A DNA stretch of 64,000 bases from Candidatus Arcticimaribacter forsetii. Its GTDB lineage: Bacteria; Bacteroidota; Bacteroidia; Flavobacteriales; Flavobacteriaceae. Under the pieces are notes generated by a model. That model made no database searches. It had not been told where the DNA came from and saw only the letters and a list, made by a program, of their open reading frames with translations. The stretch lies in contig NZ_OU342399.1 of assembly GCF_910589745.1 (NCBI RefSeq), positions 124,001 to 188,000 of the forward strand. Direction: 5' to 3'. Made by a program: the position numbers and the translations under genes. Of this stretch, positions 1 through 64,000 are shown one piece after another; the first letter of the stretch is position 1; each line of letters opens with the position of its first letter.

Positions 1-60
1 AACCGTAATACAAGAGGTCATAAAAACACTTAAACCTAAAAGTAGGATTCCTTTTTTCAT
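1..60 (-). CDS. N-terminus of a lipoprotein, cut by the window edge
   Basis: The reverse strand from position 60 reads ATG followed by MKKGILLLGLSVFMTSCITV, open to the edge of the window. This is a typical type II signal peptide: two lysines, a hydrophobic core and a lipobox ending in MTSC, with the Cys at residue 18 as the expected lipidation site. Only 20 residues are visible, so nothing can be said of function. It lies downstream of, and on the same strand as, the LpxR-like gene, with an 82 bp gap. Confidence 0.6.
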   Translation of the reverse strand, partial: MKKGILLLGLSVFMTSCITV

Positions 61-142
61 TTCATATAGTTTTAAATAATTATGGATGTAAATCTAATGA
101 ATAGGAAACAAAAGAAAAAAACATTAACAGATATTTGATCAC

Positions 143-1066
143 TTAAGAGCTAAAAAACCGACTTATGGTAATATTCAAATAATGATGTCCTTTTTGAATT
201 TGAGTTTTGTTGTCTGGGCTTCTGTTATAATACATTAAAGAGTATCGCCACTTATTTTTTCTTAACGCATATCCAATTTCAACCGTTGCTCGAATGCGAT
301 TAACAGGAACTGTAAAAGGAGCCTCTGAATTAAACAAACTCCCTGAAAGCATATAATCATGAACTACAAATTGCACCCGTCCTCCAACATAAAGCCCATC
401 TCCTTGGCGGTTATCAAGCAATACATTTCCTCCATAGGTAGGAACCGTTTGAGAGCCTAACACCAAACCTAAAGCGCCTCCTGCTGCAATTTTTTGAGTT
501 CCTAAGACACTAAAAACATGAGACTGAACACTAACGCTTTCTCTTAAATTCCATCGGTTAAAAGAATCCAAAAATAGATTAACATGGAATGCCTGAGGAA
601 CCTCAGCTACCCAGGTAAGTTCTGGCAGGTTCAATACAGTTCGATGATAGGTGTTTTGCATCCATTGAGCTCCAGAAATAGAACCTGTTACTCCCAACTG
701 AACACCCCATTGTACTTGCCTTAACGAAGAATATTCTTTTTGATAAGTAGCTTTAACCGAAGTCCAACCTCCGTATGGGTAATCTAATAAACTAACATCG
801 GTGGTATACCGATCATTTGGAGTATATAATTCTTGACCCAGTTCCCAAAGCAAGTAATTTTTTGAGGTATTCTCCGATATGGTGTCTTTACTTTTTAGTT
901 GCTTCCCATATTGCAGAAAAATGCCACTGGAATAATAACGGTCGAGAGTAAAATATAGATCATTGTCAACATTCAAGCTAAAATATTCCTGTGCAGATAA
1001 CGACTTTGATGTCATTAAAAAAAACAAACCAAGTATTACGTTTAAAAAGGTATGTTTATTGATCAA
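143..1066 (-). CDS. LpxR-family (DUF2219) outer-membrane lipid A deacylase-like protein
   Basis: The 307-residue protein has a cleavable signal peptide (hydrophobic residues 7-18, likely cut after SLSA at residue 25). The mature chain begins with an aromatic beta strand and an N-D pair (Asn35-Asp36) in NVDNDLYFTLDRYYSSG, followed by alternating beta-strand sequence to a C-terminal Phe-containing strand. This matches the LpxR family, beta-barrel enzymes that remove the 3'-acyloxyacyl chain of lipid A; His141 in QNTYHR is a candidate for the catalytic His. Deacylase activity is inferred from family only. The start is TTG at 1066: the only in-frame ATG near it (residue 18) would destroy the signal peptide, and a stop lies four codons upstream. 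It follows the universal stress gene by 24 bp and is probably co-transcribed with it. Confidence 0.75.
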   Translation of the reverse strand: MINKHTFLNVILGLFFLMTSKSLSAQEYFSLNVDNDLYFTLDRYYSSGIFLQYGKQLKSKDTISENTSKNYLLWELGQELYTPNDRYTTDVSLLDYPYGGWTSVKATYQKEYSSLRQVQWGVQLGVTGSISGAQWMQNTYHRTVLNLPELTWVAEVPQAFHVNLFLDSFNRWNLRESVSVQSHVFSVLGTQKIAAGGALGLVLGSQTVPTYGGNVLLDNRQGDGLYVGGRVQFVVHDYMLSGSLFNSEAPFTVPVNRIRATVEIGYALRKNKWRYSLMYYNRSPDNKTQIQKGHHYLNITISRFFSS

Positions 1067-1090
1067 GTGACTTTTTTATCGATTAAAAAA

Positions 1091-1882
1091 TTAACGGTTT
1101 TTAAGAACTAACAGAGGAATTTTAGCGTAAAAGTCTTTTTTGTAGATGACATCAGAACCCATGAGCTTCTCAAAGAAACCTCTTTTTCGGGCAAAAACGA
1201 CTAACAAATCTGGGTTAATACTCTGAAAATGTTCTAATACTCCTTGATACACAGTTGCGTTATCGGATGACACCAAACCTTCGGAAAGCTCTACGATTTC
1301 GTGGTCAATTTCTAGTCGATTATTCTCATGCCCTGGAGTTTTAACCAATAACAGGTTTACTTTAGTAGAAAATGTTTTGATTAAAAACTTTAAAGGAGAC
1401 AAAGAACGCTCTCCATTGATGCTCCCTTTTTTAAACGCAAAAAGTGCTTGCTGTGGAATACTAAATTTATAATCTATTGGAACTAGAATAACCGGTATAG
1501 ATGTTTTCTTAACAATTCTTCCAGAAACTTTACCCAAAAAAAGTGTTTCGTTCACATCGTTACTTTTAGGACCAACCACAATTAAATCTAATCCGATTTC
1601 TTTGTCAAGAGATTCTATTCCAGAAACTAACTCGCCTCGGTAATTTACCATTTTAATATCAACAGAGTCTTTTTGAACAGATTGAACCATTTCTTTTACT
1701 CGGTTGAAGTTTTTTGTGTTTAACGCATCCTTTGCAGTTGAAATCTGTGCTGGAGTTGAGGTTGCGTTATAAGAATCTATAACAAAAATCGAAGCGTTGA
1801 AGTGCTTAGCTAAACTAACTGCATAAGCTAATGTGTTGATTCCGTTTTTTGAAATACCAATTGGGACAAGGATGTTTTTCAT
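1091..1882 (-). CDS. Universal stress protein, two USP domains
   Basis: The 263-residue protein contains two tandem UspA-like domains, about residues 1-137 and 145-263. The first begins MKNILVPIGIS and has the usual alternating strand/helix pattern, ending in GRIVKKTSIPVILVP. The second is more divergent and ends KIPLLVLKNR. The classical ATP-binding pattern G-x2-G-x9-G-S/T is not clearly present in either half, so nucleotide binding is uncertain. Proteins of this kind are cytoplasmic and linked to stress or growth arrest in other bacteria. The ATG at 1882 is preceded by a perfect TACTTTTG -7 box at 1912-1919, which probably drives this gene and the LpxR-like gene after it. Confidence 0.85.
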   Translation of the reverse strand: MKNILVPIGISKNGINTLAYAVSLAKHFNASIFVIDSYNATSTPAQISTAKDALNTKNFNRVKEMVQSVQKDSVDIKMVNYRGELVSGIESLDKEIGLDLIVVGPKSNDVNETLFLGKVSGRIVKKTSIPVILVPIDYKFSIPQQALFAFKKGSINGERSLSPLKFLIKTFSTKVNLLLVKTPGHENNRLEIDHEIVELSEGLVSSDNATVYQGVLEHFQSINPDLLVVFARKRGFFEKLMGSDVIYKKDFYAKIPLLVLKNR

Positions 1883-1911
1883 TTTATAATGAGATAAAAT
1901 TAAATACTAAA

Positions 1912-1919
1912 CAAAAGTA
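1912..1919 (-). promoter_or_regulatory. -7 promoter box TACTTTTG of the USP gene
   Basis: Exact match to the Bacteroidota consensus TAnnTTTG on the reverse strand. It ends 29 nt before the ATG of the universal stress gene. No clear -33 TTTG was identified. Confidence 0.6.
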
Positions 1920-2113
1920 GTAAGATTAAGTTTGTAGTCTGTTATTATTCTTTTTGTTTTTTACTCAAGTATTCTAAAAGAACACCAAATGGTTTTATTG
2001 GTTGTTGACTTAAAGATATCAAAGATTTTTTATTCATTAATCTATATTCAGAAAAAATACAGAACTTGCAGTATCTAATTATTAAAAAATTTAGAACTGA
2101 TCAGATCTATATT

Positions 2114-2569
2114 ATGGAACAAAAAATCAGAATTACAAAAGAATTTAATTTCGAAACTGGACATGCCTTACATGGCTATGATGGATTGTGTAAAAATGTT
2201 CACGGACACAGTTATAAGCTAGCTGTTACTGTTATTGGTTCTCCTATTATAGACCCTACTCAGACTAAAAACGGAATGGTTATTGATTTTAGTGATTTAA
2301 AAAAAATAGTAAAAGAAGAGGTTGTTATTCCTTTTGATCATGCTACTGTTTTAAATATAAATTCTCCCCATAAAGAATTAGCGGAAGAGATGGAGTCAAG
2401 AGGTCATAAAGTTCTAAAAGTAAACTACCAGCCAACTAGTGAAATGATGGTTATCGATTTTGCGAATAAGATAAAAAGGCGTTTACCCAAAGGAATTCTT
2501 CTTTATTCATTGAAATTAAGAGAGACCGAAACTTCTTATGCGGAATGGAATTCTTTAGACAATAACTAA
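2114..2569 (+). CDS. queD: 6-carboxytetrahydropterin synthase / 6-pyruvoyl-tetrahydropterin synthase family
   Basis: The 151-residue protein belongs to the QueD/PTPS family, which acts on 7,8-dihydroneopterin triphosphate; in most bacteria it serves queuosine synthesis. Visible hallmarks are FETGHALHGY (first zinc His), CKNVHGHSY (catalytic Cys followed by two zinc His), the FDHATVLN segment, and PTSEMMVIDFANKI near the C-terminus. The start is taken as ATG at 2114 (MEQKIRITKEF), because the upstream extension does not resemble the family. It is monocistronic. Its stop overlaps the stop of the convergent PBP1A gene by 4 bp. No other queuosine genes are present in the window. Confidence 0.85.
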   Translation: MEQKIRITKEFNFETGHALHGYDGLCKNVHGHSYKLAVTVIGSPIIDPTQTKNGMVIDFSDLKKIVKEEVVIPFDHATVLNINSPHKELAEEMESRGHKVLKVNYQPTSEMMVIDFANKIKRRLPKGILLYSLKLRETETSYAEWNSLDNN

Positions 2570-4908
2570 AAGCCTAAATCTTCTAGATCGTCTTCTTTTT
2601 TGACTTCTTTGGTTACATCATTCAAAGTTTTACCCTGGTCACAATTTATTGGAATCGTCAGTTTTTCTGGAGCTTCAAAGTCCTCTAAAGAAATTCCTAA
2701 TTCTGGAATTTCGTAAGCCCCTCGCATGTACATCGCCCATATTGGTAATGCCATAGTTGCTCCTTGACCAAAAGCAATATCCTCAAAATGAACCGCTCGG
2801 TCTTCTCCTCCAACCCAAACACCAGTAACTAAATTCGGAACCATTCCCATAAACCAACCATCACTTTGGTTTTGTGTTGTTCCTGTTTTTCCTGCGATTG
2901 GATTTTCAAATTTATATGGATAGCCTGTTACTACATTTTGATATGCATAATTCTCTTGATCTGCTCCTTCGTGACGTAATCGAATTCCTGATCCTGCTTC
3001 AGTTACTCCTTTAAGTAAATCAATAGTTACATAAGCCGATTCTTCACTCAATACATCTGTAGTTTCTGGAACTACTTCAAAAAGTACAGTTCCATTTTTG
3101 TCCTCTATTCGGGTAATCATTATCGGCTTAACATAGATCCCTTTGTTCGCAAAGGTACTGTAGGCTCCTACCATTTCAAGTAAGCTAATGTCTGGAGTTC
3201 CAAGGGCAATAGAAGGAACTCTTGGTAAATAGGATGTAATTCCCATTTTGCGAGCTAAATTAATTACAGGGCGTGGTCCAACTTTATCCATTAATCTCGC
3301 GCTAACTGTGTTAACAGAATTTGCTAATGCGTTTTTTAAAGTCCTCATCTGGCCGTATTTATTACCCGAATTCTTAGGGCACCATGCATCAACATTGCCA
3401 TGTTTCAGGGGCTCTATACAAAATAAAGCGTCTGGTAAAATATCGCAAGGAGAAAGTCGCAATTGATCTATTGCTGTTGCGTATAAAAAAGGTTTAAAAG
3501 TAGATCCAATTTGTCTTCTCCCTTGATACACTTGGTCGTACTGGAAATGCTTATAATTAAATCCTCCAACCCAAGCCTTTACATGGCCAGTCTTTGGATC
3601 CATAGACATCATGGATGCTCTTAAAAAGTGTTTGTAATAACGAATAGAATCAAGAGGGGTCATGAGGGTATCCAGATCTCCTTTCCAGCTAAAAACTTCC
3701 ATTTCAACTGGCTTTTTAAAAGAAGCCCATATGGTTTCTTCATCCTTTCCAGCAAGACGCATTTTTCTCCAACGTTCTGATCTTCTTGCTGTATTTTGGA
3801 GTAATGTGTCTATTTCTCCCTCGCGAAGGTCTAGAAAAGGAGCCGTTGGATTTGCTTCTGGTGTGTTTTGTAGAAAAAACTCTTCTTGCAAGTTGGACAT
3901 ATGTGCCGATACTGAAGTTTCTCCTATTTCTTGTAACCTGGAATCGATGGTAGTATAGATGCGAAGTCCATCTCTAAAAATATCATAATTAGTTCCGTCT
4001 GCTTTTGGATTGTTCTTAGTCCAAGAGCGCATAAACTGCTGTAAGTATGCTCTAAAATATGTAGCTAACCCTTCTCTGTGGGAGTCTGGAGTGTAATCAA
4101 TTTTTAAAGGAATCTGCTTTATAGAATCGCGTTCCGATTCGGTTATAAATCCATTGCGTTCCATTTGTTGAAGAACTACATTTCTTCTCTGCTCCACACG
4201 AGAAGCTCTTCTTATTGGATTGAAATAAGACGAATTCTTTAGCATACCCACTAAAGTCGCGGACTGCTCTATGCTTAATTTTTGTGGCGTGGTGTTAAAA
4301 TAAATCTTAGAAGCCGACTGAATTCCGTCTCCACTATATCCAAAGTCATAGACGTTCAAATACATTGCAATGATTTCTTTCTTAGTATAACTACGTTCTA
4401 ATTTAACAGCTAATACCCATTCTTTAAATTTCTGAAGTAGAGCTTCTGTTTTATTCCTGGAACGGACTCCAACAAAAAGTTGTCGGGCTAATTGCTGGCT
4501 AATTGTACTTGCTCCTCCTTTTTTTCCGAGATAAAAAATAGCTCGAAGGGTTCCTTTTAAATCAATACCGGAATGAGTAAAAAAACGCTCATCCTCTGTG
4601 GCTATAAGTGCGTTTACCAAGTTTGTTGGAAGGGCTTCATAGCTGATTGGAGTTCGGTTATCATTTACATAAAACTTTCCTAAAACAACCCCATCACTAG
4701 AAATAATTTGTGTTGCTAGTTTTGTTTTTGGATTTTCTAATTGCTCTAAATCAGGCATTTCACCAAGGTAACCTAAAGCTGCAATTACAAAAAGTGAACT
4801 AAAAGAGAGGAGTCCTGTTACAAACAAAAGCCAAAAAACCCGAACAAGACCTTTAAACGGTTTTGCTTTTTTATTCTTAGATTTTGTTTTGTTTTGTTTT
4901 GCTGCCAT
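2566..4908 (-). CDS. mrcA: Class A penicillin-binding protein (PBP1A-like)
   Basis: The 780-residue bifunctional peptidoglycan synthase has a Lys-rich cytoplasmic tail, one N-terminal membrane anchor (about residues 23-48), a GT51 glycosyltransferase domain and a transpeptidase domain. GT51 motifs are EDERFFTHSGID and GGASTISQQLARQLF. Transpeptidase motifs are GSTFKP (SxxK, near residue 467), NSVNT (SxN) and AGKTGTTQNQSDGW (KTG, near residue 673). All catalytic motifs are present. The ATG at 4908 shares one base with the gldH stop (TGATG), so translation is probably coupled. It is the last gene of the ricT-gldH-mrcA operon, an order I recognise from other flavobacteria. The 3' end overlaps the convergent queD by 4 bp. 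Confidence 0.93.
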   Translation of the reverse strand: MAAKQNKTKSKNKKAKPFKGLVRVFWLLFVTGLLSFSSLFVIAALGYLGEMPDLEQLENPKTKLATQIISSDGVVLGKFYVNDNRTPISYEALPTNLVNALIATEDERFFTHSGIDLKGTLRAIFYLGKKGGASTISQQLARQLFVGVRSRNKTEALLQKFKEWVLAVKLERSYTKKEIIAMYLNVYDFGYSGDGIQSASKIYFNTTPQKLSIEQSATLVGMLKNSSYFNPIRRASRVEQRRNVVLQQMERNGFITESERDSIKQIPLKIDYTPDSHREGLATYFRAYLQQFMRSWTKNNPKADGTNYDIFRDGLRIYTTIDSRLQEIGETSVSAHMSNLQEEFFLQNTPEANPTAPFLDLREGEIDTLLQNTARRSERWRKMRLAGKDEETIWASFKKPVEMEVFSWKGDLDTLMTPLDSIRYYKHFLRASMMSMDPKTGHVKAWVGGFNYKHFQYDQVYQGRRQIGSTFKPFLYATAIDQLRLSPCDILPDALFCIEPLKHGNVDAWCPKNSGNKYGQMRTLKNALANSVNTVSARLMDKVGPRPVINLARKMGITSYLPRVPSIALGTPDISLLEMVGAYSTFANKGIYVKPIMITRIEDKNGTVLFEVVPETTDVLSEESAYVTIDLLKGVTEAGSGIRLRHEGADQENYAYQNVVTGYPYKFENPIAGKTGTTQNQSDGWFMGMVPNLVTGVWVGGEDRAVHFEDIAFGQGATMALPIWAMYMRGAYEIPELGISLEDFEAPEKLTIPINCDQGKTLNDVTKEVKKEDDLEDLGF

Positions 4909-5387
4909 CAAGGTTGAGTTTGAGGTTCAATTCCTATTCCTACACTTATTATTCCTTCTAAGGAAGAAACGCCATCTACCGACCCATTATTTCGAACACG
5001 TTGTGAGAGATCTATAAAATAAGGTCCTTTTTCGTTTGGAACCCAGTTTTCTTTCCAATATAATTTACTCTCTTTTACTTCCGAAAAACCTTTTCCAAGC
5101 CAATTACCTTGGGCGTCTGCCATGGCATATTCTAGGGTGTCTCGGGAAATTACTTGTATGGAATCTCTTAGTTCCGCAATTAAAAATAAATTAGAGTACG
5201 AATAATCGTTGGTGTTTCGAACATGAATAAAAATATTTGAAGGAACCAAAGGTGTTTCGGTTACTGTAAAAGAAATTTTATCAGATTGAGACCATCCATT
5301 TGGTATCGATTCATATGAAACAAAATGAGTGCTCGAATTACATGAAACGAGAACTATAAGTGCTACAAGTAAGGCAGCCTTACGCAT
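4908..5387 (-). CDS. gldH: Gliding motility lipoprotein GldH
   Basis: The 159-residue lipoprotein has a signal peptide MRKAALLVALIVLVSC, with the lipidated Cys at residue 16. The body resembles GldH, a lipoprotein required for flavobacterial gliding and for the type IX secretion system in Flavobacterium johnsoniae; recognisable segments are the N-terminal SYESIPNGW, FIHVRNTNDYSYSNLFL and the C-terminal GIISVGIGIEP. The start is ATG at 5387, because a 24-residue upstream extension would bury the signal peptide. It overlaps the ricT stop by 8 bp and the PBP1A start by 1 bp. With porW elsewhere in the window it suggests a gliding/T9SS-bearing organism. Confidence 0.9.
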   Translation of the reverse strand: MRKAALLVALIVLVSCNSSTHFVSYESIPNGWSQSDKISFTVTETPLVPSNIFIHVRNTNDYSYSNLFLIAELRDSIQVISRDTLEYAMADAQGNWLGKGFSEVKESKLYWKENWVPNEKGPYFIDLSQRVRNNGSVDGVSSLEGIISVGIGIEPQTQP

Positions 5388-6540
5388 TTTTCTTAAAATT
5401 ATTATTCTTCTTTTTTGGACGTTGTTTTTTTCTCCCTTTTTTCTTTTTAGGAAGATCAAAACGACTTAAACTATCTTGTCCTACTACATTTTCAAATACT
5501 TTCTCTGGAGCCTCTGTTTTTTCTTCATGAGCAAAATCTTCTAGGCTAGCAACAGGCTTATTTGCTTTATTTAAAGCAATAATTTCATTTGCTTGTTCTG
5601 CAGTTAGCAAATGCCAATTCATCCACTCTCCACGATATGCGTACCAAAGATATCCTTTAAAAATATCTATTTTTTGACACACACCAACTCCCTTTTCAGT
5701 CTGTAATTTGGTTTCCATTTTTGGAAATTTTTTCAAGGCATTTCGGTAGGAGTCCAATTCGTAATTTAAACAACATTTTAATTTCCCACATTGCCCTGAT
5801 AATTTTTGTGGATTTAAAGAAAGTTGTTGGTACCGTGCTGCAGAGGTAGAAACCGATCTAAAATCCGTTAGCCAAGTAGAGCAACACAACTCCCTTCCAC
5901 AAGAACCAATTCCTCCCAATCGAGAAGCTTCTTGACGTAAACCAACCTGACGCATGTCTACCCGTATACTAAAGGCTTGAGCCATATCTTTAATTAGCTG
6001 ACGAAAGTCTACTCTTTTTTCTGCAGTGTAATAAAAAGTAGCTTTGCTTCCGTCTCCTTGAAATTCTACATCAGAAATTTTCATTTCTAAATGTAAAAAT
6101 ATCGCCATTTCGCGAGCCCGTTTCTGAATGGTTTCCTCTCGATTTCTAGCCTCCTGCCAAATATCAATATCTTTTTGACTTGCTTTTCGATAAATTTTTA
6201 AAATTTCATCGCTTTTTTCTGAGACTTTCTTCTTTTTCATTTGAAAACGAACCAATTCTCCTGTTAGGGTAACTTGCCCAATGTCATGTCCACTTTTTGC
6301 TTCTGTAGCCACCAAGTCTCCAATACTCAAACTAAGATTAGGTTCTTTTCTAAAAAAAGCTTTACGGCTATTTTTAAAACGAACCTCAACAATTTCGCAC
6401 GGCTCCTGACCATTAGGAAGTTGCATGTTTGAAAGCCAGTCAAAAACCGTTAATTTATTACAGCTATCTGTTCCACAAGTACCATTGCTTTTACAACCCC
6501 TTGGGGTACCGTCGGATGTAGAACATGAAGCGCAACTCAT
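5380..6540 (-). CDS. ricT: PSP1-domain protein, RicT/YaaT homologue
   Basis: The 386-residue protein has a Cys-rich N-terminus (MSCASC...GCKSNGTCGTDSC) followed by a PSP1 domain. The central region carries GIGSCGRELCCSTWL and SGQCGKLKCCLNYE, characteristic of RicT. In Bacillus subtilis RicT forms a complex with RicA and RicF that binds iron-sulfur clusters and affects mRNA maturation; the Bacteroidota role is not settled. The C-terminus is a Lys/Arg/Asn-rich tail that may bind nucleic acid. It is first in the operon with gldH and mrcA. A near-match -7 box (TATCTTTA) lies at 6568-6575, 27 nt upstream of the ATG. Confidence 0.9.
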   Translation of the reverse strand: MSCASCSTSDGTPRGCKSNGTCGTDSCNKLTVFDWLSNMQLPNGQEPCEIVEVRFKNSRKAFFRKEPNLSLSIGDLVATEAKSGHDIGQVTLTGELVRFQMKKKKVSEKSDEILKIYRKASQKDIDIWQEARNREETIQKRAREMAIFLHLEMKISDVEFQGDGSKATFYYTAEKRVDFRQLIKDMAQAFSIRVDMRQVGLRQEASRLGGIGSCGRELCCSTWLTDFRSVSTSAARYQQLSLNPQKLSGQCGKLKCCLNYELDSYRNALKKFPKMETKLQTEKGVGVCQKIDIFKGYLWYAYRGEWMNWHLLTAEQANEIIALNKANKPVASLEDFAHEEKTEAPEKVFENVVGQDSLSRFDLPKKKKGRKKQRPKKKNNNFKKNA

Positions 6541-6610
6541 ATATTGAATTTATTAAAGCGTGAAAGGTAAAGATACGTTTAATTAATAAAAATAAAAGGG
6601 ATGATTTTTA

Positions 6611-7645
6611 TTAATGATTTTTAAATTTTAAAACCTCAGAACGTCCTTTTTTAAAAATTTTATTACTGTTGTGTGCCCCTTTTCTCAGGTTCTTTTGCTC
6701 TTCGTAAGGAAGTTGAATGATTTCTTTACACGAATCTGAACAGCAGGTTTCCATCTTTTCTTTACAGCTATCGCATTGTATGAAGAGTAAATGGCATGCT
6801 TCATTTGCACAATTAACATGAGTGTCACAAGCGGCTCCACACTGATGACAATTTGCAACAACATCGTCTGTAATGCGTTCACCTCGTCGTTCATCAAAAA
6901 CAAAATTTTTACCTACAAATTTATTTTCTAGCTTGTTTTCTTTGACCTGCCTTGTGTATTCGATTATTCCTCCTTCTAATTGATAAACATTTTTAAATCC
7001 TTTGTGTTTAAAATAAGCACTAGCCTTTTCGCACCTAATCCCTCCGGTACAATACATCAGGAGATTTTTGTCCTCTTTTAAGTCTTCAAGGTCTTCCTCG
7101 ATAATGGGTAAAGAATCTCTAAAGGTGTCTACATCGGGAGTAACCGCTCCTTTGAAATGACCAATCTCACTTTCATAATGATTTCTCATGTCTACACAAA
7201 CAGTGTTGGGGTCAGAAAGCATCTCGTTAAAACCTTCAGCATTAAGATGTTGGCCCTTTTTAGTTACATCAAAAGTTTCATCATTTAAGCCGTCTGCAAC
7301 GATCTTGTCGCGAACTTTAACCTTCAGCTTTAAAAAAGATTTAAGATCTTGTTCGATAGCAATATTGAGTCGAATATCTTTCAGAAACTCAATTTGATCA
7401 AGATGTATTTTAAACTCTTCAAATCGTGGTGCAGGTACTGAAAGCTGTGCATTAATTCCTTCGTGAGCAACATATATTCTGCCTAGAACTTCCATAGCGT
7501 TCCAAGTAAGGAAAAGATGATCTCGAAATAATTGAGGATTGCCAATATGGGCATATTGATAAAAGGAAAGCGTGAGCCTCTCTGTTCCGGCTTCTTCGAG
7601 CATTACCGCTCGTTCCTTCGCGCTTAATTTATTGTACAGTTGCAT
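6611..7645 (-). CDS. trhO: tRNA uridine(34) hydroxylase, rhodanese family
   Basis: The 344-residue protein matches TrhO (YceA), which uses O2 to hydroxylate U34 of tRNA on the way to 5-(carboxy)methoxyuridine. It has an N-terminal UPF0176-type domain with an AHEGINAQLS segment, a rhodanese domain with the active-site loop LMYCTGGIRCEKA, and a C-terminal Cys-rich region (CHQCGAACDTHVNC and further Cys pairs) likely to bind zinc. The length fits the family. A near-match -7 box TATCTTTA lies at 7675-7682. It appears monocistronic, 62 bp downstream of the VOC gene on the same strand. Confidence 0.92.
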   Translation of the reverse strand: MQLYNKLSAKERAVMLEEAGTERLTLSFYQYAHIGNPQLFRDHLFLTWNAMEVLGRIYVAHEGINAQLSVPAPRFEEFKIHLDQIEFLKDIRLNIAIEQDLKSFLKLKVKVRDKIVADGLNDETFDVTKKGQHLNAEGFNEMLSDPNTVCVDMRNHYESEIGHFKGAVTPDVDTFRDSLPIIEEDLEDLKEDKNLLMYCTGGIRCEKASAYFKHKGFKNVYQLEGGIIEYTRQVKENKLENKFVGKNFVFDERRGERITDDVVANCHQCGAACDTHVNCANEACHLLFIQCDSCKEKMETCCSDSCKEIIQLPYEEQKNLRKGAHNSNKIFKKGRSEVLKFKNH

Positions 7646-7707
7646 GCTATACTTTTTTAAGTTGAATGATTGTGTAAAGATATAAAACTTAACTCAGTTT
7701 TAAGACC

Positions 7708-8055
7708 TTAATTGGTTTCTGTCCATACCGCTAATTCGTTTCCCACCGGATCTTCAAAATGAAACCTTTTTCCTCCAGGAAAAGAAAAAATGTCTTGAAC
7801 TATTGAACCTCCTGCAGTTTTTATTTTTTCTCTTATATTCTCTAATTCAGAATGATAAAGAATAACTAACACTCCTTTGGTAATGGGTTTGTCAGATAGT
7901 TCAAACCCTCCTGCTATTCCACTTTTTGAAAAAGCAGTATAACGAAGTCCAAAATCTGTAAAAACCCATTCAAAGACTTGACTGTAAAAACGTTTTACAA
8001 TTTGTAAATCTGGGGAATAAAATTCAACATAATTGATGTGATTGTTAATTTCCAT
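7708..8055 (-). CDS. VOC-family (glyoxalase/bleomycin-resistance fold) protein
   Basis: The 115-residue single VOC domain starts with NHINYVEFYSPDLQIVKRFY and ends with FPGGKRFHFEDPVGNELAVW, the usual two beta-alpha-beta-beta-beta modules. Candidate metal ligands are His6 and the Glu of DPVGNELAVW; the exact set cannot be assigned by eye. The substrate is unknown: the family includes glyoxalase I-like and antibiotic-binding proteins. It lies 4 bp after the GyrI-like gene and is probably translated from the same message. Confidence 0.85.
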   Translation of the reverse strand: MEINNHINYVEFYSPDLQIVKRFYSQVFEWVFTDFGLRYTAFSKSGIAGGFELSDKPITKGVLVILYHSELENIREKIKTAGGSIVQDIFSFPGGKRFHFEDPVGNELAVWTETN

Positions 8056-8059
8056 GGGG

Positions 8060-8542
8060 TTATTTTAATTTAATAGGGATCCAAACTTCTTCTTCCGAAT
8101 TTTCGTCTATGGTATTATACTTAGGCCCTAAAACTTCGAAATGCTCCCGGTTATCTAAACTATAGATAGAACCTGGCAGCCATTGTGAAAAAATATACTG
8201 AGCTGTTTTTGGGAAATCCTTAGCCGGTCCTTTGTGAATAAAAACTGCGTAAAGCCCTCCTTCTAAAACTCGATGCTCCATTCCTTCTGGAATGTTTAAA
8301 AAAGAATCGGTTTCTACCATCGCACATTTTGTAAATTCTGCAGCTGGATTAAAATCTTGAAAGTAAGATGCGTCATCATAAATCTGAATTGAAAAATATG
8401 CTTCTCCAATCCTGTCTTGAATCTTATTTCTTTGAGGCATAAAACGCTTCCACAAATCAGAGGTTTTATTATTTACAAGAGACATTCGTTGGGATTTTCC
8501 TACGAGTTTTTTTGAAGCAAGTGTTTCTATTCTGGGTTCCAT
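8060..8542 (-). CDS. GyrI-like small-molecule-binding protein
   Basis: The 160-residue protein consists of an AraC effector-binding/GyrI-like domain alone: it begins EPRIETLASKKLVGKS, has WKRFMPQRNKI in the middle, an LEGGLYAVFIHKGPAKDF strand-turn-helix, and ends HFEVLGPKYNTIDENSEEEVWIPI. No DNA-binding domain is attached. Stand-alone members bind or hydrolyse small molecules in other bacteria; the ligand here is unknown. Forms an operon with the VOC gene. A TACTTTTG box lies 75 nt upstream. Confidence 0.85.
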   Translation of the reverse strand: MEPRIETLASKKLVGKSQRMSLVNNKTSDLWKRFMPQRNKIQDRIGEAYFSIQIYDDASYFQDFNPAAEFTKCAMVETDSFLNIPEGMEHRVLEGGLYAVFIHKGPAKDFPKTAQYIFSQWLPGSIYSLDNREHFEVLGPKYNTIDENSEEEVWIPIKLK

Positions 8543-8617
8543 TTATAAATTTATTTAATACTAATTCTAGGAATTCTTTAGTGAATGAACTGTATTAAAT
8601 TCCTCATTGAGTTAAAA

Positions 8618-8625
8618 CAAAAGTA
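8618..8625 (-). promoter_or_regulatory. -7 promoter box TACTTTTG of the GyrI-like/VOC operon
   Basis: Exact TAnnTTTG match on the reverse strand, 75 nt before the ATG of the GyrI-like gene, implying a comparatively long leader for this window. Confidence 0.5.
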
Positions 8626-8722
8626 GTATTTATTGAAATATTAAATATTGTTAATAAACCCTTACCCATTCGCAATAAATCAAAATAAAGAAAACAGTAC
8701 ATTAGCAGTAAAGAATAAAACT

Positions 8723-9727
8723 ATGGCAGACGATAAATCAGCGAAGCTAAAAGCGCTTCAACTTACTTTAGACAAGTTAGACAAAACCTATGGAAAAGGA
8801 TCTGTAATGAGGCTGGGAGATTCCGCAATCGAAGAAGTAGAGTCTATTTCTTCTGGTTCATTGGGTCTAGATATCGCTTTAGGTGTAGGAGGATATCCAA
8901 AAGGTAGAGTTATTGAAATTTATGGGCCAGAATCTTCTGGTAAAACAACATTGACGCTTCATGCGATTGCTGAATGTCAAAAGCAGGGAGGAATTGCTGC
9001 TTTTGTTGATGCAGAACATGCTTTCGATCGTTTTTATGCAGAAAAATTAGGCGTAGACGTTCAAGAACTAATTATTTCACAACCAGATCACGGGGAACAA
9101 GCTCTTGAAATTGCAGATAACTTAATTCGTTCTGGAGCTGTTGATATTGTAGTTATTGACTCTGTTGCTGCATTGACTCCAAAAAGTGAAATCGAAGGTG
9201 AAATGGGGGACTCTAAAATGGGGCTTCATGCACGTTTAATGTCTCAAGCTCTTCGTAAGCTAACTGGATCAATCAGTAGAACTAACTGTACGGTGTTTTT
9301 CATTAATCAATTAAGAGAAAAAATTGGAGTAATGTTTGGAAACCCAGAAACAACAACTGGAGGTAACGCCTTAAAGTTTTATGCTTCTGTCCGTTTAGAT
9401 ATTAGAAGATCTACTCAAATAAAAGACGCTGACGCTCAAGTTTTAGGTAATAAAACTCGTGTTAAGGTTGTAAAAAACAAAGTTGCTCCCCCTTTTAGAA
9501 CTACAGAATTTGACATTATGTACGGAGAAGGAATTTCTAAAATTGGCGAAGTAATTGACTTAGGAGTTAATTATGAAATAATTAAAAAATCTGGTTCTTG
9601 GTTTAGCTACGGTGACACTAAAATTGGACAAGGTCGTGAATCTGTTAAAACTTTGTTACAGGACAATCCAGATTTAATGGATGAGCTGGAAGTAAAAATT
9701 ATGGAAGCAATAAAATCTGTAAGTTAA
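8723..9727 (+). CDS. recA: Recombinase RecA
   Basis: The 334-residue RecA has Walker [10 protein letters not shown] (residues 68-76), the Walker B strand [11 protein letters not shown], loop L1/L2 regions and [22 protein letters not shown]. It polymerises on single-stranded DNA for homologous recombination and SOS induction. The start is ATG at 8723 ([12 protein letters not shown]); the 25-residue in-frame extension from a TTG at 8648 does not resemble RecA. A strong hairpin terminator follows directly. No clear TAnnTTTG or LexA-type operator was recognised upstream. It is intact, in contrast to the broken dprA 3 kb away. Confidence 0.98.
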
Positions 9728-9747
9728 CTAACTACTTACCAATCAAT

Positions 9748-9777
9748 AAAACCCGCTTTATGCGGGTTTTATTTTTT
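9748..9777 (+). terminator. Rho-independent terminator after recA
   Basis: A perfect 9-bp stem AAAACCCGC / GCGGGTTTT with a 5-nt loop (9748-9770), followed by ATTTTTT. The A-run on the left arm makes it potentially bidirectional, serving the convergent BASS gene too; the last codon of that gene lies inside the hairpin. Confidence 0.9.
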
Positions 9778-10626
9778 AGAGTTTTTAATTCCAAGGGTCA
9801 CTGGAAGTATTGCCATTACATACATTATAGGACCATAAATAGCAGCAACTATTGCTAAATCTGGTCTAGCGATCGTAATTACAGCAAGACTTATGGTTAA
9901 TGTTCCGTTTTGAATTCCAGATTCAATTGCAATAGTTATTGCTTGTTTTAAACTTAGATTCATCCACTTTGAAGTAAAGTATCCTAAGGACATCGTTACA
10001 GCGCTTAAAGAAACAAGAATCCCTAAAGTAGCGCCTATGTTAGCCATAAATAAATCAAATTGGTTTATTAATATTATGATAATAACTAATGCCAATAGAA
10101 GAGCAGAGGCGTTCCGAACAGGAGATTCCATTTTCTTTGCAAATTTTGGGGCTTTTTTTCTAATGTACATTCCAATGGATAATGGAACGGCTATTACTGC
10201 AATTAAAGATTTAAAAATATCTCCAACTGGAGGTTGAATAGACTCCATTTCATTTCCAAAATACGCAAACGAAAAATTGATAATCAACGGAATTGTAAAA
10301 ATGGTAACTACACTGTTAATTGCGGTTAAAGAAATAGAAAGCGGTAAGTCTCCTTTTGCTAAAAGAGCTATTATATTGGAGCTTGTTCCTCCTGGGCATG
10401 CTACCAGCATCATCATTCCAATTGCAATAAAGGGTTCTGGTTTAAAAACAAGACAGAGCCCAAATCCAACCAAAGGTAATAACACGATTTGGTTGAAGAG
10501 ACCGATGAATACAGGCTTTGGGTTTTCTGCAACTCGTTTAAAATCATGTAAAGACAATCCTAGTCCCATTCCTGCCATTATAATCATGATAGAAATGGCT
10601 AAAAATAAAGTTGACGCTTGATCCAT
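9769..10626 (-). CDS. Bile acid:sodium symporter (BASS/SBF) family transporter
   Basis: The 285-residue polytopic membrane protein has about nine or ten hydrophobic segments. It has family motifs LVACPGGTSSNIIALLAKGD (after the first third) and a later E-S-G-I-Q-N-G-T segment (IAIESGIQNGTLTI), the two crossover/sodium-site regions of BASS transporters. The substrate is probably an organic anion carried with sodium, but cannot be specified. It lies 12 bp downstream of plsC on the same strand and shares its terminator with recA. Confidence 0.9.
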   Translation of the reverse strand: MDQASTLFLAISIMIIMAGMGLGLSLHDFKRVAENPKPVFIGLFNQIVLLPLVGFGLCLVFKPEPFIAIGMMMLVACPGGTSSNIIALLAKGDLPLSISLTAINSVVTIFTIPLIINFSFAYFGNEMESIQPPVGDIFKSLIAVIAVPLSIGMYIRKKAPKFAKKMESPVRNASALLLALVIIIILINQFDLFMANIGATLGILVSLSAVTMSLGYFTSKWMNLSLKQAITIAIESGIQNGTLTISLAVITIARPDLAIVAAIYGPIMYVMAILPVTLGIKNSKK

Positions 10627-10638
10627 AGGTTCGTTTTT

Positions 10639-11430
10639 TTATATGTTTTTTACCTTTAATTCTTCAATTGCTACAGCTTGTTGGCAGCGCTGTTTTTTAT
10701 CAGAATTTAACCCCTTTAAAATTACATCTCTAGTTTCTTCTTGAAGCTCTAGCAAATCATCCATGTGTTTAACCGGTTGTATTTCAGGGAACGTTTCTAC
10801 CCGAAGTTCCCCTGGAAAACCATAGTCTGGGTTCCATGGAAACTTTCTTTTACAATCTAAAAATGTCATAGGAACGATTGGAATTTGATGTTCTATTGCT
10901 AATTTAAAAGCGCCTTTTTTAAAAGGATTTAACAATATAGTGTCGTCTACATAACTTACCTCAGGAAAAATACAAACGCTTCTTCCTTGTTCTAGAATTT
11001 TGTTTGCTCGCCCGTAAACCTCCCATCTGCTTTTTGAGCTACTACGGTCAACTAAAATTGCTGCTCGTTTGTATATACTTCCGAAGAGTGGGACTTTTAC
11101 AAATTCTTTTTTACCAACGAAAACAAAAGGGTTTTTTGAAACACGAAACATCACAAAAGGGTCCATATAGCTGGCATGATTAGCGACCAATAAATAGGAA
11201 GTTCCTTCGGGTAGTGGTTTTGCAAATTTTGTTTTAACATAGAACCCCATTCCAAAAAGAATAAAAGGAGACCAGATGTTTCTTGCGATCCAATAAAGGG
11301 TAGGATAACCTTTTTTATGGCTTGCAATCAATAACAAAATTGGGAAAAGAGTAATTACTGGAATGGCTGCAAGAGTATAAAACCAAGCCCTCCATAGTAA
11401 TAAAAGTATTTTCTGAATTATTTTAACCAT
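10639..11430 (-). CDS. plsC: 1-acyl-sn-glycerol-3-phosphate acyltransferase
   Basis: The 263-residue protein has N-terminal hydrophobic segments and a PlsC acyltransferase domain: NHASYMD gives the HX4D catalytic motif, GSIYKRAAILVDRS the second, and CIFPEVSY a variant of the third (usual FPEGTR; here the Gly and Arg are absent). It acylates the sn-2 position of lysophosphatidate or a similar lipid at the inner membrane. Start is ATG at 11430 rather than the TTG one codon upstream. A TATTTTTG box lies 61 nt upstream. Probably co-transcribed with the BASS gene. Confidence 0.88.
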   Translation of the reverse strand: MVKIIQKILLLLWRAWFYTLAAIPVITLFPILLLIASHKKGYPTLYWIARNIWSPFILFGMGFYVKTKFAKPLPEGTSYLLVANHASYMDPFVMFRVSKNPFVFVGKKEFVKVPLFGSIYKRAAILVDRSSSKSRWEVYGRANKILEQGRSVCIFPEVSYVDDTILLNPFKKGAFKLAIEHQIPIVPMTFLDCKRKFPWNPDYGFPGELRVETFPEIQPVKHMDDLLELQEETRDVILKGLNSDKKQRCQQAVAIEELKVKNI

Positions 11431-11491
11431 CAATCAAAAATAGGGTTTTAGATTATCCTATAAAATTTTTAGGCCTTAAATGCTTTTCTTA

Positions 11492-11499
11492 CAAAAATA
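11492..11499 (-). promoter_or_regulatory. -7 promoter box TATTTTTG of plsC
   Basis: Exact TAnnTTTG match on the reverse strand, 61 nt before the plsC ATG. Confidence 0.45.
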
Positions 11500-11570
11500 G
11501 CTAAAGGCTTGTTCGATTACTTTTACTTAATTTCTTGAGTACTGCGCTACTGTTTTTAAGTTGAAAAAAG

Positions 11571-11578
11571 TACCTTTG
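11571..11578 (+). promoter_or_regulatory. -7 promoter box TACCTTTG of trpS
   Basis: Exact TAnnTTTG match ending 17 nt before the trpS ATG. A T-rich stretch lies about 20 bp upstream but no clear TTTG. Confidence 0.65.
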
Positions 11579-11595
11579 CACAAACTAAAATTGGT

Positions 11596-12564
11596 ATGGC
11601 TAGAATACTAACAGGTGTACAAAGCACAGGAACTCCTCACTTAGGTAATCTTTTGGGAGCAGTTCTTCCTGCAATTGCAATGGCAGAACAACCGGATAAT
11701 GAATCCTTTCTTTTTATTGCAGACTTACACTCACTAACTCAAATTAAAGACGGAACTCTTTTAAGAAAGCACACTTTTAACACAGCTGCTGCTTGGTTGG
11801 CTTGTGGATTAGATACCGATAAAACAATATTTTATAAGCAAAGTGATGTAAGCCAGGTTACTGAACTAAATTGGTATTTGAATTGCTTTTTCCCATATCA
11901 AAGACTAACTCTTGCGCATTCATTTAAAGACAAAGCAGATCATTTGTCTGATGTAAATGCAGGTCTTTTTAGTTATCCTATGTTAATGGCAGCAGATATT
12001 TTACTCTACGATGCAGAAATAGTTCCTGTTGGAAAAGATCAATTACAGCACTTAGAAATAACACGTGATGTTGCTTCTCGTTTTAATAATCAACAAGGAG
12101 AAACCTTCGTTCTTCCAAAAGCACAGATCCAAGAAGATTCTCAAATAATCCCAGGCACTGATGGTCAAAAAATGAGTAAATCAAAAAACAATACCATCAA
12201 TGTTTTTTTACCTGAAAAAAAGCTGCGCAAACAAATTATGGGTATTAAGACAGACTCTACTCCCATGGAAGATCCAAAGGATCCGGACACCTGTACTGTT
12301 TTTGCGCTATATTCCTTGCTTGCAAACGAAACTCAGATTACTGATTTACGAGAACAATATCTAGCCGGTGGAATGGGATATGGACACGCAAAACAAGCTT
12401 TATTTGAGCTTGTTTTAGACACCTTTGATGAGGCTAGAACGAAGTTTGATTACTATCAAAACAACCCTGCGGAGGTTGCTATTGCTCTTGCTAAAGGAGC
12501 TCAGAAGGCTCAAGCCATTGCAACGGATGTTTTAATGCGCGTTCGGTCTAAGATCGGTTATTAA
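11596..12564 (+). CDS. trpS: Tryptophanyl-tRNA synthetase
   Basis: The 322-residue class I synthetase charges tRNA-Trp. It has the HIGH-like motif in TPHLGNLLGAV at the N-terminus, AADILLYDAEIVPVGKDQLQH (the conserved mid-domain), and KMSKSKNN as the KMSKS loop. Length and motif spacing are normal. It is a single-gene unit with its own promoter. It ends 17 bp before the convergent dprA remnant, with no hairpin between them. Confidence 0.97.
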   Translation: MARILTGVQSTGTPHLGNLLGAVLPAIAMAEQPDNESFLFIADLHSLTQIKDGTLLRKHTFNTAAAWLACGLDTDKTIFYKQSDVSQVTELNWYLNCFFPYQRLTLAHSFKDKADHLSDVNAGLFSYPMLMAADILLYDAEIVPVGKDQLQHLEITRDVASRFNNQQGETFVLPKAQIQEDSQIIPGTDGQKMSKSKNNTINVFLPEKKLRKQIMGIKTDSTPMEDPKDPDTCTVFALYSLLANETQITDLREQYLAGGMGYGHAKQALFELVLDTFDEARTKFDYYQNNPAEVAIALAKGAQKAQAIATDVLMRVRSKIGY

Positions 12565-12581
12565 ATACGTTCGAACTGCTT

Positions 12582-13657
12582 TCAAGGAAGTGGCCTTATA
12601 TAATTTTTCATTTCCAATTGAAATAAAATAGAAGCTACCTTACTAATCGGAAATTTAGAAAGCAACGATAGTTTATCTAAAGTTAACTTTATTTCTAAGA
12701 GTTTGTAAACTTGTTCCTCCTCTTTGGTTAGTAAAACAAATAATTCTTTTTGAAAAATTTTTGGTTTGGGCTTTAGCTCCCAACCCATCCAATAAGCAAG
12801 ATCTGAAGCAGAAGTAATCATTCGTGCTTTATCTGAACGTATTAAGTTTAAACAGCCTAGGCTTTGTCGATCGGTAACTCTTCCTGGAACTGCAAAAACA
12901 TCTCTCCCATAATGGTGGGCATGTTCTGTTGTAACTAAACTACCTCCTTTTATTCCTGATTCTATAACAAGAGTTGCATGTGCTATTCCTGCTATGATTC
13001 TATTTCTTTTTAAAAAGTTCGATTTCTCAAAAGAAGCCGTACTCCAAAATTCCTAAAGCAAAGCACCCTGATTAGCAATCTGATTTACATAAATACTATG
13101 CTCTTTTGGATAAATTTGGTTTAACCCATGTGCTAGGCAAGCTACCGTTTCTAGCTTTTGATCTAAGGCTGCTTTGTGAGCTACAATATCGATTCCTCGC
13201 GCTAAACCAGATACAACTATAGGCTGATAAGCGGCTAGATCTTGGATTAATTGTTTACAAAAATCAATCCCTCTTGTAGTGGGGTTTCTAGTTCCAACAA
13301 CACTAATTATTCGATTGTTCTCCCAGGACACTTTTCCTTTTTGAAATAAGACCAATGGTGCATTAGAACAGAATCCCAATGTAGTTGGATAACTACTAGA
13401 ACCGTATTCAATGGGAGTAATTTTTTCTTTTTTTAAAAAATTTCTTCCTCTTTTACCGCATCAAAATAAGACTCATATTTACTAAATCCTTTTAAATGGA
13501 AGGTGCCTATTCCTTTAATTTTAAGAAGATTACTTCGTTTTTCATTTAATACGCTTTGTGCGCTACCACAATGATCTACTAGTTTTTTGGCAGTAATATC
13601 ACCAATACCGGGTAACAGTTGCAACAATAAAGAGGCTTGAATAGACGTTAGGTTCAT
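12582..13657 (-). pseudogene. dprA: dprA, DNA-processing protein, broken by a frameshift and a stop codon
   Basis: Three pieces in order make a near full-length DprA, the protein that loads RecA on incoming DNA during transformation. Residues 1-74 from ATG 13657 form the helix-hairpin-helix domain (LLPGIGDITAKKL). At 13421-13440 the coding strand has T6-A7; with one more T, translation would continue FLKKEKITPIEYG into the Rossmann domain, but as it stands it ends in TAA. The second piece carries VVGTRNPTTRG, VSGLARGID and NQGALL, then an in-frame TAG at 13053-13055 where a Ser before EFWS is expected. The last piece runs through RNRIIAGIAHATLVIESG, GGSLVTTEHA, FAVPGR and the C-terminal winged helix to YIRPLP. 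The sequence is otherwise well preserved, so inactivation looks recent. Two separate lesions make a sequencing error less likely. Neighbours trpS and the SPOR gene are the usual ones. Confidence 0.9.
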
Positions 13658-13724
13658 AGGTTAAGGTTATTTAAAGGTTTGGAATACAAAATTTAAATTT
13701 TGTCGAAAGGGTTTTTAAATTTAT

Positions 13725-13732
13725 TACATTTG
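13725..13732 (+). promoter_or_regulatory. -7 promoter box TACATTTG of the HU/SPOR gene
   Basis: Exact TAnnTTTG match with a TTTG at 13699-13702, 22 bp upstream, a plausible -33 element. The box ends only 3 nt before the ATG at 13736, so the transcript would be leaderless or nearly so. Confidence 0.6.
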
Positions 13733-13735
13733 AAT

Positions 13736-14737
13736 ATGAATTTGGTACAATACATAAAAGAACTTCTTTATCAATACGAATGTGTAATCATTCCACAGCT
13801 GGGTTCATTCCTAACACAACCCGTTCCAATTCGGATTGACAGAGAAAGAGGAATTTTCTTTCCTCCAGGTAAAAACTTGTCTTTTAACGGTTTACTTACT
13901 CATAACGACGGGCTTTTAGCAAATTATATTGCTCAGCGTAAATCGATTTCATATGAAGAGGCTCTTCAAGAAATTAATCAAGAGGTACAGGACTGGAATA
14001 AAAACCTAACTGTTGGAGGAAACGTTATTTTAAAAGGAATTGGAGAATTAACTCTAAATTCTGAAAATAAAATAAATTTCTCTCCTTATGAAAAAGTAAA
14101 TTTCGATTCAAATTCAATTGGGTTAGCATCCTTTACTAAAAAACCCGTAGCGAAAACATTTGAAACTAAAACTACAACTCACAAACCCATTACTCCTAAA
14201 AAAACAATGATCATGGAAGATTCAAAAAATGAAAATTTAGCTTTTACTCCTGAAACTAAAAAACAGCAACCTAGTTACTTAAAGTATGCAGCAGTTGGAG
14301 TTATTACCATTGGTTTAGTTGCAGCCTCTTACTTTTTCGGTAATCAATACTTAGCAGACGAACGTCTAAAATCTACTGAACTTGCTCAAGAACAAATCAA
14401 AAGTAATGTTCAAGAAGCCTCTTTTGACATTGGTGAATTAGCAACTTTAGAACTAAATGTTGTTGCTGAAAACGTCTCTGATGATGAAAACCTAGAAGCT
14501 GTTTCTGGGGATTACTTTAGTGTCATTGCTGGAAGTTTTCGTGAAGAGTCAAATGCTTTAAGAATGATTGAGCAACTTAAGTCGGAAGGTTTTGAAGATG
14601 CTTCTTTGGCTAAAGAAAGTCCCGATGGGCTATACAGAGTTGCTTATGCAAGATTTGAGTCTAAACGCAAAGCAATTCAATTGTATTATTTCTTGACAAG
14701 AACACTAGAAGAAGAGGCTTGGTATTTAGCCGAGTAA
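13736..14737 (+). CDS. HU-domain and SPOR-domain membrane protein
   Basis: The 333-residue protein starts with a CCDC81-like/HU-type domain (MNLVQYIKELLYQYECVIIP, residues 1-20, with GSFLTQ after it), has a linker, one transmembrane segment (YLKYAAVGVITIGLVAASYF, about residues 181-200), then a periplasmic linker and a C-terminal SPOR domain (YFSVIAGSFREESNALRMIE...GLYRVAYARF). SPOR domains bind denuded peptidoglycan at division sites; the cytoplasmic HU-like domain suggests DNA or protein binding. The combination is common in Bacteroidota and is probably linked to division or chromosome organisation, but function is unproven. The ATG at 13736 is used; the extra 12 residues from an upstream TTG fall inside the promoter. 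It is divergent from dprA and ends 5 bp from the convergent envC-like gene. Confidence 0.85.
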   Translation: MNLVQYIKELLYQYECVIIPQLGSFLTQPVPIRIDRERGIFFPPGKNLSFNGLLTHNDGLLANYIAQRKSISYEEALQEINQEVQDWNKNLTVGGNVILKGIGELTLNSENKINFSPYEKVNFDSNSIGLASFTKKPVAKTFETKTTTHKPITPKKTMIMEDSKNENLAFTPETKKQQPSYLKYAAVGVITIGLVAASYFFGNQYLADERLKSTELAQEQIKSNVQEASFDIGELATLELNVVAENVSDDENLEAVSGDYFSVIAGSFREESNALRMIEQLKSEGFEDASLAKESPDGLYRVAYARFESKRKAIQLYYFLTRTLEEEAWYLAE

Positions 14738-14742
14738 TATCT

Positions 14743-15978
14743 TTACATTCTAAACAACCACCCTTTTGGGTTTGTTGGACTGCTGTTTTTAAAGACACTA
14801 AATTTTAGTTCGGTTTTACCCGTTTCAGGATTGGTAAACACCTTTCCTATTTTTTCTTTAGCTTTAACTTTCTGTCCTTTTACTACGTAAACTTCACCTA
14901 AATTTGAATAGGTAGTAATGTAGTTTCCGTGTTGGATTAAAACTGTTGGATTGCTCCCTTTAAAACCAATAATGGACATTACTTTGCCTTCAAACACAGC
15001 ACGCGCCTCTGAGCTTGGAGGAGTAGCTATGGTTACTCCGTTGCTTTGAATCATCGTTGTTTTAACAACTGGATGTGGTTGCTTTCCGTATTTCTGTATA
15101 ACAACTCCTTGTTCTACTGGCCAAGGTAGTTTTCCTTTATTTGCAATTATATTATCCGATATCAACTGATCCTCGGGGGTTAAAGTGAAAGCTTTAGCAT
15201 TCGTTTTTTTTCCTGCTGCTCTGTTTGAAGCAGCTATTGCCTCTCGAATTAATCGTTGTATTTCTTTGTTAATTGCTTCGGCTTTCTTCTGTTTCTTTTT
15301 AATCTGTGAAACAAAACTTCTCTCTTTCTTTTTAAGTTGTTTAATTAATTTTTGTTGATTCGATTGCTCTTTTTGGTACTGTTGTTGAGCCGTCTTATTT
15401 TCTTTAACGAGATTTTCTTTTTTCAATTTTTGATCCAAAAGATCTAAATTCAATTGCTGTAGTGTGATTGTTTTTTCAGCTATTAATTCTCCTTGTTTCT
15501 TTCTAAAACTAATGTATTGATTTAAATATTGAGTGCGCTTATAGGCCTGTAAAAAACTTTCTGATGAAAACAAAAACATCATTCTACTTTGACCTGAATT
15601 ACTTTGATAAGACTTTAAAATCATTTGAGAATAGTCCTCTTTTAGAGTCTTTAGTTCTTTTCTTTGACGATCTATTGATCTTTGATTGACATTAATTTGT
15701 TGAGTTAATCGGTTTGCTTGTTCATTTGTTACTCTAATTAATCGAACTCGAACGTCGATCTTAAGGGTTAAATCTTCAACTTCTGTAAGAACTGTTTTTT
15801 TCTGTTTTTTGTTGGAAAAAAGAAGTTTGTTAATCTGTTTTATTTCTTCTTGGAGTTGTTTTCTTTGATTTTCAAGATTTTTTTGTCTCTTGTCCTGTCC
15901 GTTTGCCGAATTTATAAAAGTCATTAAGCTCAATAGAGCAATAATTACTTTAGTAGAAAAGGGAAGGACTTTCTTCAT
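14743..15978 (-). CDS. EnvC-like murein hydrolase activator with degenerate LytM domain
   Basis: The 411-residue secreted protein has a signal peptide (about residues 1-27, INSANG before QDK), long coiled coils (about 28-250) and a C-terminal M23/LytM fold (about 285-411). The zinc-binding residues of active M23 peptidases are missing: the first-motif His/Asp region reads MIQSNGVTI, the second TTYSNLGEV and the HxH motif is replaced by ELKFSVF. This is the pattern of EnvC, which activates cell-wall amidases at the septum rather than cutting itself. It follows the DUF4292 lipoprotein with a 1-bp gap in the dut operon. The partner amidase is not in this window. Confidence 0.85.
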   Translation of the reverse strand: MKKVLPFSTKVIIALLSLMTFINSANGQDKRQKNLENQRKQLQEEIKQINKLLFSNKKQKKTVLTEVEDLTLKIDVRVRLIRVTNEQANRLTQQINVNQRSIDRQRKELKTLKEDYSQMILKSYQSNSGQSRMMFLFSSESFLQAYKRTQYLNQYISFRKKQGELIAEKTITLQQLNLDLLDQKLKKENLVKENKTAQQQYQKEQSNQQKLIKQLKKKERSFVSQIKKKQKKAEAINKEIQRLIREAIAASNRAAGKKTNAKAFTLTPEDQLISDNIIANKGKLPWPVEQGVVIQKYGKQPHPVVKTTMIQSNGVTIATPPSSEARAVFEGKVMSIIGFKGSNPTVLIQHGNYITTYSNLGEVYVVKGQKVKAKEKIGKVFTNPETGKTELKFSVFKNSSPTNPKGWLFRM

Positions 15979-15979
15979 T

Positions 15980-16765
15980 TTATAAACTTAATTTTTTATA
16001 TCCTTCAGGGATTTTAAAAGGAACTGTAAGTTTCTTTGGGAAATCGATTCTCATAAAATCTAAATTAATTTGGATTAAGTTAGAACCATCAAAAAATGAA
16101 ATTTCTATTTCTTTAGGAAGCACCTTGCCTTCCATTTTTTGATCTTTAAGATATCGAATGCTTAAAGACTGAGCGGTACCTGGAATAAAAAATCGCTGCT
16201 CTTTTAAACGGAACGTGTTTGGTTCAAAAAAATAAGTAGGTTTAAATTTATTCCCTTTGCCTTTTGGAGCCAAAACATAAAATTGGGGATGGCTAATTCT
16301 TTTAAAATCTTCTGATTTCATTTCTGAAATTGGATTTCCAAGAAATACATTTTGTAGGTCATAAAAACTAAAATCAGTCCCAAATTGTTTATTAATAAAA
16401 CTTATATCTCCTTCATAATATGTTTTTTGAAACTTCTCATAAAACTCAACTTTAAATGGTGTAATCAAAACTTTTGCTATCGGCACTAATAAAGATGCAC
16501 TTGCCCATAATACTTTGTCAGACTCCAGTCTAAGATTTAATGTTATTTGTTGTTTCTGTTTAGAATCCTTGTAGGTGACTTTTACTCTAGACCTTAGAGT
16601 CTTTAAATTTGTTGCGGCTTTGTCAATTTCTTTTGACAAAAGTTTTAAATCAACATTTTTAAGAGGTTGTTTAGTAGGTAATACAGCAACAGATTTACAG
16701 CTAAAAAGAAGTATCCCTATAAGAAGTATAAAAACATTTGAAAAAGACTTTAGTTTTATTTTCAT
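15980..16765 (-). CDS. DUF4292-family lipoprotein
   Basis: The 261-residue lipoprotein has a signal peptide with lipobox LLFSC (Cys23). The body contains SRVKVTYKDSKQKQQITLNL and VLWASASLLVPIAKVLITP near the start, resembling the DUF4292 family found beside EnvC-like genes in Bacteroidota. Its fold is reminiscent of LolB/LolA-type lipid carriers (a run of beta strands), but that is an inference. Its ATG overlaps the stop of the nucleotidyltransferase gene by 4 bp (ATGA), so translation is probably coupled. Confidence 0.8.
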   Translation of the reverse strand: MKIKLKSFSNVFILLIGILLFSCKSVAVLPTKQPLKNVDLKLLSKEIDKAATNLKTLRSRVKVTYKDSKQKQQITLNLRLESDKVLWASASLLVPIAKVLITPFKVEFYEKFQKTYYEGDISFINKQFGTDFSFYDLQNVFLGNPISEMKSEDFKRISHPQFYVLAPKGKGNKFKPTYFFEPNTFRLKEQRFFIPGTAQSLSIRYLKDQKMEGKVLPKEIEISFFDGSNLIQINLDFMRIDFPKKLTVPFKIPEGYKKLSL

Positions 16766-17778
16766 TTCATTTCGGTATAATCTCCCAGGCTTATTTTTGT
16801 AAATTGACCGTCAAAAACAACCTGATTTCCGATCATAGCATCTTTTAGGATAGCATTAGAAATATGACTGTTTTTTTGAATTAAACTGTGAGATAGAGTC
16901 GTGTTTTCGATAACTGTTCCAGAACCAACAGAAACTGCAGGTCCAATTGTTACGTTGTTTAAACGTACGTTTGGTCCAATATAGCAAGGAGGAATTAGGG
17001 TTGTGTTTTCTAATACTGCTGAAGAATGAATTAGTTCCTTTCCTTCAGCTTCAAGGAAGCCAAGCATTTTAGTGTTTGTTTCAAGTGTAATTTCCTTATT
17101 CCCGCAATCCATCCATTCATCAACTTCTCCAGGCAAAAACAAATCTCCTGCAGCCATAAGACGTTTTATTCCATCATTGATTTGATATTCTCCTCCATGG
17201 GTTAATTTTTCATCAATAACAGTTTGCAATGCCTCTTTAAGTTTTTCTATTTTTTTAAAATAATATATCCCTATGACCGCTAAATCAGACACAAATTTAT
17301 TTGGTTTTTCTACTAGCTCGGTAATTACTCCTTTCTCGTCTAGTTTAACAACACCGTAAGCCTCTGGAGACTCAACTTTTTTAACCCAAATAATACTATC
17401 CGCTTCGGGATTTAAAGCAAATTTAGCGCGTATAAGCGTATCTGCATAGGCAACAACAGCTGGTCCAGAAAGAGAGTCTGCTGCACACATGATTGCGTGT
17501 CCGGTTCCTAATGGATTCAATTGTCTATAGATCGTTCCTTTGGCTCCAATATCAGAAGCAATTTTTAGAAGCTGTTCCACAATTTCGTCTCCAAAAAATG
17601 CAGGGTCTCCAATGACAAAAGCAACTTCGTTTATAGGTTGATTAACAACACGAGCAATGTCTCGAACCAATTGTTCAACAATTGGAACTCCTGCAACAGG
17701 AACAAGAGGCTTTGGTATGGTTAAAGTATGGGGTCTAAGGCGAGAACCACGTCCTGCCATGGGTACAATAATTTTCAT
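16762..17778 (-). CDS. Sugar-phosphate nucleotidyltransferase with left-handed beta-helix
   Basis: The 338-residue protein has an NTP-transferase domain with the signature MAGRGSRLRPHTLTIPKPLVPVAG-like loop at residues 7-30, GTGHAIMCA and VAYADTLI, then a hexapeptide-repeat C-terminus (about 245-330; TLIPPCYIGPNVRL, TIGPAVSVGSGTVI). It probably makes an NDP-sugar (glucose-1-phosphate thymidylyl- or mannose-1-phosphate guanylyl-type); the sugar cannot be read from sequence. It lies in the operon dut - this gene - DUF4292 - envC-like, 3 bp after dut. Confidence 0.88.
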   Translation of the reverse strand: MKIIVPMAGRGSRLRPHTLTIPKPLVPVAGVPIVEQLVRDIARVVNQPINEVAFVIGDPAFFGDEIVEQLLKIASDIGAKGTIYRQLNPLGTGHAIMCAADSLSGPAVVAYADTLIRAKFALNPEADSIIWVKKVESPEAYGVVKLDEKGVITELVEKPNKFVSDLAVIGIYYFKKIEKLKEALQTVIDEKLTHGGEYQINDGIKRLMAAGDLFLPGEVDEWMDCGNKEITLETNTKMLGFLEAEGKELIHSSAVLENTTLIPPCYIGPNVRLNNVTIGPAVSVGSGTVIENTTLSHSLIQKNSHISNAILKDAMIGNQVVFDGQFTKISLGDYTEMK

Positions 17779-17781
17779 AAG

Positions 17782-18219
17782 CTATTTTTTTCCTGTGCTT
17801 CCAAATCCACCTGAACCACGCTCTGTAGTATCAAGACTTTCTGTTAAATTCCAAGAAACTTGTTCATATTTAGCAATTACTAATTGTGCTATTCGTTCTC
17901 CTGGATTTATTGTAAATGAGTTGTTTGATAGGTTGACTAATATAACTCCTATTTCGCCTCGGTAGTCAGCATCAATAGTTCCAGGTGCATTTAGTACAGT
18001 CAAACCATGTTTTGCGGCAAGTCCACTTCTAGGTCTAACTTGAGCTTCATATCCTTCTGGCAACGCTATTTTAAGGCCTGTTCCGATGATTTTTCGCTCT
18101 AAAGTCCCAAGAGTAACCGGCTCTGTTAAGTTTGCTCGGAGATCTACTCCTGCAGAGTTTTTAGTTGCAAAACTCGGAAGTTCAAATGAACTTTCATTTA
18201 TTATAGGTATTGTTAACAT
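17782..18219 (-). CDS. dut: dUTP diphosphatase
   Basis: The 145-residue trimeric-type dUTPase hydrolyses dUTP to dUMP, keeping uracil out of DNA. The five motifs are visible: [46 protein letters not shown] and the C-terminal [10 protein letters not shown] that closes over the active site. First gene of a four-gene operon with the nucleotidyltransferase, DUF4292 lipoprotein and EnvC-like protein. A near-match to the -7 box (TATTTTTA) is present upstream but is not convincing. Confidence 0.97.
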
Positions 18220-18350
18220 AATTCTTTTTTACATTCCATAAAAATACAAAAAAGCTAGGCATTAAATTGAAGTCAATCCTAAAGAAAACTTTTTTGCCCA
18301 GAGGAAACTTTTTAATATAATTGGAGCTAGTTATTTTAGAATTTATCATT

Positions 18351-18375
18351 AAAAAAGCCCCTCAAAAGAGGGGCT
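18351..18375 (-). terminator. Terminator of the ATP synthase operon
   Basis: A perfect 7-bp stem GCCCCTC / GAGGGGC with a 4-nt loop (18357-18374), followed on the reverse strand by six T residues. It lies 27 bp beyond the atpG stop. Confidence 0.9.
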
Positions 18376-18401
18376 GATTCAAAAAATGTTACTCTAAAAA
18401 A

Positions 18402-19265
18402 TTATGAACTTAGGGCTTCTGCTCCCCCTACTATTTCAAGAATTTCGTTTGTAATAGCTGCTTGACGTGCCTGGTTATAAGAAAGCTTTAATTGATCTCT
18501 TAATTCCGTAGCGTTATCAGTAGCTTTATGCATTGCTGTCATTCGGGCACCGTGCTCACTTGCAAAAGAATCACGTAATGCTTTAAATAACTGCATTTTT
18601 ATACTTTTAGGTAATAACTCTTGTATTATTTCTTCTTTGCTAGGTTCAAAAATATAATCAACAACGGCTGAAGTCTCTTTTTCTTGGTCGGAAACAATTG
18701 GCAAAAGAGTTTCTGTTGTTACAATTTGAGTTGCAGCATTCTTGAACCGGTTATAAACCACTTCAATCTTGTCGTACTTCTTGTTTGTAAACTCTTCCAT
18801 AAACTCATCTGCTATAGCGCTTGCGTTAGCAAAGGTTAAAGCGTCAAAAATATCGTTGTTGTTCAGAGCTACTTCAAATGATTTTTGTAGAATATCATTC
18901 CCCTTTTTTCCAAGAGTAATTAGACTTACATTTTTATTTGCGTAAACCGTTTCGATTTTTTTGGTTACTTCTTTAACTATACTAGAGTTAAATCCTCCAC
19001 AAAGTCCACGATTGGATGTAATCACAAGGATTAAAACATTATTAACCGGTCTTTGATCTGTGTAAGGATTTTGTGTATCGCCATCAATTGAACCACTTAA
19101 ATTCTGGATTAACTCGGTAAGTTTATCAGAATAAGGGCGCATTGCCGTAATTGCATCTTGAGCTTTTTTAAGCTTTGCTGCAGACACCATTTTCATGGCA
19201 GAGGTGATTTGCATGGTCGATGAAACCGATGCAATTCTATTACGTATCTCTTTTAAATTAGCCAT
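18402..19265 (-). CDS. atpG: ATP synthase F1 subunit gamma
   Basis: The 287-residue gamma subunit is the rotor shaft in the F1 head. The N-terminus MANLKEIRNRIASVSSTMQI and the C-terminus ELRDQLKLSYNQARQAAIT are the two long helices of the coiled-coil shaft; RGLCGGFNSS marks the central fold. Last gene of the operon, 12 bp after atpA, followed by a terminator. The beta and epsilon genes (atpD, atpC) are not here, as is usual in Bacteroidota where they form a separate locus. Confidence 0.98.
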   Translation of the reverse strand: MANLKEIRNRIASVSSTMQITSAMKMVSAAKLKKAQDAITAMRPYSDKLTELIQNLSGSIDGDTQNPYTDQRPVNNVLILVITSNRGLCGGFNSSIVKEVTKKIETVYANKNVSLITLGKKGNDILQKSFEVALNNNDIFDALTFANASAIADEFMEEFTNKKYDKIEVVYNRFKNAATQIVTTETLLPIVSDQEKETSAVVDYIFEPSKEEIIQELLPKSIKMQLFKALRDSFASEHGARMTAMHKATDNATELRDQLKLSYNQARQAAITNEILEIVGGAEALSS

Positions 19266-19277
19266 ACTATGGGTGGT

Positions 19278-20855
19278 TTATTCGAATTGTGCTGATACTT
19301 CTTTAGCTACACTGTTTAAGGTATCTAAAACCTCGTCTGTTAATTTTCCTGTTTTGATTGTATCTAAAACATTGCGGTGTTTGCTATTCAATACTTCGAT
19401 ATAGCTTTTTTCGAAGGCTTTAACCTGTTCAACAGGAACGGATCTTAACAAGTTTTTAGAACCTGCGTAAATAATTGCTGTTTGATCTTCTACTGTAAAA
19501 GGATCATTTTGAGCTTGCTTAAGAATCTCAACGTTACGTTTTCCTTTTTCAATAACATTCAATGTTGCAGAATCAAGATCAGAACCAAACTTAGCAAATG
19601 CCTCCAGTTCGCGGAACTGTGCTTGATCTAGTTTCAATGTTCCAGAAACTTTTTTCATTGATTTAATCTGTGCTGAACCACCTACACGAGAAACCGAAAT
19701 CCCTACGTTAATTGCAGGACGTACACCCGAGTTAAATAAATCAGACTCTAAGAATATCTGCCCATCTGTAATCGAAATTACGTTGGTTGGAATATAAGCC
19801 GAAACATCACCTGCTTGGGTTTCAATAATAGGTAATGCAGTTAAAGATCCTCCTCCTTTAACTTTATCTTTTAATGAATCTGGAAGGTCATTCATCCCTT
19901 TTGCAATATCATCATCCGCAATTACTTTTGCTGCACGCTCTAATAAACGAGAATGAAGGTAGAATACATCTCCAGGGTAAGCTTCACGTCCTGGTGGACG
20001 ACGAAGTAATAACGACACCTCACGGTATGCTACTGCTTGCTTGGATAAATCATCATATATAATTAAAGCTGGACGACCAGTGTCTCTGAAATACTCTCCA
20101 ATTGCTGCTCCTGCAAAAGGTGCATATACCTGCATTGGGGCAGGGTCAGATGCGTTAGCCGCTACAATAGTAGTGTAAGCTAAAGCTCCTTTTTCTTCTA
20201 GTACTTTTGCAATTCCTGCAACCGTAGATGCTTTTTGACCAATTGCAACATAAATACAATAAACAGGCTCTCCTGCATCGTAAAATTCTTTTTGGTTCAA
20301 AATAGTGTCAATACAAACTGTAGTTTTTCCAGTCTGACGGTCACCAATTACTAATTCACGCTGACCTCTACCTACTGGAATCATAGCGTCAATTGCTTTA
20401 ATTCCTGTTTGCATTGGCTCATTAACCGGCTGACGGTAAATTACTCCAGGAGCTTTTCGCTCTAGAGGCATTTCAAAAAGTTCACCATCAAGATCACCTT
20501 TTCCGTCGATAGGGTTTCCAAGCGTGTCAACCACACGACCAACAATACTCTCTCCTACTTTTATCGATGCGATACGTTCTGTTCGCTTAACGGTATCTCC
20601 TTCAGAAATTTCTTTGGATGGCCCTAAAAGTACCACCCCTACATTATCTTCTTCAAGGTTCAACACCATTCCTTCTAGACCAGAATCAAAACGAACTAAT
20701 TCTCCATATTGAGCATTAGAAAGTCCGTATACACGTGCGATTCCATCCCCTACTTCAAGAACGGTTCCAACTTCATCTAAAGAAGCTGCTGCCTCTAATC
20801 CTGCGAGTTGGTTTTTCAAAATTGCTGAAACTTCAGCTGGTTTAATTGCTGCCAT
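19278..20855 (-). CDS. atpA: ATP synthase F1 subunit alpha
   Basis: The 525-residue alpha subunit has P-loop GDRQTGKTT, the [11 protein letters not shown] segment, [12 protein letters not shown] and the conserved [14 protein letters not shown] near the arginine-finger region. It forms the alpha3beta3 hexamer with AtpD. It lies 9 bp after atpH and 12 bp before atpG. Confidence 0.99.
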
Positions 20856-20864
20856 AGTATCTAT

Positions 20865-21413
20865 TTAAGCGCTATAATTGGTTTGTGTCAATTCTCTTTT
20901 AAGTGTGTCTAATTTATGAACTACACTTGCATTGTATTGTAAATCTCCTATTCGTAAAACAAAACCTCCGATAATAGAAGGGTCTACAATACTTTTAAGG
21001 ATTAATTGGGCTGAGGATAATTCCTTAGCTTTATTTAAAATTATTTTCTCTAGTGAATCAGTTAATGGAACTGCTGTCGTTACAATTGCATTTTGCTTTC
21101 CTTGCTGAGCTTGATATAGTTCAATAAATTGTTCAGCAACCTGATCTAATAAATTAATTCGTTTGTTTGTAGCTAAAAGCTCTACCAGTCTTTTACTTCC
21201 GTCTGAAAGATTAGTAAAAACATTAAAAACTGTTTCTTTCTTGGTGTTGTTTGAAAGAACAGGATTGTCTAAGAAAGCAACCAGGTCTTCATTTGCTTCG
21301 CAAATATTGACAACTTCTACCATGTCTTGTTCAAGTGCAGGAGCTGTTCCTTGTTCTAGTGATATGCTAAGAGCAGCTTTTGCGTAACGTAATGCGGCAC
21401 GGTTATTTTTCAT
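20865..21413 (-). CDS. atpH: ATP synthase F1 subunit delta
   Basis: The 182-residue delta (OSCP) subunit links the peripheral stalk to F1. It starts with an RYAKAALSISLEQG helix and has the C-terminal IIGGFVLRIGDLQYNASV, typical of the family. It lies 4 bp after atpF. Confidence 0.97.
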   Translation of the reverse strand: MKNNRAALRYAKAALSISLEQGTAPALEQDMVEVVNICEANEDLVAFLDNPVLSNNTKKETVFNVFTNLSDGSKRLVELLATNKRINLLDQVAEQFIELYQAQQGKQNAIVTTAVPLTDSLEKIILNKAKELSSAQLILKSIVDPSIIGGFVLRIGDLQYNASVVHKLDTLKRELTQTNYSA

Positions 21414-21417
21414 CTTT

Positions 21418-21918
21418 TTACTTTACTTCGATTTCTTTTACCAATTCTGAAACAAATTTCTCTTGTGCAGCTTGATCTTTCAATTCTGTTTGTAAAACTT
21501 TAGCAGCGATATCAATAGAAAGTGAAGCAACTTGACCCTTTAGCTCATTGATTGCTGCATTCTTTTCGTTTTGAATTGTTACTTGAGCTTGTGCAGTAAT
21601 TTTATCTGCTTCTGCTTTAGCATCTTCTTTAGCTTGATTAACAATTTTAGTGCTTTCTGTTTTAGCTTCAGCTAAAAGGGCGTCTCTTTCAGAACGGGCT
21701 TGTTTTAGAATTCTTTTATTGTCTGCTTGAACCGCTTCCATATCCTCACGAGCTTTTTCGGCAGCACTTAAAGATTCTCTAATCGAAGTCTCACGTTCGT
21801 TAACTGCGTCTAAAATGGGTTTCCAAGCAAATTTTTTGAGCAATAACAAAAGAGCAACAAACAATATGGTTTGCCAAACAAAAAGCCCTAATGAAAATTC
21901 TTCTAATAATTTTTCCAT
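21418..21918 (-). CDS. atpF: ATP synthase Fo subunit b
   Basis: The 166-residue subunit b has one N-terminal membrane helix (LGLFVWQTILFVALLLLL, about residues 10-27) followed by the WKPILDAVNERE turn and a long charged coiled coil that forms the peripheral stalk. It is separated from atpE by 73 bp containing a stable hairpin. Confidence 0.98.
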   Translation of the reverse strand: MEKLLEEFSLGLFVWQTILFVALLLLLKKFAWKPILDAVNERETSIRESLSAAEKAREDMEAVQADNKRILKQARSERDALLAEAKTESTKIVNQAKEDAKAEADKITAQAQVTIQNEKNAAINELKGQVASLSIDIAAKVLQTELKDQAAQEKFVSELVKEIEVK

Positions 21919-21951
21919 TTAATAAATTTATGGTTTAATCAATACTTTAAA

Positions 21952-21982
21952 AAATAGAGCTGCAACCAACCGTTGCAGCTCT
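21952..21982 (-). terminator. Hairpin between atpE and atpF (attenuator or processing site)
   Basis: An 11-bp perfect stem AGAGCTGCAAC / GTTGCAGCTCT with a 5-nt loop (21956-21982). In the reverse-strand direction it follows the atpE stop by 9 nt and is followed by TATTTTTT, so it looks like an intrinsic terminator inside the operon. Since AtpF, AtpH, AtpA and AtpG are encoded downstream, it is more likely a partial terminator or an mRNA-stabilising element raising atpE output. Confidence 0.65.
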
Positions 21983-21991
21983 AAAACTGTT

Positions 21992-22186
21992 TTAGCTTAC
22001 TGCAAATAGTGCAGCAAAACCAATACCTTCGATCAATGCAGCTGCAATAAGCATAGCTGTTTGAATCTTTCCGTAAGCTTCTGGTTGGCGAGCGATAGCA
22101 TCCATTGCTGTTCCCCCAATTTTACCGATACCCATTCCGACACCGATAACTACCAATCCTGCTCCTACCATTACTGGAATTTCCAT
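21992..22186 (-). CDS. atpE: ATP synthase Fo subunit c
   Basis: The 64-residue proteolipid has two membrane helices with the polar loop ARQPEA between them and the ion-binding carboxylate in the second helix (ALIEGIGFAALFA, Glu). The start is ATG at 22186 (MEIPVMVGAG), as in other flavobacteria; a 10-residue in-frame extension upstream is not family-like. The pattern does not show an obvious sodium-binding signature, so proton coupling is likely. A stable hairpin follows the gene. Confidence 0.97.
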   Translation of the reverse strand: MEIPVMVGAGLVVIGVGMGIGKIGGTAMDAIARQPEAYGKIQTAMLIAAALIEGIGFAALFAVS

Positions 22187-22227
22187 AATTGTATATATTA
22201 AATTAAACACTCTCATTTATGAAACGC

Positions 22228-23355
22228 TTAATGCGCTTCAATTTCATCGTGATGCTCATGCTCCTCTGAGGCAAAGCCAAAGTAAAGAGCCGATAACATC
22301 GTAAATATGTATGCTTGTAGCAATGCTACTAAAACTTCTATAAAAGAAATTGCAAAGGCAAGACCAAACGATAATGGACTTCCTAACCAACTTTTAAATA
22401 TAAACATTAATCCGATCAGGCTCATCAAAACAATATGTCCTGCTTGCATGTTTGCATACAAACGAATTAATAGTGAAAACGGTTTAACAAAAATACCTAA
22501 AACTTCAATTGGAATTAATATAATGTATAAAGGAACCTTTGCATACCATTTCATTGAAGACCCTAATGGATCAAAAATATGTAACCAATAATCTTTTGTT
22601 CCTGTAAGATTGGTAAGAAGAAATGTAATTAATGCCAAACAAAAAGTTACAGCGATGTTCCCAGTAACATTTATTCCTAGTGGTGTTAATCCTAAAATGT
22701 TTAGGAACCAAACAAAGAAAAATACCGTTAACAAGAAGCTCATGTATTTTTTATATTTCTTTTCCCCAATGTTAGGGATCGCAATATCATCGCGTACATA
22801 AAGAACAATTGGTTCGAAAAAACGTCCTACTCCTGAGGCAATTCCTCCGTTTTTAGCGTATGAATCTGCAAGGTTTTTAAACAAAAAGAACATGAGTAAA
22901 AAGGTAAACATAATGCTTACCACTCCTTTAGTAATTGAAAAGTCTAAAGGGGCTTCATTAGTAGCATGATGATCTTCATCGTAGATAATAGTCCCTTCAG
23001 CGTCTGTTTTATAAATTTTGTTGTGACTTATGGCGTAGTAGTTCCCGTCCACCTCAGCAACAGTTTCTCCGTGGTGAAATTTTGAAGAAGAAAATACTTT
23101 TAAACCCTTGTCCCAGAGGATTATAGGAAGTGGAGCCCCTATGTAAACGTGCTCGCCTGATTCGTTGGTGTAAGAAAAGAAACTGAAGTCATAGGAATCC
23201 TGCAAGTGATGCATGATGTAGTCCTTAATCTCCTTTTTTTGGATTTCTTTTGCAGAAAGGTTCTCTGTGATTTCTTGTTTTTCCTTTGCAGATACTACTC
23301 CAGTAAGGAGTAATGCTAGTAAAAACAAACTTTTTCTCTTAAGTAAAATTAACAT
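22228..23355 (-). CDS. atpB: ATP synthase Fo subunit a
   Basis: The 375-residue subunit a is longer than the 240-280 residues of most bacteria because of an N-terminal signal peptide (about residues 1-23) and a periplasmic extension to about residue 145, a Bacteroidota trait. The core has the essential Arg in LLIRLYANMQAGHIV. The C-terminus is His/Glu-rich (EEHEHHDEIEAH). A TACATTTG box lies 34 nt upstream, so atpBEFHAG can be transcribed independently of porW. Confidence 0.97.
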   Translation of the reverse strand: MLILLKRKSLFLLALLLTGVVSAKEKQEITENLSAKEIQKKEIKDYIMHHLQDSYDFSFFSYTNESGEHVYIGAPLPIILWDKGLKVFSSSKFHHGETVAEVDGNYYAISHNKIYKTDAEGTIIYDEDHHATNEAPLDFSITKGVVSIMFTFLLMFFLFKNLADSYAKNGGIASGVGRFFEPIVLYVRDDIAIPNIGEKKYKKYMSFLLTVFFFVWFLNILGLTPLGINVTGNIAVTFCLALITFLLTNLTGTKDYWLHIFDPLGSSMKWYAKVPLYIILIPIEVLGIFVKPFSLLIRLYANMQAGHIVLMSLIGLMFIFKSWLGSPLSFGLAFAISFIEVLVALLQAYIFTMLSALYFGFASEEHEHHDEIEAH

Positions 23356-23389
23356 ATTAGCTCTGCCTATTATTTCTCGAAATGCGATG

Positions 23390-23397
23390 CAAATGTA
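23390..23397 (-). promoter_or_regulatory. -7 promoter box TACATTTG of atpB
   Basis: Exact TAnnTTTG match in the 75-bp gap between the small membrane protein gene and atpB, 34 nt before the atpB ATG. Confidence 0.6.
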
Positions 23398-23430
23398 ATG
23401 CTTTACATTAAAAAGAAAAACTCTTAACTC

Positions 23431-23805
23431 TTATATTTTGTTTAATTTTCGAACTAAAATGAAGGATTCTAAAAACAAACCCGTAAAATAGGGGATTAAA
23501 AAGGTTAAAACCTCAGCTTTTTCTAAGTTTCCATCTACTTTGTACATTGGATAAAATACCATAAAAAAAAGGATGAATTTTAATAGACTACTTGCCATAA
23601 ATAAAAAGCCAACCTGGCTACTGTTTTTTTTAAATACAATAAATAGGCCCCATAAAATCGATCCTGCTAAAAAAAAGTTAGCTGCATAACTCAAAAAAAG
23701 CTGGTTTTGAGTAACTGGAACTTCAAAAAAAAACAAAACGGAAAGATGTAGTAATAAAACTACACCAAATATAGCCGTGAAAAAGAATGCCGATTTTAGT
23801 TTCAA
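23431..23805 (-). CDS. Small four-helix membrane protein of the ATP synthase locus (DUF6168-like)
   Basis: The 124-residue protein has four hydrophobic segments (about residues 6-27, 38-58, 67-87, 99-118) and the motif FLFMASSLLKFILFF. It sits where AtpI-type assembly or magnesium-transport proteins are encoded, and resembles a flavobacterial family I believe is labelled DUF6168; the name is from memory. A role in Fo assembly is inferred from position only. The start is TTG at 23805, overlapping the stop of the preceding gene as TTGA; no in-frame ATG precedes the first helix. Confidence 0.7.
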   Translation of the reverse strand: MKLKSAFFFTAIFGVVLLLHLSVLFFFEVPVTQNQLFLSYAANFFLAGSILWGLFIVFKKNSSQVGFLFMASSLLKFILFFMVFYPMYKVDGNLEKAEVLTFLIPYFTGLFLESFILVRKLNKI

Positions 23806-24011
23806 GAGTCATTTAAGTTTTTTGATTGCTTCTGAATTAAAATTAAAACAAAAACAATACCAATGGCAGAGAGAGTTAAGGCCCAAAAATTACTTTCTGA
23901 CTTTAAATAGAGATCGAGCCAGCTGCCCAGTTTTACTGCAGCATAAATTACAAGCGCTATTTGAACGGCTAATGATGAAAATACAAGCCAACGATTAGGC
24001 TGTTTTTTCAA
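23802..24011 (-). CDS. AtpZ/AtpI-family protein
   Basis: The 69-residue protein has two membrane helices: WLVFSSLAVQIALVIYAAVKLG and ALTLSAIGIVFVLILI. This two-helix form, with a short LGSWLD turn, is typical of AtpZ/AtpI proteins encoded ahead of atpB and thought to aid c-ring assembly or supply magnesium. The start is TTG at 24011: it is the only plausible start in the frame, with a stop three codons further up. It overlaps the end of the bactofilin gene by 17 bp. Confidence 0.8.
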   Translation of the reverse strand: MKKQPNRWLVFSSLAVQIALVIYAAVKLGSWLDLYLKSESNFWALTLSAIGIVFVLILIQKQSKNLNDS

Positions 24012-24375
24012 TGTCTTTATTTAGTGATTTAACATCTGAAGAAGAACGCATAGAACATTTAGCATTAAAGATTGCCCCAGACTCTACAATTAGTTTTCCA
24101 ATTACAGCTTCACCCTCTAAATTACTAGAAGACTTTAAGCTAAGGCTTTCTTTAACCTCAAGTTTTCCATTAAACTTTCCTTCTATATCAGCGTAGGAAC
24201 AAACAATAACACCATTTATAACTCCTTCTTTACCAATAACAACTTTCCCAGAAGTTTTGATTGAACCTTCTAGAGTCCCGTCGATCCTAAAATCTGCCTC
24301 AGAAACTATATCTCCTGTAATTACAGTGCTTTTTTCAATTCTATTTGGTTGTCCGTTAATTTCGTTATTTTTCAT
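23995..24375 (-). CDS. Bactofilin (polymer-forming cytoskeletal protein)
   Basis: The 126-residue protein is a short bactofilin: about residues 18-105 form a right-handed beta-helix of repeated strand-turn units (DIVSEADFRIDGTLEGSIKT, GKVVIGKEGVINGVIVCS, EAVIGKLIVESGAIF). Bactofilins polymerise without nucleotide on the inner face of the membrane and position cell-wall or motility factors. It overlaps the porW stop by 11 bp and the AtpZ/AtpI gene by 17 bp, so it is translated with both. Confidence 0.9.
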   Translation of the reverse strand: MKNNEINGQPNRIEKSTVITGDIVSEADFRIDGTLEGSIKTSGKVVIGKEGVINGVIVCSYADIEGKFNGKLEVKESLSLKSSSNLEGEAVIGKLIVESGAIFNAKCSMRSSSDVKSLNKDIEKTA

Positions 24376-26848
24376 ATAGCGTTTGTTTTACTGCTGAATT
24401 CCAGCTTTTTAACAATTGTATTTCTTTGTAAACAGAAGACAAAACTACAAATTTATTTGAAATTGCCGTTGAAACAGGGGCAGGAGTTTTTTTTGGAAGT
24501 TCAAAAACAACATTTGGTTTTTGTGTCAAACCATTTACAACAAGAAATAAATAGTCTCTATTGTAGATTTCAAAAGAAAGGTTTTTATAAGAAATACTTG
24601 CCTCTGCTAATGTACTTGTAACAATTGATGTTAAAGTGGCTAAATTCTCTGGGTAGTTTTTTAAAGTTGGAAAAATTAATTTGTAATTAGCAAAAACCTT
24701 CTGTTCCTCTATTTTTTCATTATTTTCAAGTGTAAACAAGAATGTTTTAGCTTGTACTGCTACTTCGGAACTCGGATACTCTTTAATGATACTTTTTAAT
24801 TTTTCTTTCCATACTTCAACACCATCTAAACGACCTGAAGCGTTTGCCATTAATAGGGCAACTTTAGAGGCCATTGGGGTTCCGCTAAAAATAACTAATA
24901 AATCGTCTCCTAGTGTAAGGACCTCCTCGTACTTCTGTTCCTGATAAATTGAATACAATGATTCATATCGCGTTGTTGGGGTTTCGTTTGGTCTTAACTT
25001 AAAATTCTCAGGATCTTTTATTATTCTAGCAAATCTAGAGTTCGGATATTGTTTCAAAATTTGGTCCTTGTAAACTAGTGCATTTGAGGGGTTGTCAATT
25101 AAATCCATCTTGTATAAATGATACCAAGCATTTAATTCTTGTGTATCGTTTGGCTTGTTTACAAGTAATTCTTTTAACCGTTTTGAAGATAATAAGTTGT
25201 TTTTAAACTTCTCTTTATACAAAATGCCAACCTCTAAAAAAGCTCGGTTTCTTTCTTTCCTGAGCGAGTCCAAAGTTTCTAAGTCTGTAGGAATAAGATT
25301 AACATATGCTTGAGCATTTTCTTTAACGATTGGTTTGTTTTCTAATACCTGATCAGTATTATTGTTTAAAGAAACAGAGCCTCTGAGCGTCTCAATCCGG
25401 TTCCAATCATCAATATTTGGTCTATTCCCATAAGTTGAAGCGAATTCTTGTTTCCCCAGCAACACCAAATTCTCGTTGTAGAAGTATAATCTTTTCCCGT
25501 TTGAGCCTCCCAGTACATTAAATAAAGATTTTTTTTCTAAGCTAATTTTTTCAAGTTCTTTAGCTCTTTTTTGGTCAATTGCTTTTTGAAAATAAGCAAG
25601 CTGCTCTTGTGGCAACATTTTTGAAAGACTAAGAATACTGTCTGTGTATTTAATTTTGTTTTCGTAAACAACGATGTCTTGTAAACCATCTCGTTCTCTA
25701 CTTACAACTTTTTTATGTTTAGTTTCCGATGGAAATTGACTCAATAGACTGTCTAAATAAGCGCCCGTTTCTACATATCTACCTTTTAAAAAAGCTGCGT
25801 CCGCTAAATCACGATAATTTTGACGTAGCGTTTGTCGATCTATTCCTGGAGAACTGTTTGATTTATTGTAATATTTTTTAGCGATACTGTCTAAGCCCGA
25901 ATTGATAAAATAACGAGCATATTGACGATAAATTAAATGAGTGAATCTTTTGTTTTCATAAGCACTACTAAGTTTATAGAGTTCTTTTTCCGGATTTTCA
26001 CCTTTCAACTCTAAATTAATTCTTAGAGAATTTAGCTTTGCGTGCATCCAATATAAACGGGGAGCTTTTCTTTTTAATTGAACTATTGAATTAAATATAA
26101 TTTGTGCAGAATCTTTTTGTCCTAATTCTTCAAATATTTGAGCCTCAATAAACGCATATCGAGCCTTTATGTTTTTTTGTTTTTCAGAAAAAGCAGCTTT
26201 CTTAATGTATTTTAAAGCGGAGTCTTTTTGTTTTACGTTTAAGAATGCTTGTGCTAATGTTGCGTTTACCTCGGGATAAAGTTTATTTCTTTTAGGGATA
26301 TTGTTGGCTAAGGGCTTTAAGTTAGCGATCACTAATTCATCGTTTCCCAATCTAAGGTTTGTTTTCTCTCTCCACAGCTTTCCTTCATAAAAAACGTCCG
26401 CGTCTGAATATAAACTCAACAGGTAATTAAAGGCTTCTAGTGCAGGTAAAAAACGGCGATCATAATACCTTGACTTTCCTAAAAGTAAATATGCTTTATC
26501 AATTTGTCTGTTTTTCTGAACTCCTTTAATATTGATGGAGTGCTTTTGAATTGCTTTAACTGCCTTTTCTTCTGCCCTAATAAAACTGGGAATAGATGCC
26601 GTTGCATTGACGTCTTCTCCGTCTAATGTAATTAACTCAACGGGAAGGGTTTGTAAAAAATTGTCTTGAGATTGGCTTTCAAGAATTGCAATTCCGATGT
26701 CTAATGCCTCTTGTCCATTAAACAGAACGTTAAATTTTGTATTTATACTATGATACTCCCTGTTCAAAAAGCGGTCTTTTTGAGTCGAACAAGCCTGAAT
26801 TCCATAGAGGAAAAGGAGGAGAATAATAAATTTTAGTTTGTTTTTCAA
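24365..26848 (-). CDS. porW: PorW/SprE-type TPR lipoprotein of gliding motility and type IX secretion
   Basis: The 827-residue lipoprotein has a signal peptide MKNKLKFIILLLFLYGIQAC (Cys20 lipidated) and the family-typical start STQKDRFLNREYHSINTKFN. The rest is helical TPR-like repeats. PorW/SprE is an outer-membrane-associated lipoprotein needed for T9SS function and gliding; SprE of Flavobacterium johnsoniae is its homologue. The start is TTG at 26848: the signal peptide requires it, and no ATG is available. A TACTTTTG sequence at 26846-26853 overlaps that TTG, so either it is fortuitous or the transcript is leaderless with an odd start. Confidence 0.88.
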   Translation of the reverse strand: MKNKLKFIILLLFLYGIQACSTQKDRFLNREYHSINTKFNVLFNGQEALDIGIAILESQSQDNFLQTLPVELITLDGEDVNATASIPSFIRAEEKAVKAIQKHSINIKGVQKNRQIDKAYLLLGKSRYYDRRFLPALEAFNYLLSLYSDADVFYEGKLWREKTNLRLGNDELVIANLKPLANNIPKRNKLYPEVNATLAQAFLNVKQKDSALKYIKKAAFSEKQKNIKARYAFIEAQIFEELGQKDSAQIIFNSIVQLKRKAPRLYWMHAKLNSLRINLELKGENPEKELYKLSSAYENKRFTHLIYRQYARYFINSGLDSIAKKYYNKSNSSPGIDRQTLRQNYRDLADAAFLKGRYVETGAYLDSLLSQFPSETKHKKVVSRERDGLQDIVVYENKIKYTDSILSLSKMLPQEQLAYFQKAIDQKRAKELEKISLEKKSLFNVLGGSNGKRLYFYNENLVLLGKQEFASTYGNRPNIDDWNRIETLRGSVSLNNNTDQVLENKPIVKENAQAYVNLIPTDLETLDSLRKERNRAFLEVGILYKEKFKNNLLSSKRLKELLVNKPNDTQELNAWYHLYKMDLIDNPSNALVYKDQILKQYPNSRFARIIKDPENFKLRPNETPTTRYESLYSIYQEQKYEEVLTLGDDLLVIFSGTPMASKVALLMANASGRLDGVEVWKEKLKSIIKEYPSSEVAVQAKTFLFTLENNEKIEEQKVFANYKLIFPTLKNYPENLATLTSIVTSTLAEASISYKNLSFEIYNRDYLFLVVNGLTQKPNVVFELPKKTPAPVSTAISNKFVVLSSVYKEIQLLKSWNSAVKQTLYEK

Positions 26849-26900
26849 AAGTAGATTTGATCTAAACTAATAACTTACAATCTAAGGTTTTAGTATATGC

Positions 26901-27596
26901 TTAAGCAGAAAAATAGTCTTCTAACTCTTGTAAGGTTTTAGTCGTTGTTTGCTTATCCATAATTACTTTTCCTTTTTCAAGCAAAACAATGCGAGAACAA
27001 ACTTCAGTAACATGGTTTAAATCGTGACTTGAAATGAGTAAGGTTAATTCTCGTTTGCCGATTTCTGATTTTATAAGTTGCTTGAGCCTTATCTGAGTCG
27101 TCGGGTCTAAATTTGCAAAAGGCTCATCCAAAATAACAACTTTTGGGTCTCCAATAAAGGTTGAAATTAAGCCTACCTTTTTTTGGTTTCCTTTTGAGAA
27201 ATCCCTTAAATACTTTTTTTGGTTTAAAATCTCATCATTAAAAAAATCTTTATATGATTCTAAGAAAGCATCAACTTCAGATTTATTTAAACCGCGTAAC
27301 TCTCCTACAAAATAAAAATATTCTTCTGGTGTTAAATATCCTATGAGAAAGGAATCGTCAATAAATGCCGAAGTAAACTTCTTCCAGTCTTCACTTTCAG
27401 AAACTTTAATCCCACCGGAAACAATTGATCCTGTTGTTGCTTTTATCAAGTCTAATAAGAGACTAAAAAAAGTAGTCTTTCCTGCGCCGTTATTTCCGAT
27501 CAATCCAAAACATTCTCCTCTATTAATTTCTAATTGTTCAATAGATAATACCGGATTATTTTTGTAAGATTTTGTTAGGTTTTCTGTTAAAATCAT
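26901..27596 (-). CDS. ABC transporter ATP-binding protein
   Basis: The 231-residue ATPase has Walker A GNNGAGKTT (about residues 34-42), a signature FSKGNQKKVG (a non-standard LSGGQ variant typical of ABC-2-type exporters), Walker B VVILDEPFANLDP and an SSHDLNHV switch His. It lies 4 bp after the DUF5687 membrane gene and pairs with it as an exporter. The substrate is unknown. Confidence 0.92.
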   Translation of the reverse strand: MILTENLTKSYKNNPVLSIEQLEINRGECFGLIGNNGAGKTTFFSLLLDLIKATTGSIVSGGIKVSESEDWKKFTSAFIDDSFLIGYLTPEEYFYFVGELRGLNKSEVDAFLESYKDFFNDEILNQKKYLRDFSKGNQKKVGLISTFIGDPKVVILDEPFANLDPTTQIRLKQLIKSEIGKRELTLLISSHDLNHVTEVCSRIVLLEKGKVIMDKQTTTKTLQELEDYFSA

Positions 27597-27600
27597 AATG

Positions 27601-29085
27601 TTATTTTTGGTTGAAGGCTGCTAGCATTGCGTGCTTTTCTTTTGCAAAAAGCTTGACCATTAAGTTTAGAATTTGCTTTTTAAAAACCAATCCTACAATT
27701 CCACTTAGCGCTAAAGATATTATTCCTGCAGTATGATTTATTTCATCCCCATAATTTATTAATCTTGCAGGAATAGTATATAGTAAAACTGGGAGAACCA
27801 TTTTGGGCAATACTAATAAAAACTGAGTTCCAGAAAATGCTTGTGTATTTTCAAATGCCTTTGCTTTTACGTTGAGCTTGAGAGGTTGCTTATTTAACAA
27901 CCCTCCGTATAGTGTTATCCAAGTTCCAAGACCTACATTAAAAATAGCTCCCGATAAAATCATTAGATAGGTGTCTAAGCCAAAATATAAATAAGGCAAT
28001 GATAATATTGTAGAGACTACAACAGCAAAAGCCATGAGTCTAAATTTAGAGTCTAAATATTCTTTATAAGATATGTTCTGAGTCATCAAAAAAGCATAAT
28101 ACTCGCTATCCCATGCAGGCACATAATTTCCATAAGTCAACAAAAACCCTCCAGAAATAAATATTGATGCAAAAACTAGCATCTCTTGTGACTGAGCTTC
28201 TTGTGTTGTGTAAAATATCAACCCATAAAACAAAAATAAGAATGACATTAATACAATATTCCTTGGTCTTATATTCCTTATGATCAGTCGTAAATCATTT
28301 TTCAAGAAAAAGGCACTGGTCCCAAAAACATCTAAAAAATCGTATTGTGTTGTTCTTGCGATTTCTTTTTTTGTTCCTAAAGCCCCCTCAAGGTTCAAGT
28401 TTTCTTTGAGAAAACGGAAGGTAATACCATAAAATATAAACAGAACCAAAACAGGGACTATACCCAAGAATGGCTGAGCGACTACAGAGTCAAAAAAATA
28501 ACCTGCCCTTCTGAGTATTTCTATATCAAAATAACGTTCTGATGTGTATGCTAAAACAATAATTGTTACGAAAGTTGCAAGTAGTTTGTTGTTCTTGTTT
28601 GCAAGAAAAGATATAAAGTTTAATGATAAAGAAAAGGAGGTTATGGACAACCACCACATTACGGCCTGAACTGCTGTGTAATCGTCTAAATATAAATTAA
28701 CACTGATTGGTAAATAAAATAAAAAAGGGGTTACGTTATATACAGAAATTAATGACCGAAAAAGTATATTATGAATAATTCGTTTTTTTGGAATGGAAAG
28801 CAATAAAAATGATTTAATCTCTGTAACGGGAAGTTGTTGTAAAAAGTACCTGATTATCAATTCAAAAATCAAAATAATAATCAAGATGCTATTAATTACA
28901 GAAATAGCATCCTTCTCTGGAACGGAGTCGCTTAAGATTGGGTAAACAGCAATCCCTCCCATCAATAGTGCTCCTCCAAAATAAAGAATCACTAATCCCA
29001 TAATTATTTTAATCGCCAACTTAGCGTCTAGCTGGGGAGCCCGCATAAATTTTAAACGGCTTAATTTGAATAAAGATGTGGACAT
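27601..29085 (-). CDS. DUF5687-like ABC transporter membrane protein
   Basis: The 494-residue polytopic protein has about 12 hydrophobic segments, with the Arg-rich start FKLSRLKFMRAPQ typical of the family I know as DUF5687 in flavobacteria. It acts as the membrane part for the adjacent ATPase. Its cargo is not indicated by neighbours. A near-match TATCTTTA box lies at 29112-29119. It is divergent from the reductase gene. Confidence 0.75.
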   Translation of the reverse strand: MSTSLFKLSRLKFMRAPQLDAKLAIKIIMGLVILYFGGALLMGGIAVYPILSDSVPEKDAISVINSILIIILIFELIIRYFLQQLPVTEIKSFLLLSIPKKRIIHNILFRSLISVYNVTPFLFYLPISVNLYLDDYTAVQAVMWWLSITSFSLSLNFISFLANKNNKLLATFVTIIVLAYTSERYFDIEILRRAGYFFDSVVAQPFLGIVPVLVLFIFYGITFRFLKENLNLEGALGTKKEIARTTQYDFLDVFGTSAFFLKNDLRLIIRNIRPRNIVLMSFLFLFYGLIFYTTQEAQSQEMLVFASIFISGGFLLTYGNYVPAWDSEYYAFLMTQNISYKEYLDSKFRLMAFAVVVSTILSLPYLYFGLDTYLMILSGAIFNVGLGTWITLYGGLLNKQPLKLNVKAKAFENTQAFSGTQFLLVLPKMVLPVLLYTIPARLINYGDEINHTAGIISLALSGIVGLVFKKQILNLMVKLFAKEKHAMLAAFNQK

Positions 29086-29158
29086 TATTTCCTTTTAATA
29101 TATCTGTATAATAAAGATAAATAATGTTACAAACATGATCGGAATTATTCCTATTTAT

Positions 29159-29166
29159 TATTTTTG
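29159..29166 (+). promoter_or_regulatory. -7 promoter box TATTTTTG of the reductase gene
   Basis: Exact TAnnTTTG match ending 11 nt before the ATG at 29178. Confidence 0.55.
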
Positions 29167-29177
29167 TAAAAAAAACA

Positions 29178-30224
29178 ATGGCAGGATATCACAAACTCAA
29201 AATCAACAGCATCGAAGCGTTAACCTCTGAGGCTTCTTCAATTGGTTTTGAAATTCCAGATTCAAAAAAAGAACTTTTTAACTTTACTTCTGGGCAATAC
29301 ATTAACTTAAAGGCAACTATAAAATCTGAGGAGGTTAGAAGGTCGTATTCTTTATGCTCTGCTCCATCAGAAGGTCTCTTAAAAGTTGGTGTTAAGCGTA
29401 TTTCAAATGGGGTGTTCTCAAGTTATGCAACTCAGGAATTAAAGGTAGGAGATGTTCTTGAAGTAGGAGAGCCAGAAGGGCGATTTGTTTATAATAAGGA
29501 AGCCAAAAACAGCACAGCCTTTGCTGCAGGAAGTGGGATTACGCCTATTTACTCCATTATTAAAACTGTTCTTTCTGAGAGTAGAGACACTCATTTTACC
29601 TTAGTATATGGAAACAAAACGCCAGAGGAAACTCTATTTTATGATGAACTAAAAGAGCTTGAATCAAAGTTTCCTTCGCAATTAAAAATCCTTTGGATCT
29701 TTAGTCAGTCAAACGTTGAAGGAAGCCGTTTTGGAAGAATTGATTCCAGTATTGTAAAATACGTTTTAAAAAATACAGGTCAACTTTCTACCGCCTTCTA
29801 TCTGTGTGGTCCTGAAGAAATGATAGTAAACGCTAAAGAAACTCTTTTAGGCAATTCTATTGAAGAGTCTCAAATCTATTTTGAACTTTTTACCGCTTCA
29901 AAAGCTAAAAATGAAAACGCTAGTTCTGATTCAGATTCTTCTAACGAAATTGTGTTAGAAATTATAACAGACGACGAAACAAGTACGGTGAAAACTACTG
30001 CTAATAAAACAATATTAGATGCTGCTTTAAATCAAAAAATAGACGTTCCTTATTCCTGTCAAGGAGGGGTTTGTTGTAGCTGTATTGCTAAAATAACAGA
30101 AGGTTCTGCTGTAATGGAAAATAATCAGATACTAACCGACGAAGAAATAGCAGAGGGACTAGTCCTTACGTGCCAAGCAAAACCAACCTCAAACAAATTG
30201 GTTGTAAATTATGATGATGTATAG
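29178..30224 (+). CDS. Ferredoxin-type NAD(P)H reductase with FAD, NAD and 2Fe-2S domains
   Basis: The 348-residue protein has an FAD-binding beta-barrel (RRSYSLCSAP, FAD/isoalloxazine motif, about residues 54-63), an NAD(P)-binding domain (AAGSGITPIYSII, FYLCGPEEMI) and a C-terminal plant-type 2Fe-2S ferredoxin domain with Cys294, Cys299, Cys302 and Cys332. The layout is that of PaaE/HmpX-type reductases. In flavobacteria such proteins are usually single genes and often labelled ferredoxin-NADP reductase; no oxygenase partner is encoded nearby, so its electron acceptor is unknown. Confidence 0.9.
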   Translation: MAGYHKLKINSIEALTSEASSIGFEIPDSKKELFNFTSGQYINLKATIKSEEVRRSYSLCSAPSEGLLKVGVKRISNGVFSSYATQELKVGDVLEVGEPEGRFVYNKEAKNSTAFAAGSGITPIYSIIKTVLSESRDTHFTLVYGNKTPEETLFYDELKELESKFPSQLKILWIFSQSNVEGSRFGRIDSSIVKYVLKNTGQLSTAFYLCGPEEMIVNAKETLLGNSIEESQIYFELFTASKAKNENASSDSDSSNEIVLEIITDDETSTVKTTANKTILDAALNQKIDVPYSCQGGVCCSCIAKITEGSAVMENNQILTDEEIAEGLVLTCQAKPTSNKLVVNYDDV

Positions 30225-30227
30225 ATT

Positions 30228-31205
30228 TTATATTGCTCTGACTTTGTTGTAAACATCAAAAAGTTTTTTTGCTGAGGAGGAAACACTCCATTGTTCCAAT
30301 ATCGTTTTTCTAACTAACTCTGGTTTTAATTTTTCGGGTTCTTCTATTACCTCTTTAAGAAGTTTTCTCAAGGTATGTGTATCTCCTTTAGGATAAAGGA
30401 AACCATTTATTCCGTGTGTAATTACTTCCGAATGAATTCCAACTTGTTCCGTTGCAATTGTTATACATCCGCTAAACATTGCCTCAAGACAAACTAGAGA
30501 AAACCCTTCTGTGTGGGAAGCAATAACAACTGCTGAACTAGACTTATAATGTTCCTGTATTTCATTTGTCTGGGACACAAAATGAATTTGATCTTGAACC
30601 CCTTGGGTTAATGAAATTGTATTGATCTCTTTAACGTAAGCTGGGTCATCCACAGTTCCTATAAAATGCAGATTCCAGTTGGGGTTCTTATTAAGTAATG
30701 GAGCAATGGCGTCTATAACATCAAGTTGTCCTTTTGCTTTTCTTATGCGACCAACAACTGAGATTATCCTTGGTTTTAAAGAGCGTTTTTGTTGGTCATA
30801 TAAAAAATGGTTTGTGTCAATCCCATGACCTATAATTGTAGTTTCTAAGGGCAGATTATTAGACATATTCTGACTTAAGCTTATACTTTGATCTGTCTTT
30901 GACATCAAAAAAAGAGTTAACTTAGAAGGGGTAGATTCTGCATGTCTGGTTGAAACTAGCTTGAATTTACCTCCTAAAAATCTCAAGATTAAAGCAATAA
31001 GGGTTTCGTTGTTTCGGTGCGTATGAATTATTGTTTTGGGGCTTGAATAAATTACTTTTAACAGCTTAAAAAAAGAAATTTTATTTCTTTTTATTCCATA
31101 TCCAAATACTTTTGTTTCTTCCATCGAATTTAATGGAGTTAAGAGGCCTTCTACGCTTCGAGTTACTCCGGTAGTTTTGAAATGAAAATGAAAATGAATG
31201 ATCAT
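30228..31205 (-). CDS. Glycosyltransferase family 4
   Basis: The 325-residue GT-B enzyme has the C-terminal donor-binding half intact: SVVGRIRKAKGQLDVIDA, HFIGTVDDP, and the EGFSLVCLEAMFSGC segment with the E-x7-E motif. It probably adds a sugar to a surface polysaccharide or lipid. The N-terminus is an unusual HFHFHFK run encoded by a hexanucleotide repeat. It follows the DUF6427-like membrane gene by 7 bp, suggesting one transcript. Confidence 0.88.
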   Translation of the reverse strand: MIIHFHFHFKTTGVTRSVEGLLTPLNSMEETKVFGYGIKRNKISFFKLLKVIYSSPKTIIHTHRNNETLIALILRFLGGKFKLVSTRHAESTPSKLTLFLMSKTDQSISLSQNMSNNLPLETTIIGHGIDTNHFLYDQQKRSLKPRIISVVGRIRKAKGQLDVIDAIAPLLNKNPNWNLHFIGTVDDPAYVKEINTISLTQGVQDQIHFVSQTNEIQEHYKSSSAVVIASHTEGFSLVCLEAMFSGCITIATEQVGIHSEVITHGINGFLYPKGDTHTLRKLLKEVIEEPEKLKPELVRKTILEQWSVSSSAKKLFDVYNKVRAI

Positions 31206-31212
31206 GCCGATT

Positions 31213-32157
31213 CTAAATTAAAACACCAACTATGGTGCTTAGTGCGTCTTGAAATATTATACATAAACAAATAATAAAAAACCCTTCTAACAAGAGTTTG
31301 CTCTTTATGCTATTTAAAAATTGGGCTGATAAAACTGAAGATGCCATAACAAAAGCAATCCAAGTAATTGCATTCTCCTCTCCTCCAAAAAGAACTATTG
31401 AAAGGCTAGAAAACAAAATTAAAATACAAACTCTCAGATTTAATTTTTCCCTTTTTCGAGCCTGATACTTTTCTTTAACATGTTTAAATACAAAAATAAT
31501 TGAAGCTAGTAATATAAAAAATAACCCCGTATTCTCTTGGGTATTATCACTCATCAAAGCATTAAAGCTTGATGTTATAAATTCGTTTTTACCTATAATT
31601 AATAGGTTAGGAAATAATTCCGAAAGTGCTGCCCAAATAATATATAAAGAAACAAATGGTAAAAAAGTTAAAAATATATTACTGATGTTTAAACGACCTT
31701 TAAAATATAAAACAGCCCACAAGATTACATAAAAAAAATAAAAATCTGTCTTAAATAGAATTGCGAAAACCAACCATAATCCAGCGTTAAAAATTGATTT
31801 TTTTTCAGACTCATTTTCATCTAATTTCATGATGATTAAAACACTAGACCAAAAAAATAAAACTGAAATCCACACCCAAATACTCCACTTTGATATGGGT
31901 AGCATGGCAAAAAATAAAATAAAAATAAAAAGGTGATAATTTGTCCTTTGAAAAAACAAAGCTTGTCTAACCGTTACTTCAACTAAAACAATGCTGATTA
32001 ACGATAGAAAACCTGCAACGGTAGACTTTAAAACAAGATTATTGCTTGGGTTTAATTTTTCAATAAAAAAATGATGCCCATAAACAGCCAATAAAAGAAG
32101 TACAAATGCAAGAGCATAGCTCCAAAAAGAAGTCTCTTTAAAAACTCTGGTAAACAT
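31213..32157 (-). CDS. DUF6427-like polytopic membrane protein
   Basis: The 314-residue protein has about nine or ten hydrophobic segments. FFQRTNYHLFIFILFFAMLP and the early FLSLISIVLVEVTVRQ segment resemble a flavobacterial family I know as DUF6427. No catalytic motif is visible. It is co-oriented with a GT4 gene, so a role in envelope polysaccharide metabolism is possible but unproven. Confidence 0.7.
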   Translation of the reverse strand: MFTRVFKETSFWSYALAFVLLLLAVYGHHFFIEKLNPSNNLVLKSTVAGFLSLISIVLVEVTVRQALFFQRTNYHLFIFILFFAMLPISKWSIWVWISVLFFWSSVLIIMKLDENESEKKSIFNAGLWLVFAILFKTDFYFFYVILWAVLYFKGRLNISNIFLTFLPFVSLYIIWAALSELFPNLLIIGKNEFITSSFNALMSDNTQENTGLFFILLASIIFVFKHVKEKYQARKREKLNLRVCILILFSSLSIVLFGGEENAITWIAFVMASSVLSAQFLNSIKSKLLLEGFFIICLCIIFQDALSTIVGVLI

Positions 32158-32329
32158 TATATCTTATTTTGTTTTATGAATAAAAAGGTGTTAAAGGCTC
32201 TGTAAATTCTAACCCTAAAGTTAAAACATTGTTTTTTATACTATGATTATATTCTGGTTTAAATTATGTATAAATATAACCTATAAGGATATTATTAGCT
32301 GTCTTTTATTTTTTTCTACTAAATTCTTT

Positions 32330-32359
32330 AAAAGCATTGTATTAACAGATGCTTTTTTT
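32330..32359 (+). other. Weak hairpin in the DUF6427-DUF6341 intergenic gap
   Basis: An 8-bp stem AAAAGCAT / ATGCTTTT with an 11-nt loop, followed by TTT on the + strand. It lies in the 237-bp gap between two divergent genes, where no terminator is expected. The rest of the gap is AT-rich and shows no gene or clear promoter. Confidence 0.3.
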
Positions 32360-32394
32360 AAATTTGTCAAGAATTTTATTTTAAACCAATACTA

Positions 32395-32622
32395 ATGAAG
32401 GATTTATTTGAAGCAATTGCATGGTTATTTGAGAAAGTTTTGTTTTTACCACACGATATTCTTAGAGAACTTGAATTAAGCAACTGGTGGTTAGCAAACG
32501 TTATCAATTGGGCATTTGCAATCGTTATTTTCTCTCTATTAGTTTATTGGACTTACCAGCTTAAGATTTTCAATGACAAAGGAGAAGAGAATAAAGACCC
32601 TTCTGCTCACTCGTTTCTATAA
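32395..32622 (+). CDS. Small DUF6341-like membrane protein
   Basis: The 75-residue protein has one hydrophobic segment (WWLANVINWAFAIVIFSLLVYW, about residues 27-48) with a Trp-rich start, between short charged ends. It resembles a small Bacteroidota family I know as DUF6341. Function is unknown. Its stop overlaps the convergent purD stop by 6 bp. In other flavobacteria I recall it near purD. Confidence 0.75.
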   Translation: MKDLFEAIAWLFEKVLFLPHDILRELELSNWWLANVINWAFAIVIFSLLVYWTYQLKIFNDKGEENKDPSAHSFL

Positions 32623-33888
32623 ATCAAATCCGAGATCTTTTCGGTAGTACATTCCTTCGAAGTCTATTTTTTCTAGAGACTCATATGACTTCGATAATGC
32701 TTCTTTATGGTCTTTACCACAGGAAGTGACTGCTAAAACTCTACCTCCCGAAGTTTTAACTTCTTTAGATACTACCTTAGTTCCTGCGTGAAACACAACG
32801 CTCCCGTCTACGGAATCTATACCCGTAATTGTTTTGCCTTTTTGGTAAGCTTCTGGATACCCTCCAGAAACCGCCATTATTGTTGTCGCAGATCTTGGAT
32901 CTATTTCAAGCTCATGCTGGTCTAAAGTTTGTGATCCTATTGCTTTAAAAAGTTCTACCCAATCATTTTTTACTCTTGGGAATACAACTTCAGTTTCTGG
33001 ATCTCCCATTCTAACGTTATATTCTATAACCATTGGGTCGTTGCCAACCTTAATAAGACCAATAAACACAAACCCTTTAAAGGGTAAGTTGCTTTTTTGA
33101 AAACCGTCCATTGTTGGTTTAATTATTCTTTCTTCAATTTTTTTTATAAATTCATCTGATGCAAAAGGGACTGGTGAAATTGCTCCCATTCCTCCAGTAT
33201 TCAATCCTGTATCTCCTTCTCCAATTCGCTTATAATCTTTAGCCATAGGAAGAGTAAGGTGATTTTTTCCATCCGTTAAAACAAAACAAGAAAGTTCAAT
33301 TCCATCTAAAAACTCTTCTATTACAACTTTTTGAGATGCCGCGCCAAATTTTTGTCCAACTAACATTTGACGTAATTCATCTTTTGCTTCGTCTATATCT
33401 TCTAAAATTAAAACTCCTTTCCCTGCTGCAAGACCGTCTGCTTTTAAGACATAAGGTGGCTTCATTGTTTCTAGAAAATTACAGCCTTCTTCCACTGTTT
33501 CTGATGTAAAGCTATCGTACTTTGCTGTAGGGATGTTGTGAGCTTTCATGAATTCTTTTGCGAATTCTTTACTTCCCTCTAGGGTTGCAGCTGCTTTTTG
33601 AGGACCTACAACAATGATGTTTTTTAGCTGTTCGTCTTCTAAAAAGAAATCATGAATTCCTTGAACCAATGGATCTTCAGGACCTACAATAACCATTTGA
33701 ATTTCGTTGTTCAAAACGGCTTCTTTAATTCCATCAAAATCATTTACTCCTAATTCTAGGTTTACTGCAATTTCGTGGGTTCCTGCATTACCTGGTGCCA
33801 CAAAAAGCTTCCCGCAGTTAGGACTTTGTAAAAGTTTCCATGCAATTGTATGTTCGCGTCCGCCGCCGCCAATGATTAAAATATTCAT
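32617..33888 (-). CDS. purD: Phosphoribosylamine-glycine ligase (GAR synthetase)
   Basis: The 423-residue ATP-grasp enzyme joins glycine to 5-phosphoribosylamine in purine synthesis. It starts MNILIIGGGGREHTIAWKL (dinucleotide-like fold), and has VKADGLAAGKGV (as LKADGLAAGKGVLIL), NTGGMGAISP and EYNVRMGDPETE in the active site. Length is normal. A perfect TATCTTTG box lies 19 nt upstream. No other purine genes are present. Confidence 0.98.
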   Translation of the reverse strand: MNILIIGGGGREHTIAWKLLQSPNCGKLFVAPGNAGTHEIAVNLELGVNDFDGIKEAVLNNEIQMVIVGPEDPLVQGIHDFFLEDEQLKNIIVVGPQKAAATLEGSKEFAKEFMKAHNIPTAKYDSFTSETVEEGCNFLETMKPPYVLKADGLAAGKGVLILEDIDEAKDELRQMLVGQKFGAASQKVVIEEFLDGIELSCFVLTDGKNHLTLPMAKDYKRIGEGDTGLNTGGMGAISPVPFASDEFIKKIEERIIKPTMDGFQKSNLPFKGFVFIGLIKVGNDPMVIEYNVRMGDPETEVVFPRVKNDWVELFKAIGSQTLDQHELEIDPRSATTIMAVSGGYPEAYQKGKTITGIDSVDGSVVFHAGTKVVSKEVKTSGGRVLAVTSCGKDHKEALSKSYESLEKIDFEGMYYRKDLGFDL

Positions 33889-33907
33889 TTGTTTCTTTTT
33901 AACCTGG

Positions 33908-33915
33908 CAAAGATA
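33908..33915 (-). promoter_or_regulatory. -7 promoter box TATCTTTG of purD
   Basis: Exact TAnnTTTG match on the reverse strand, 19 nt before the purD ATG. Confidence 0.6.
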
Positions 33916-33957
33916 AAAAGTATAGGGGAATACATTGCTCTATTTTTAGGAAAGAAA

Positions 33958-34500
33958 CTAGGGAAGAATGCCTTGATTTTTAGAATCACGTTCTAAGATA
34001 AAAAAGTAAGGGTTTTTTGACCCTTTCATGTCCATTAACCCGAGCATGGTGTTAGAGTCGATTTTTGTGAAGTGGTCTAGTATTCCTTTAGAATCATAAA
34101 CCATTGTACCGGTTAATTTTCCTCGGTAATTCACCATTCTCATTCGAGCTTTTGATCTTTTGGTTTTTAAAATAGGCTTCAAAATAATCATTAAAAAGCG
34201 AAGAATTTTAGTTTTAGGGAAACTCATCCCCAGAGGAATTATTTTAGGATTGATGGGGTAAACTTGTTTTTTATTCAAAGTATAAATCAATAGAGGGTGA
34301 ACATTTTCTGAATTTTCAAACAATTTCCCGTACCAACCAGAGGATTCTAAAAGCCCCTCCATGAAATGCCCTGTTTTGATTTCATATCCTTTCCATTGAC
34401 CCTTCATGAAATCTAGTGTTACTGGTTCCAAGCTGTCGAAAATAGAGATACCCTCTTCAATGGAGCAAGATCTTTTTTTGAGTAGAGACTGTAGCTCCAT
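33958..34500 (-). CDS. DUF4334/GXWXG-domain protein
   Basis: The 180-residue protein has an N-terminal GXWXG-like motif (MKGQWKGYEIKTGH, about residues 32-45) and a C-terminal DUF4334-like half with ARMRMVNYRGKLTGTMVYD and DHFTKIDSNTMLGLMD. The two-domain layout matches the DUF4334 family, lipocalin-like proteins of unknown function. ATG at 34500 is preferred over a GTG seven codons up. A pair of 21-bp direct repeats lies 125-165 bp upstream. Confidence 0.75.
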   Translation of the reverse strand: MELQSLLKKRSCSIEEGISIFDSLEPVTLDFMKGQWKGYEIKTGHFMEGLLESSGWYGKLFENSENVHPLLIYTLNKKQVYPINPKIIPLGMSFPKTKILRFLMIILKPILKTKRSKARMRMVNYRGKLTGTMVYDSKGILDHFTKIDSNTMLGLMDMKGSKNPYFFILERDSKNQGILP

Positions 34501-34624
34501 AAGGCTATAATTGATTAACACAGCGTTCCGAAGGTATTTCAGCCAATAGAGGAAGCTTCTTTACGGTTAAATTATAACCTAAAAATTCATGAAAGAAATA
34601 AAATGGTTAATAGTGGTTAGTTTA

Positions 34625-34665
34625 TGTAATAACCGGTAGTGTTTTTGTAATAGTCGGTAAGTTTT
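34625..34665. repeat. Two 21-bp-spaced imperfect direct repeats
   Basis: TGTAATAACCGGTAGTGTTT (34625-34644) and TGTAATAGTCGGTAAGTTTT (34646-34665) match at 16 of 20 positions with a 21-bp period, two helical turns. They lie between the GT2 stop (34671) and the DUF4334 start (34500), which are both on the reverse strand. A tandem operator for the DUF4334 gene is possible. Confidence 0.45.
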
Positions 34666-34670
34666 AGTGT

Positions 34671-35525
34671 TTAAAAAAAACTTTTACTCATAATTTTATT
34701 CCACCTATAGTTCCTAATAAATTTTCCTTGATCTGGATTAACTAAAAAGGGGATTTGATTCTTTCTGGCTTTTAAAAACCCTAGAATTAAATGAAAAAAG
34801 GATCTGAAACTTTTCTTGTGTATTGCATGTTTTAGGCTTGCTAAAATGGACAAAACAAATCCGTATCTCATAGAATAAAAAGCGGCTCCTTGAAACTGTT
34901 TTGCTTGACTCGAATATTCAGCTCCTAAAGGGCGGAGATGCTTAACTTTTAATTCTCTTAGTGTTTTTGTTGAGAAGCCATTATAGCGCGCAAGAAGCTC
35001 GTCTAGGGTGTCCCAGCCCATTGCTGGGCTTAGTCCTTGAATTGCTTTAAAACATTCTTTAGAATAGGCTTTAAAGGCCCCCCTCACGTGATCGTGTTCC
35101 ATGGGATGATTTAAACTCCAATGACCCTTTGCGTCTTGCTCGTAACAAAATCCTCCAGCTATTCCAACCTTTGGGTTTTTAAATACGGGTAATAATTTCT
35201 CGAAATAATCTTTAGGTAAAACTAAATCGGAATCTAACTTTACTAATACGTCGTAGTTTTGTTTTAGGTTTTCTAAACCATAATTAAAAGCACGAACCAC
35301 TTTTGCTCCAGGTAAATGTTGGTTTGAAGAGCGTATGCTTAGATAATTTATGTTCTTGTAGCTAGAAGCATATTGCTTCATTAATTCTTCTGTTTTGTCA
35401 GTTGAATTGTCGTTTATTAATACAATTTCTTCTGCAGGTATCGTTTGGCTACATAATGACTGTAGTAGCCCTTCAAGGTAAAGTTCTTCGTTATGAGCCG
35501 GTATGATTACACTGTATTTTTTCAA
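34671..35525 (-). CDS. Glycosyltransferase family 2
   Basis: The 284-residue GT-A enzyme starts KKYSVIIPAHNEE and has INDNSTDKTEELMKQY and VKLDSDLVLP (the DxD metal-binding motif). It lacks membrane segments, with a basic C-terminus. It is the last gene of the rfbBACD unit, so it may transfer rhamnose or a related sugar to a surface glycan; this is inferred from position. The start is TTG at 35525, overlapping the rfbD stop (TTGA); the conserved first strand begins immediately after it. Confidence 0.85.
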   Translation of the reverse strand: MKKYSVIIPAHNEELYLEGLLQSLCSQTIPAEEIVLINDNSTDKTEELMKQYASSYKNINYLSIRSSNQHLPGAKVVRAFNYGLENLKQNYDVLVKLDSDLVLPKDYFEKLLPVFKNPKVGIAGGFCYEQDAKGHWSLNHPMEHDHVRGAFKAYSKECFKAIQGLSPAMGWDTLDELLARYNGFSTKTLRELKVKHLRPLGAEYSSQAKQFQGAAFYSMRYGFVLSILASLKHAIHKKSFRSFFHLILGFLKARKNQIPFLVNPDQGKFIRNYRWNKIMSKSFF

Positions 35526-36301
35526 AACATTTTGGTTGAGATAAGGGGAGTGTATTTAGGGCGCACTGCCTTTGTTTTTGTTGTTTTAATCGGGATTATT
35601 TCGTTGTCAAGCCCGTGTTCTTTCAATATTTGTACCGCTAGGTCGAACCAAGACATGATTTTTTCATCCGAAAAATGATAAATTCCTTTTTCTGGTTCCT
35701 TATCTATAATTTTTAAAATAAAGTTCGCTAAGTTTTCCGCATCTGTTGGTGTTCCTTTTTGATCATTAACTACGGTTAGTGAATCTCCTTTTTTCGCTTT
35801 TGTTAATATAGAGCTATAAAAGCTTGCACTTGTTTTTTTGCTATATAACCAAGAGGTTCTTATGATGTAAAATGAATTGGAGTTTTGTAGAATTTGTAAT
35901 TCGCCAAGTAATTTGCTTTTACCGTATTGGTTTAAAGGTGCGGTTGGGTCGGATTCGATGTATGGGGTTTTTTTCAAACCGTCGAAAACATAATCTGTTG
36001 AGATGTGTATGAGGATTGTTTGATTTAAATTACAAGCAATCACAAGGTTTTGTACCCCTTCCACGTTAACTTGATTGGATTCATCTATTTCACTTTCTGC
36101 ACCCTCAACATTAGTATATGCTGCGCAATTGACACAAAAATCGAATTTTTTATTTGCAAAAAAAGTTGAAATAGAATTTATGTCGGTAATATCAACTTTC
36201 TCTTTTGTCGTAAAAACCCATTGATAATTGGTGTTTAAACTTAAATTCTTGAGTGTTAAGCCCAATTGTCCGCTCGCCCCAGTAACTAATATTTTATTCA
36301 C
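35522..36301 (-). CDS. rfbD: dTDP-4-dehydrorhamnose reductase
   Basis: The 259-residue short-chain reductase makes dTDP-L-rhamnose in the last step. It has GASGQLG for NADPH binding, NCAAYTNVEGAE, STDYVFDG and the catalytic YGKSK. Shorter than the usual 285-300 residues, mainly at the C-terminus. The start is GTG at 36301, overlapping the rfbC stop by 8 bp; ILVTGASG follows within three residues, so no downstream start fits. Confidence 0.93.
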   Translation of the reverse strand: MNKILVTGASGQLGLTLKNLSLNTNYQWVFTTKEKVDITDINSISTFFANKKFDFCVNCAAYTNVEGAESEIDESNQVNVEGVQNLVIACNLNQTILIHISTDYVFDGLKKTPYIESDPTAPLNQYGKSKLLGELQILQNSNSFYIIRTSWLYSKKTSASFYSSILTKAKKGDSLTVVNDQKGTPTDAENLANFILKIIDKEPEKGIYHFSDEKIMSWFDLAVQILKEHGLDNEIIPIKTTKTKAVRPKYTPLISTKMF

Positions 36302-36842
36302 AATCCAACTTTTTAAAGGTTGGCCATAAAAGATCTTTTTGACTTAAAACCTGATCCTTTTCTGGTATCTGCCAGTCAATTCCTAAGTCTGTATCATTAA
36401 ATAAAATGCCCGCTTCAGCTTCAGGATTATAATATGCATCCGTTTTATAAAACAGAACCACTTGTTTACTTAGAGCTGCATATCCGTGAGCACAGCCTTT
36501 TGGAACAAACAATTGTTCTTTGTTTTCTTGGCTTAATAAACGTGTTACTACTTTTCCATAACTGCTGCTGTTTTTTCTAATATCTATAACAACATCTAAA
36601 ATAGTGCCCTGAAGAGCTCTAACTAGTTTTGCTTGAGCAGCTGGTCCTTTTTGAAAATGTAATCCTCGAATTACGCCAAAACTTGAGAAGGCTTCATTGT
36701 CTTGTATTGGATTAAATGAAATGTTGGTCAGCTTTTGGAAGCGTTTTTGATGAAAGCTTTCAAAGAAATAACCACGCTCATCCTTGAATACTTTTGGTAT
36801 AACAACCCAGCAATCTGCAATTTCTGTTTTAATTAGTTCCAT
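36294..36842 (-). CDS. rfbC: dTDP-4-dehydrorhamnose 3,5-epimerase
   Basis: The 182-residue cupin epimerase has the catalytic His in GLHFQKGPAAQAKLVRALQG and the conserved FVPKGCAHGYAALS. It acts between RfbB and RfbD. It lies 4 bp after rfbA and overlaps rfbD. Confidence 0.97.
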   Translation of the reverse strand: MELIKTEIADCWVVIPKVFKDERGYFFESFHQKRFQKLTNISFNPIQDNEAFSSFGVIRGLHFQKGPAAQAKLVRALQGTILDVVIDIRKNSSSYGKVVTRLLSQENKEQLFVPKGCAHGYAALSKQVVLFYKTDAYYNPEAEAGILFNDTDLGIDWQIPEKDQVLSQKDLLWPTFKKLDCE

Positions 36843-36846
36843 TTTT

Positions 36847-37704
36847 TTAAATCAACGATTTTAAAAAAGTTCCATAAACTGTTTTTTCGAGCTCAGTTGC
36901 TAATTCACTTAATTGCTCCTTATCAATTGCTCCAGACTTATAGGCAGCAGCTTCAATTGATCCAATAAGAATTCCTTGTCTAGACTGAATTACCTGAACA
37001 AACTGACTTGCATCCATTAACGATTGAACTGTTCCAGTATCTAACCAAGCGATCGCTGGATCTAAAACCTCAACATGAAGTCTTTGTTCGTTCATATAGA
37101 GTTGATTCAAATCTGTTATTTCTAATTCTCCCCTTTTGCTTGGTTTTAATTGTTTGGCTTTGTCTACTACGGTTTCGTCATAAAAATAAATGCCTGGTAC
37201 TGCATAAGATGATTTTGGGTTTTTAGGCTTTTCTTCAATCTCAACAGCCTTTTGGTTTTCATCAAACAACACAATCCCATAGCGCTCAGGGTCTGTTACT
37301 TTACTTGCAAAAATCATCCCTCCATCTGTTGAAGAGTATTTCTTTAGTTGTTGAATAAAGTTCGTTCCATAAAACAAATTATCTCCTAAAATAAGAGCAA
37401 CCGGGTCGTTTTGAATAAATTTTTCTCCTAGAATAAAAGCTTGAGCAATTCCATTCGCTTCTGGTTGTGAAACATAACTAAATTTACATCCTACCCTTGA
37501 ACCATCTCCCAATAGGTTTTTAAATAATGTAAGGTCTTCTGGAGTCGTAATTATAAGAATTTCATGAATACCTGCCTCTATGAGTGTTGCCAACGGATAA
37601 TATATCATTGGCTTATCGTATATCGGCATGAGTTGTTTACTAACAGATTGTGTTAGCGGATATAATCGTGTTCCCTTTCCTCCTGCTAAAATTATGCCTT
37701 TCAT
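36847..37704 (-). CDS. rfbA: Glucose-1-phosphate thymidylyltransferase
   Basis: The 285-residue enzyme makes dTDP-glucose. It has GGKGTRLYPLTQSVSKQLMP at the nucleotide site, LILGDNLFYG, and EEKPKNPKSSYAVPGIYFYD. Its ATG overlaps the rfbB stop as ATGA. No left-handed helix domain is attached, as expected for RfbA. Confidence 0.98.
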   Translation of the reverse strand: MKGIILAGGKGTRLYPLTQSVSKQLMPIYDKPMIYYPLATLIEAGIHEILIITTPEDLTLFKNLLGDGSRVGCKFSYVSQPEANGIAQAFILGEKFIQNDPVALILGDNLFYGTNFIQQLKKYSSTDGGMIFASKVTDPERYGIVLFDENQKAVEIEEKPKNPKSSYAVPGIYFYDETVVDKAKQLKPSKRGELEITDLNQLYMNEQRLHVEVLDPAIAWLDTGTVQSLMDASQFVQVIQSRQGILIGSIEAAAYKSGAIDKEQLSELATELEKTVYGTFLKSLI

Positions 37705-38726
37705 AGAGTTTTTATTGATCTAAGGTAGTGTAAAACGGTTGTTTCAAGAGCGTCTTCAAAAGAAGTTTTTGCCAACCAACCTAGTTCTTTTTTAATTTTT
37801 GAAGCGTCTACTGCGTATCTGAAATCATGTCCTGGCCTGTCTTTTACGTGTGTGATTAGTTCAAAATAAGATTTACCATTGAGTCTAGGCTTCTGTTTAT
37901 CTAAAATCTTAATTACAGCGGTACAAATCTCTAAATTAGTTTTTTCGTTATCTCCACCTACTATATATACTTCTCCCAAAGTTCCTTTTTCAAAAACAGT
38001 TTGAATCGCTTTGCAATGATCCGTTACAAAAAGCCAATCTCTTATGTTTTTCCCTGTTCCATAAATAGGGATGGGGTCTTCTTGAATAGCTTTTCGAATG
38101 ATGGTTGGAATTAATTTTTCGGAATGCTGGAAGGGTCCAAAGTTGTTGGAACAGTTAGTTGTAACAACCGGTAAGCCATAAGTGTGGTAATAACTTCTTA
38201 CTAAATGGTCTGATGAAGCTTTTGAAGCGCTGTATGGGCTATTTGGGGCGAAAGCAGTTTTTTCCGTAAAAAAACCTTTCTCGCCTAAAGCTCCATAAAC
38301 TTCATCTGTTGAAATATGATGAAAACGAGCCTTTTTATATTCACTTTTCATGTCTTGATTTTCATCTAACCATGTTTTGCGAGCAGCTTCTAATAACTGA
38401 AATGTTCCCATTATATTAGTTTCAACAAAAGATTGGGGTCCGTTAATAGAATTGTCTACATGAGATTCTGCTGCAAAATGAACAACTCCTTGTATCTTGT
38501 TTTTTGTGAAAATTTCTAATAGCAACCCTCCATCACAAATATCTCCTTTTATGAAATTGATGTTTGAATTTTCCTTCCAACGATATAAAGCTTTTAAATC
38601 AGCAGCATAGGTAATTTTGTCTAATACGAATATGTTTTGACTCGGATTTTGAACCCGTAGGCAGTCTATATAATTTGAGCCAATAAACCCTAATCCTCCT
38701 GTGATTAAAATGCTATTCGTTTTCAT
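37701..38726 (-). CDS. rfbB: dTDP-glucose 4,6-dehydratase
   Basis: The 341-residue extended short-chain dehydrogenase has GGLGFIGSNY for NAD, HFAAESHVDNS, STDEVYG with the catalytic Asp-Glu pair and the YSASKASSDH tyrosine-lysine motif. It begins immediately after the GH3-family stop with no gap. Confidence 0.98.
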   Translation of the reverse strand: MKTNSILITGGLGFIGSNYIDCLRVQNPSQNIFVLDKITYAADLKALYRWKENSNINFIKGDICDGGLLLEIFTKNKIQGVVHFAAESHVDNSINGPQSFVETNIMGTFQLLEAARKTWLDENQDMKSEYKKARFHHISTDEVYGALGEKGFFTEKTAFAPNSPYSASKASSDHLVRSYYHTYGLPVVTTNCSNNFGPFQHSEKLIPTIIRKAIQEDPIPIYGTGKNIRDWLFVTDHCKAIQTVFEKGTLGEVYIVGGDNEKTNLEICTAVIKILDKQKPRLNGKSYFELITHVKDRPGHDFRYAVDASKIKKELGWLAKTSFEDALETTVLHYLRSIKTL

Positions 38727-40211
38727 TTATTTGGCTCTTATTAATGCATCTGCTATTTTTCGGTCGTTTGCTAGCCTTGGGACTTTATTTTGTCCTCCTA
38801 ATTTTCCAATTCCTTTCATATAGGCTTCAAAACCTTTTCTTTCGATTGGCTTTATTACCAATTTTCTTAATATGTTTCCTTGGATTAAATCCTGGTAATA
38901 TACATTTTGCTTTTCCATTTCAGAATCCAATCTTATTTCAAAAGCTTCTATGTCATCTGGAGCTTTATCAAACTCAATACACCATTCATGATATGGTAAT
39001 CCTTTTTCAGGTTTAACCTGAGGTGCTACTGTAAACTCTCGAACTCTAATTGAAGTGCCCTCCGTTGCGTTTTTTAGGGCTGTTTCAACTTCTTTACCGA
39101 TTACGTGTTCCCCAAAGGCTGATATAAAATGTTTTATTCTACCTGTAACCACCAGTCGGTATGGTGCTGTTGAAACAAATTTTACTGTATCTCCAATGTT
39201 GTATCCCCAAAGACCAGCGCTTGTAGATAAAATTAATGCATAATTTACTCCTAGCTCCACTTCACCAATAGTATGTCTTTTGGGGTTTTCTTGCTGAATT
39301 TCATCTACTCGAATAAATTCATAAAAAATATCATTATTAAGTAGCAATAAAAGTCCTTCCTGATTTGGAACATCTTGATACGCAAAAAACCCTTCAGATG
39401 CTGGGAAAAGCTCTATAGAATCTACCGTTCGTCCGATAAGATTTTTAAAAACACTTTTGTAAGGTTCAAAATTAACACCCCCATAAACAAATAAAGAAAA
39501 GTTTTTAAAAACATCTCCTACGTCTTTATTTGTTTTGTTCTTTATTTTTTCGAAGTACATCTGAACCCAAGATGGTATTCCTGCTATAAGTGTCATTTTT
39601 TCGGGTAATGTTTCTTCTACTATTGCATTAACTTTTTCTTCCCAATCCTCAATACAGTTTGTTTCCCAACTTGGCATTCTAGATTTTCTAAGATAAGAAG
39701 GAACGTAATGAGCAACAATTCCTGATAGACGACCTAATGAAATTCCGTTTTTTTGATCGAGTTCCGGACTTCCTTGAATAAATATTTGCTTTCCAAGAAC
39801 AAAATCTGCCTTTCCCGTATAATTGATATAGGTAAGTAGTGCGTCTAGAGCTGCGTTTATATGGGTAGGCATTGATTCTTTTGTTATCGGAATATACTTT
39901 GCTCCAGAAGTTGTTCCGCTTGTTTTTGAAAAATAAATGGGCTTCCCTGGCCAAAGAATATCTTCTTCTCCCTCCACTGTTTTTTCTATATAAGATCTTA
40001 ATCCCTCATAATCTCGTACTGGGACGTTTTTTGCAAAATCAGAAGGGTTTTTGATTTCTTGAAATTTATGATCGGCGCCGAAAAGAGTTTTGGAGCCAGA
40101 CTTAATTAATTTTTGAAATGTTTTCTGCTGGGCTTCTACTGGGTTGTTCACCCATTTTTTATTTCTATTTACTCTTATTCGAGCAAAAAGTTTGGCTAAC
40201 GTTTTTTTCAT
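38727..40211 (-). CDS. GH3-family acyl-adenylate/amido synthetase-like protein
   Basis: The 494-residue protein belongs to the GH3 superfamily, known in plants as enzymes that adenylate acids such as auxin and join them to amino acids. Visible motifs are IYFSKTSGTTSGAKYIPIT (ATP-binding P-loop-like, about residues 92-110), LFPASEGFFAYQ and the LVVTGRIKHFISAFGEHV hinge region. Bacterial members are common in Bacteroidota; their substrate is unknown. It is locked between an M23 peptidase gene (7 bp) and rfbB (0 bp), suggesting an envelope role. Confidence 0.85.
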   Translation of the reverse strand: MKKTLAKLFARIRVNRNKKWVNNPVEAQQKTFQKLIKSGSKTLFGADHKFQEIKNPSDFAKNVPVRDYEGLRSYIEKTVEGEEDILWPGKPIYFSKTSGTTSGAKYIPITKESMPTHINAALDALLTYINYTGKADFVLGKQIFIQGSPELDQKNGISLGRLSGIVAHYVPSYLRKSRMPSWETNCIEDWEEKVNAIVEETLPEKMTLIAGIPSWVQMYFEKIKNKTNKDVGDVFKNFSLFVYGGVNFEPYKSVFKNLIGRTVDSIELFPASEGFFAYQDVPNQEGLLLLLNNDIFYEFIRVDEIQQENPKRHTIGEVELGVNYALILSTSAGLWGYNIGDTVKFVSTAPYRLVVTGRIKHFISAFGEHVIGKEVETALKNATEGTSIRVREFTVAPQVKPEKGLPYHEWCIEFDKAPDDIEAFEIRLDSEMEKQNVYYQDLIQGNILRKLVIKPIERKGFEAYMKGIGKLGGQNKVPRLANDRKIADALIRAK

Positions 40212-40218
40212 TTATAGG

Positions 40219-41094
40219 TTATCTATTTGAAAAGTCAATAAAATTTTCGGGGTTCATAGGATATCCATCGCTCCACAATTCAAAGTGTAAATGCCATCCT
40301 GTAGTAAGTTCTCCTGTGTTTCCTGCACTAGCAATAACTTCTCCAACCGACACAAAATCTCCTTGTTGTTTATTTAAAGAAGCGTTGTGCTTATAGGCCG
40401 ATATTAATCCGTAAGGATGTTCTATGATAATTACATATCCGGTCCCTGACGTCCATTCGGAAAAAATAACAGTCCCTTCTGCAACAGACTTAATTGGAGC
40501 GTTTTCTTTTAAAACAACATCAACAGCATAATGCTTATTAGCAGGATCATATTTTTGAGATAAATCTCCTAGTGCAGGAGGAAATAAAACAAAATCAACT
40601 TTACTTTTGGAGTTGGATTGTAAATTATATTTATCTTCTTGGTCTACAATTGCTTTCAATAAGGAATCTTCAATGCTTTTGGAGACAATTGTTTTACTCC
40701 TTCGAGAAAGGCTGTCTATCATTATTTTACTTTCCTTAAATTCTTCGGGCTTTATATCTCCAACTAAAACTCTTTGGATGGAGTTTAAATATTGAATGGA
40801 CTGATTATATGCATTGCTCAGGGAGTCTAGTTTGATAGCGTTTTCTGCTGCTTGAGTTTTCATAGCTGTTGAAGAATATCCAGGTATGAACTCCTTCAGG
40901 GGTGTTGAGGCAATAATTAAAGCAGTCCCGGAAACAAAAAATGAAATTAATAAAATTGAAATAATCAATACATTCAGTCGTGTTAACCTGAAGTAAATTT
41001 GTTCCTCGTAGGTTTCCTCGTTCAGTACCACTAAACGATACTTGTTTAGAAGTTTTTCTTTAAATTTCCCTCTTTTTTTTATTGGTTCTGCCAT
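40219..41094 (-). CDS. M23-family metallopeptidase, membrane-anchored
   Basis: The 291-residue protein has one membrane segment (LNVLIISILLISFFVSGTALI, about residues 40-60), a coiled-coil region and a C-terminal LytM domain. The zinc ligands are present: KHYAVDV (HxxxD), AYKHN and WHLHFEL (HxH). It probably cleaves peptidoglycan stem peptides in the periplasm. It contrasts with the inactive EnvC-like protein at 15 kb. First gene of a seven-gene unit with GH3, rfbBACD and GT2; a TATATTTG box lies 8 nt upstream of the ATG. Confidence 0.92.
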   Translation of the reverse strand: MAEPIKKRGKFKEKLLNKYRLVVLNEETYEEQIYFRLTRLNVLIISILLISFFVSGTALIIASTPLKEFIPGYSSTAMKTQAAENAIKLDSLSNAYNQSIQYLNSIQRVLVGDIKPEEFKESKIMIDSLSRRSKTIVSKSIEDSLLKAIVDQEDKYNLQSNSKSKVDFVLFPPALGDLSQKYDPANKHYAVDVVLKENAPIKSVAEGTVIFSEWTSGTGYVIIIEHPYGLISAYKHNASLNKQQGDFVSVGEVIASAGNTGELTTGWHLHFELWSDGYPMNPENFIDFSNR

Positions 41095-41102
41095 GATTAA
41101 TA

Positions 41103-41110
41103 CAAATATA
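41103..41110 (-). promoter_or_regulatory. -7 promoter box TATATTTG of the M23-GH3-rfb unit
   Basis: Exact TAnnTTTG match on the reverse strand, 8 nt before the M23 ATG. It faces the tatA box, 67 bp away on the other strand. Confidence 0.65.
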
Positions 41111-41177
41111 AAGAAACCCTTGATTAAAAATTAGTGCTTTCCCTTTACAAAATATCGATTCGAACTAATAATTATTT

Positions 41178-41185
41178 TACATTTG
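41178..41185 (+). promoter_or_regulatory. -7 promoter box TACATTTG of tatA
   Basis: Exact TAnnTTTG match ending 15 nt before the tatA ATG at 41201. Confidence 0.65.
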
Positions 41186-41200
41186 TGTAAAATCAATGTT

Positions 41201-41398
41201 ATGACAAGCTTATTAGTTTTTTTAGGAATGATTGGAGGACCTCAAATAATCATGATTGTAGTGGTAGTTTTACTTCTTTTCGGTGGTAAAAAAATCCCAG
41301 AATTAATGCGTGGTTTAGGAAGCGGAATTAAAGAATTCAAAAACGCAACGAAAGAAGAAGAGAAAGAATCGACTAAAATTGACAGTAAAAAAGATTAA
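41201..41398 (+). CDS. tatA: Twin-arginine translocase subunit TatA/TatE
   Basis: The 65-residue protein has an N-terminal membrane helix ([20 protein letters not shown]), the FGGKKIPEL hinge and an amphipathic helix ([14 protein letters not shown]), then a charged tail. TatA multimers form the pore for folded proteins. The start is ATG at 41201; a TTG six codons upstream lies inside the promoter box. No tatC is present here. Its stop overlaps the convergent DUF4837 gene by 4 bp. Confidence 0.93.
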
Positions 41399-42369
41399 TT
41401 TACCTTTTTATCTATTTGTTTGAAAGACGTTAAAATAGTGTTCAATTCGAACATATAATCTCTCTTACTTATTGTTGGTGCAAATGCAAACCCTTCAATA
41501 ATAATCCATCGGCTATTCTTTTCGTCCTTTATTTTATAATTAACGAAAGGACCTGCCATAAAATCTTTCTTTACTTCCCACATACCCTTAGTTAAATAAG
41601 CTTCTTGTTCGTTTAATTTTGTTTTGTACAAATACGGCAAATAAGCCTCTTCGGTTATCATATAACCCCCCTTTAGTCTTCCTGGAATATAGATTTTTCC
41701 TATGGAGTCTCTCATTTTTTTAATTTGATCGAGTGGGTTTTTTGACACCCCGTTTAAGGGTAAGGTATACGCTACAATATTTAAATGCCCCTTTTGAACT
41801 GGTTTTCTAATCCAAATAAAATTAGTGGTATCCTTAAGGGTTTTATATGCAGAAGGGTAATTCATGCTGATGTTGAAACGTTTTTCAAGTGTTCCTTCAT
41901 TAGCCATTGATTTCTTTATTCTTCTTAGTTTTTCTTTTCGTTCATTTTCTTCGAACAATCCTATTATTAACTGTGCATTTTCTTTTACATATTCAGAAAG
42001 TACCTCCTGATCTTCTCCTTTAAAAAAACCAACTATCTGTGGTTTTGCAAATTGATTTTGTCTTAATTCAAATGAAGATAAACTATCTTTTTTAAACCAA
42101 AGTATGTTTCGACTATTTCTAAAAAACCCTTCAAATGAAGTGGGATGTAGATGTCTTAATGAAAAACGGGGCTCGTCTATTGGCAACCCTTCGTAAATAG
42201 AGGCTATTTCATTTCTAACCGTTTCTCCTAGTTCTCCGTTCCATTCTTCGTCGTTCATTACCACGGTAACATGGTTTAAATTTCCATTTGAAGCAGTAAC
42301 GTAACTTTGCTCCTTCTTTGAAGAGCATGCTGATAAAAGAAGGGCAAATAATACAGCTATTTTATTCAT
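41395..42369 (-). CDS. DUF4837-family lipoprotein
   Basis: The 324-residue lipoprotein has signal peptide [17 protein letters not shown] (Cys15). It includes [20 protein letters not shown] near the N-terminus and a C-terminal [26 protein letters not shown]-like stretch; the pattern matches the DUF4837 family of Bacteroidota. Function is unknown. Start is ATG at 42369; a 13-residue extension would hide the signal peptide. It lies 66 bp downstream of pgk on the same strand. Confidence 0.8.
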
Positions 42370-42435
42370 ATGAACGGTATTTAGATTGTTTTTGGAAAAC
42401 ATCAACAATAATCAATCCAAAGTAATAAGAATCTC

Positions 42436-43623
42436 TTAATTTACTAAAGCGGCAATGCCTGGAAGATCTTTTCCTTCTAAACTTTCTAGCATTGCTCCAC
42501 CCCCAGTAGAAACATAACTTACGCGATCTTCAAATCCAAATTGTTTAACCGCTGCAACAGAATCTCCTCCACCTACTAATGAAAAAGAGCCTTTTGCTGT
42601 GCTTTTTGCAATTGCTTCGCCAAGTGCGATAGTACCCTTCGAAAAATTCTCGAATTCGAAAACACCAACTGGCCCGTTCCATAAAATTGTTTTAGACTCT
42701 TCTATAACCTTCCCAAATTTTATTATACTTTCTGGTCCAGAATCTAATCCCATCCACTGATCTGGAATAGACCCTACAGGAGTAATTTGACTTTCTGCAT
42801 CGTTAGCAAAATCATTTGTACAAACAACATCTACAGGCAGATGAATTTTTACATTCTTTGCTGCGGCTTGTTCAACTAAATCTCTAGTATATTGTAAATA
42901 GTCGTCTTCACAAAGAGAATCTCCAATAGAACCTCCTTGGGCTTTGATAAACGTATACGCCATACCTCCACCAATAATTAAATGATCAATTTTATCAAGT
43001 ATGTTTTCAATAATTGTAATTTTTGAAGAAACTTTTGCACCGCCTAAGATTGCTAGTACTGGTTTCTCTCCAGTATTCATTACTTGTTCAATTGCTAGAA
43101 CTTCCTTTTCTAATAATTTACCAAAAGCTTTTTTACCTTCAAAGAAAGAAGCAATAATTGCAGTTGATGCATGTGCTCTATGAGCTGTTCCAAAAGCATC
43201 ATTTACATAAACAGAACCTAAGTTTGATAATTGTTTTGCAAAAGCCTCATCCCCTGATGTTTCTTCTTTATAAAAACGAAGATTTTCTAATAGAAGAACT
43301 TGACCGTTTTGTAAATTATTAGCAAGAACTTGTGTTTCCGAACCAACACAGTCTTCAGCAAAAAGAACTGGTGCTTCAAGTATATCTGAAACCGTTTTTT
43401 GAATATGTTTAAGGGAGTATTTTTCTTCTTTTCCTTCCGGTCTACCTAGGTGTGACATTAAAATGCAAGAGCCTCCGTTAGATAGAATGTAGTCAACTGT
43501 TGGTTTAGCTGCTCTAATTCTTGTGTCATCCGTTACATTTCCGTCAGCATCTAAAGGGACATTGAAATCTACTCTAACAATAACTTTTTCATTGTTTAAA
43601 GATAATTTGTCTAAAGTCTTCAT
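42436..43623 (-). CDS. pgk: Phosphoglycerate kinase
   Basis: The 395-residue glycolytic enzyme transfers phosphate from 1,3-bisphosphoglycerate to ADP. It has RVDFNVPLD, LMSHLGRPEG, LLLENLRFYKEE, VLAILGGAKVSSK, WNGPVGVFEFENF and the C-terminal GGGDSVAAV. All substrate-binding motifs are in place. A TACTTTTG box lies 16 nt upstream. Confidence 0.99.
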   Translation of the reverse strand: MKTLDKLSLNNEKVIVRVDFNVPLDADGNVTDDTRIRAAKPTVDYILSNGGSCILMSHLGRPEGKEEKYSLKHIQKTVSDILEAPVLFAEDCVGSETQVLANNLQNGQVLLLENLRFYKEETSGDEAFAKQLSNLGSVYVNDAFGTAHRAHASTAIIASFFEGKKAFGKLLEKEVLAIEQVMNTGEKPVLAILGGAKVSSKITIIENILDKIDHLIIGGGMAYTFIKAQGGSIGDSLCEDDYLQYTRDLVEQAAAKNVKIHLPVDVVCTNDFANDAESQITPVGSIPDQWMGLDSGPESIIKFGKVIEESKTILWNGPVGVFEFENFSKGTIALGEAIAKSTAKGSFSLVGGGDSVAAVKQFGFEDRVSYVSTGGGAMLESLEGKDLPGIAALVN

Positions 43624-43639
43624 ATTTAAAAAATTTCCC

Positions 43640-43647
43640 CAAAAGTA
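43640..43647 (-). promoter_or_regulatory. -7 promoter box TACTTTTG of pgk
   Basis: Exact TAnnTTTG match on the reverse strand, 16 nt before the pgk ATG. Confidence 0.65.
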
Positions 43648-43707
43648 AAGAATAAAACTAAACCAAGACCAACATTGATGTAAAGCTTTGAAAATTTAAA
43701 ATTAAGT

Positions 43708-43715
43708 TATCTTTG
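43708..43715 (+). promoter_or_regulatory. -7 promoter box TATCTTTG of holB
   Basis: Exact TAnnTTTG match that ends 3 nt before the ATG at 43719, implying a leaderless or nearly leaderless message. Confidence 0.6.
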
Positions 43716-43718
43716 AAA

Positions 43719-44861
43719 ATGTTTGTAAATCAAATTCTAGGTCAGGAAACCTTAAAGAAACAAGTTCTAAACGACATAAAAGAGGGCTATGTTCCTCATA
43801 GTCAATGTTTTATAGACGATTCGGGGCGTGGTGGTCTAGCATTAGCTGTAGCATTTGCAATAGAAATGTTATGGGACGAAAACCACATTAACACTAAAAT
43901 ATCTGAAGGGAAAAGTATTTCTTATTTTATAGAACACCCTGATTTGCACTTTATTTATCCTGTTGCAACTTCAGCATCAGTAAATAGTAAGCCAAAATGT
44001 GATGACTACATTCAGCCTTGGAGAGATTTTGTTTCAAATACTTCTTATGGAAGTTCAAATGATTGGATGTTGTCGATTGGTTCTGAAAACAAACAAGGAA
44101 ATATTAGTGTAGATGAGATTGATTTGTTGTTTAAAAAATTAAATTTAAAGTCTTTCTCTGGGGGTCCAAAAGTTTGTATTCTCTGGGGTGTAGATAAGTT
44201 AAATGTTCAATCCGGAAATAAACTTTTAAAATTAATAGAAGAGCCTCCAACCAATACTTATTTTGTTTTTGTAGCTGAGTCAGAATTAGACTTATTACCT
44301 ACAATAAAATCTCGTTGCCAATTATCCTTTCTAAAGCCTATCAATTCCTCAATTATTAAATCTGAATTAATAAATAAAGGCTGTGAAAGTAACTTAGCGG
44401 AATTCTATGCTTCAAATTCTGAGGGTAGTCTAGGAAAAGCTTTGGAATCATTCCAAAATATAGAACAACTAAGAGGACATGAACAGCTTTTTATTCAGTG
44501 CCTTCGTGGTGCTTTCAAAGCAAGTGGTAATAAAAGTGTTGTAATAGATTTAATGTCCTGGGCTACTATTGTAGGAGCGCTTGGAAGAACATTGCAAAAA
44601 GAATTCTTGTTATATAGTTTAAATTTTATTCGTCAAGCTTTATTAGTTTCTTTCAAAACTAATTCACTGGTAAAATTCCAATCATTAACCAACTTTGACA
44701 TTAACAAATTTGCTCCATTTGTTCATAGCGGTAATGCAGTAGAAATGATCCGCCTTTTAGAAGAAACCTGTTATGCTGTCGATAGAAATGCTAATGGAAA
44801 AATTCTGTTTTCAGATTTTGCTTTAAAAATGACTCGCATTCTAAACAAAAAAGAATCTTAA
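43719..44861 (+). CDS. holB: DNA polymerase III subunit delta'
   Basis: The 380-residue clamp-loader subunit starts MFVNQILGQETLKKQVLNDI and has the AAA+ features LKLIEEPPTNTYFVFVAES and PTIKSRCQ(L), with an SRC sensor/arginine-finger motif. The usual P-loop is degenerate, as expected for delta'. ATG at 43719 is preferred to the TTG two codons up that sits in the promoter. Its stop overlaps the convergent methyltransferase stop by 4 bp. Confidence 0.9.
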   Translation: MFVNQILGQETLKKQVLNDIKEGYVPHSQCFIDDSGRGGLALAVAFAIEMLWDENHINTKISEGKSISYFIEHPDLHFIYPVATSASVNSKPKCDDYIQPWRDFVSNTSYGSSNDWMLSIGSENKQGNISVDEIDLLFKKLNLKSFSGGPKVCILWGVDKLNVQSGNKLLKLIEEPPTNTYFVFVAESELDLLPTIKSRCQLSFLKPINSSIIKSELINKGCESNLAEFYASNSEGSLGKALESFQNIEQLRGHEQLFIQCLRGAFKASGNKSVVIDLMSWATIVGALGRTLQKEFLLYSLNFIRQALLVSFKTNSLVKFQSLTNFDINKFAPFVHSGNAVEMIRLLEETCYAVDRNANGKILFSDFALKMTRILNKKES

Positions 44862-45697
44862 TTTTTCTTCTTGAACAAGTAAACTAAAGAAGAATATTCT
44901 CCTGAACTGACTGCTTTCAAATTTGAATGTATTCCTCTATAAACACCTTTTATCAAAGGAAATCTGGACCCTTTATACTTTTCGGAAACATAAGAGATAT
45001 ATAAGGCGTCCATAATCAAAGGACGTTTGTCAATTAGCATGAATCCTTCTTGATCCAAAAGAGAAATTATACCGTCTTGAGAAAAGTGCCAAAGATGTCT
45101 CGGCACATCATAGGCAGCCCAAAACTCATTGTAATAAGAAGCGTCATAGGACTTAAGATTGGGAACGGCGATTAACAAAACGCCCTCTTTATTAAGTCTT
45201 TTATCAAACTCCAATATGGACTCTTTAAGATTTGGAATGTGTTCAAAAACATGCCAAAGGGTTATCAGGTCATATTTTTTATTTGGCGATTCATTCCAAG
45301 AATTATAGACAAAAAGCCCTTGTTGTTTAGCTAAACTCCTTGCGTTTAAATTTGTTTCTATTCCGTTCGCTTCAACATTGTCTTTAGATAAATATTTCAA
45401 AAAACCTCCTACACCACAACCATAATCCAACACAGAATAAGAATCTAATAAATGATTTTTGAACATGCCTTTTTTAATTCTAAACATAAGTTTCTGAACA
45501 AAACTGTAAAGAAAATTAACTAATGATTTAGATGAATGGTTGTGAGATATATATTCCTCCGAATCGTAATAAGAGTGCATTTCATGTTCTTTAGGAGCAG
45601 GTTCGGTTTTTGCTATTTGAGCAGTTTCGTCCCACACAACAGAGAAAATTTCACCTGAAACAAGGTGGTCTTTTACAGAACAGATTTCGGTTTTCAT
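44858..45697 (-). CDS. Class I SAM-dependent methyltransferase
   Basis: The 279-residue protein has SAM motif I VLDYGCGVGGFLKYL and a WHVFEHIPN segment typical of the Methyltransf_23 type. The N-terminus (CSVKDHLVSGEIF) and the C-terminal basic region are family-typical for a putative methyltransferase adjacent to mnmG in flavobacteria. Substrate unknown. Start is ATG at 45697: an extension from an upstream in-frame TTG would be translated from the parS site. It follows mnmG by 28 bp. Confidence 0.88.
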   Translation of the reverse strand: MKTEICSVKDHLVSGEIFSVVWDETAQIAKTEPAPKEHEMHSYYDSEEYISHNHSSKSLVNFLYSFVQKLMFRIKKGMFKNHLLDSYSVLDYGCGVGGFLKYLSKDNVEANGIETNLNARSLAKQQGLFVYNSWNESPNKKYDLITLWHVFEHIPNLKESILEFDKRLNKEGVLLIAVPNLKSYDASYYNEFWAAYDVPRHLWHFSQDGIISLLDQEGFMLIDKRPLIMDALYISYVSEKYKGSRFPLIKGVYRGIHSNLKAVSSGEYSSLVYLFKKKN

Positions 45698-45709
45698 TGG
45701 AGTTGTTTT

Positions 45710-45725
45710 TGTTCCACGTGAAACA
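45710..45725 (+). other. parS centromere site (ParB/Spo0J binding)
   Basis: The 16-mer TGTTCCACGTGAAACA is a perfect match to the consensus parS bound by ParB in Bacillus subtilis and most bacteria. It lies in the gap between mnmG and the methyltransferase gene, and abuts the mnmG stop codon. Confidence 0.9.
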
Positions 45726-47597
45726 TTACCTTCCAAGTTTAACTAACAAAACACTAATGTCACTTGGTTTAATTCCGCTTATTCTAGAAGCTTGTGAAAT
45801 GGTCTGAGGTTTAATTTTGTTTAATTTTTCTTTAGCTTCATGTGATAAGGAGGCCAAACAATTGTAGTCAAATGATGATGGAATAGAGACAGACTCTAAA
45901 CGATTTAATTTGTCTGCATTAGCCTTTTCTTTTTCGATGTATCCAGAATATTTAATTTGAACCTCAACTTGCTCTTGAGCATCTGTGCCAATTTTATTGG
46001 ACTCAATAAATTCTGATACTGATTTGATTTTAACCATGTCCTCAAGAGTAATGCCAGGACGAGAATAAATCTTTACAATCTTATCAGATTGACGCATCGG
46101 AGAAGAGTTTTTTTCTTCCAAGAAAGGATTCGCTTCTTCTGGAAGAACACTTGTTGTCTCGTAGAAATCTTTGAGTAAGGCGGATTGTTCGTTTTTTTTA
46201 TTGACTGATTTTAAACGATCTTCACTTGCAAGACCCAACTCATGACCAATTGGAGTAAGGCGAATGTCGGCATTGTCTTGACGTAATAGGGTACGATACT
46301 CAGCACGAGAGGTAAACATTCTGTAGGGCTCTTCGGTACCTTTAGTGATTAAATCATCTATTAAAACACCAATATATGCTTCGTTTCTTTTAAGCATAAA
46401 AGGACTATCGCCTTTATGATATAAATGGGCATTAATTCCGGCCATGAGACCCTGTGCGCCAGCTTCCTCATAACCAGTAGTACCATTAATTTGTCCTGCA
46501 AAGAACAAACCTTTTACTAATTTTGTTTGAAGACTGTGAGTCAATTGAGTTGGTGGAAAATAATCATACTCGATTGCATAACCAGGTCTAAAAAACTTGA
46601 CTGCTTCAAAACCTTTTACTTGTTTTAAAGCTTCATATTGAACATCTTCTGGTAGAGAGGTTGAAAAACCATTTATATAATATTCAACGGTATTCCATCC
46701 TTCTGGCTCAACAAAAATTTGGTGCCTGTTTTTGTCAGCAAAACGATTCACTTTATCCTCAATAGAAGGACAATACCTAGGGCCTAAACTTTTGATGCTT
46801 CCATTAAACATGGGCGAACGATCGAAACCTCCACGAAGGGTGTCGTGAACTTCTTCACTTGTATAGGTAATATGACAGCTGCGCTGTTTCGTGAGCGGAG
46901 ATGTTTCTGGAGAATAGCTAAATTTTACCGGATCTATATCTCCTGGTTGTTCTTCCATCAAATCAAAATTTAAAGAACGTCCATCAACACGAGGAGGAGT
47001 TCCTGTCTTCATTCTACCGGACTCAAACCCTTTTTCTATTAAAGACGAAGTCAAACCAGTAGAAGCACTTTCACCTGCTCTACCACCACCAAAATTTTTA
47101 TCACCAATATGAATTAATCCATTAAGAAATGTTCCGTTCGTTAGAATTACAGTTTTAGAATATATCTTGAGACCCAAACTTGTGACAACACCTATTATTT
47201 TATCTTGATCAAATATTAAATCTTGAACCATCTCTTGATAAAAATCAAGATTAGGAGTTTGCTCTAAACGATCCCGCCAAGCTTGAGCGAACATCATACG
47301 GTCAGATTGAACTCTTGGACTCCACATCGCCGGACCCTTAGACCTATTAAGCATTTTAAATTGAATTGCACTAAGGTCTGAAACGATACCGCTGTATCCA
47401 CCCAAAGCATCAATCTCTCGTACAATTTGTCCCTTCGCAATACCTCCCATTGCAGGATTACAAGACATTTGTGCAATATTTTGTAGATTCATGGTAATCA
47501 AAAGAGTTTTTGATCCCATGTTTGCCGCTGCTGCAGCCGCCTCGGCTCCTGCATGACCTGCACCAACCACTATAACGTCATAAGGTGTATTGAACAT
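45726..47597 (-). CDS. mnmG: tRNA uridine-5-carboxymethylaminomethyl(34) synthesis enzyme MnmG (GidA)
   Basis: The 623-residue FAD enzyme, with MnmE, modifies U34 of several tRNAs. It has the FAD motif VVGAGHAGAEAA at the N-terminus, PAMGGIAKGQIVREID, GLFFAGQINGTTGYEEAGAQ and a helical C-terminus. The start is ATG at 47597 (MFNTPYDVIVVG), 2 bp after the ybeY stop; upstream in-frame sequence only reads through the parS site. It is bracketed by two parS sites. mnmE is not in the window. Confidence 0.98.
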   Translation of the reverse strand: MFNTPYDVIVVGAGHAGAEAAAAAANMGSKTLLITMNLQNIAQMSCNPAMGGIAKGQIVREIDALGGYSGIVSDLSAIQFKMLNRSKGPAMWSPRVQSDRMMFAQAWRDRLEQTPNLDFYQEMVQDLIFDQDKIIGVVTSLGLKIYSKTVILTNGTFLNGLIHIGDKNFGGGRAGESASTGLTSSLIEKGFESGRMKTGTPPRVDGRSLNFDLMEEQPGDIDPVKFSYSPETSPLTKQRSCHITYTSEEVHDTLRGGFDRSPMFNGSIKSLGPRYCPSIEDKVNRFADKNRHQIFVEPEGWNTVEYYINGFSTSLPEDVQYEALKQVKGFEAVKFFRPGYAIEYDYFPPTQLTHSLQTKLVKGLFFAGQINGTTGYEEAGAQGLMAGINAHLYHKGDSPFMLKRNEAYIGVLIDDLITKGTEEPYRMFTSRAEYRTLLRQDNADIRLTPIGHELGLASEDRLKSVNKKNEQSALLKDFYETTSVLPEEANPFLEEKNSSPMRQSDKIVKIYSRPGITLEDMVKIKSVSEFIESNKIGTDAQEQVEVQIKYSGYIEKEKANADKLNRLESVSIPSSFDYNCLASLSHEAKEKLNKIKPQTISQASRISGIKPSDISVLLVKLGR

Positions 47598-47599
47598 AA

Positions 47600-48022
47600 T
47601 TATTGTTTCACGTGGAACATAGAGATGCATAGATCCTCTTGTTCTGTCATTATTAATTTCTGTTGCGGTATTTTGTCAGAATAACCGATTGTATGCAAAA
47701 AACCATGTGATATGAGTCTAAGCGTCTCATTTTCAACTGTTTGGCTGTTTTCTTCAGCGTTAAGGCTACACATGTAAGTGGAGATAAATAGCTCCGCATT
47801 TATAACTACCTGATTTCCATAGTCAAAGGTAAGAATATCTGTATGCGTGTCATGATCTAAATATTTTTTATTCATTTCTAGCATCTTATCCTTGTCAATA
47901 AAATTCACAACAAATTGTTCCAAAGTAACTTGATAATGATCTGCTACGAGATCTATCCAATATTTCAAATCAGAAGGTAAAAGATTATCAGAAGGTAAAT
48001 TAAAAAATTGTGTCGTTTTCAT
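47600..48022 (-). CDS. ybeY: Endoribonuclease YbeY
   Basis: The 140-residue protein has the HGFLHTIGYSD motif in place of the canonical H-x3-H-x5-H; the third ligand is Asp, as I recall for other Bacteroidota. YbeY takes part in 16S rRNA maturation and ribosome quality control. The start is ATG at 48022 (MKTTQFFNLP); upstream in-frame residues include the promoter. Its last codons are part of the second parS site. A TATATTTG box lies 7 nt upstream. Confidence 0.93.
   Translation of the reverse strand: MKTTQFFNLPSDNLLPSDLKYWIDLVADHYQVTLEQFVVNFIDKDKMLEMNKKYLDHDTHTDILTFDYGNQVVINAELFISTYMCSLNAEENSQTVENETLRLISHGFLHTIGYSDKIPQQKLIMTEQEDLCISMFHVKQ
47604..47619 (-). other. parS centromere site (ParB/Spo0J binding)
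   Basis: Reads TGTTTCACGTGGAACA on the + strand, which is TGTTCCACGTGAAACA on the - strand: the same perfect parS 16-mer as at 45710-45725, in inverted orientation and 1,894 bp away. It lies in the last codons of ybeY, 6 bp upstream of the mnmG start codon. Confidence 0.9.
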
Positions 48023-48029
48023 TACTCCG

Positions 48030-48037
48030 CAAATATA
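48030..48037 (-). promoter_or_regulatory. -7 promoter box TATATTTG of ybeY-mnmG
   Basis: Exact TAnnTTTG match on the reverse strand, 7 nt before the ybeY ATG. The gltX box faces it 37 bp away. Confidence 0.65.
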
Positions 48038-48074
48038 CAGAATATCAAGTGATGGAAAAATGAAGGAGAGGAAG

Positions 48075-48082
48075 TATATTTG
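48075..48082 (+). promoter_or_regulatory. -7 promoter box TATATTTG of gltX
   Basis: Exact TAnnTTTG match ending 14 nt before the gltX ATG. Confidence 0.65.
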
Positions 48083-48096
48083 TAAAAAAATTAAAC

Positions 48097-49581
48097 ATGA
48101 TAGAACGCGTTCGTTTCGCTCCAAGTCCAACTGGCCCACTTCATATAGGTGGTGTTAGAACGGCATTATTTAATTACCTGTATGCAAAAAAAAACAAAGG
48201 GGTATTTGTATTGCGAATTGAGGATACCGATCAAAAAAGAAAAGTAGATTCAAGTGAGGAATATATTTTTGAAAGCCTTGAATGGGCGGGTATTAATCCT
48301 GATGAAAGCATCAAAAATCCAGGAAAATATGGTCCTTACCGACAAAGTGAAAGACAGGATATTTACAAAAAATATATTGAAGAGCTATTAGATAAAAAAG
48401 GGGCTTATTATGCATTTGATAAAGCTGAGGACCTTTCAATAGCAAGGGAAAAGGCAGAGAAAGAAACAGGAGCATTTAAATACAATTATGCCAATAGAAA
48501 TCAGTTTGATAATTCTTTGAAAATAAGCGAGAAAGAATGTCAAGAGCGTATAAATTCTGGTGAGGAATACACTATAAGATTACTTGTTGAGCCGAATGTT
48601 GAAATAATTAGTGAAGATGAAATAAGAAAAACGGTTCGTGTAAATAGTAATGAATTAGAAGATAAGGTGCTTGTTAAAGGTGATGGGACTCCGACGTATC
48701 ATTTAGCAAATGTTATTGATGATCATTGTATGGAAATAACTACCGTAATTCGTGGTGAAGAATGGTTGCCATCGCTACCAATTCATACCTTATTATATAA
48801 TCTATACGGGTGGGAAAAACCAAAGTTTGTTCACTTACCTTTAATATTAAACCCTTCAGGAAAAGGGAAACTCAGCAAACGAGATGGTGATAAGAACGGG
48901 TATCCTGTATTCCCAATAGCATGGGGTGAAGAATTTGAAGGATATAGAGAAAAAGGGTTTTTGGCTAGTGCACACTTAAACTATATTGCTCAGCTGGGCT
49001 GGAGCCCAAAGGTAGAGGACGAGATAATGACAATTAATGAAATTATTAGTGCTTTTGATTTCAATGAAATACAAAAAGGAGGGGCAAGGTTTGATTACGA
49101 TAAGGCAAAATGGGTCAACCAACAACACATTCAAAGGCTGTCAACAGAAGAAATTGAAACTATTGTAAGCGCCAAAGTCACAGAGCTTAAAGACAACTAT
49201 AATAAAGACCTAATATCAAAAATATCAACTCTTATACAAGAACGTGTCGTATTACTTAATGATATTCCTGGCTTATGTGAAATGTTCTTGATCCCACCAA
49301 AAGCGTATGATGAGAAAGGAATGAAAAAAATAAAAAAGGTAGATTTAACTTCGTTAATAAACGAAATTAAAACAATAATTAATGCGCATGATCTTGAAGA
49401 TCTAAAAGAGGAAATTTCTAACTTTTGTATAGAAAATGAAATTGGAATGGGAGTTGTTATGCAAACTCTAAGAATGGCTGTTGTGGGGAGTTTATCAGGA
49501 CCTGATATTATAAAAGTAATAAAAGTGATTGGAAAAATGACTACATTAGATCGTTTAGAACTTTTAAAAAAAACTGTTTAA
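48097..49581 (+). CDS. gltX: Glutamyl-tRNA synthetase
   Basis: The 494-residue class I synthetase has APSPTGPLHIGGVRTALFNY (HIGH motif), TYHLANVIDDH and the KMSKS-like GKLSKRDGD. It lies 15 bp upstream of the SPFH gene on the same strand. Together with glnS in this window, the organism likely charges tRNA-Gln directly. Confidence 0.98.
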   Translation: MIERVRFAPSPTGPLHIGGVRTALFNYLYAKKNKGVFVLRIEDTDQKRKVDSSEEYIFESLEWAGINPDESIKNPGKYGPYRQSERQDIYKKYIEELLDKKGAYYAFDKAEDLSIAREKAEKETGAFKYNYANRNQFDNSLKISEKECQERINSGEEYTIRLLVEPNVEIISEDEIRKTVRVNSNELEDKVLVKGDGTPTYHLANVIDDHCMEITTVIRGEEWLPSLPIHTLLYNLYGWEKPKFVHLPLILNPSGKGKLSKRDGDKNGYPVFPIAWGEEFEGYREKGFLASAHLNYIAQLGWSPKVEDEIMTINEIISAFDFNEIQKGGARFDYDKAKWVNQQHIQRLSTEEIETIVSAKVTELKDNYNKDLISKISTLIQERVVLLNDIPGLCEMFLIPPKAYDEKGMKKIKKVDLTSLINEIKTIINAHDLEDLKEEISNFCIENEIGMGVVMQTLRMAVVGSLSGPDIIKVIKVIGKMTTLDRLELLKKTV

Positions 49582-49596
49582 CCTAAAATCTATCAT

Positions 49597-50520
49597 ATGA
49601 GTATTGGAACTTATGTTATTATCTTCATTGCTGTATTATTAATCCTATCTGGGTTATTTATAGTGAAACAACAAACCGCAGCAATTATAGAGCGTTTCGG
49701 AAAATTCGTTGCAATTAGGCAACCTGGTTTACACATTAAAATCCCGCTAGTTGATAAGATTGCTGGACGCATGAGTCTAAAAATCCTTCAACTGGATGTA
49801 ATTGTAGAAACCAAAACAAAAGACGATGTTTTTGTAAAACTGAAAGTGTCTGTTCAATATAAAGTGGTCTCTGGAAGTGTATATGATGCTTTCTATAAAT
49901 TGGATTATCCTCAAGACCAAATTACGTCCTATGTCTTTGATGTTATTAGAGCTGAAGTTCCAAAAATGAAATTGGATGATGTGTTTGAAAAGAAAAATGA
50001 CATCGCTAACGCGGTTAAAGGCGAGTTAAACGAGGCAATGACCAATTATGGATACGATATAATAAAAGCTTTAGTTACAGATATTGACCCTGATTCTCAA
50101 GTAAAAGAAGCAATGAATAGAATTAATGCTGCCGAAAGAGAAAAAGTTGCGGCTCAATATGAGGGAGATGCTGCCCGAATTTTGATCGTTGAAAAGGCAA
50201 AAGCTGAAGCAGAAAGCAAACGTTTACAAGGACAAGGAATTGCGGACCAAAGAAGAGAAATCGCACGTGGTTTAGAAGAATCTGTTGATGTTTTGAATGG
50301 AGTGGGGATAAACTCTCAAGAAGCCTCTGCTCTTATCGTAGTAACTCAGCATTATGACACATTACAGTCTATAGGAGAACACACGAATTCTAATCTTATA
50401 CTGCTTCCAAATTCACCACAAGCTGGTAGTGATATGTTAAACAACATGGTTGCTTCATTCACTGCTAGTAATCAAATTGGTGAAGCAATGAAAGAACAGA
50501 ATTTGAAAAATAAGAAATAA
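49597..50520 (+). CDS. SPFH-domain (stomatin/prohibitin-like) membrane protein
   Basis: The 307-residue protein has an N-terminal membrane segment (TYVIIFIAVLLILSGLFIV, about residues 5-22) and an SPFH domain (AAIIERFGKFVAIRQPGLHI ... VSVQYKVV ... ALVTDIDPDSQVKEAMNRIN), followed by a coiled coil rich in Ala/Glu/Lys. Such proteins form membrane scaffolds and can regulate FtsH-type proteases; the specific partner is unknown. It ends 20 bp before a terminator. Confidence 0.93.
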   Translation: MSIGTYVIIFIAVLLILSGLFIVKQQTAAIIERFGKFVAIRQPGLHIKIPLVDKIAGRMSLKILQLDVIVETKTKDDVFVKLKVSVQYKVVSGSVYDAFYKLDYPQDQITSYVFDVIRAEVPKMKLDDVFEKKNDIANAVKGELNEAMTNYGYDIIKALVTDIDPDSQVKEAMNRINAAEREKVAAQYEGDAARILIVEKAKAEAESKRLQGQGIADQRREIARGLEESVDVLNGVGINSQEASALIVVTQHYDTLQSIGEHTNSNLILLPNSPQAGSDMLNNMVASFTASNQIGEAMKEQNLKNKK

Positions 50521-50540
50521 AAAACTTCTTAAGAAACAGA

Positions 50541-50567
50541 AAGGCTCAACAATGTTGAGCCTTTTTT
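50541..50567 (+). terminator. Terminator of the gltX-SPFH operon
   Basis: A perfect 10-bp stem AAGGCTCAAC / GTTGAGCCTT with a 3-nt loop, ending in a T-run. It may also serve the convergent glnS, whose stop lies at 50566. Confidence 0.9.
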
Positions 50568-52251
50568 AATTATTATTAGATTTCTTTGCCCAAGTATCTC
50601 GCAAGCCTACTGTTTTATTGAAAACTAAATTATCCTCTGTTGAGTCTTGGTCCACAACAAAATATCCTAAGCGCTGAAACTGGATGTTGGTTCCGGGCTT
50701 AAGGTTTACCAATGAAGGTTCAACTTGAGCAGTAATAACTTCTAATGAGTCTGAATTAATAAAATCCGTAAACTCTTGTTCTTTGTGTTGATCAGGGCTT
50801 TCGTCATTAAACAAACGATCATACAAATTAACTTTAGCACTTATTGAAGTATCTTGATTTACCCAATGAATTGTACCTTTTACTTTTCGTTGACTTGCTT
50901 CAGATCCGGAACCACTTTTACTGTCTGGATCATACGTACAATGCACCTCTATAATATTTCCCTCTGCGTCTTTCACAACAGATTGGCCCTGGATAATATA
51001 AGCGTTTTTTAAGCGCACTTCTTTTCCTAATGTTAACCTGAAATATTTACGGTTTGCTTCTTCTTTGAAATCATTTCTTTCAATGTATAAGTTCTTAGAA
51101 AAGGGCATTAATCGCGATCCTTTTGACTCATCTTCCGGATTGTTTTCCGCTTCTAACATTTCTGTTGCACCTTCTGGGTAATTAGTAATTACCAGTTTAA
51201 TAGGATCTAAAACAGCCATAACTCGAGAAGCTTTTTTATTCAAATCTTCTCGAACACAAAACTCTAATAAAGAAGCGTCTATTACATTTTCTCTTTTAGA
51301 AACACCCGCTGTTTCAACAAAGTTTCGAAGTGATTCAGGGGTATAACCTCGTCTTCTTAGACCTGAAATCGTTGGCATCCGTGGATCATCCCAACCAGAA
51401 ACCGTTTTGTTTTCGATTAATTTAGCTAATTTCCTTTTACTTGTTACTGTATAAGAAAGATTAAGACGCGCAAACTCTCTTTGTTTTGGATAATGATGTT
51501 CTAGTTTAGTTATGTTGTCTAAAAACCACTCGTATAAGTCTCTGTGAGGCTTAAACTCTAAAGTACAAAGCGAGTGAGAAATACCTTCTATATAATCAGA
51601 TTCACCGTGGGTCCAATCGTACATTGGATAAATGCACCATTTTGAGCCAGTTCTATGGTGGTCTTTTTCTATTATTCTATAAATAATCGGATCACGCATC
51701 AACATGTTTGGAGAAGACATATCAATTTTTGCCCGTAAAGCAAGTGTACCTTCTTTATGTTTCCCTGCGGCCATTTCCTCGAAAAGAGCTAAATTTTCTT
51801 CAGGAGAAGTATCTCTAAAAGGGCTATTAGAACCTGCTTGTGTCGGAGTACCTTTTTGATTTGCAATCTCATCAGAACTTTGAGAATCTACATAAGCAAG
51901 ACCTTTTAAAATTAGCTCTTTAGCCCATATAAATAACTGATCAAAATAATCCGAGGCATATCGCTCTTCTGCCCACTCATAACCTAACCACTGCACATCT
52001 TTTTTTATTGCATTTACAAACTCAATGCTTTCTTTTGCTGGGTTGGTATCATCAAACCTTAAATTAACCGGCGCATTAAATTTTTCTCCTAAATTAAAAT
52101 TAATAGCAATTGCCTTTACGTGTCCTATGTGTAAATATCCATTAGGTTCTGGTGGAAAACGAAATCGTAATTTATCTGCAGGAAAACCAGCTTCTAAATC
52201 TGCTTTAATAATTTGTTCAATAAAATGTAAAGATTCAGTATGCTCTGACAT
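50566..52251 (-). CDS. glnS: Glutaminyl-tRNA synthetase
   Basis: The 561-residue class I synthetase has RFPPEPNGYLHIGHVKAIAI (HIGH), NKTVSGWDDPRMPTI and the KMSKS-like LMPFSKNLYIERNDF region, followed by the two anticodon-binding beta-barrels. Length is normal. A TATCTTTG box lies 14 nt upstream, facing the folB promoter. Confidence 0.98.
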   Translation of the reverse strand: MSEHTESLHFIEQIIKADLEAGFPADKLRFRFPPEPNGYLHIGHVKAIAINFNLGEKFNAPVNLRFDDTNPAKESIEFVNAIKKDVQWLGYEWAEERYASDYFDQLFIWAKELILKGLAYVDSQSSDEIANQKGTPTQAGSNSPFRDTSPEENLALFEEMAAGKHKEGTLALRAKIDMSSPNMLMRDPIIYRIIEKDHHRTGSKWCIYPMYDWTHGESDYIEGISHSLCTLEFKPHRDLYEWFLDNITKLEHHYPKQREFARLNLSYTVTSKRKLAKLIENKTVSGWDDPRMPTISGLRRRGYTPESLRNFVETAGVSKRENVIDASLLEFCVREDLNKKASRVMAVLDPIKLVITNYPEGATEMLEAENNPEDESKGSRLMPFSKNLYIERNDFKEEANRKYFRLTLGKEVRLKNAYIIQGQSVVKDAEGNIIEVHCTYDPDSKSGSGSEASQRKVKGTIHWVNQDTSISAKVNLYDRLFNDESPDQHKEQEFTDFINSDSLEVITAQVEPSLVNLKPGTNIQFQRLGYFVVDQDSTEDNLVFNKTVGLRDTWAKKSNNN

Positions 52252-52265
52252 GAATATATTTTTTA

Positions 52266-52273
52266 CAAAGATA
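52266..52273 (-). promoter_or_regulatory. -7 promoter box TATCTTTG of glnS
   Basis: Exact TAnnTTTG match on the reverse strand, 14 nt before the glnS ATG. Confidence 0.65.
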
Positions 52274-52317
52274 TCGAAAAAGAAAAAGGGATGGAAGTAT
52301 TATTAGCTCCTCTTTTT

Positions 52318-52325
52318 TATATTTG
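52318..52325 (+). promoter_or_regulatory. -7 promoter box TATATTTG of folB
   Basis: Exact TAnnTTTG match ending 14 nt before the folB ATG. Confidence 0.65.
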
Positions 52326-52339
52326 CTCAAAGCAAAGTT

Positions 52340-52705
52340 ATGGGAACTATTCGAGTAAAAAATATTGAAGTTTATGCAAACCATGGATGCATGGAAGAGG
52401 AAGGACGAATAGGAAGCGATTATGTTGTAAATGTTAAGTTAAAGACAGACTTAAATAAGTCAGTAATAAGTGATGACTTAAAAGATACCGTAGACTATGT
52501 TGCTGTTTATACTATTGTAAAAGAAGAAATGAGTATTCGTGCAAAACTACTGGAAGTGGTTGTTCAACGTATAGTTAACCGAATAATGAAAGAACACGAA
52601 ACAGTTGAAAAAGTGTCTGTTAATGTTGCAAAGAAAAACCCACCTATAGGGGGAGAAGTAGAAGAGGTTAGTGTAGAAATAAAAGGGAAGAGAAAAAAGG
52701 CTTAA
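52340..52705 (+). CDS. folB: Dihydroneopterin aldolase
   Basis: The 121-residue protein starts GTIRVKNIEVYANHGCMEEE, has VDYVAVYTIVKEEMSIRAK and the C-terminal VNVAKKNPPIGGEVEEVSVE, all family hallmarks (the Lys before NPP binds substrate). It splits dihydroneopterin to make the pterin for folate. It is 30 bp upstream of tRNA-Cys, which has its own promoter box. Confidence 0.95.
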   Translation: MGTIRVKNIEVYANHGCMEEEGRIGSDYVVNVKLKTDLNKSVISDDLKDTVDYVAVYTIVKEEMSIRAKLLEVVVQRIVNRIMKEHETVEKVSVNVAKKNPPIGGEVEEVSVEIKGKRKKA

Positions 52706-52720
52706 AAACTTTTTATTTAT

Positions 52721-52728
52721 TACTTTTG
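52721..52728 (+). promoter_or_regulatory. -7 promoter box TACTTTTG of tRNA-Cys
   Basis: Exact TAnnTTTG match ending 7 nt before the mature 5' end of the tRNA. Confidence 0.65.
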
Positions 52729-52735
52729 CCGGACT

Positions 52736-52806
52736 GGCATCGTGGCCGAGTGGCTAGGCAGAGCTCTGCAAAAGCTTGTACAGCGGTTCGAATCCGCTCG
52801 ATGCCT
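52736..52806 (+). tRNA. tRNA-Cys(GCA)
   Basis: A 71-nt cloverleaf: acceptor stem GGCATCG / CGATGCC, D-arm GGCC...GGC, anticodon stem GAGCT / AGCTT (last pair G-T) with loop CTGCAAA containing anticodon GCA, and T-arm GCGGTTCGAATCCGC. Discriminator base T (U73) fits tRNA-Cys. The 3' CCA is not encoded. A hairpin terminator follows at once. Confidence 0.95.
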
Positions 52807-52808
52807 CT

Positions 52809-52838
52809 AAAAAAACCCGTGATAATCACGGGTTTTTT
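52809..52838 (+). terminator. Terminator after tRNA-Cys
   Basis: A 7-bp GC-containing stem CCCGTGA / TCACGGG, extended by A/T pairs to 13 bp, with a 3-nt loop TAA and ending in TTTTTT. It is nearly symmetric and probably also ends the convergent DUF2807 gene. Confidence 0.92.
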
Positions 52839-52846
52839 ATTTATAT

Positions 52847-53572
52847 CTAATTCATTTCTGTAATAGTACCGCCGATTCGTTTTCTTTTAATAAGCTTTGT
52901 TGGTCTTCCATGAATACGAACAGTTCCTCCAACATTTACAGTCGCTTCCAATAAGTCAGAAGCGTGAATATAAGCAACGCCTCCAGCTGTTACTTTTACT
53001 GTTGTTTGCTCTGTTAAAAGATTCTCAGACTCACAAATTCCGCCTGCTAGTATTTTTAAATCATGGTAAACAGCTTTACCATAAAGGTTAAGTGTTCCCC
53101 CTGTATTAACTTGTGAGGTTATTTTTTCTGCTTCTATATGAAGATCTAAGTTGGAACCCTCATTCGCTTTTAATTCAATCTTTGTAGCTTGTAAGAGTGC
53201 TTTTGATTCTACAACTGATCCTTGGTAGGTATAAATTAGATCTAATGGTTTAGAAAAGTATATTTCTATGTATGTGTTTTTAGGATTAAAAACTTGGTCT
53301 ATTGAGTGTTTAATTTTTAAAACATCATTTTTTAAAGAAGTAACAACTGTTTCAAAGTTTTCTCCTGATAAGACAAGTTTATCTTCTTCAGAAGGAATTA
53401 ATTTAACTTCAATACCTGAATATACTTTTAAACCAGTAAAAGGACTTAATTGAATCGTTTTAGTTTGAACTTTTCGTTCTATTTCTTGACTTGATATGGA
53501 ATCCGTTTCAATTTCTTGAGCAGAAATTAATGGACTAATAAATAACACGATAAGTAAAATGGGTAATTTCAT
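52847..53572 (-). CDS. DUF2807 (head GIN domain) protein
   Basis: The 241-residue protein has a signal peptide (about residues 1-18, LISAQ) and a right-handed beta-helix-like GIN domain: repeated strands such as LSPFTGLKVYSGIEVKLIPS, LKANEGSNLDLHIEA, VTAGGVAYIHASDLLEATVN. It is probably a periplasmic or outer-surface protein of unknown role. No cargo or receptor is encoded with it. It is a single-gene unit. Confidence 0.88.
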   Translation of the reverse strand: MKLPILLIVLFISPLISAQEIETDSISSQEIERKVQTKTIQLSPFTGLKVYSGIEVKLIPSEEDKLVLSGENFETVVTSLKNDVLKIKHSIDQVFNPKNTYIEIYFSKPLDLIYTYQGSVVESKALLQATKIELKANEGSNLDLHIEAEKITSQVNTGGTLNLYGKAVYHDLKILAGGICESENLLTEQTTVKVTAGGVAYIHASDLLEATVNVGGTVRIHGRPTKLIKRKRIGGTITEMN

Positions 53573-53609
53573 ATTGATCCTTTTTTAAAGTTTAATAAAT
53601 TTAGTAATT

Positions 53610-55790
53610 CTATATGATATTACTTTCTGATAATTTAAAATCAAGGTGTCTTTTAATAAGATCCGCTTTTAATACGCTCACTTCAATAGAGTCTCCTAAC
53701 TGATATTTCTTTTTTGTTCTTTCACCTATTAAAGAATGGTTTGAATCATCATAATTAAAAAAATCCCCTGTTATATCTTTAATTCTAACCATTCCTTCAC
53801 ACTTATTATCAACTAATTCAACATAAATTCCTCTGTCTGTTACTCCTGATATAACCCCTTCAAAAACTTTACCAACTTTATCTTCCATAAATTTAATTTG
53901 CATAAATTTTATAGAATCTCTTTCTGCTTTTGTAGCGATCATTTCTCGTTGAGAAGAATGAACACAAGCAGCTTGAATCGTTTCTGTATTTTTTACTTTT
54001 TCTTTAGCTAAATGTTGTTCTAATAATCTGTGAACCATTACATCTGGATACCTTCTTATTGGAGATGTAAAATGAGAATAAAAATTAAAAGCCAAACCAT
54101 AATGTCCAATATTATCAATATTATATTCTGCTTTACTCATACATCGTATAGTAAGAGTGTCAATAAGGTTTTGCTCTTGTTTTCCTTGAATATCAGATAA
54201 TAAATTATTTAAAGACTTACTAACATCTTTAGTTTGTAAATTTAAATTATATCCAAAATTAGAAACTACTGTTTGAAGATTAGTTAGTTTTTCGACATCT
54301 GGTTCATCGTGAATTCTGTAAACAAAAGGGAGAGGATTTTTTCTTTTTCCCGCAAAAGTGGCTACTTGTTTATTTGCTAGCAACATAAATTCCTCTACAA
54401 GTTTATTAGCATCTTTAGAGGTTTTAAAATAAACGCTTTCTGGTGTATCGTCTTCTTTTAAAATAAAATTAACTTCAACCCTATCAAAAGAAAGAGCGCC
54501 AGATTTCATTCTTTTAGCACGTAATTTTTTTGCTATATCATCTAGTTTTAAAACAGCTGTTAGAATATCGGAGGAAACATCATAAGCTTCTCCTGTTAAT
54601 GAAACCTCTTTAGATATAGTACTTTCTTTTGTTTCTATTAATTCTTGCGCTTCTTCATATGCAAAACGATGGTCAGAATAAATGACCGTTTTTCCAAACC
54701 ATTCTTCTAAAATCTCTCCTTTAGAATTCATAGTGAAAACAGCAGAAAAGGTATATTTTTCTTCTTTTGGTCTTAATGAACAAACACCATTAGACAACAC
54801 TTCTGGCAACATTGGAACAACTCTATCTACTAAATATACAGAAGTTGCTCTTTCGTATGCTTCTTCATCTAATATACTATGAGGTTTTACATAATGGGAA
54901 ACATCTGCAATATGTATTCCTATTTCGAATTTATCCTCTTCTAAGATTTTAAAAGATAAAGCGTCATCAAAATCTTTTGCTGTTTTTGGATCAATAGTAA
55001 AAGTTAATGTCTTTCTAAAATCTCTTCTTTTTTTTATTTCCTCTAAACTTATAGATTGATCAATTGCATCTGCAGCCTCCTCTACTTCTTTTGGAAAATG
55101 TAAGGGTAACCCATAATCTGATAAAATGGCATGCATTTCAGTATTTGTTTCTCCTGGTGGTCCAAAGGATTCTATTAAAGTTCCATAAGGAGATTCTGCT
55201 CTTTTAGGCCAATCTGAATATTCCACTAAAACTTTATCTCCATTCTTGTAACCTTCTAATTGCTTTTTATCAATAAAAAAGTCCGTGTACATTCTTGGTC
55301 CCCTGGTCAATACAAAAGCATAGTTTTTTTCGATCTGTAAAACACCTACAAATTGTGTTTTGTTACGTTCAATTATAGCAACTATTTCACCTTCAAAAGC
55401 GCCAGATTTTTGTTTTCTTTTATAAACATAAACCTCAACTAAATCTCCCTGAAAAGCTCTATTTATGTTGTTTTTTGGTATTAGTATATCCTGTTCTAAT
55501 TGATCACATATTACAAAGCCTCTTCCTGTTGATGTAACATCTAAAATTCCTTGATAATATTGTGATCCTATTTGTTCTAATTTATATTTTCCTTTTGTAG
55601 AACTTTTAAGTATTTTTTCAGAAGTTAATTTATTTAATATTTTAATAATTTCATTCCTTGTTTTCGTGTCTTTTATTTCTAAAACAGCAGCAACTTGTTT
55701 ATAATTATATTCTTTCTCAGGATTATTACGAAAATGTTTAGTTATTTTTCGTTCTAAAGAGTTTTTCTTTTTCTTCTTCTTTTTAAACAT
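53610..55790 (-). CDS. rnr: Ribonuclease R
   Basis: The 726-residue 3'-5' exoribonuclease has an N-terminal winged helix (about residues 10-70), cold-shock domains, the RNB catalytic domain with TIDPKTAKDFDDALS (the Asp cluster) and YAHFTSPIRRYPD-like HYGLAFNFYSHFTSPIRRYP, and a C-terminal S1 domain. It degrades structured RNA. The N-terminus is a Lys tract (FKKKKKKKNS). The gene looks richer in A/T-ending codons than its neighbours. A TAATTTTG box ends 4 nt before its ATG. Confidence 0.97.
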   Translation of the reverse strand: MFKKKKKKKNSLERKITKHFRNNPEKEYNYKQVAAVLEIKDTKTRNEIIKILNKLTSEKILKSSTKGKYKLEQIGSQYYQGILDVTSTGRGFVICDQLEQDILIPKNNINRAFQGDLVEVYVYKRKQKSGAFEGEIVAIIERNKTQFVGVLQIEKNYAFVLTRGPRMYTDFFIDKKQLEGYKNGDKVLVEYSDWPKRAESPYGTLIESFGPPGETNTEMHAILSDYGLPLHFPKEVEEAADAIDQSISLEEIKKRRDFRKTLTFTIDPKTAKDFDDALSFKILEEDKFEIGIHIADVSHYVKPHSILDEEAYERATSVYLVDRVVPMLPEVLSNGVCSLRPKEEKYTFSAVFTMNSKGEILEEWFGKTVIYSDHRFAYEEAQELIETKESTISKEVSLTGEAYDVSSDILTAVLKLDDIAKKLRAKRMKSGALSFDRVEVNFILKEDDTPESVYFKTSKDANKLVEEFMLLANKQVATFAGKRKNPLPFVYRIHDEPDVEKLTNLQTVVSNFGYNLNLQTKDVSKSLNNLLSDIQGKQEQNLIDTLTIRCMSKAEYNIDNIGHYGLAFNFYSHFTSPIRRYPDVMVHRLLEQHLAKEKVKNTETIQAACVHSSQREMIATKAERDSIKFMQIKFMEDKVGKVFEGVISGVTDRGIYVELVDNKCEGMVRIKDITGDFFNYDDSNHSLIGERTKKKYQLGDSIEVSVLKADLIKRHLDFKLSESNII

Positions 55791-55794
55791 GAAA

Positions 55795-55802
55795 CAAAAT
55801 TA
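55795..55802 (-). promoter_or_regulatory. -7 promoter box TAATTTTG of rnr
   Basis: Exact TAnnTTTG match on the reverse strand, ending 4 nt before the rnr ATG. Confidence 0.5.
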
Positions 55803-56289
55803 CTCTATTAAATTTTAACCTGTGTTTTAATTATGAACAGTCTTAACAATAATAATAATTTGTTTTATTTAAATTTTAAAAATAATGATGTCTATTATAG
55901 CTTGTTAATAGCGGTATTTCTTTAAGTTTTATTTTTAGGATTTATTAATTTAATAAGCTTATTAACATTTAATAAAGATCTTTATTAAATTTAAAATCAT
56001 ATCTACCAGTCTATTAAGAATTATATAAACAATAGTTAATATGTATAATTGATTATAAGTTTCAATATAAATTACTCTTTTTTGATGTTCATAAACCTCT
56101 CTTCTTTTAAACAGTAAATTGCATAAGTACTTTAAAAAAAATTTTTTTAAAAAAATAAAAATTATAAGCCAGTATTTTTTTTTAAAAAGCACTTTCTCTT
56201 GTTATAACTTATTAACAAACTATCCAATTTCTAAGAATAGTTTATAAACAAGAATCACAGGTTTGTTTACATTTATAAAAAAAATAAAA
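55803..56289. other. Very AT-rich spacer between rnr and rpiB, candidate replication origin
   Basis: A 487-bp stretch with no convincing gene. A hand count over 55801-56220 gives about 73 G/C in 420 bases, roughly 17%. It holds two copies of TTATTAACA (55959-55967, 56209-56217), a near copy on the reverse strand (55903-55911, CTATTAACA), TTATAAACA (56242-56250), and an inverted repeat TTGTTA / TAACAA (56199-56204 and 56213-56218). These are DnaA-box-like (two mismatches to TTATCCACA). No exact TTATCCACA was seen. The location is 8-10 kb from two parS sites and next to rnpA. Confidence 0.35.
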
Positions 56290-56721
56290 ATGAAATTTTC
56301 AATAGGTAATGATCATGCAGGTGTTGAATACAAAGAAGCAATTGTTTCTTATTTAACAGGGCAAGGACACGAAGTAACTAATCACGGAACAAACACGGAG
56401 GAAAGTGTAGACTATCCTGATTTTATTCATCCTGTTGCACAGGATGTATCTTCAAAAAAATCGGACTTAGGTATTATTATATGTGGAAGCGGAAACGGTG
56501 CTTCCATGACTGCAAACAAATACCAAGACATTCGCTCGGCTCTTTGTTGGACTAAAGAAATTGTGGCTTTGGCAAGAGAACATAACAACGCGAATATATT
56601 AAGTTTACCTGCAAGATTTATATCCATTCCGCAAGCTCTTGCTATGGTTGAAACTTATATTAATACAGAATTCGAAGGTGGAAGACATCAAAATAGAATA
56701 GATAAAATCCCTTGCATGTGA
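56290..56721 (+). CDS. rpiB: Ribose-5-phosphate isomerase B
   Basis: The 143-residue RpiB interconverts ribose-5-phosphate and ribulose-5-phosphate. It has SIGNDHAGVEYKEAI, the active-site region CGSGNGASMTANKYQDIR and ALAREHNNANILSLPARF. Start is ATG at 56290; the upstream nine codons are in the AT-rich spacer. Its stop overlaps the next ATG by one base (TGATG). Confidence 0.95.
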   Translation: MKFSIGNDHAGVEYKEAIVSYLTGQGHEVTNHGTNTEESVDYPDFIHPVAQDVSSKKSDLGIIICGSGNGASMTANKYQDIRSALCWTKEIVALAREHNNANILSLPARFISIPQALAMVETYINTEFEGGRHQNRIDKIPCM

Positions 56722-57170
56722 TGGTTTCTTTTTATTACAAAACTTTTGAAGAATTAACATCGGTTGAATTACACGATATTTTAGCATTACGTTCCGAAGT
56801 TTTTGTAGTAGAACAAAACTGTGTTTATCAAGATATAGACGGAAAAGATCCTTTTTCAGTACATATTATAGGTAAAGAAAAAGGGAAAACAATTGCTTAT
56901 GCTCGTTTTCTTAAAAAAGGAATTTCTTATTCCGATTATAGTTCGGTAGGAAGAGTGGTTGTGTCGATTGAAAAAAGAGGAGAACAATTAGGTCATAAAT
57001 TAGTTGATTTTTCTATCAAAACGGCTCTTAAACTTTATCCAAAAGATAGTTTGAAAATTTCTGCTCAAGCTCATTTACAAAAATTCTATGAGGAACATAA
57101 TTTTAAAAGAATTGGAGAAGAGTATTTAGAAGATGGAATACCTCATGTTGGAATGATTTTAAAACGTTAG
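56721..57170 (+). CDS. GNAT-family N-acetyltransferase (ElaA-like)
   Basis: The 149-residue protein has the GNAT fold and ElaA-like sequence: LHDILALRSEVFVVEQNCVYQDIDGKD at the start and VGRVVVSIEKRGEQLGHKL as the acetyl-CoA pyrophosphate loop (RGEQLG). The substrate is unknown. It begins at ATG 56721, coupled to the rpiB stop, and ends 1 bp before the convergent rnpA stop. Confidence 0.9.
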   Translation: MVSFYYKTFEELTSVELHDILALRSEVFVVEQNCVYQDIDGKDPFSVHIIGKEKGKTIAYARFLKKGISYSDYSSVGRVVVSIEKRGEQLGHKLVDFSIKTALKLYPKDSLKISAQAHLQKFYEEHNFKRIGEEYLEDGIPHVGMILKR

Positions 57171-57171
57171 T

Positions 57172-57516
57172 TTATTTCGTTAACAAGGCAGTTATTTCTT
57201 TTATTAGCTCTTCTGTTTTTGGTTTTTTCTTCCCGGTATAAATTAACATACAAGCCCCTTTAAAAGGTATGTTTTTTTCAACCTGCTTGAATGTTTCTCG
57301 TAATTGTCTTTTTATTTGATTCCTATCCACTGCTCTTTTAAAGTTCTTTTTTGGAACGGAAACTCCAGCAGAAAGGCTTGTCTCGTCAGAGGATTTCAGT
57401 ATTTTAAGAAAAAGGTTTTTAGATTTTAATTGAGTTCCTTTTTTAAATAGAGCGTCAATTAAATCTTTTCCCTTCAGACGTTTTAAAAACGAACCTTTAC
57501 TCATTACTAATTTCAT
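57172..57516 (-). CDS. rnpA: Ribonuclease P protein component
   Basis: The 114-residue basic protein has the RNR motif KRAVDRNQIKRQLRETF and the N-terminal FLKRLKGKDLIDALFKKG helix-strand. It helps the RNA subunit process tRNA 5' ends. Start is ATG at 57516 or 57504 (MSKGSF); either overlaps the 3' end of the M1 peptidase gene, so the two are translated together. In many bacteria rnpA sits at oriC with rpmH and dnaA; neither is present here. Confidence 0.95.
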   Translation of the reverse strand: MKLVMSKGSFLKRLKGKDLIDALFKKGTQLKSKNLFLKILKSSDETSLSAGVSVPKKNFKRAVDRNQIKRQLRETFKQVEKNIPFKGACMLIYTGKKKPKTEELIKEITALLTK

Positions 57517-59317
57517 ATCTATTGTTAGTGCGATCAATATCTGCCATATAAAATGTAGGGTCAAGGGTTATTGATTTGATTTCTTCTATTTTCTTTTCAA
57601 TAGAGAAACTATATTCTGGATTAGCCCAAGACCAGCTTTTTTCAACATTCCATTTTAAATCATAAGGGTTTTCTTTCTCTCCACGCATTAGAGTAATTGG
57701 TATATAATGCATTTCTTGAGTTCCGTCTGTGTATTCAATTAATACATCTAAAGGCATTGGCATCATTCCTATTCGATTTAAATTCACCGTAGCACCCTTA
57801 TTTGTAGATACAACTTCTTTAATTGCGTAATCTATTGTGTTGGTTGTTTGAGTCCAATCCGTTATGTACCAACGCAGTTGAATTCCTGAAATACGCTCTG
57901 CAATTCTTCTTATATCGTTAGGTACAGGATGTTTAAATTTATACTCGTTGTAGTATGTTTTTAATGTTTCATTTAATTTATCCATGCCAATAATATAACC
58001 CAGTTGACCAAGAAATACAGCTCCTTTATTATAAGCTGTGCTTTCGTATGCAAAATTGTAATGATATCGGTTAGCATTTGCACTTTGAGGTTCTTCCACA
58101 CCCGAAGTTGCAAGCCTTAAATAACCACCATAGGAACGAAGTAAAGGAAATTCACTTTCTTCTTTAAGCACTTTATTTTTGGCTAGGGTAGATATATAAG
58201 AGGTAAACCCCTCATCCATCCATTCATGTTTCGTTTCGTTTGTAGCTAGTATATGCTGAAACCAAGAATGCGCTAATTCATGAGAAGTAACACCAACCAA
58301 AGATCCAAATTTACGCTCTCCAGTGATTAGAGTACACATAGCATATTCCATTCCACCATCTCCGCCATGGATTACAGAGTATTGTTTGTATGGATATGGG
58401 CCAATCTTTTCATTGAAGTATTCCATTAATTCAGCAGTTAGTGGCTGAAGTTTTTTCCAATTCTCAATTATTTCGGGGTTGTTTTTATAAAAGAAATGTA
58501 GGTCTACATTGTTTGGACCAGGATATATGTCATGGACATAATCTTTGTCTGCAGCAAAAGTAAAATCGTGTACATTTGGCGCTATAAAATGCCAGGTTAT
58601 CTTTCCTTTTTTAGATTTAGATTTTTTACGATCACTATATCCTTTTCCAATTTTATCCGCATTTTGAAGATACCCACTTCCACCAACAGTATATTCCTTG
58701 TCTAATGTAATTTTAACATCAAAATCTCCCCAAACTCCATGAAACTCTCTTCCTGTATATGGATCCGTATTCCAACCATCTACATCATATTCAGACATTT
58801 TAGGATACCATTGCGCCATAGAATAGGCAACTCCTTCTGTTGAATTTTTTCCAGCTCTTCTTATTAAGTCAGGAACATGTCCCTTAAAATCCAATTCTAA
58901 AACTGTAGACCCTCCCGAAAGAATAGGCTCATTTAAGGTTACTTCTAGTATTGTTCCGGATTCTTTTATTTGTACTGGCTTTCCGTTTTGTTTTAACGAG
59001 CTTACTTTAAGATAACCGCTTTGAAATTCATTCAAAGAGTCTAAGTCTACTTTAAAACGACCGTTTCTATCCCCACCGTTTTTTAAACGAATTGCCATAT
59101 CACTTCCAGGCTGAAAAGCATTGAAGTATAGATGATAAAAAACCTTAGAGAGGGATTCAGGAGAATTATTAGTATAAATTAATTTCTGAGAACCAGAATA
59201 ATCAGCTGTTTCAGCATCCAATTCAACATTCATTGTGTAGTCAACTTTTTGTTGCCAATATTGAGCAGATAGGTTCAAAGAAAATAGACTTAAAAGAGCA
59301 ATAGCAAAATATTTCAT
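57497..59317 (-). CDS. M1-family zinc metallopeptidase, secreted
   Basis: The 606-residue protein has a signal peptide (about 1-18, SLNLSAQ). It is an M1 aminopeptidase-like protein with GGDGGMEYAMC (GAMEN-like substrate loop) and the zinc site SHELAHSWFQHI followed by DEGFTSYIS (second Glu ligand). It probably works in the periplasm or at the outer membrane. The 3' end overlaps rnpA by 8-20 bp. It follows the MBL gene by 38 bp. Confidence 0.92.
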   Translation of the reverse strand: MKYFAIALLSLFSLNLSAQYWQQKVDYTMNVELDAETADYSGSQKLIYTNNSPESLSKVFYHLYFNAFQPGSDMAIRLKNGGDRNGRFKVDLDSLNEFQSGYLKVSSLKQNGKPVQIKESGTILEVTLNEPILSGGSTVLELDFKGHVPDLIRRAGKNSTEGVAYSMAQWYPKMSEYDVDGWNTDPYTGREFHGVWGDFDVKITLDKEYTVGGSGYLQNADKIGKGYSDRKKSKSKKGKITWHFIAPNVHDFTFAADKDYVHDIYPGPNNVDLHFFYKNNPEIIENWKKLQPLTAELMEYFNEKIGPYPYKQYSVIHGGDGGMEYAMCTLITGERKFGSLVGVTSHELAHSWFQHILATNETKHEWMDEGFTSYISTLAKNKVLKEESEFPLLRSYGGYLRLATSGVEEPQSANANRYHYNFAYESTAYNKGAVFLGQLGYIIGMDKLNETLKTYYNEYKFKHPVPNDIRRIAERISGIQLRWYITDWTQTTNTIDYAIKEVVSTNKGATVNLNRIGMMPMPLDVLIEYTDGTQEMHYIPITLMRGEKENPYDLKWNVEKSWSWANPEYSFSIEKKIEEIKSITLDPTFYMADIDRTNNRYEISNE

Positions 59318-59355
59318 TTCGGTTTTTTTAAAAAGATGGATTAAAAGTAAATAAC

Positions 59356-60210
59356 TTAGGAATTAAAAGAGGCATCGAATTGAAAACTTTCTTTACAACG
59401 CACACCTTTAGGTGTTTGTTCAAGAGAAATGAGTTCGTTATCCGGGTCGTGTTCTAGATATAATAAAAAGTCATCCTCAAGAGCACGTTTTAAAAAGGAA
59501 GCTTTTTCTTCTAATGTTAATAGTGGCCTAGTATCATAACCCATTACATAAGGAATAGGAAGATGCCCAACAGTAGGAATTAGGTCTGCAGCAAAGACAA
59601 TTGTTTTCCCTTTATATTCTATCAATGGAAGCATTTGTTTTTCGGTATGGCCATCCATTAAAAGAACGTCAAACCCAAGGGGGGTTGTTATTTGTCTATC
59701 GGTTTCTTTTAGAAGCTTTAATTGACCGCTTTCACTTATTGGCAAAATGTTTTCAGATAAAAAGGAAGCTTTTTCTCTAGAGTTAGGGTTTGACGCCCAG
59801 TCCCAATGATTTTTATGAGACCAAAAATGAGCGTTTTTAAAAGCGGGTTCTAAGGCTCCTGAACGACTGAATTGAATTGCTCCTCCACAATGATCGAAAT
59901 GTAGGTGGGTTAGAAAAACATCTGTTATATCGTCTCTATGAAAGCCGGCAGCTTTTAAAGAATTATCTAAGCTGTGATTTCCCCAAAGAGCATAATGACC
60001 AAAAAACTTATCAGATTGCTTGTTCCCCATTCCTGTATCAATCAGAATTAGACGATCTCCATCTTCGATAAGTAAGGAACGCGCTGCCATTTTTATTCTA
60101 TTTTTTTCATCAGCAGGGTTCGTTCGTTCCCACAAAGCTTTTGGCACTACACCAAACATAGCACCTCCATCAAGCATAAAATTACCGGTTTCTATTCGGT
60201 GTAGTTTCAT
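59356..60210 (-). CDS. MBL-fold metallohydrolase
   Basis: The 284-residue protein has the metallo-beta-lactamase fold with THLHFDHCGG (HxHxDH), a downstream LLMDGHTEKQ His, and the Asp/His of VFAADLIPTVGH. It resembles AHL-lactonase-type or methyl parathion hydrolase-type enzymes, but the substrate is unknown. No signal peptide, so cytoplasmic. It follows the SMP-30 gene by 6 bp. Confidence 0.88.
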   Translation of the reverse strand: MKLHRIETGNFMLDGGAMFGVVPKALWERTNPADEKNRIKMAARSLLIEDGDRLILIDTGMGNKQSDKFFGHYALWGNHSLDNSLKAAGFHRDDITDVFLTHLHFDHCGGAIQFSRSGALEPAFKNAHFWSHKNHWDWASNPNSREKASFLSENILPISESGQLKLLKETDRQITTPLGFDVLLMDGHTEKQMLPLIEYKGKTIVFAADLIPTVGHLPIPYVMGYDTRPLLTLEEKASFLKRALEDDFLLYLEHDPDNELISLEQTPKGVRCKESFQFDASFNS

Positions 60211-60216
60211 ACTGAA

Positions 60217-61191
60217 TTAATTTTTTAATTTAATACGCGTTAGGTAGTTGTCTGAAGTAATGTAAAGAGCACTTTCATCAGCATTAAAAGTACAATTAGC
60301 AGAGGACACTTCTGTTTTTATAGTTCCTAAATGTTTTCCTTCGGGAGTAAATATTAAAACACCCCCTGGACCCGTTGCAAACACATACCCTTTGCTGTGT
60401 ACTTTAAGGCCGTCAGCAAGACCTTTTTCTTTTATGTGTGTAGCATCAAAAAAAACTTTTCCGTTTTTAAGCTCCCCTTTTACCACGGAAAAAGACATCC
60501 ATAAGTTTCTTTTTGAATCAGAATTAGCAACATACAAAACGGATTCATCAGGAGAAAAAGCCAAACCATTAGGGCGGTTTAAACCGGCATAAACTTGAGT
60601 TAACACCCCATTGGAATCGAGCTTATAAACCCCATTTTCATTAATTTCTTTTAATGGGTCTTTGTCCCCTTTTAAGCCATAAGGAGGATCAGTAAAGTAT
60701 AAATCTCCATCTTTTGAGCGTATGAGGTCGTTAGGACTATTAAAGCGTTTTCCTTTATAGCGGCTTATTATGGTAATAAATTCTCCCGGATTTATCAATG
60801 GCTTTTTAATCATTGCAATCCTCCTGTCACCGTGTTGAGCAATCAATAAGTTTCCTTCGGGGTCGATAATGAGACCATTAGCTCCACTCTTTTTTTCGTT
60901 AGGTTCAATTGCTGTATATCCACTAGGATCTAGATAAATAGAAAGCCCGTTGTTTTCAGTCCACAAGTACATTTTGTTTTCTGGAACATCGGTAAACAAA
61001 ACACCATTAAGTTCTGGAGCCCAAACAGGACCTTCGGACCAATTAAAACCTTCAGCTAGAATTTCTAATTTTTCTCCGGGTTCGATTAAATAATTTATTT
61101 CAGGATCTAAACGTTCTACAGAACCTAAGGTTTTTTGAGCAGAACACAGGAATGTAAAAAGGCTAGAAAAAAGCAGAACAAGGTGTTTCAT
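60217..61191 (-). CDS. SMP-30/gluconolactonase/LRE-family protein, secreted
   Basis: The 324-residue protein has a signal peptide (about residues 1-18, FLCSAQ) and a six-bladed beta-propeller: EGFNWSEGPVWAPELNGVLF at the start with the conserved Glu, SPNDLIRSKDGDLYFTDPPYG and NRPNGLAFSPDESVLYVANS with the calcium-binding Asn/Asp. Family members are lactonases for sugar lactones. It lies between the SulP gene (10 bp) and the MBL gene (6 bp), probably in one unit. Confidence 0.9.
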   Translation of the reverse strand: MKHLVLLFSSLFTFLCSAQKTLGSVERLDPEINYLIEPGEKLEILAEGFNWSEGPVWAPELNGVLFTDVPENKMYLWTENNGLSIYLDPSGYTAIEPNEKKSGANGLIIDPEGNLLIAQHGDRRIAMIKKPLINPGEFITIISRYKGKRFNSPNDLIRSKDGDLYFTDPPYGLKGDKDPLKEINENGVYKLDSNGVLTQVYAGLNRPNGLAFSPDESVLYVANSDSKRNLWMSFSVVKGELKNGKVFFDATHIKEKGLADGLKVHSKGYVFATGPGGVLIFTPEGKHLGTIKTEVSSANCTFNADESALYITSDNYLTRIKLKN

Positions 61192-61201
61192 AAGGTTTTA
61201 T

Positions 61202-63421
61202 TTAGGTGAGGAGCTTGGCCAAAGCTTGGGTATAATCAATAAGCGCTATGGTCTCATCGGTTCGGGCTAATTTGATTTTATCAAAAATAATCAAAGCTTC
61301 TCCATTACTTTCAATATGATAAATCTGTCGATTCTCAAAAAAACGAATTAGGTCATCGGTAAAAAAGTTTCGTATCTCAGACTCCTCTTTACCCGTTATT
61401 AAAAAGCGCTTAGAAAAATCAGGATACATTTCAAAGTCGATGTCTTTAAACCCAGTAAAAGCCATTACACGGTCAATTATTTTTTCAAAGAGTCCCTCTT
61501 TTTCCATGGTAAAAACAGGAATTTTTTTGTTTATTTTTAAGACCATTAGCGAAGTGTTAAAGGTTTCTGCAGAAAATGCATCACCATCATTAAAGGTAAC
61601 GTCTGAGATTTCCCAAGACATATTAATATCTTTAAAATCTCCTTTTAAAGAGTTTGATTTTCTTTCAATTGGTCGAATTTCAAAGAAGTGAAATTTTTTA
61701 AGGTAAAGGGTGTTCCACTCTACCTTGTAGTTAAACGAATAGTCTTGTTCGTTAGCCAGATTTTGCAAACGCACCTGCCTTGGAGATAATTTTTGGGCTG
61801 CGTTGTTAAGCGAAATTTTTAACGCCCTATTATGGGTTGAGTATGAGACGTGAGCATCCAAACCCCTAATGACTACATTTCCCCCTGTTTCTTTTTGCAT
61901 TCTTAAATAGTCGACCAAATATTCCATGTAGGTCATTCCCACTAATCGTGTTTCAGACAAATCAATATTTACATCTACTCCAGCAGGAATTTCCTTTACG
62001 AGTTTATCAATTTTAAGGATTCCTAAGAAGTTGGCAATTCCTTTAATTTTCAAGTCATAAGCACCCTCTTGATTTTGAACAACACTAGAGCCAGCACGGT
62101 AGGTATTTCTAAAAAACTCAGTAATCGACTCTTTAGCCAACAGCATATGGCTTCCTAAAACCAAAAGCAAACCGCCAACAAGTCCAATCAGAAGATTGGT
62201 ATATAGGGTTAAAACTAGCGTAAAGACAAAGAAAATTAATTGTTCGGGACCTTGATTATAGACTTGTTTGAAAACGGCAGGAGAGGCGAGTTTAAACCCA
62301 GTGTAAACAAGTAAAATAGCAAAAGCACACAAGGGTACTTGTTTCATTATTGGGCTTAGCACAACAATTAAGATTAATAAGAACACTCCTTGATACAAAT
62401 TAGACCACTTTGTTTTTGCTCCATTATGGATATTAACTGTGCTTCTAATAATTACCGCAATGATAGGTAACCCTCCTATAAATCCGGCAGCCATAGTACT
62501 TAAACCAATTCCGGTTAAGTCTTTATTTAGGTCTGTTTTTCGTTTGTAAGGGTCAATTTTATCTACAGCTTTTGCAATGGCCAATGATTCAATACTGGTA
62601 ATAATTAGAATAGAAAAAACCGTGGTCCAAAATTCAATTGTGCCGATTTTTGCAAAGTTAGGATGTAAGATAGAGTCTGTAAAATTATCTGGAATATCTA
62701 ATAGCAGCGAGGGACCTACCTCATATGATTTTCCAAAAAAGCTTAAGCTATGAGCATCAAAGAAATTGAATAAATAGACAAAAGGAATTGAAAACGCAAT
62801 CACCCAGATTGGTGCAGGGAAAAATTGAAAAACCCGAAAGCTTATTTTAGAGTGAAATAGTGAAAGTAGAAGCCCTATAATTGAAATGATAACCACAAAT
62901 GGATTTGCTTCGGGTAATAAAACAACGGCATCTATTAAATTCTGTATGATACTAGGGCTGTCTGAGTGTGTTCCAAGGGCAACATGGATTTGTTTTGCGA
63001 AAATAATAATCCCAATAGCCGCCAAAAGACCATGGATGACCGAAGAATGAAAAATATCCGCAAGACGCCCCAGCTTTAACACACCTAGTAAGACTTGAAT
63101 TCCACCTGAGACTACAATAGCACCTAATACATAATTAAAAGCCTGTCCCGAACCATCATCCATTACCGTAATACCATAAAGGATAACAGCAATTACCCCT
63201 TTTGCTGGGCCATTAATAGAAACATGCCCCCCTCTGTAGAGTGTAGTAACTACTCCACCAACTACTGCTGACCAGATTCCGGCCATTGCAGGTGCGCCGG
63301 CAGCAAGAGCAATACCTAACGATAGCGGCAAAGCTATTAGCGCAACGCTTATTGCCGCGATTACATCTGCGCGCCAATTCTCAATTAATCCACGAAATCC
63401 TGTTTTTGGTATAAATTCCAT
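61202..63421 (-). CDS. SulP-family anion transporter with extended C-terminus
   Basis: The 739-residue protein has a SulP membrane domain (about residues 1-440, with GLYSAVVG-like AGIWSAVVGGVVTTLYRGGH and the sulfate-family SINGPAKGV segment), a STAS-like domain (about 455-560; DVNIDLSETRLVGMTYMEYL), and about 170 more residues that look like a separate alpha/beta domain (EMYPDFSKRFLITGKEESEI; NGEALIIFDKIKL). It may transport bicarbonate, sulfate or another anion. The C-terminal domain is not assigned. It is 36 bp after the PhnA-like gene. Confidence 0.85.
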   Translation of the reverse strand: MEFIPKTGFRGLIENWRADVIAAISVALIALPLSLGIALAAGAPAMAGIWSAVVGGVVTTLYRGGHVSINGPAKGVIAVILYGITVMDDGSGQAFNYVLGAIVVSGGIQVLLGVLKLGRLADIFHSSVIHGLLAAIGIIIFAKQIHVALGTHSDSPSIIQNLIDAVVLLPEANPFVVIISIIGLLLSLFHSKISFRVFQFFPAPIWVIAFSIPFVYLFNFFDAHSLSFFGKSYEVGPSLLLDIPDNFTDSILHPNFAKIGTIEFWTTVFSILIITSIESLAIAKAVDKIDPYKRKTDLNKDLTGIGLSTMAAGFIGGLPIIAVIIRSTVNIHNGAKTKWSNLYQGVFLLILIVVLSPIMKQVPLCAFAILLVYTGFKLASPAVFKQVYNQGPEQLIFFVFTLVLTLYTNLLIGLVGGLLLVLGSHMLLAKESITEFFRNTYRAGSSVVQNQEGAYDLKIKGIANFLGILKIDKLVKEIPAGVDVNIDLSETRLVGMTYMEYLVDYLRMQKETGGNVVIRGLDAHVSYSTHNRALKISLNNAAQKLSPRQVRLQNLANEQDYSFNYKVEWNTLYLKKFHFFEIRPIERKSNSLKGDFKDINMSWEISDVTFNDGDAFSAETFNTSLMVLKINKKIPVFTMEKEGLFEKIIDRVMAFTGFKDIDFEMYPDFSKRFLITGKEESEIRNFFTDDLIRFFENRQIYHIESNGEALIIFDKIKLARTDETIALIDYTQALAKLLT

Positions 63422-63457
63422 TTTAAATTATTACTAGGTGAAGATAATGACCATTTT

Positions 63458-63664
63458 TTATTTTTTTACAAATTCAGTTCGTAAAACAATATTCATTTTA
63501 TTGATGCGACAATCAATTTCGTCAGCATCATCAGTTAGACGAATGTTTTTAACGGTTGTTCCTCTTTTAATAGTAGTTGAAGTCCCTTTAAGCTTAAGGT
63601 CTTTAATTAATTTTACTGTATCCCCATCATTCAAAATATTCCCGTTTGCATCTTTTACCTCCAT
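63458..63664 (-). CDS. PhnA-domain protein (small)
   Basis: The 68-residue protein matches the C-terminal PhnA domain (VKDANGNILNDGDTVKLIKD ... GTTVKNIRLTDDADEIDCRI), without the N-terminal zinc ribbon. Often labelled alkylphosphonate utilisation protein, though no phosphonate genes are nearby and the function is uncertain. A near-match TATCTTTA box lies upstream. Confidence 0.8.
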   Translation of the reverse strand: MEVKDANGNILNDGDTVKLIKDLKLKGTSTTIKRGTTVKNIRLTDDADEIDCRINKMNIVLRTEFVKK

Positions 63665-63748
63665 AGCGGTCTTTTTTATAAAGATAAGTTTTAATGATAA
63701 AGTGTCAATAGTAGTTTAACAGAATTATTCAATAAAATTTGCCTAGAA

Positions 63749-64000
63749 CTAGAGGTGTAAATAACTTTTTAAGTTCACTACATGGTCTTCAAAAGCCTTG
63801 ATTCCATGAAGGGTAATTTCGACCTCTGTTAAGGGGTAGTTTCCCTCAAAACGTTTTTTAATTGTAATATATTCTGCTTCATTTAGTTTTTTTAGCTGAA
63901 CGCTGAGGTTTCCTTGGGTTGCATCGAGCTCTTCTTTTAGATACTTAAAAGAAGCAGACTTAACTTTTATCAATAAAGACATCGCACCTAGACGAAGCGG
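63749..64000 (-). CDS. Winged-helix transcriptional regulator, cut by the window edge
   Basis: The reading frame is open to the window edge: the reverse strand reads PLRLGAMSLLIKVKSASFKY from the last base inward. The RLGAMSLL helix, DATQGNLSVQLKKLNEAEYI recognition helix and TLHGIKAFEDHV are typical of a small MarR/ArsR-like winged-helix regulator common in Bacteroidota. The ATG at 63982 is therefore probably an internal Met, and the true start lies beyond 64000. Target genes cannot be inferred. Confidence 0.75.
   Translation of the reverse strand, partial: PLRLGAMSLLIKVKSASFKYLKEELDATQGNLSVQLKKLNEAEYITIKKRFEGNYPLTEVEITLHGIKAFEDHVVNLKSYLHL

Follow-up and report, generated by a model that had tools for sequence, protein, structure and literature searches.

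Probable recent inactivation of dprA in Candidatus Arcticimaribacter forsetii and repeated decay of transformation genes in its genus

Why bacteria retain natural transformation is an old question. In a competent cell, ComEC passes single-stranded DNA inward, and DprA protects this DNA and loads RecA for recombination. The window considered here, a 64 kb stretch of the single-contig genome (2,034,069 bases) designated G000, carries a dprA whose continuous reading frame has failed, being broken by one frameshift and two premature stops. The question raised by this locus is whether such damage is genuine and recent, and whether it concerns one strain or a whole genus. We have high confidence that the locus represents a recently inactivated dprA, which would be one element in the disappearance of natural transformation here and, separately, in most species of Candidatus Arcticimaribacter.

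The dprA pseudogene and other competence genes of G000

In its ancestral extent the dprA pseudogene covers positions 12561 to 13657 on the minus strand, as delimited by matches to PF02481 and TIGR00732 and by a frameshift-aware alignment to the intact copy of the genus mate G018 (75% identity, codons 1-364). The identity of the gene is supported by PF02481 (E-value 4.7e-69, 232 bits against a cut-off of 29.6), by the dprA equivalog TIGR00732 (204.9 bits, above the curated cut-off of 191.15) and by sequence matches of its pieces to solved DprA structures. Both accessory parts, an N-terminal HhH/SAM-like region and a C-terminal winged helix, are present; the latter scores just above the DprA_WH cut-off (23.2 and 22.9 bits, respectively), and the former stays below that of HHH_5 (24.8 and 27 bits). 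The HhH, Rossmann and winged-helix parts named in an earlier, sequence-only reading of this stretch are therefore all recognisable, the first of them under its cut-off.

In the three-frame translation of the minus strand, one frame begins with the ATG at 13657 and contains the HhH part; it ends at a TAA (13433-13435) and leaves an open N-terminal fragment of 74 codons (13433-13657, minus strand; HHH families with E-values of 3e-5 to 5e-4, under the curated cut-offs). From about 13440 downwards the reading moves to a different frame, which encodes the Rossmann and winged-helix parts. The first lesion, located by this translation and by frameshift-aware alignment, is a -1 shift in codon 73, on the upstream border of a T6A7 stretch in minus-strand reading (13428-13440 on the plus strand). 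The second is an in-frame TAG at codon 202 (13053-13055, minus strand), inside the Rossmann domain and directly before a conserved EFW motif, evident from both translation and alignment. These were the two lesions of the sequence-only reading, and both are real; a third one has to be added, since the TGA at 12582-12584 (minus strand, codon 359), formerly taken as the end of the gene, proved in the frameshift-aware alignment to cut off the last seven codons kept in relatives. The frame of the latter is about seven codons longer and reaches the end of trpS, which the ancestral dprA stop (12561) overlaps. Taken singly, the TGA is probably a mild change.

The site is orthologous to that of intact copies, which in genus members lie between trpS and a SPOR-type gene. 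Both of these synteny anchors are intact in the window: trpS (11596-12564, plus strand), the convergent neighbour, is undamaged in each of the 16 genus genomes in which it was found, and the SPOR-type gene (13734-14737, plus strand), named by eye and identified by its ORF and by comparison, is divergent from dprA. Identified in the same way, recA (8648-9727, plus strand; likely start ATG at about 8723) is also intact. A search of the whole single-contig genome found one dprA place and no second dprA.

The comEC gene of G000 is more heavily damaged. A deletion of approximately 1.8 kb has removed about 600 of its ~678 codons, leaving about 67 N-terminal codons fused to a small residue from the 3' end, at about 1885009-1885209 of contig C1 (L237:2009-2209). 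This remnant is flanked by lpxB and a thioredoxin-like gene (trx), as comEC is in relatives; neither a comEC domain match nor a second comEC copy was found in the single-contig genome. On the other hand, comM (507 aa) is whole and free of lesions, and comF and recA are whole too. Of the genes whose integrity the sequence-only reading proposed to check, comEC is thus deleted and comF whole, and its suggestion that transformation was lost with recA kept is supported by the gene content, given the comEC remnant, the single broken dprA and the whole recA.

With comEC so truncated and dprA carrying three lesions, neither entry nor processing of DNA would be expected in G000: without about 600 codons of comEC, no DNA would enter by the ComEC route, and with three disabling or damaging changes in dprA, incoming DNA would not be processed. 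The persistence of RecA, ComM and ComF may reflect other uses, or a decay that has not yet begun; intact comM and comF could also belong to a pathway that is maintained for a different purpose, which counts against the loss reading. In Riemerella anatipestifer, placed by its authors in the Flavobacteriaceae, ComEC, DprA, ComF and RecA were shown to be essential for transformation (PMC8459023, PMC6533540), and since both DprA and ComEC are needed there, strain G000 is very probably non-transformable. We infer this loss of phenotype from the dprA and comEC genotype. The machinery is a flavobacterial one common to both organisms, with the difference that the system is functional in Riemerella and that dprA and comEC are pseudogenes here.

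Survey of dprA, comEC and comM across the genus

The genus sample comprised 19 genomes of Candidatus Arcticimaribacter (NS5 marine group), several of which are drafts. The dprA gene is broken in ten of the 15 readable syntenic loci, mostly by private lesions, and the comparison with relatives that the sequence-only reading had advised places the inactivation in G000 as one of many parallel losses. Intact copies were found beside trpS in G018, G009, G003, G014 and G005. Differing lesions break the gene in G000, G004, G007, G008, G010, G013, G016 and G001 (the last on a partial contig), and in G012 and G015 it is largely deleted. Four genomes were counted as unknown, namely G002, G011 and G017, in which dprA was not placed at the locus, and G006, in which only the last 27 codons are available.

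Similarly, comEC is broken in 13 of 17 genomes, again mostly by private lesions. It is intact in G018, G009, G007 (with a shift only near the end) and G002 (up to the contig end), interrupted by stops or shifts in G003, G004, G005, G006, G011, G013 and G017, and reduced to remnants in G000, G001, G008, G010, G012 and G016; G014 and G015, where contig ends cut the gene, were counted as unknown. Five genomes (G000, G003, G005, G007 and G018) have a whole comM gene; in the other genomes of the genus it is broken, survives as a remnant or was not found. G018 is alone in having all three genes, dprA, comEC and comM, intact; its assembly is fragmented and gave no comF. The losses follow no fixed order: G003 and G005 combine an intact dprA with a stopped comEC, and G007 shows the reverse.

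Some lesions consisting of a single indel, in dprA of G008, G010 and G013 and in comEC of G011 and G017, are possibly errors, which is a point against the loss reading. As separate observations, the G005 orthologs of two large window genes (53622-55757 and 57515-59317) carry paired frameshifts seen in G005 only; these look like residual assembly errors, and single indels of the G005 assembly therefore need caution. In G012, a lipoprotein-like small ORF of 174 codons occupies the former dprA body (L130:3097-3862). The comEC body of G010 is replaced by about 4.4 kb of other ORFs (L241:2249-6583), including one with 1,082 codons; a mobile-element insertion was considered as the cause of this replacement and set aside, as no transposase was recognised by eye among these ORFs.

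The family baseline, consisting of one genome (at least 90% complete) from each of 118 other Flavobacteriaceae genera, gave a very different picture. In these genomes dprA was found in 115 genera (one copy partial) and comEC in 114, in all cases without internal stops. Fisher tests of the genus against this baseline yielded 8e-9 for dprA and 1e-11 for comEC, values that treat species as independent and serve as a guide only. The genus is exceptional in the loss of both genes. Three other genera of the family (G022, G090 and G101), all with genomes of 1.8-1.9 Mb, have neither gene, so that joint loss has happened elsewhere in the family.

Number and age of the losses, and alternative explanations

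The age of the dprA losses was approached through 61 positions conserved among 15 intact DprA proteins from outside the genus. The copy of G000 departs from them at five positions, against three to five in intact genus members and 21 in G016, an old pseudogene. More broadly, the broken copies of G000, G004, G007, G008, G010 and G013 show four to seven departures out of 61 and still look constrained, with G016 as the old exception. Comparison of G000 with its nearest intact copy gave a pairwise dN/dS of about 0.075, indicative only, as dS is near saturation. Because of the few departures at conserved positions, the loss in G000 is considered recent when set against the divergence of the species, in agreement with the recency that the sequence-only reading had proposed.

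In counting losses, lesions were taken as separate only where the copies are comparable and the lesion is not shared, and the pairs G012 with G000, G008 with G001, and G015 with G007 were each taken once. On these rules, at least seven inactivations of dprA would be needed within the genus, and at least four if single-indel and partial-draft lesions (G008/G001, G010 and G013) are set aside. In a tree built from nine proteins, each half of the genus contains intact copies; G012 and G000 are joined by a weak branch, with a support of 65. The best reading of these data would be a recurrent and mostly recent loss of natural transformation, similar to that of Pasteurellaceae but denser, and natural transformation seems to be disappearing from the genus one species at a time.

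Among the alternatives, the one that survives best, and is still unlikely, is general genome reduction, by which dprA would have been lost as a dispensable gene with transformation not specially affected. The small size of the genome (2.03 Mb) and the three small-genome genera without both genes would fit it. Other genera with genomes of 1.6-2.2 Mb nevertheless hold both genes whole, comEC, dprA and comM all decay in the same genus, and neighbouring genes have stayed intact: for 14 neighbours of dprA and comEC on the same contigs, 150 of 151 copies have no damage, and the single flagged copy contains a run of N. As a further control of noise, the 64 kb window was compared with four syntenic genus stretches of about 72 kb, and loci around comEC were included. 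The comparison took in about 59 ortholog groups of the window; of the real genes in these, dprA alone is broken in G000, one further flag being an antisense ORF. Both sequencing noise and general decay are therefore poor explanations, although some general decay of the genome may have occurred. Elsewhere in the window, a gene of 314 codons (31216-32157) holds a conserved place with an identity of only 25-43% among genus members, being either fast evolving or replaced.

It is very improbable that dprA is in fact whole and that bases were miscalled, notably in the homopolymer, by sequencing or assembly error. One of the lesions does lie at the T6A7 stretch, and some assemblies of the genus have paired frameshifts resembling errors. 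Two of the three dprA lesions, however, are nonsense substitutions, hard to explain by homopolymer error, the remaining genes of the window are unbroken, and comEC has independently suffered its ~1.8 kb deletion. Furthermore, the genome of the isolate 'Arcticimaribacter forsetii' AHE01FL (2.03 Mb), apparently the same as G000, was obtained with PacBio and Illumina reads, including error-correction with the latter (PMC9122927).

We give just as little credence to the proposal that the ancestor of the genus was already non-transforming and that the intact copies are recent re-acquisitions. Broken dprA copies do outnumber intact ones, as this would predict; against it, the syntenic position and the neighbouring genes of the intact copies are unchanged, no two comparable copies have a lesion in common, and signs of constraint persist in most of the broken ones. 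Finally, a full DprA produced by -1 frameshifting or slippage on the A/T tract together with read-through of the TAG, or an on/off switch by phase variation, is scarcely credible: the stretch is A-rich and slippery and the frameshifts of G000, G010 and G016 lie within three codons of each other, but their base content differs, intact genus copies read the stretch in frame with no conserved slippery site, the TAG at codon 202 occurs in G000 only and, because comEC is deleted, there would be no uptake for DprA to serve.

Comparison with known systems and candidate uptake genes

Recurrent loss of transformation, the reading preferred here, has precedents. In Pasteurellaceae, an ancestral competence pathway carries unique recent defects (stops, frameshifts and deletions) in scattered descendants, and it was argued that the losers are possible evolutionary dead ends (Redfield et al., 2006, PMC1626085). 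The likeness to the present genus lies in the ancestral pathway and in unique, recent and scattered defects. The difference is that three of eight species were affected there, in com/pil genes, and every species retained an intact dprA and rec2 (comEC), whereas here most species of one pelagic genus are affected, in comEC and dprA themselves. Frequent and recent losses of transformability have also been reported within the species Legionella pneumophila and Acinetobacter baumannii (Mazzamurro et al., 2024, PMC11472951). As in this genus, such losses are repeated over the phylogeny; in contrast, they were found within species, with measured phenotypes, and were tied to mobile elements, whereas the present ones lie between species and are read from gene lesions. 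The broken loci examined here showed no recognisable mobile element. The paper describing these genera and the first isolate makes no mention of competence or transformation (PMC9122927).

As to the cause, we infer relaxed or lineage-level selection. The need for transformation may be relaxed in a pelagic lifestyle, or loss may be frequent and followed by extinction of the losers; the data fit these two candidates alike. A broader and tentative view, whose chances we put somewhat short of even, is that this free-living pelagic genus has kept transformation in the long term and yet loses it repeatedly on terminal branches, with nearly every species freshly broken at any given moment. If this is true, the genus would constitute a natural knock-out series. 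Separate and mostly recent breakage of the DNA channel or of DprA, with neighbouring genes untouched, offers a replicated comparison across species, in which it can be asked what happens to recombination, mobile elements and gene decay after each loss, and whether the losers are short-lived.

Genes that decay together with dprA and comEC could, in addition, reveal parts of the partly unknown DNA-uptake apparatus of Flavobacteriaceae, and two candidates can be named. The first is a ~275 aa HhH protein resembling ComEA (loci L248-L259), which may correspond to an essential HhH protein of Riemerella. It has shifts or stops in G004, G006 and G010 and a candidate frameshift near the start in G000 (C1:1656220-1656387) and G011, and the genus search gave no match in G001 and G009. 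The second contains DUF5689, a domain that belongs to another gene essential for Riemerella transformation. Co-decay of these two genes with the transformation genes is suggestive. DUF5689 occurs in two of the 19 genus genomes, shortened in G008 (C1:1757055-1757318; L247) and whole in G018 (C137:10540-11226; L246), and the whole copy thus coincides with the sole genome in which dprA, comEC and comM are all intact.
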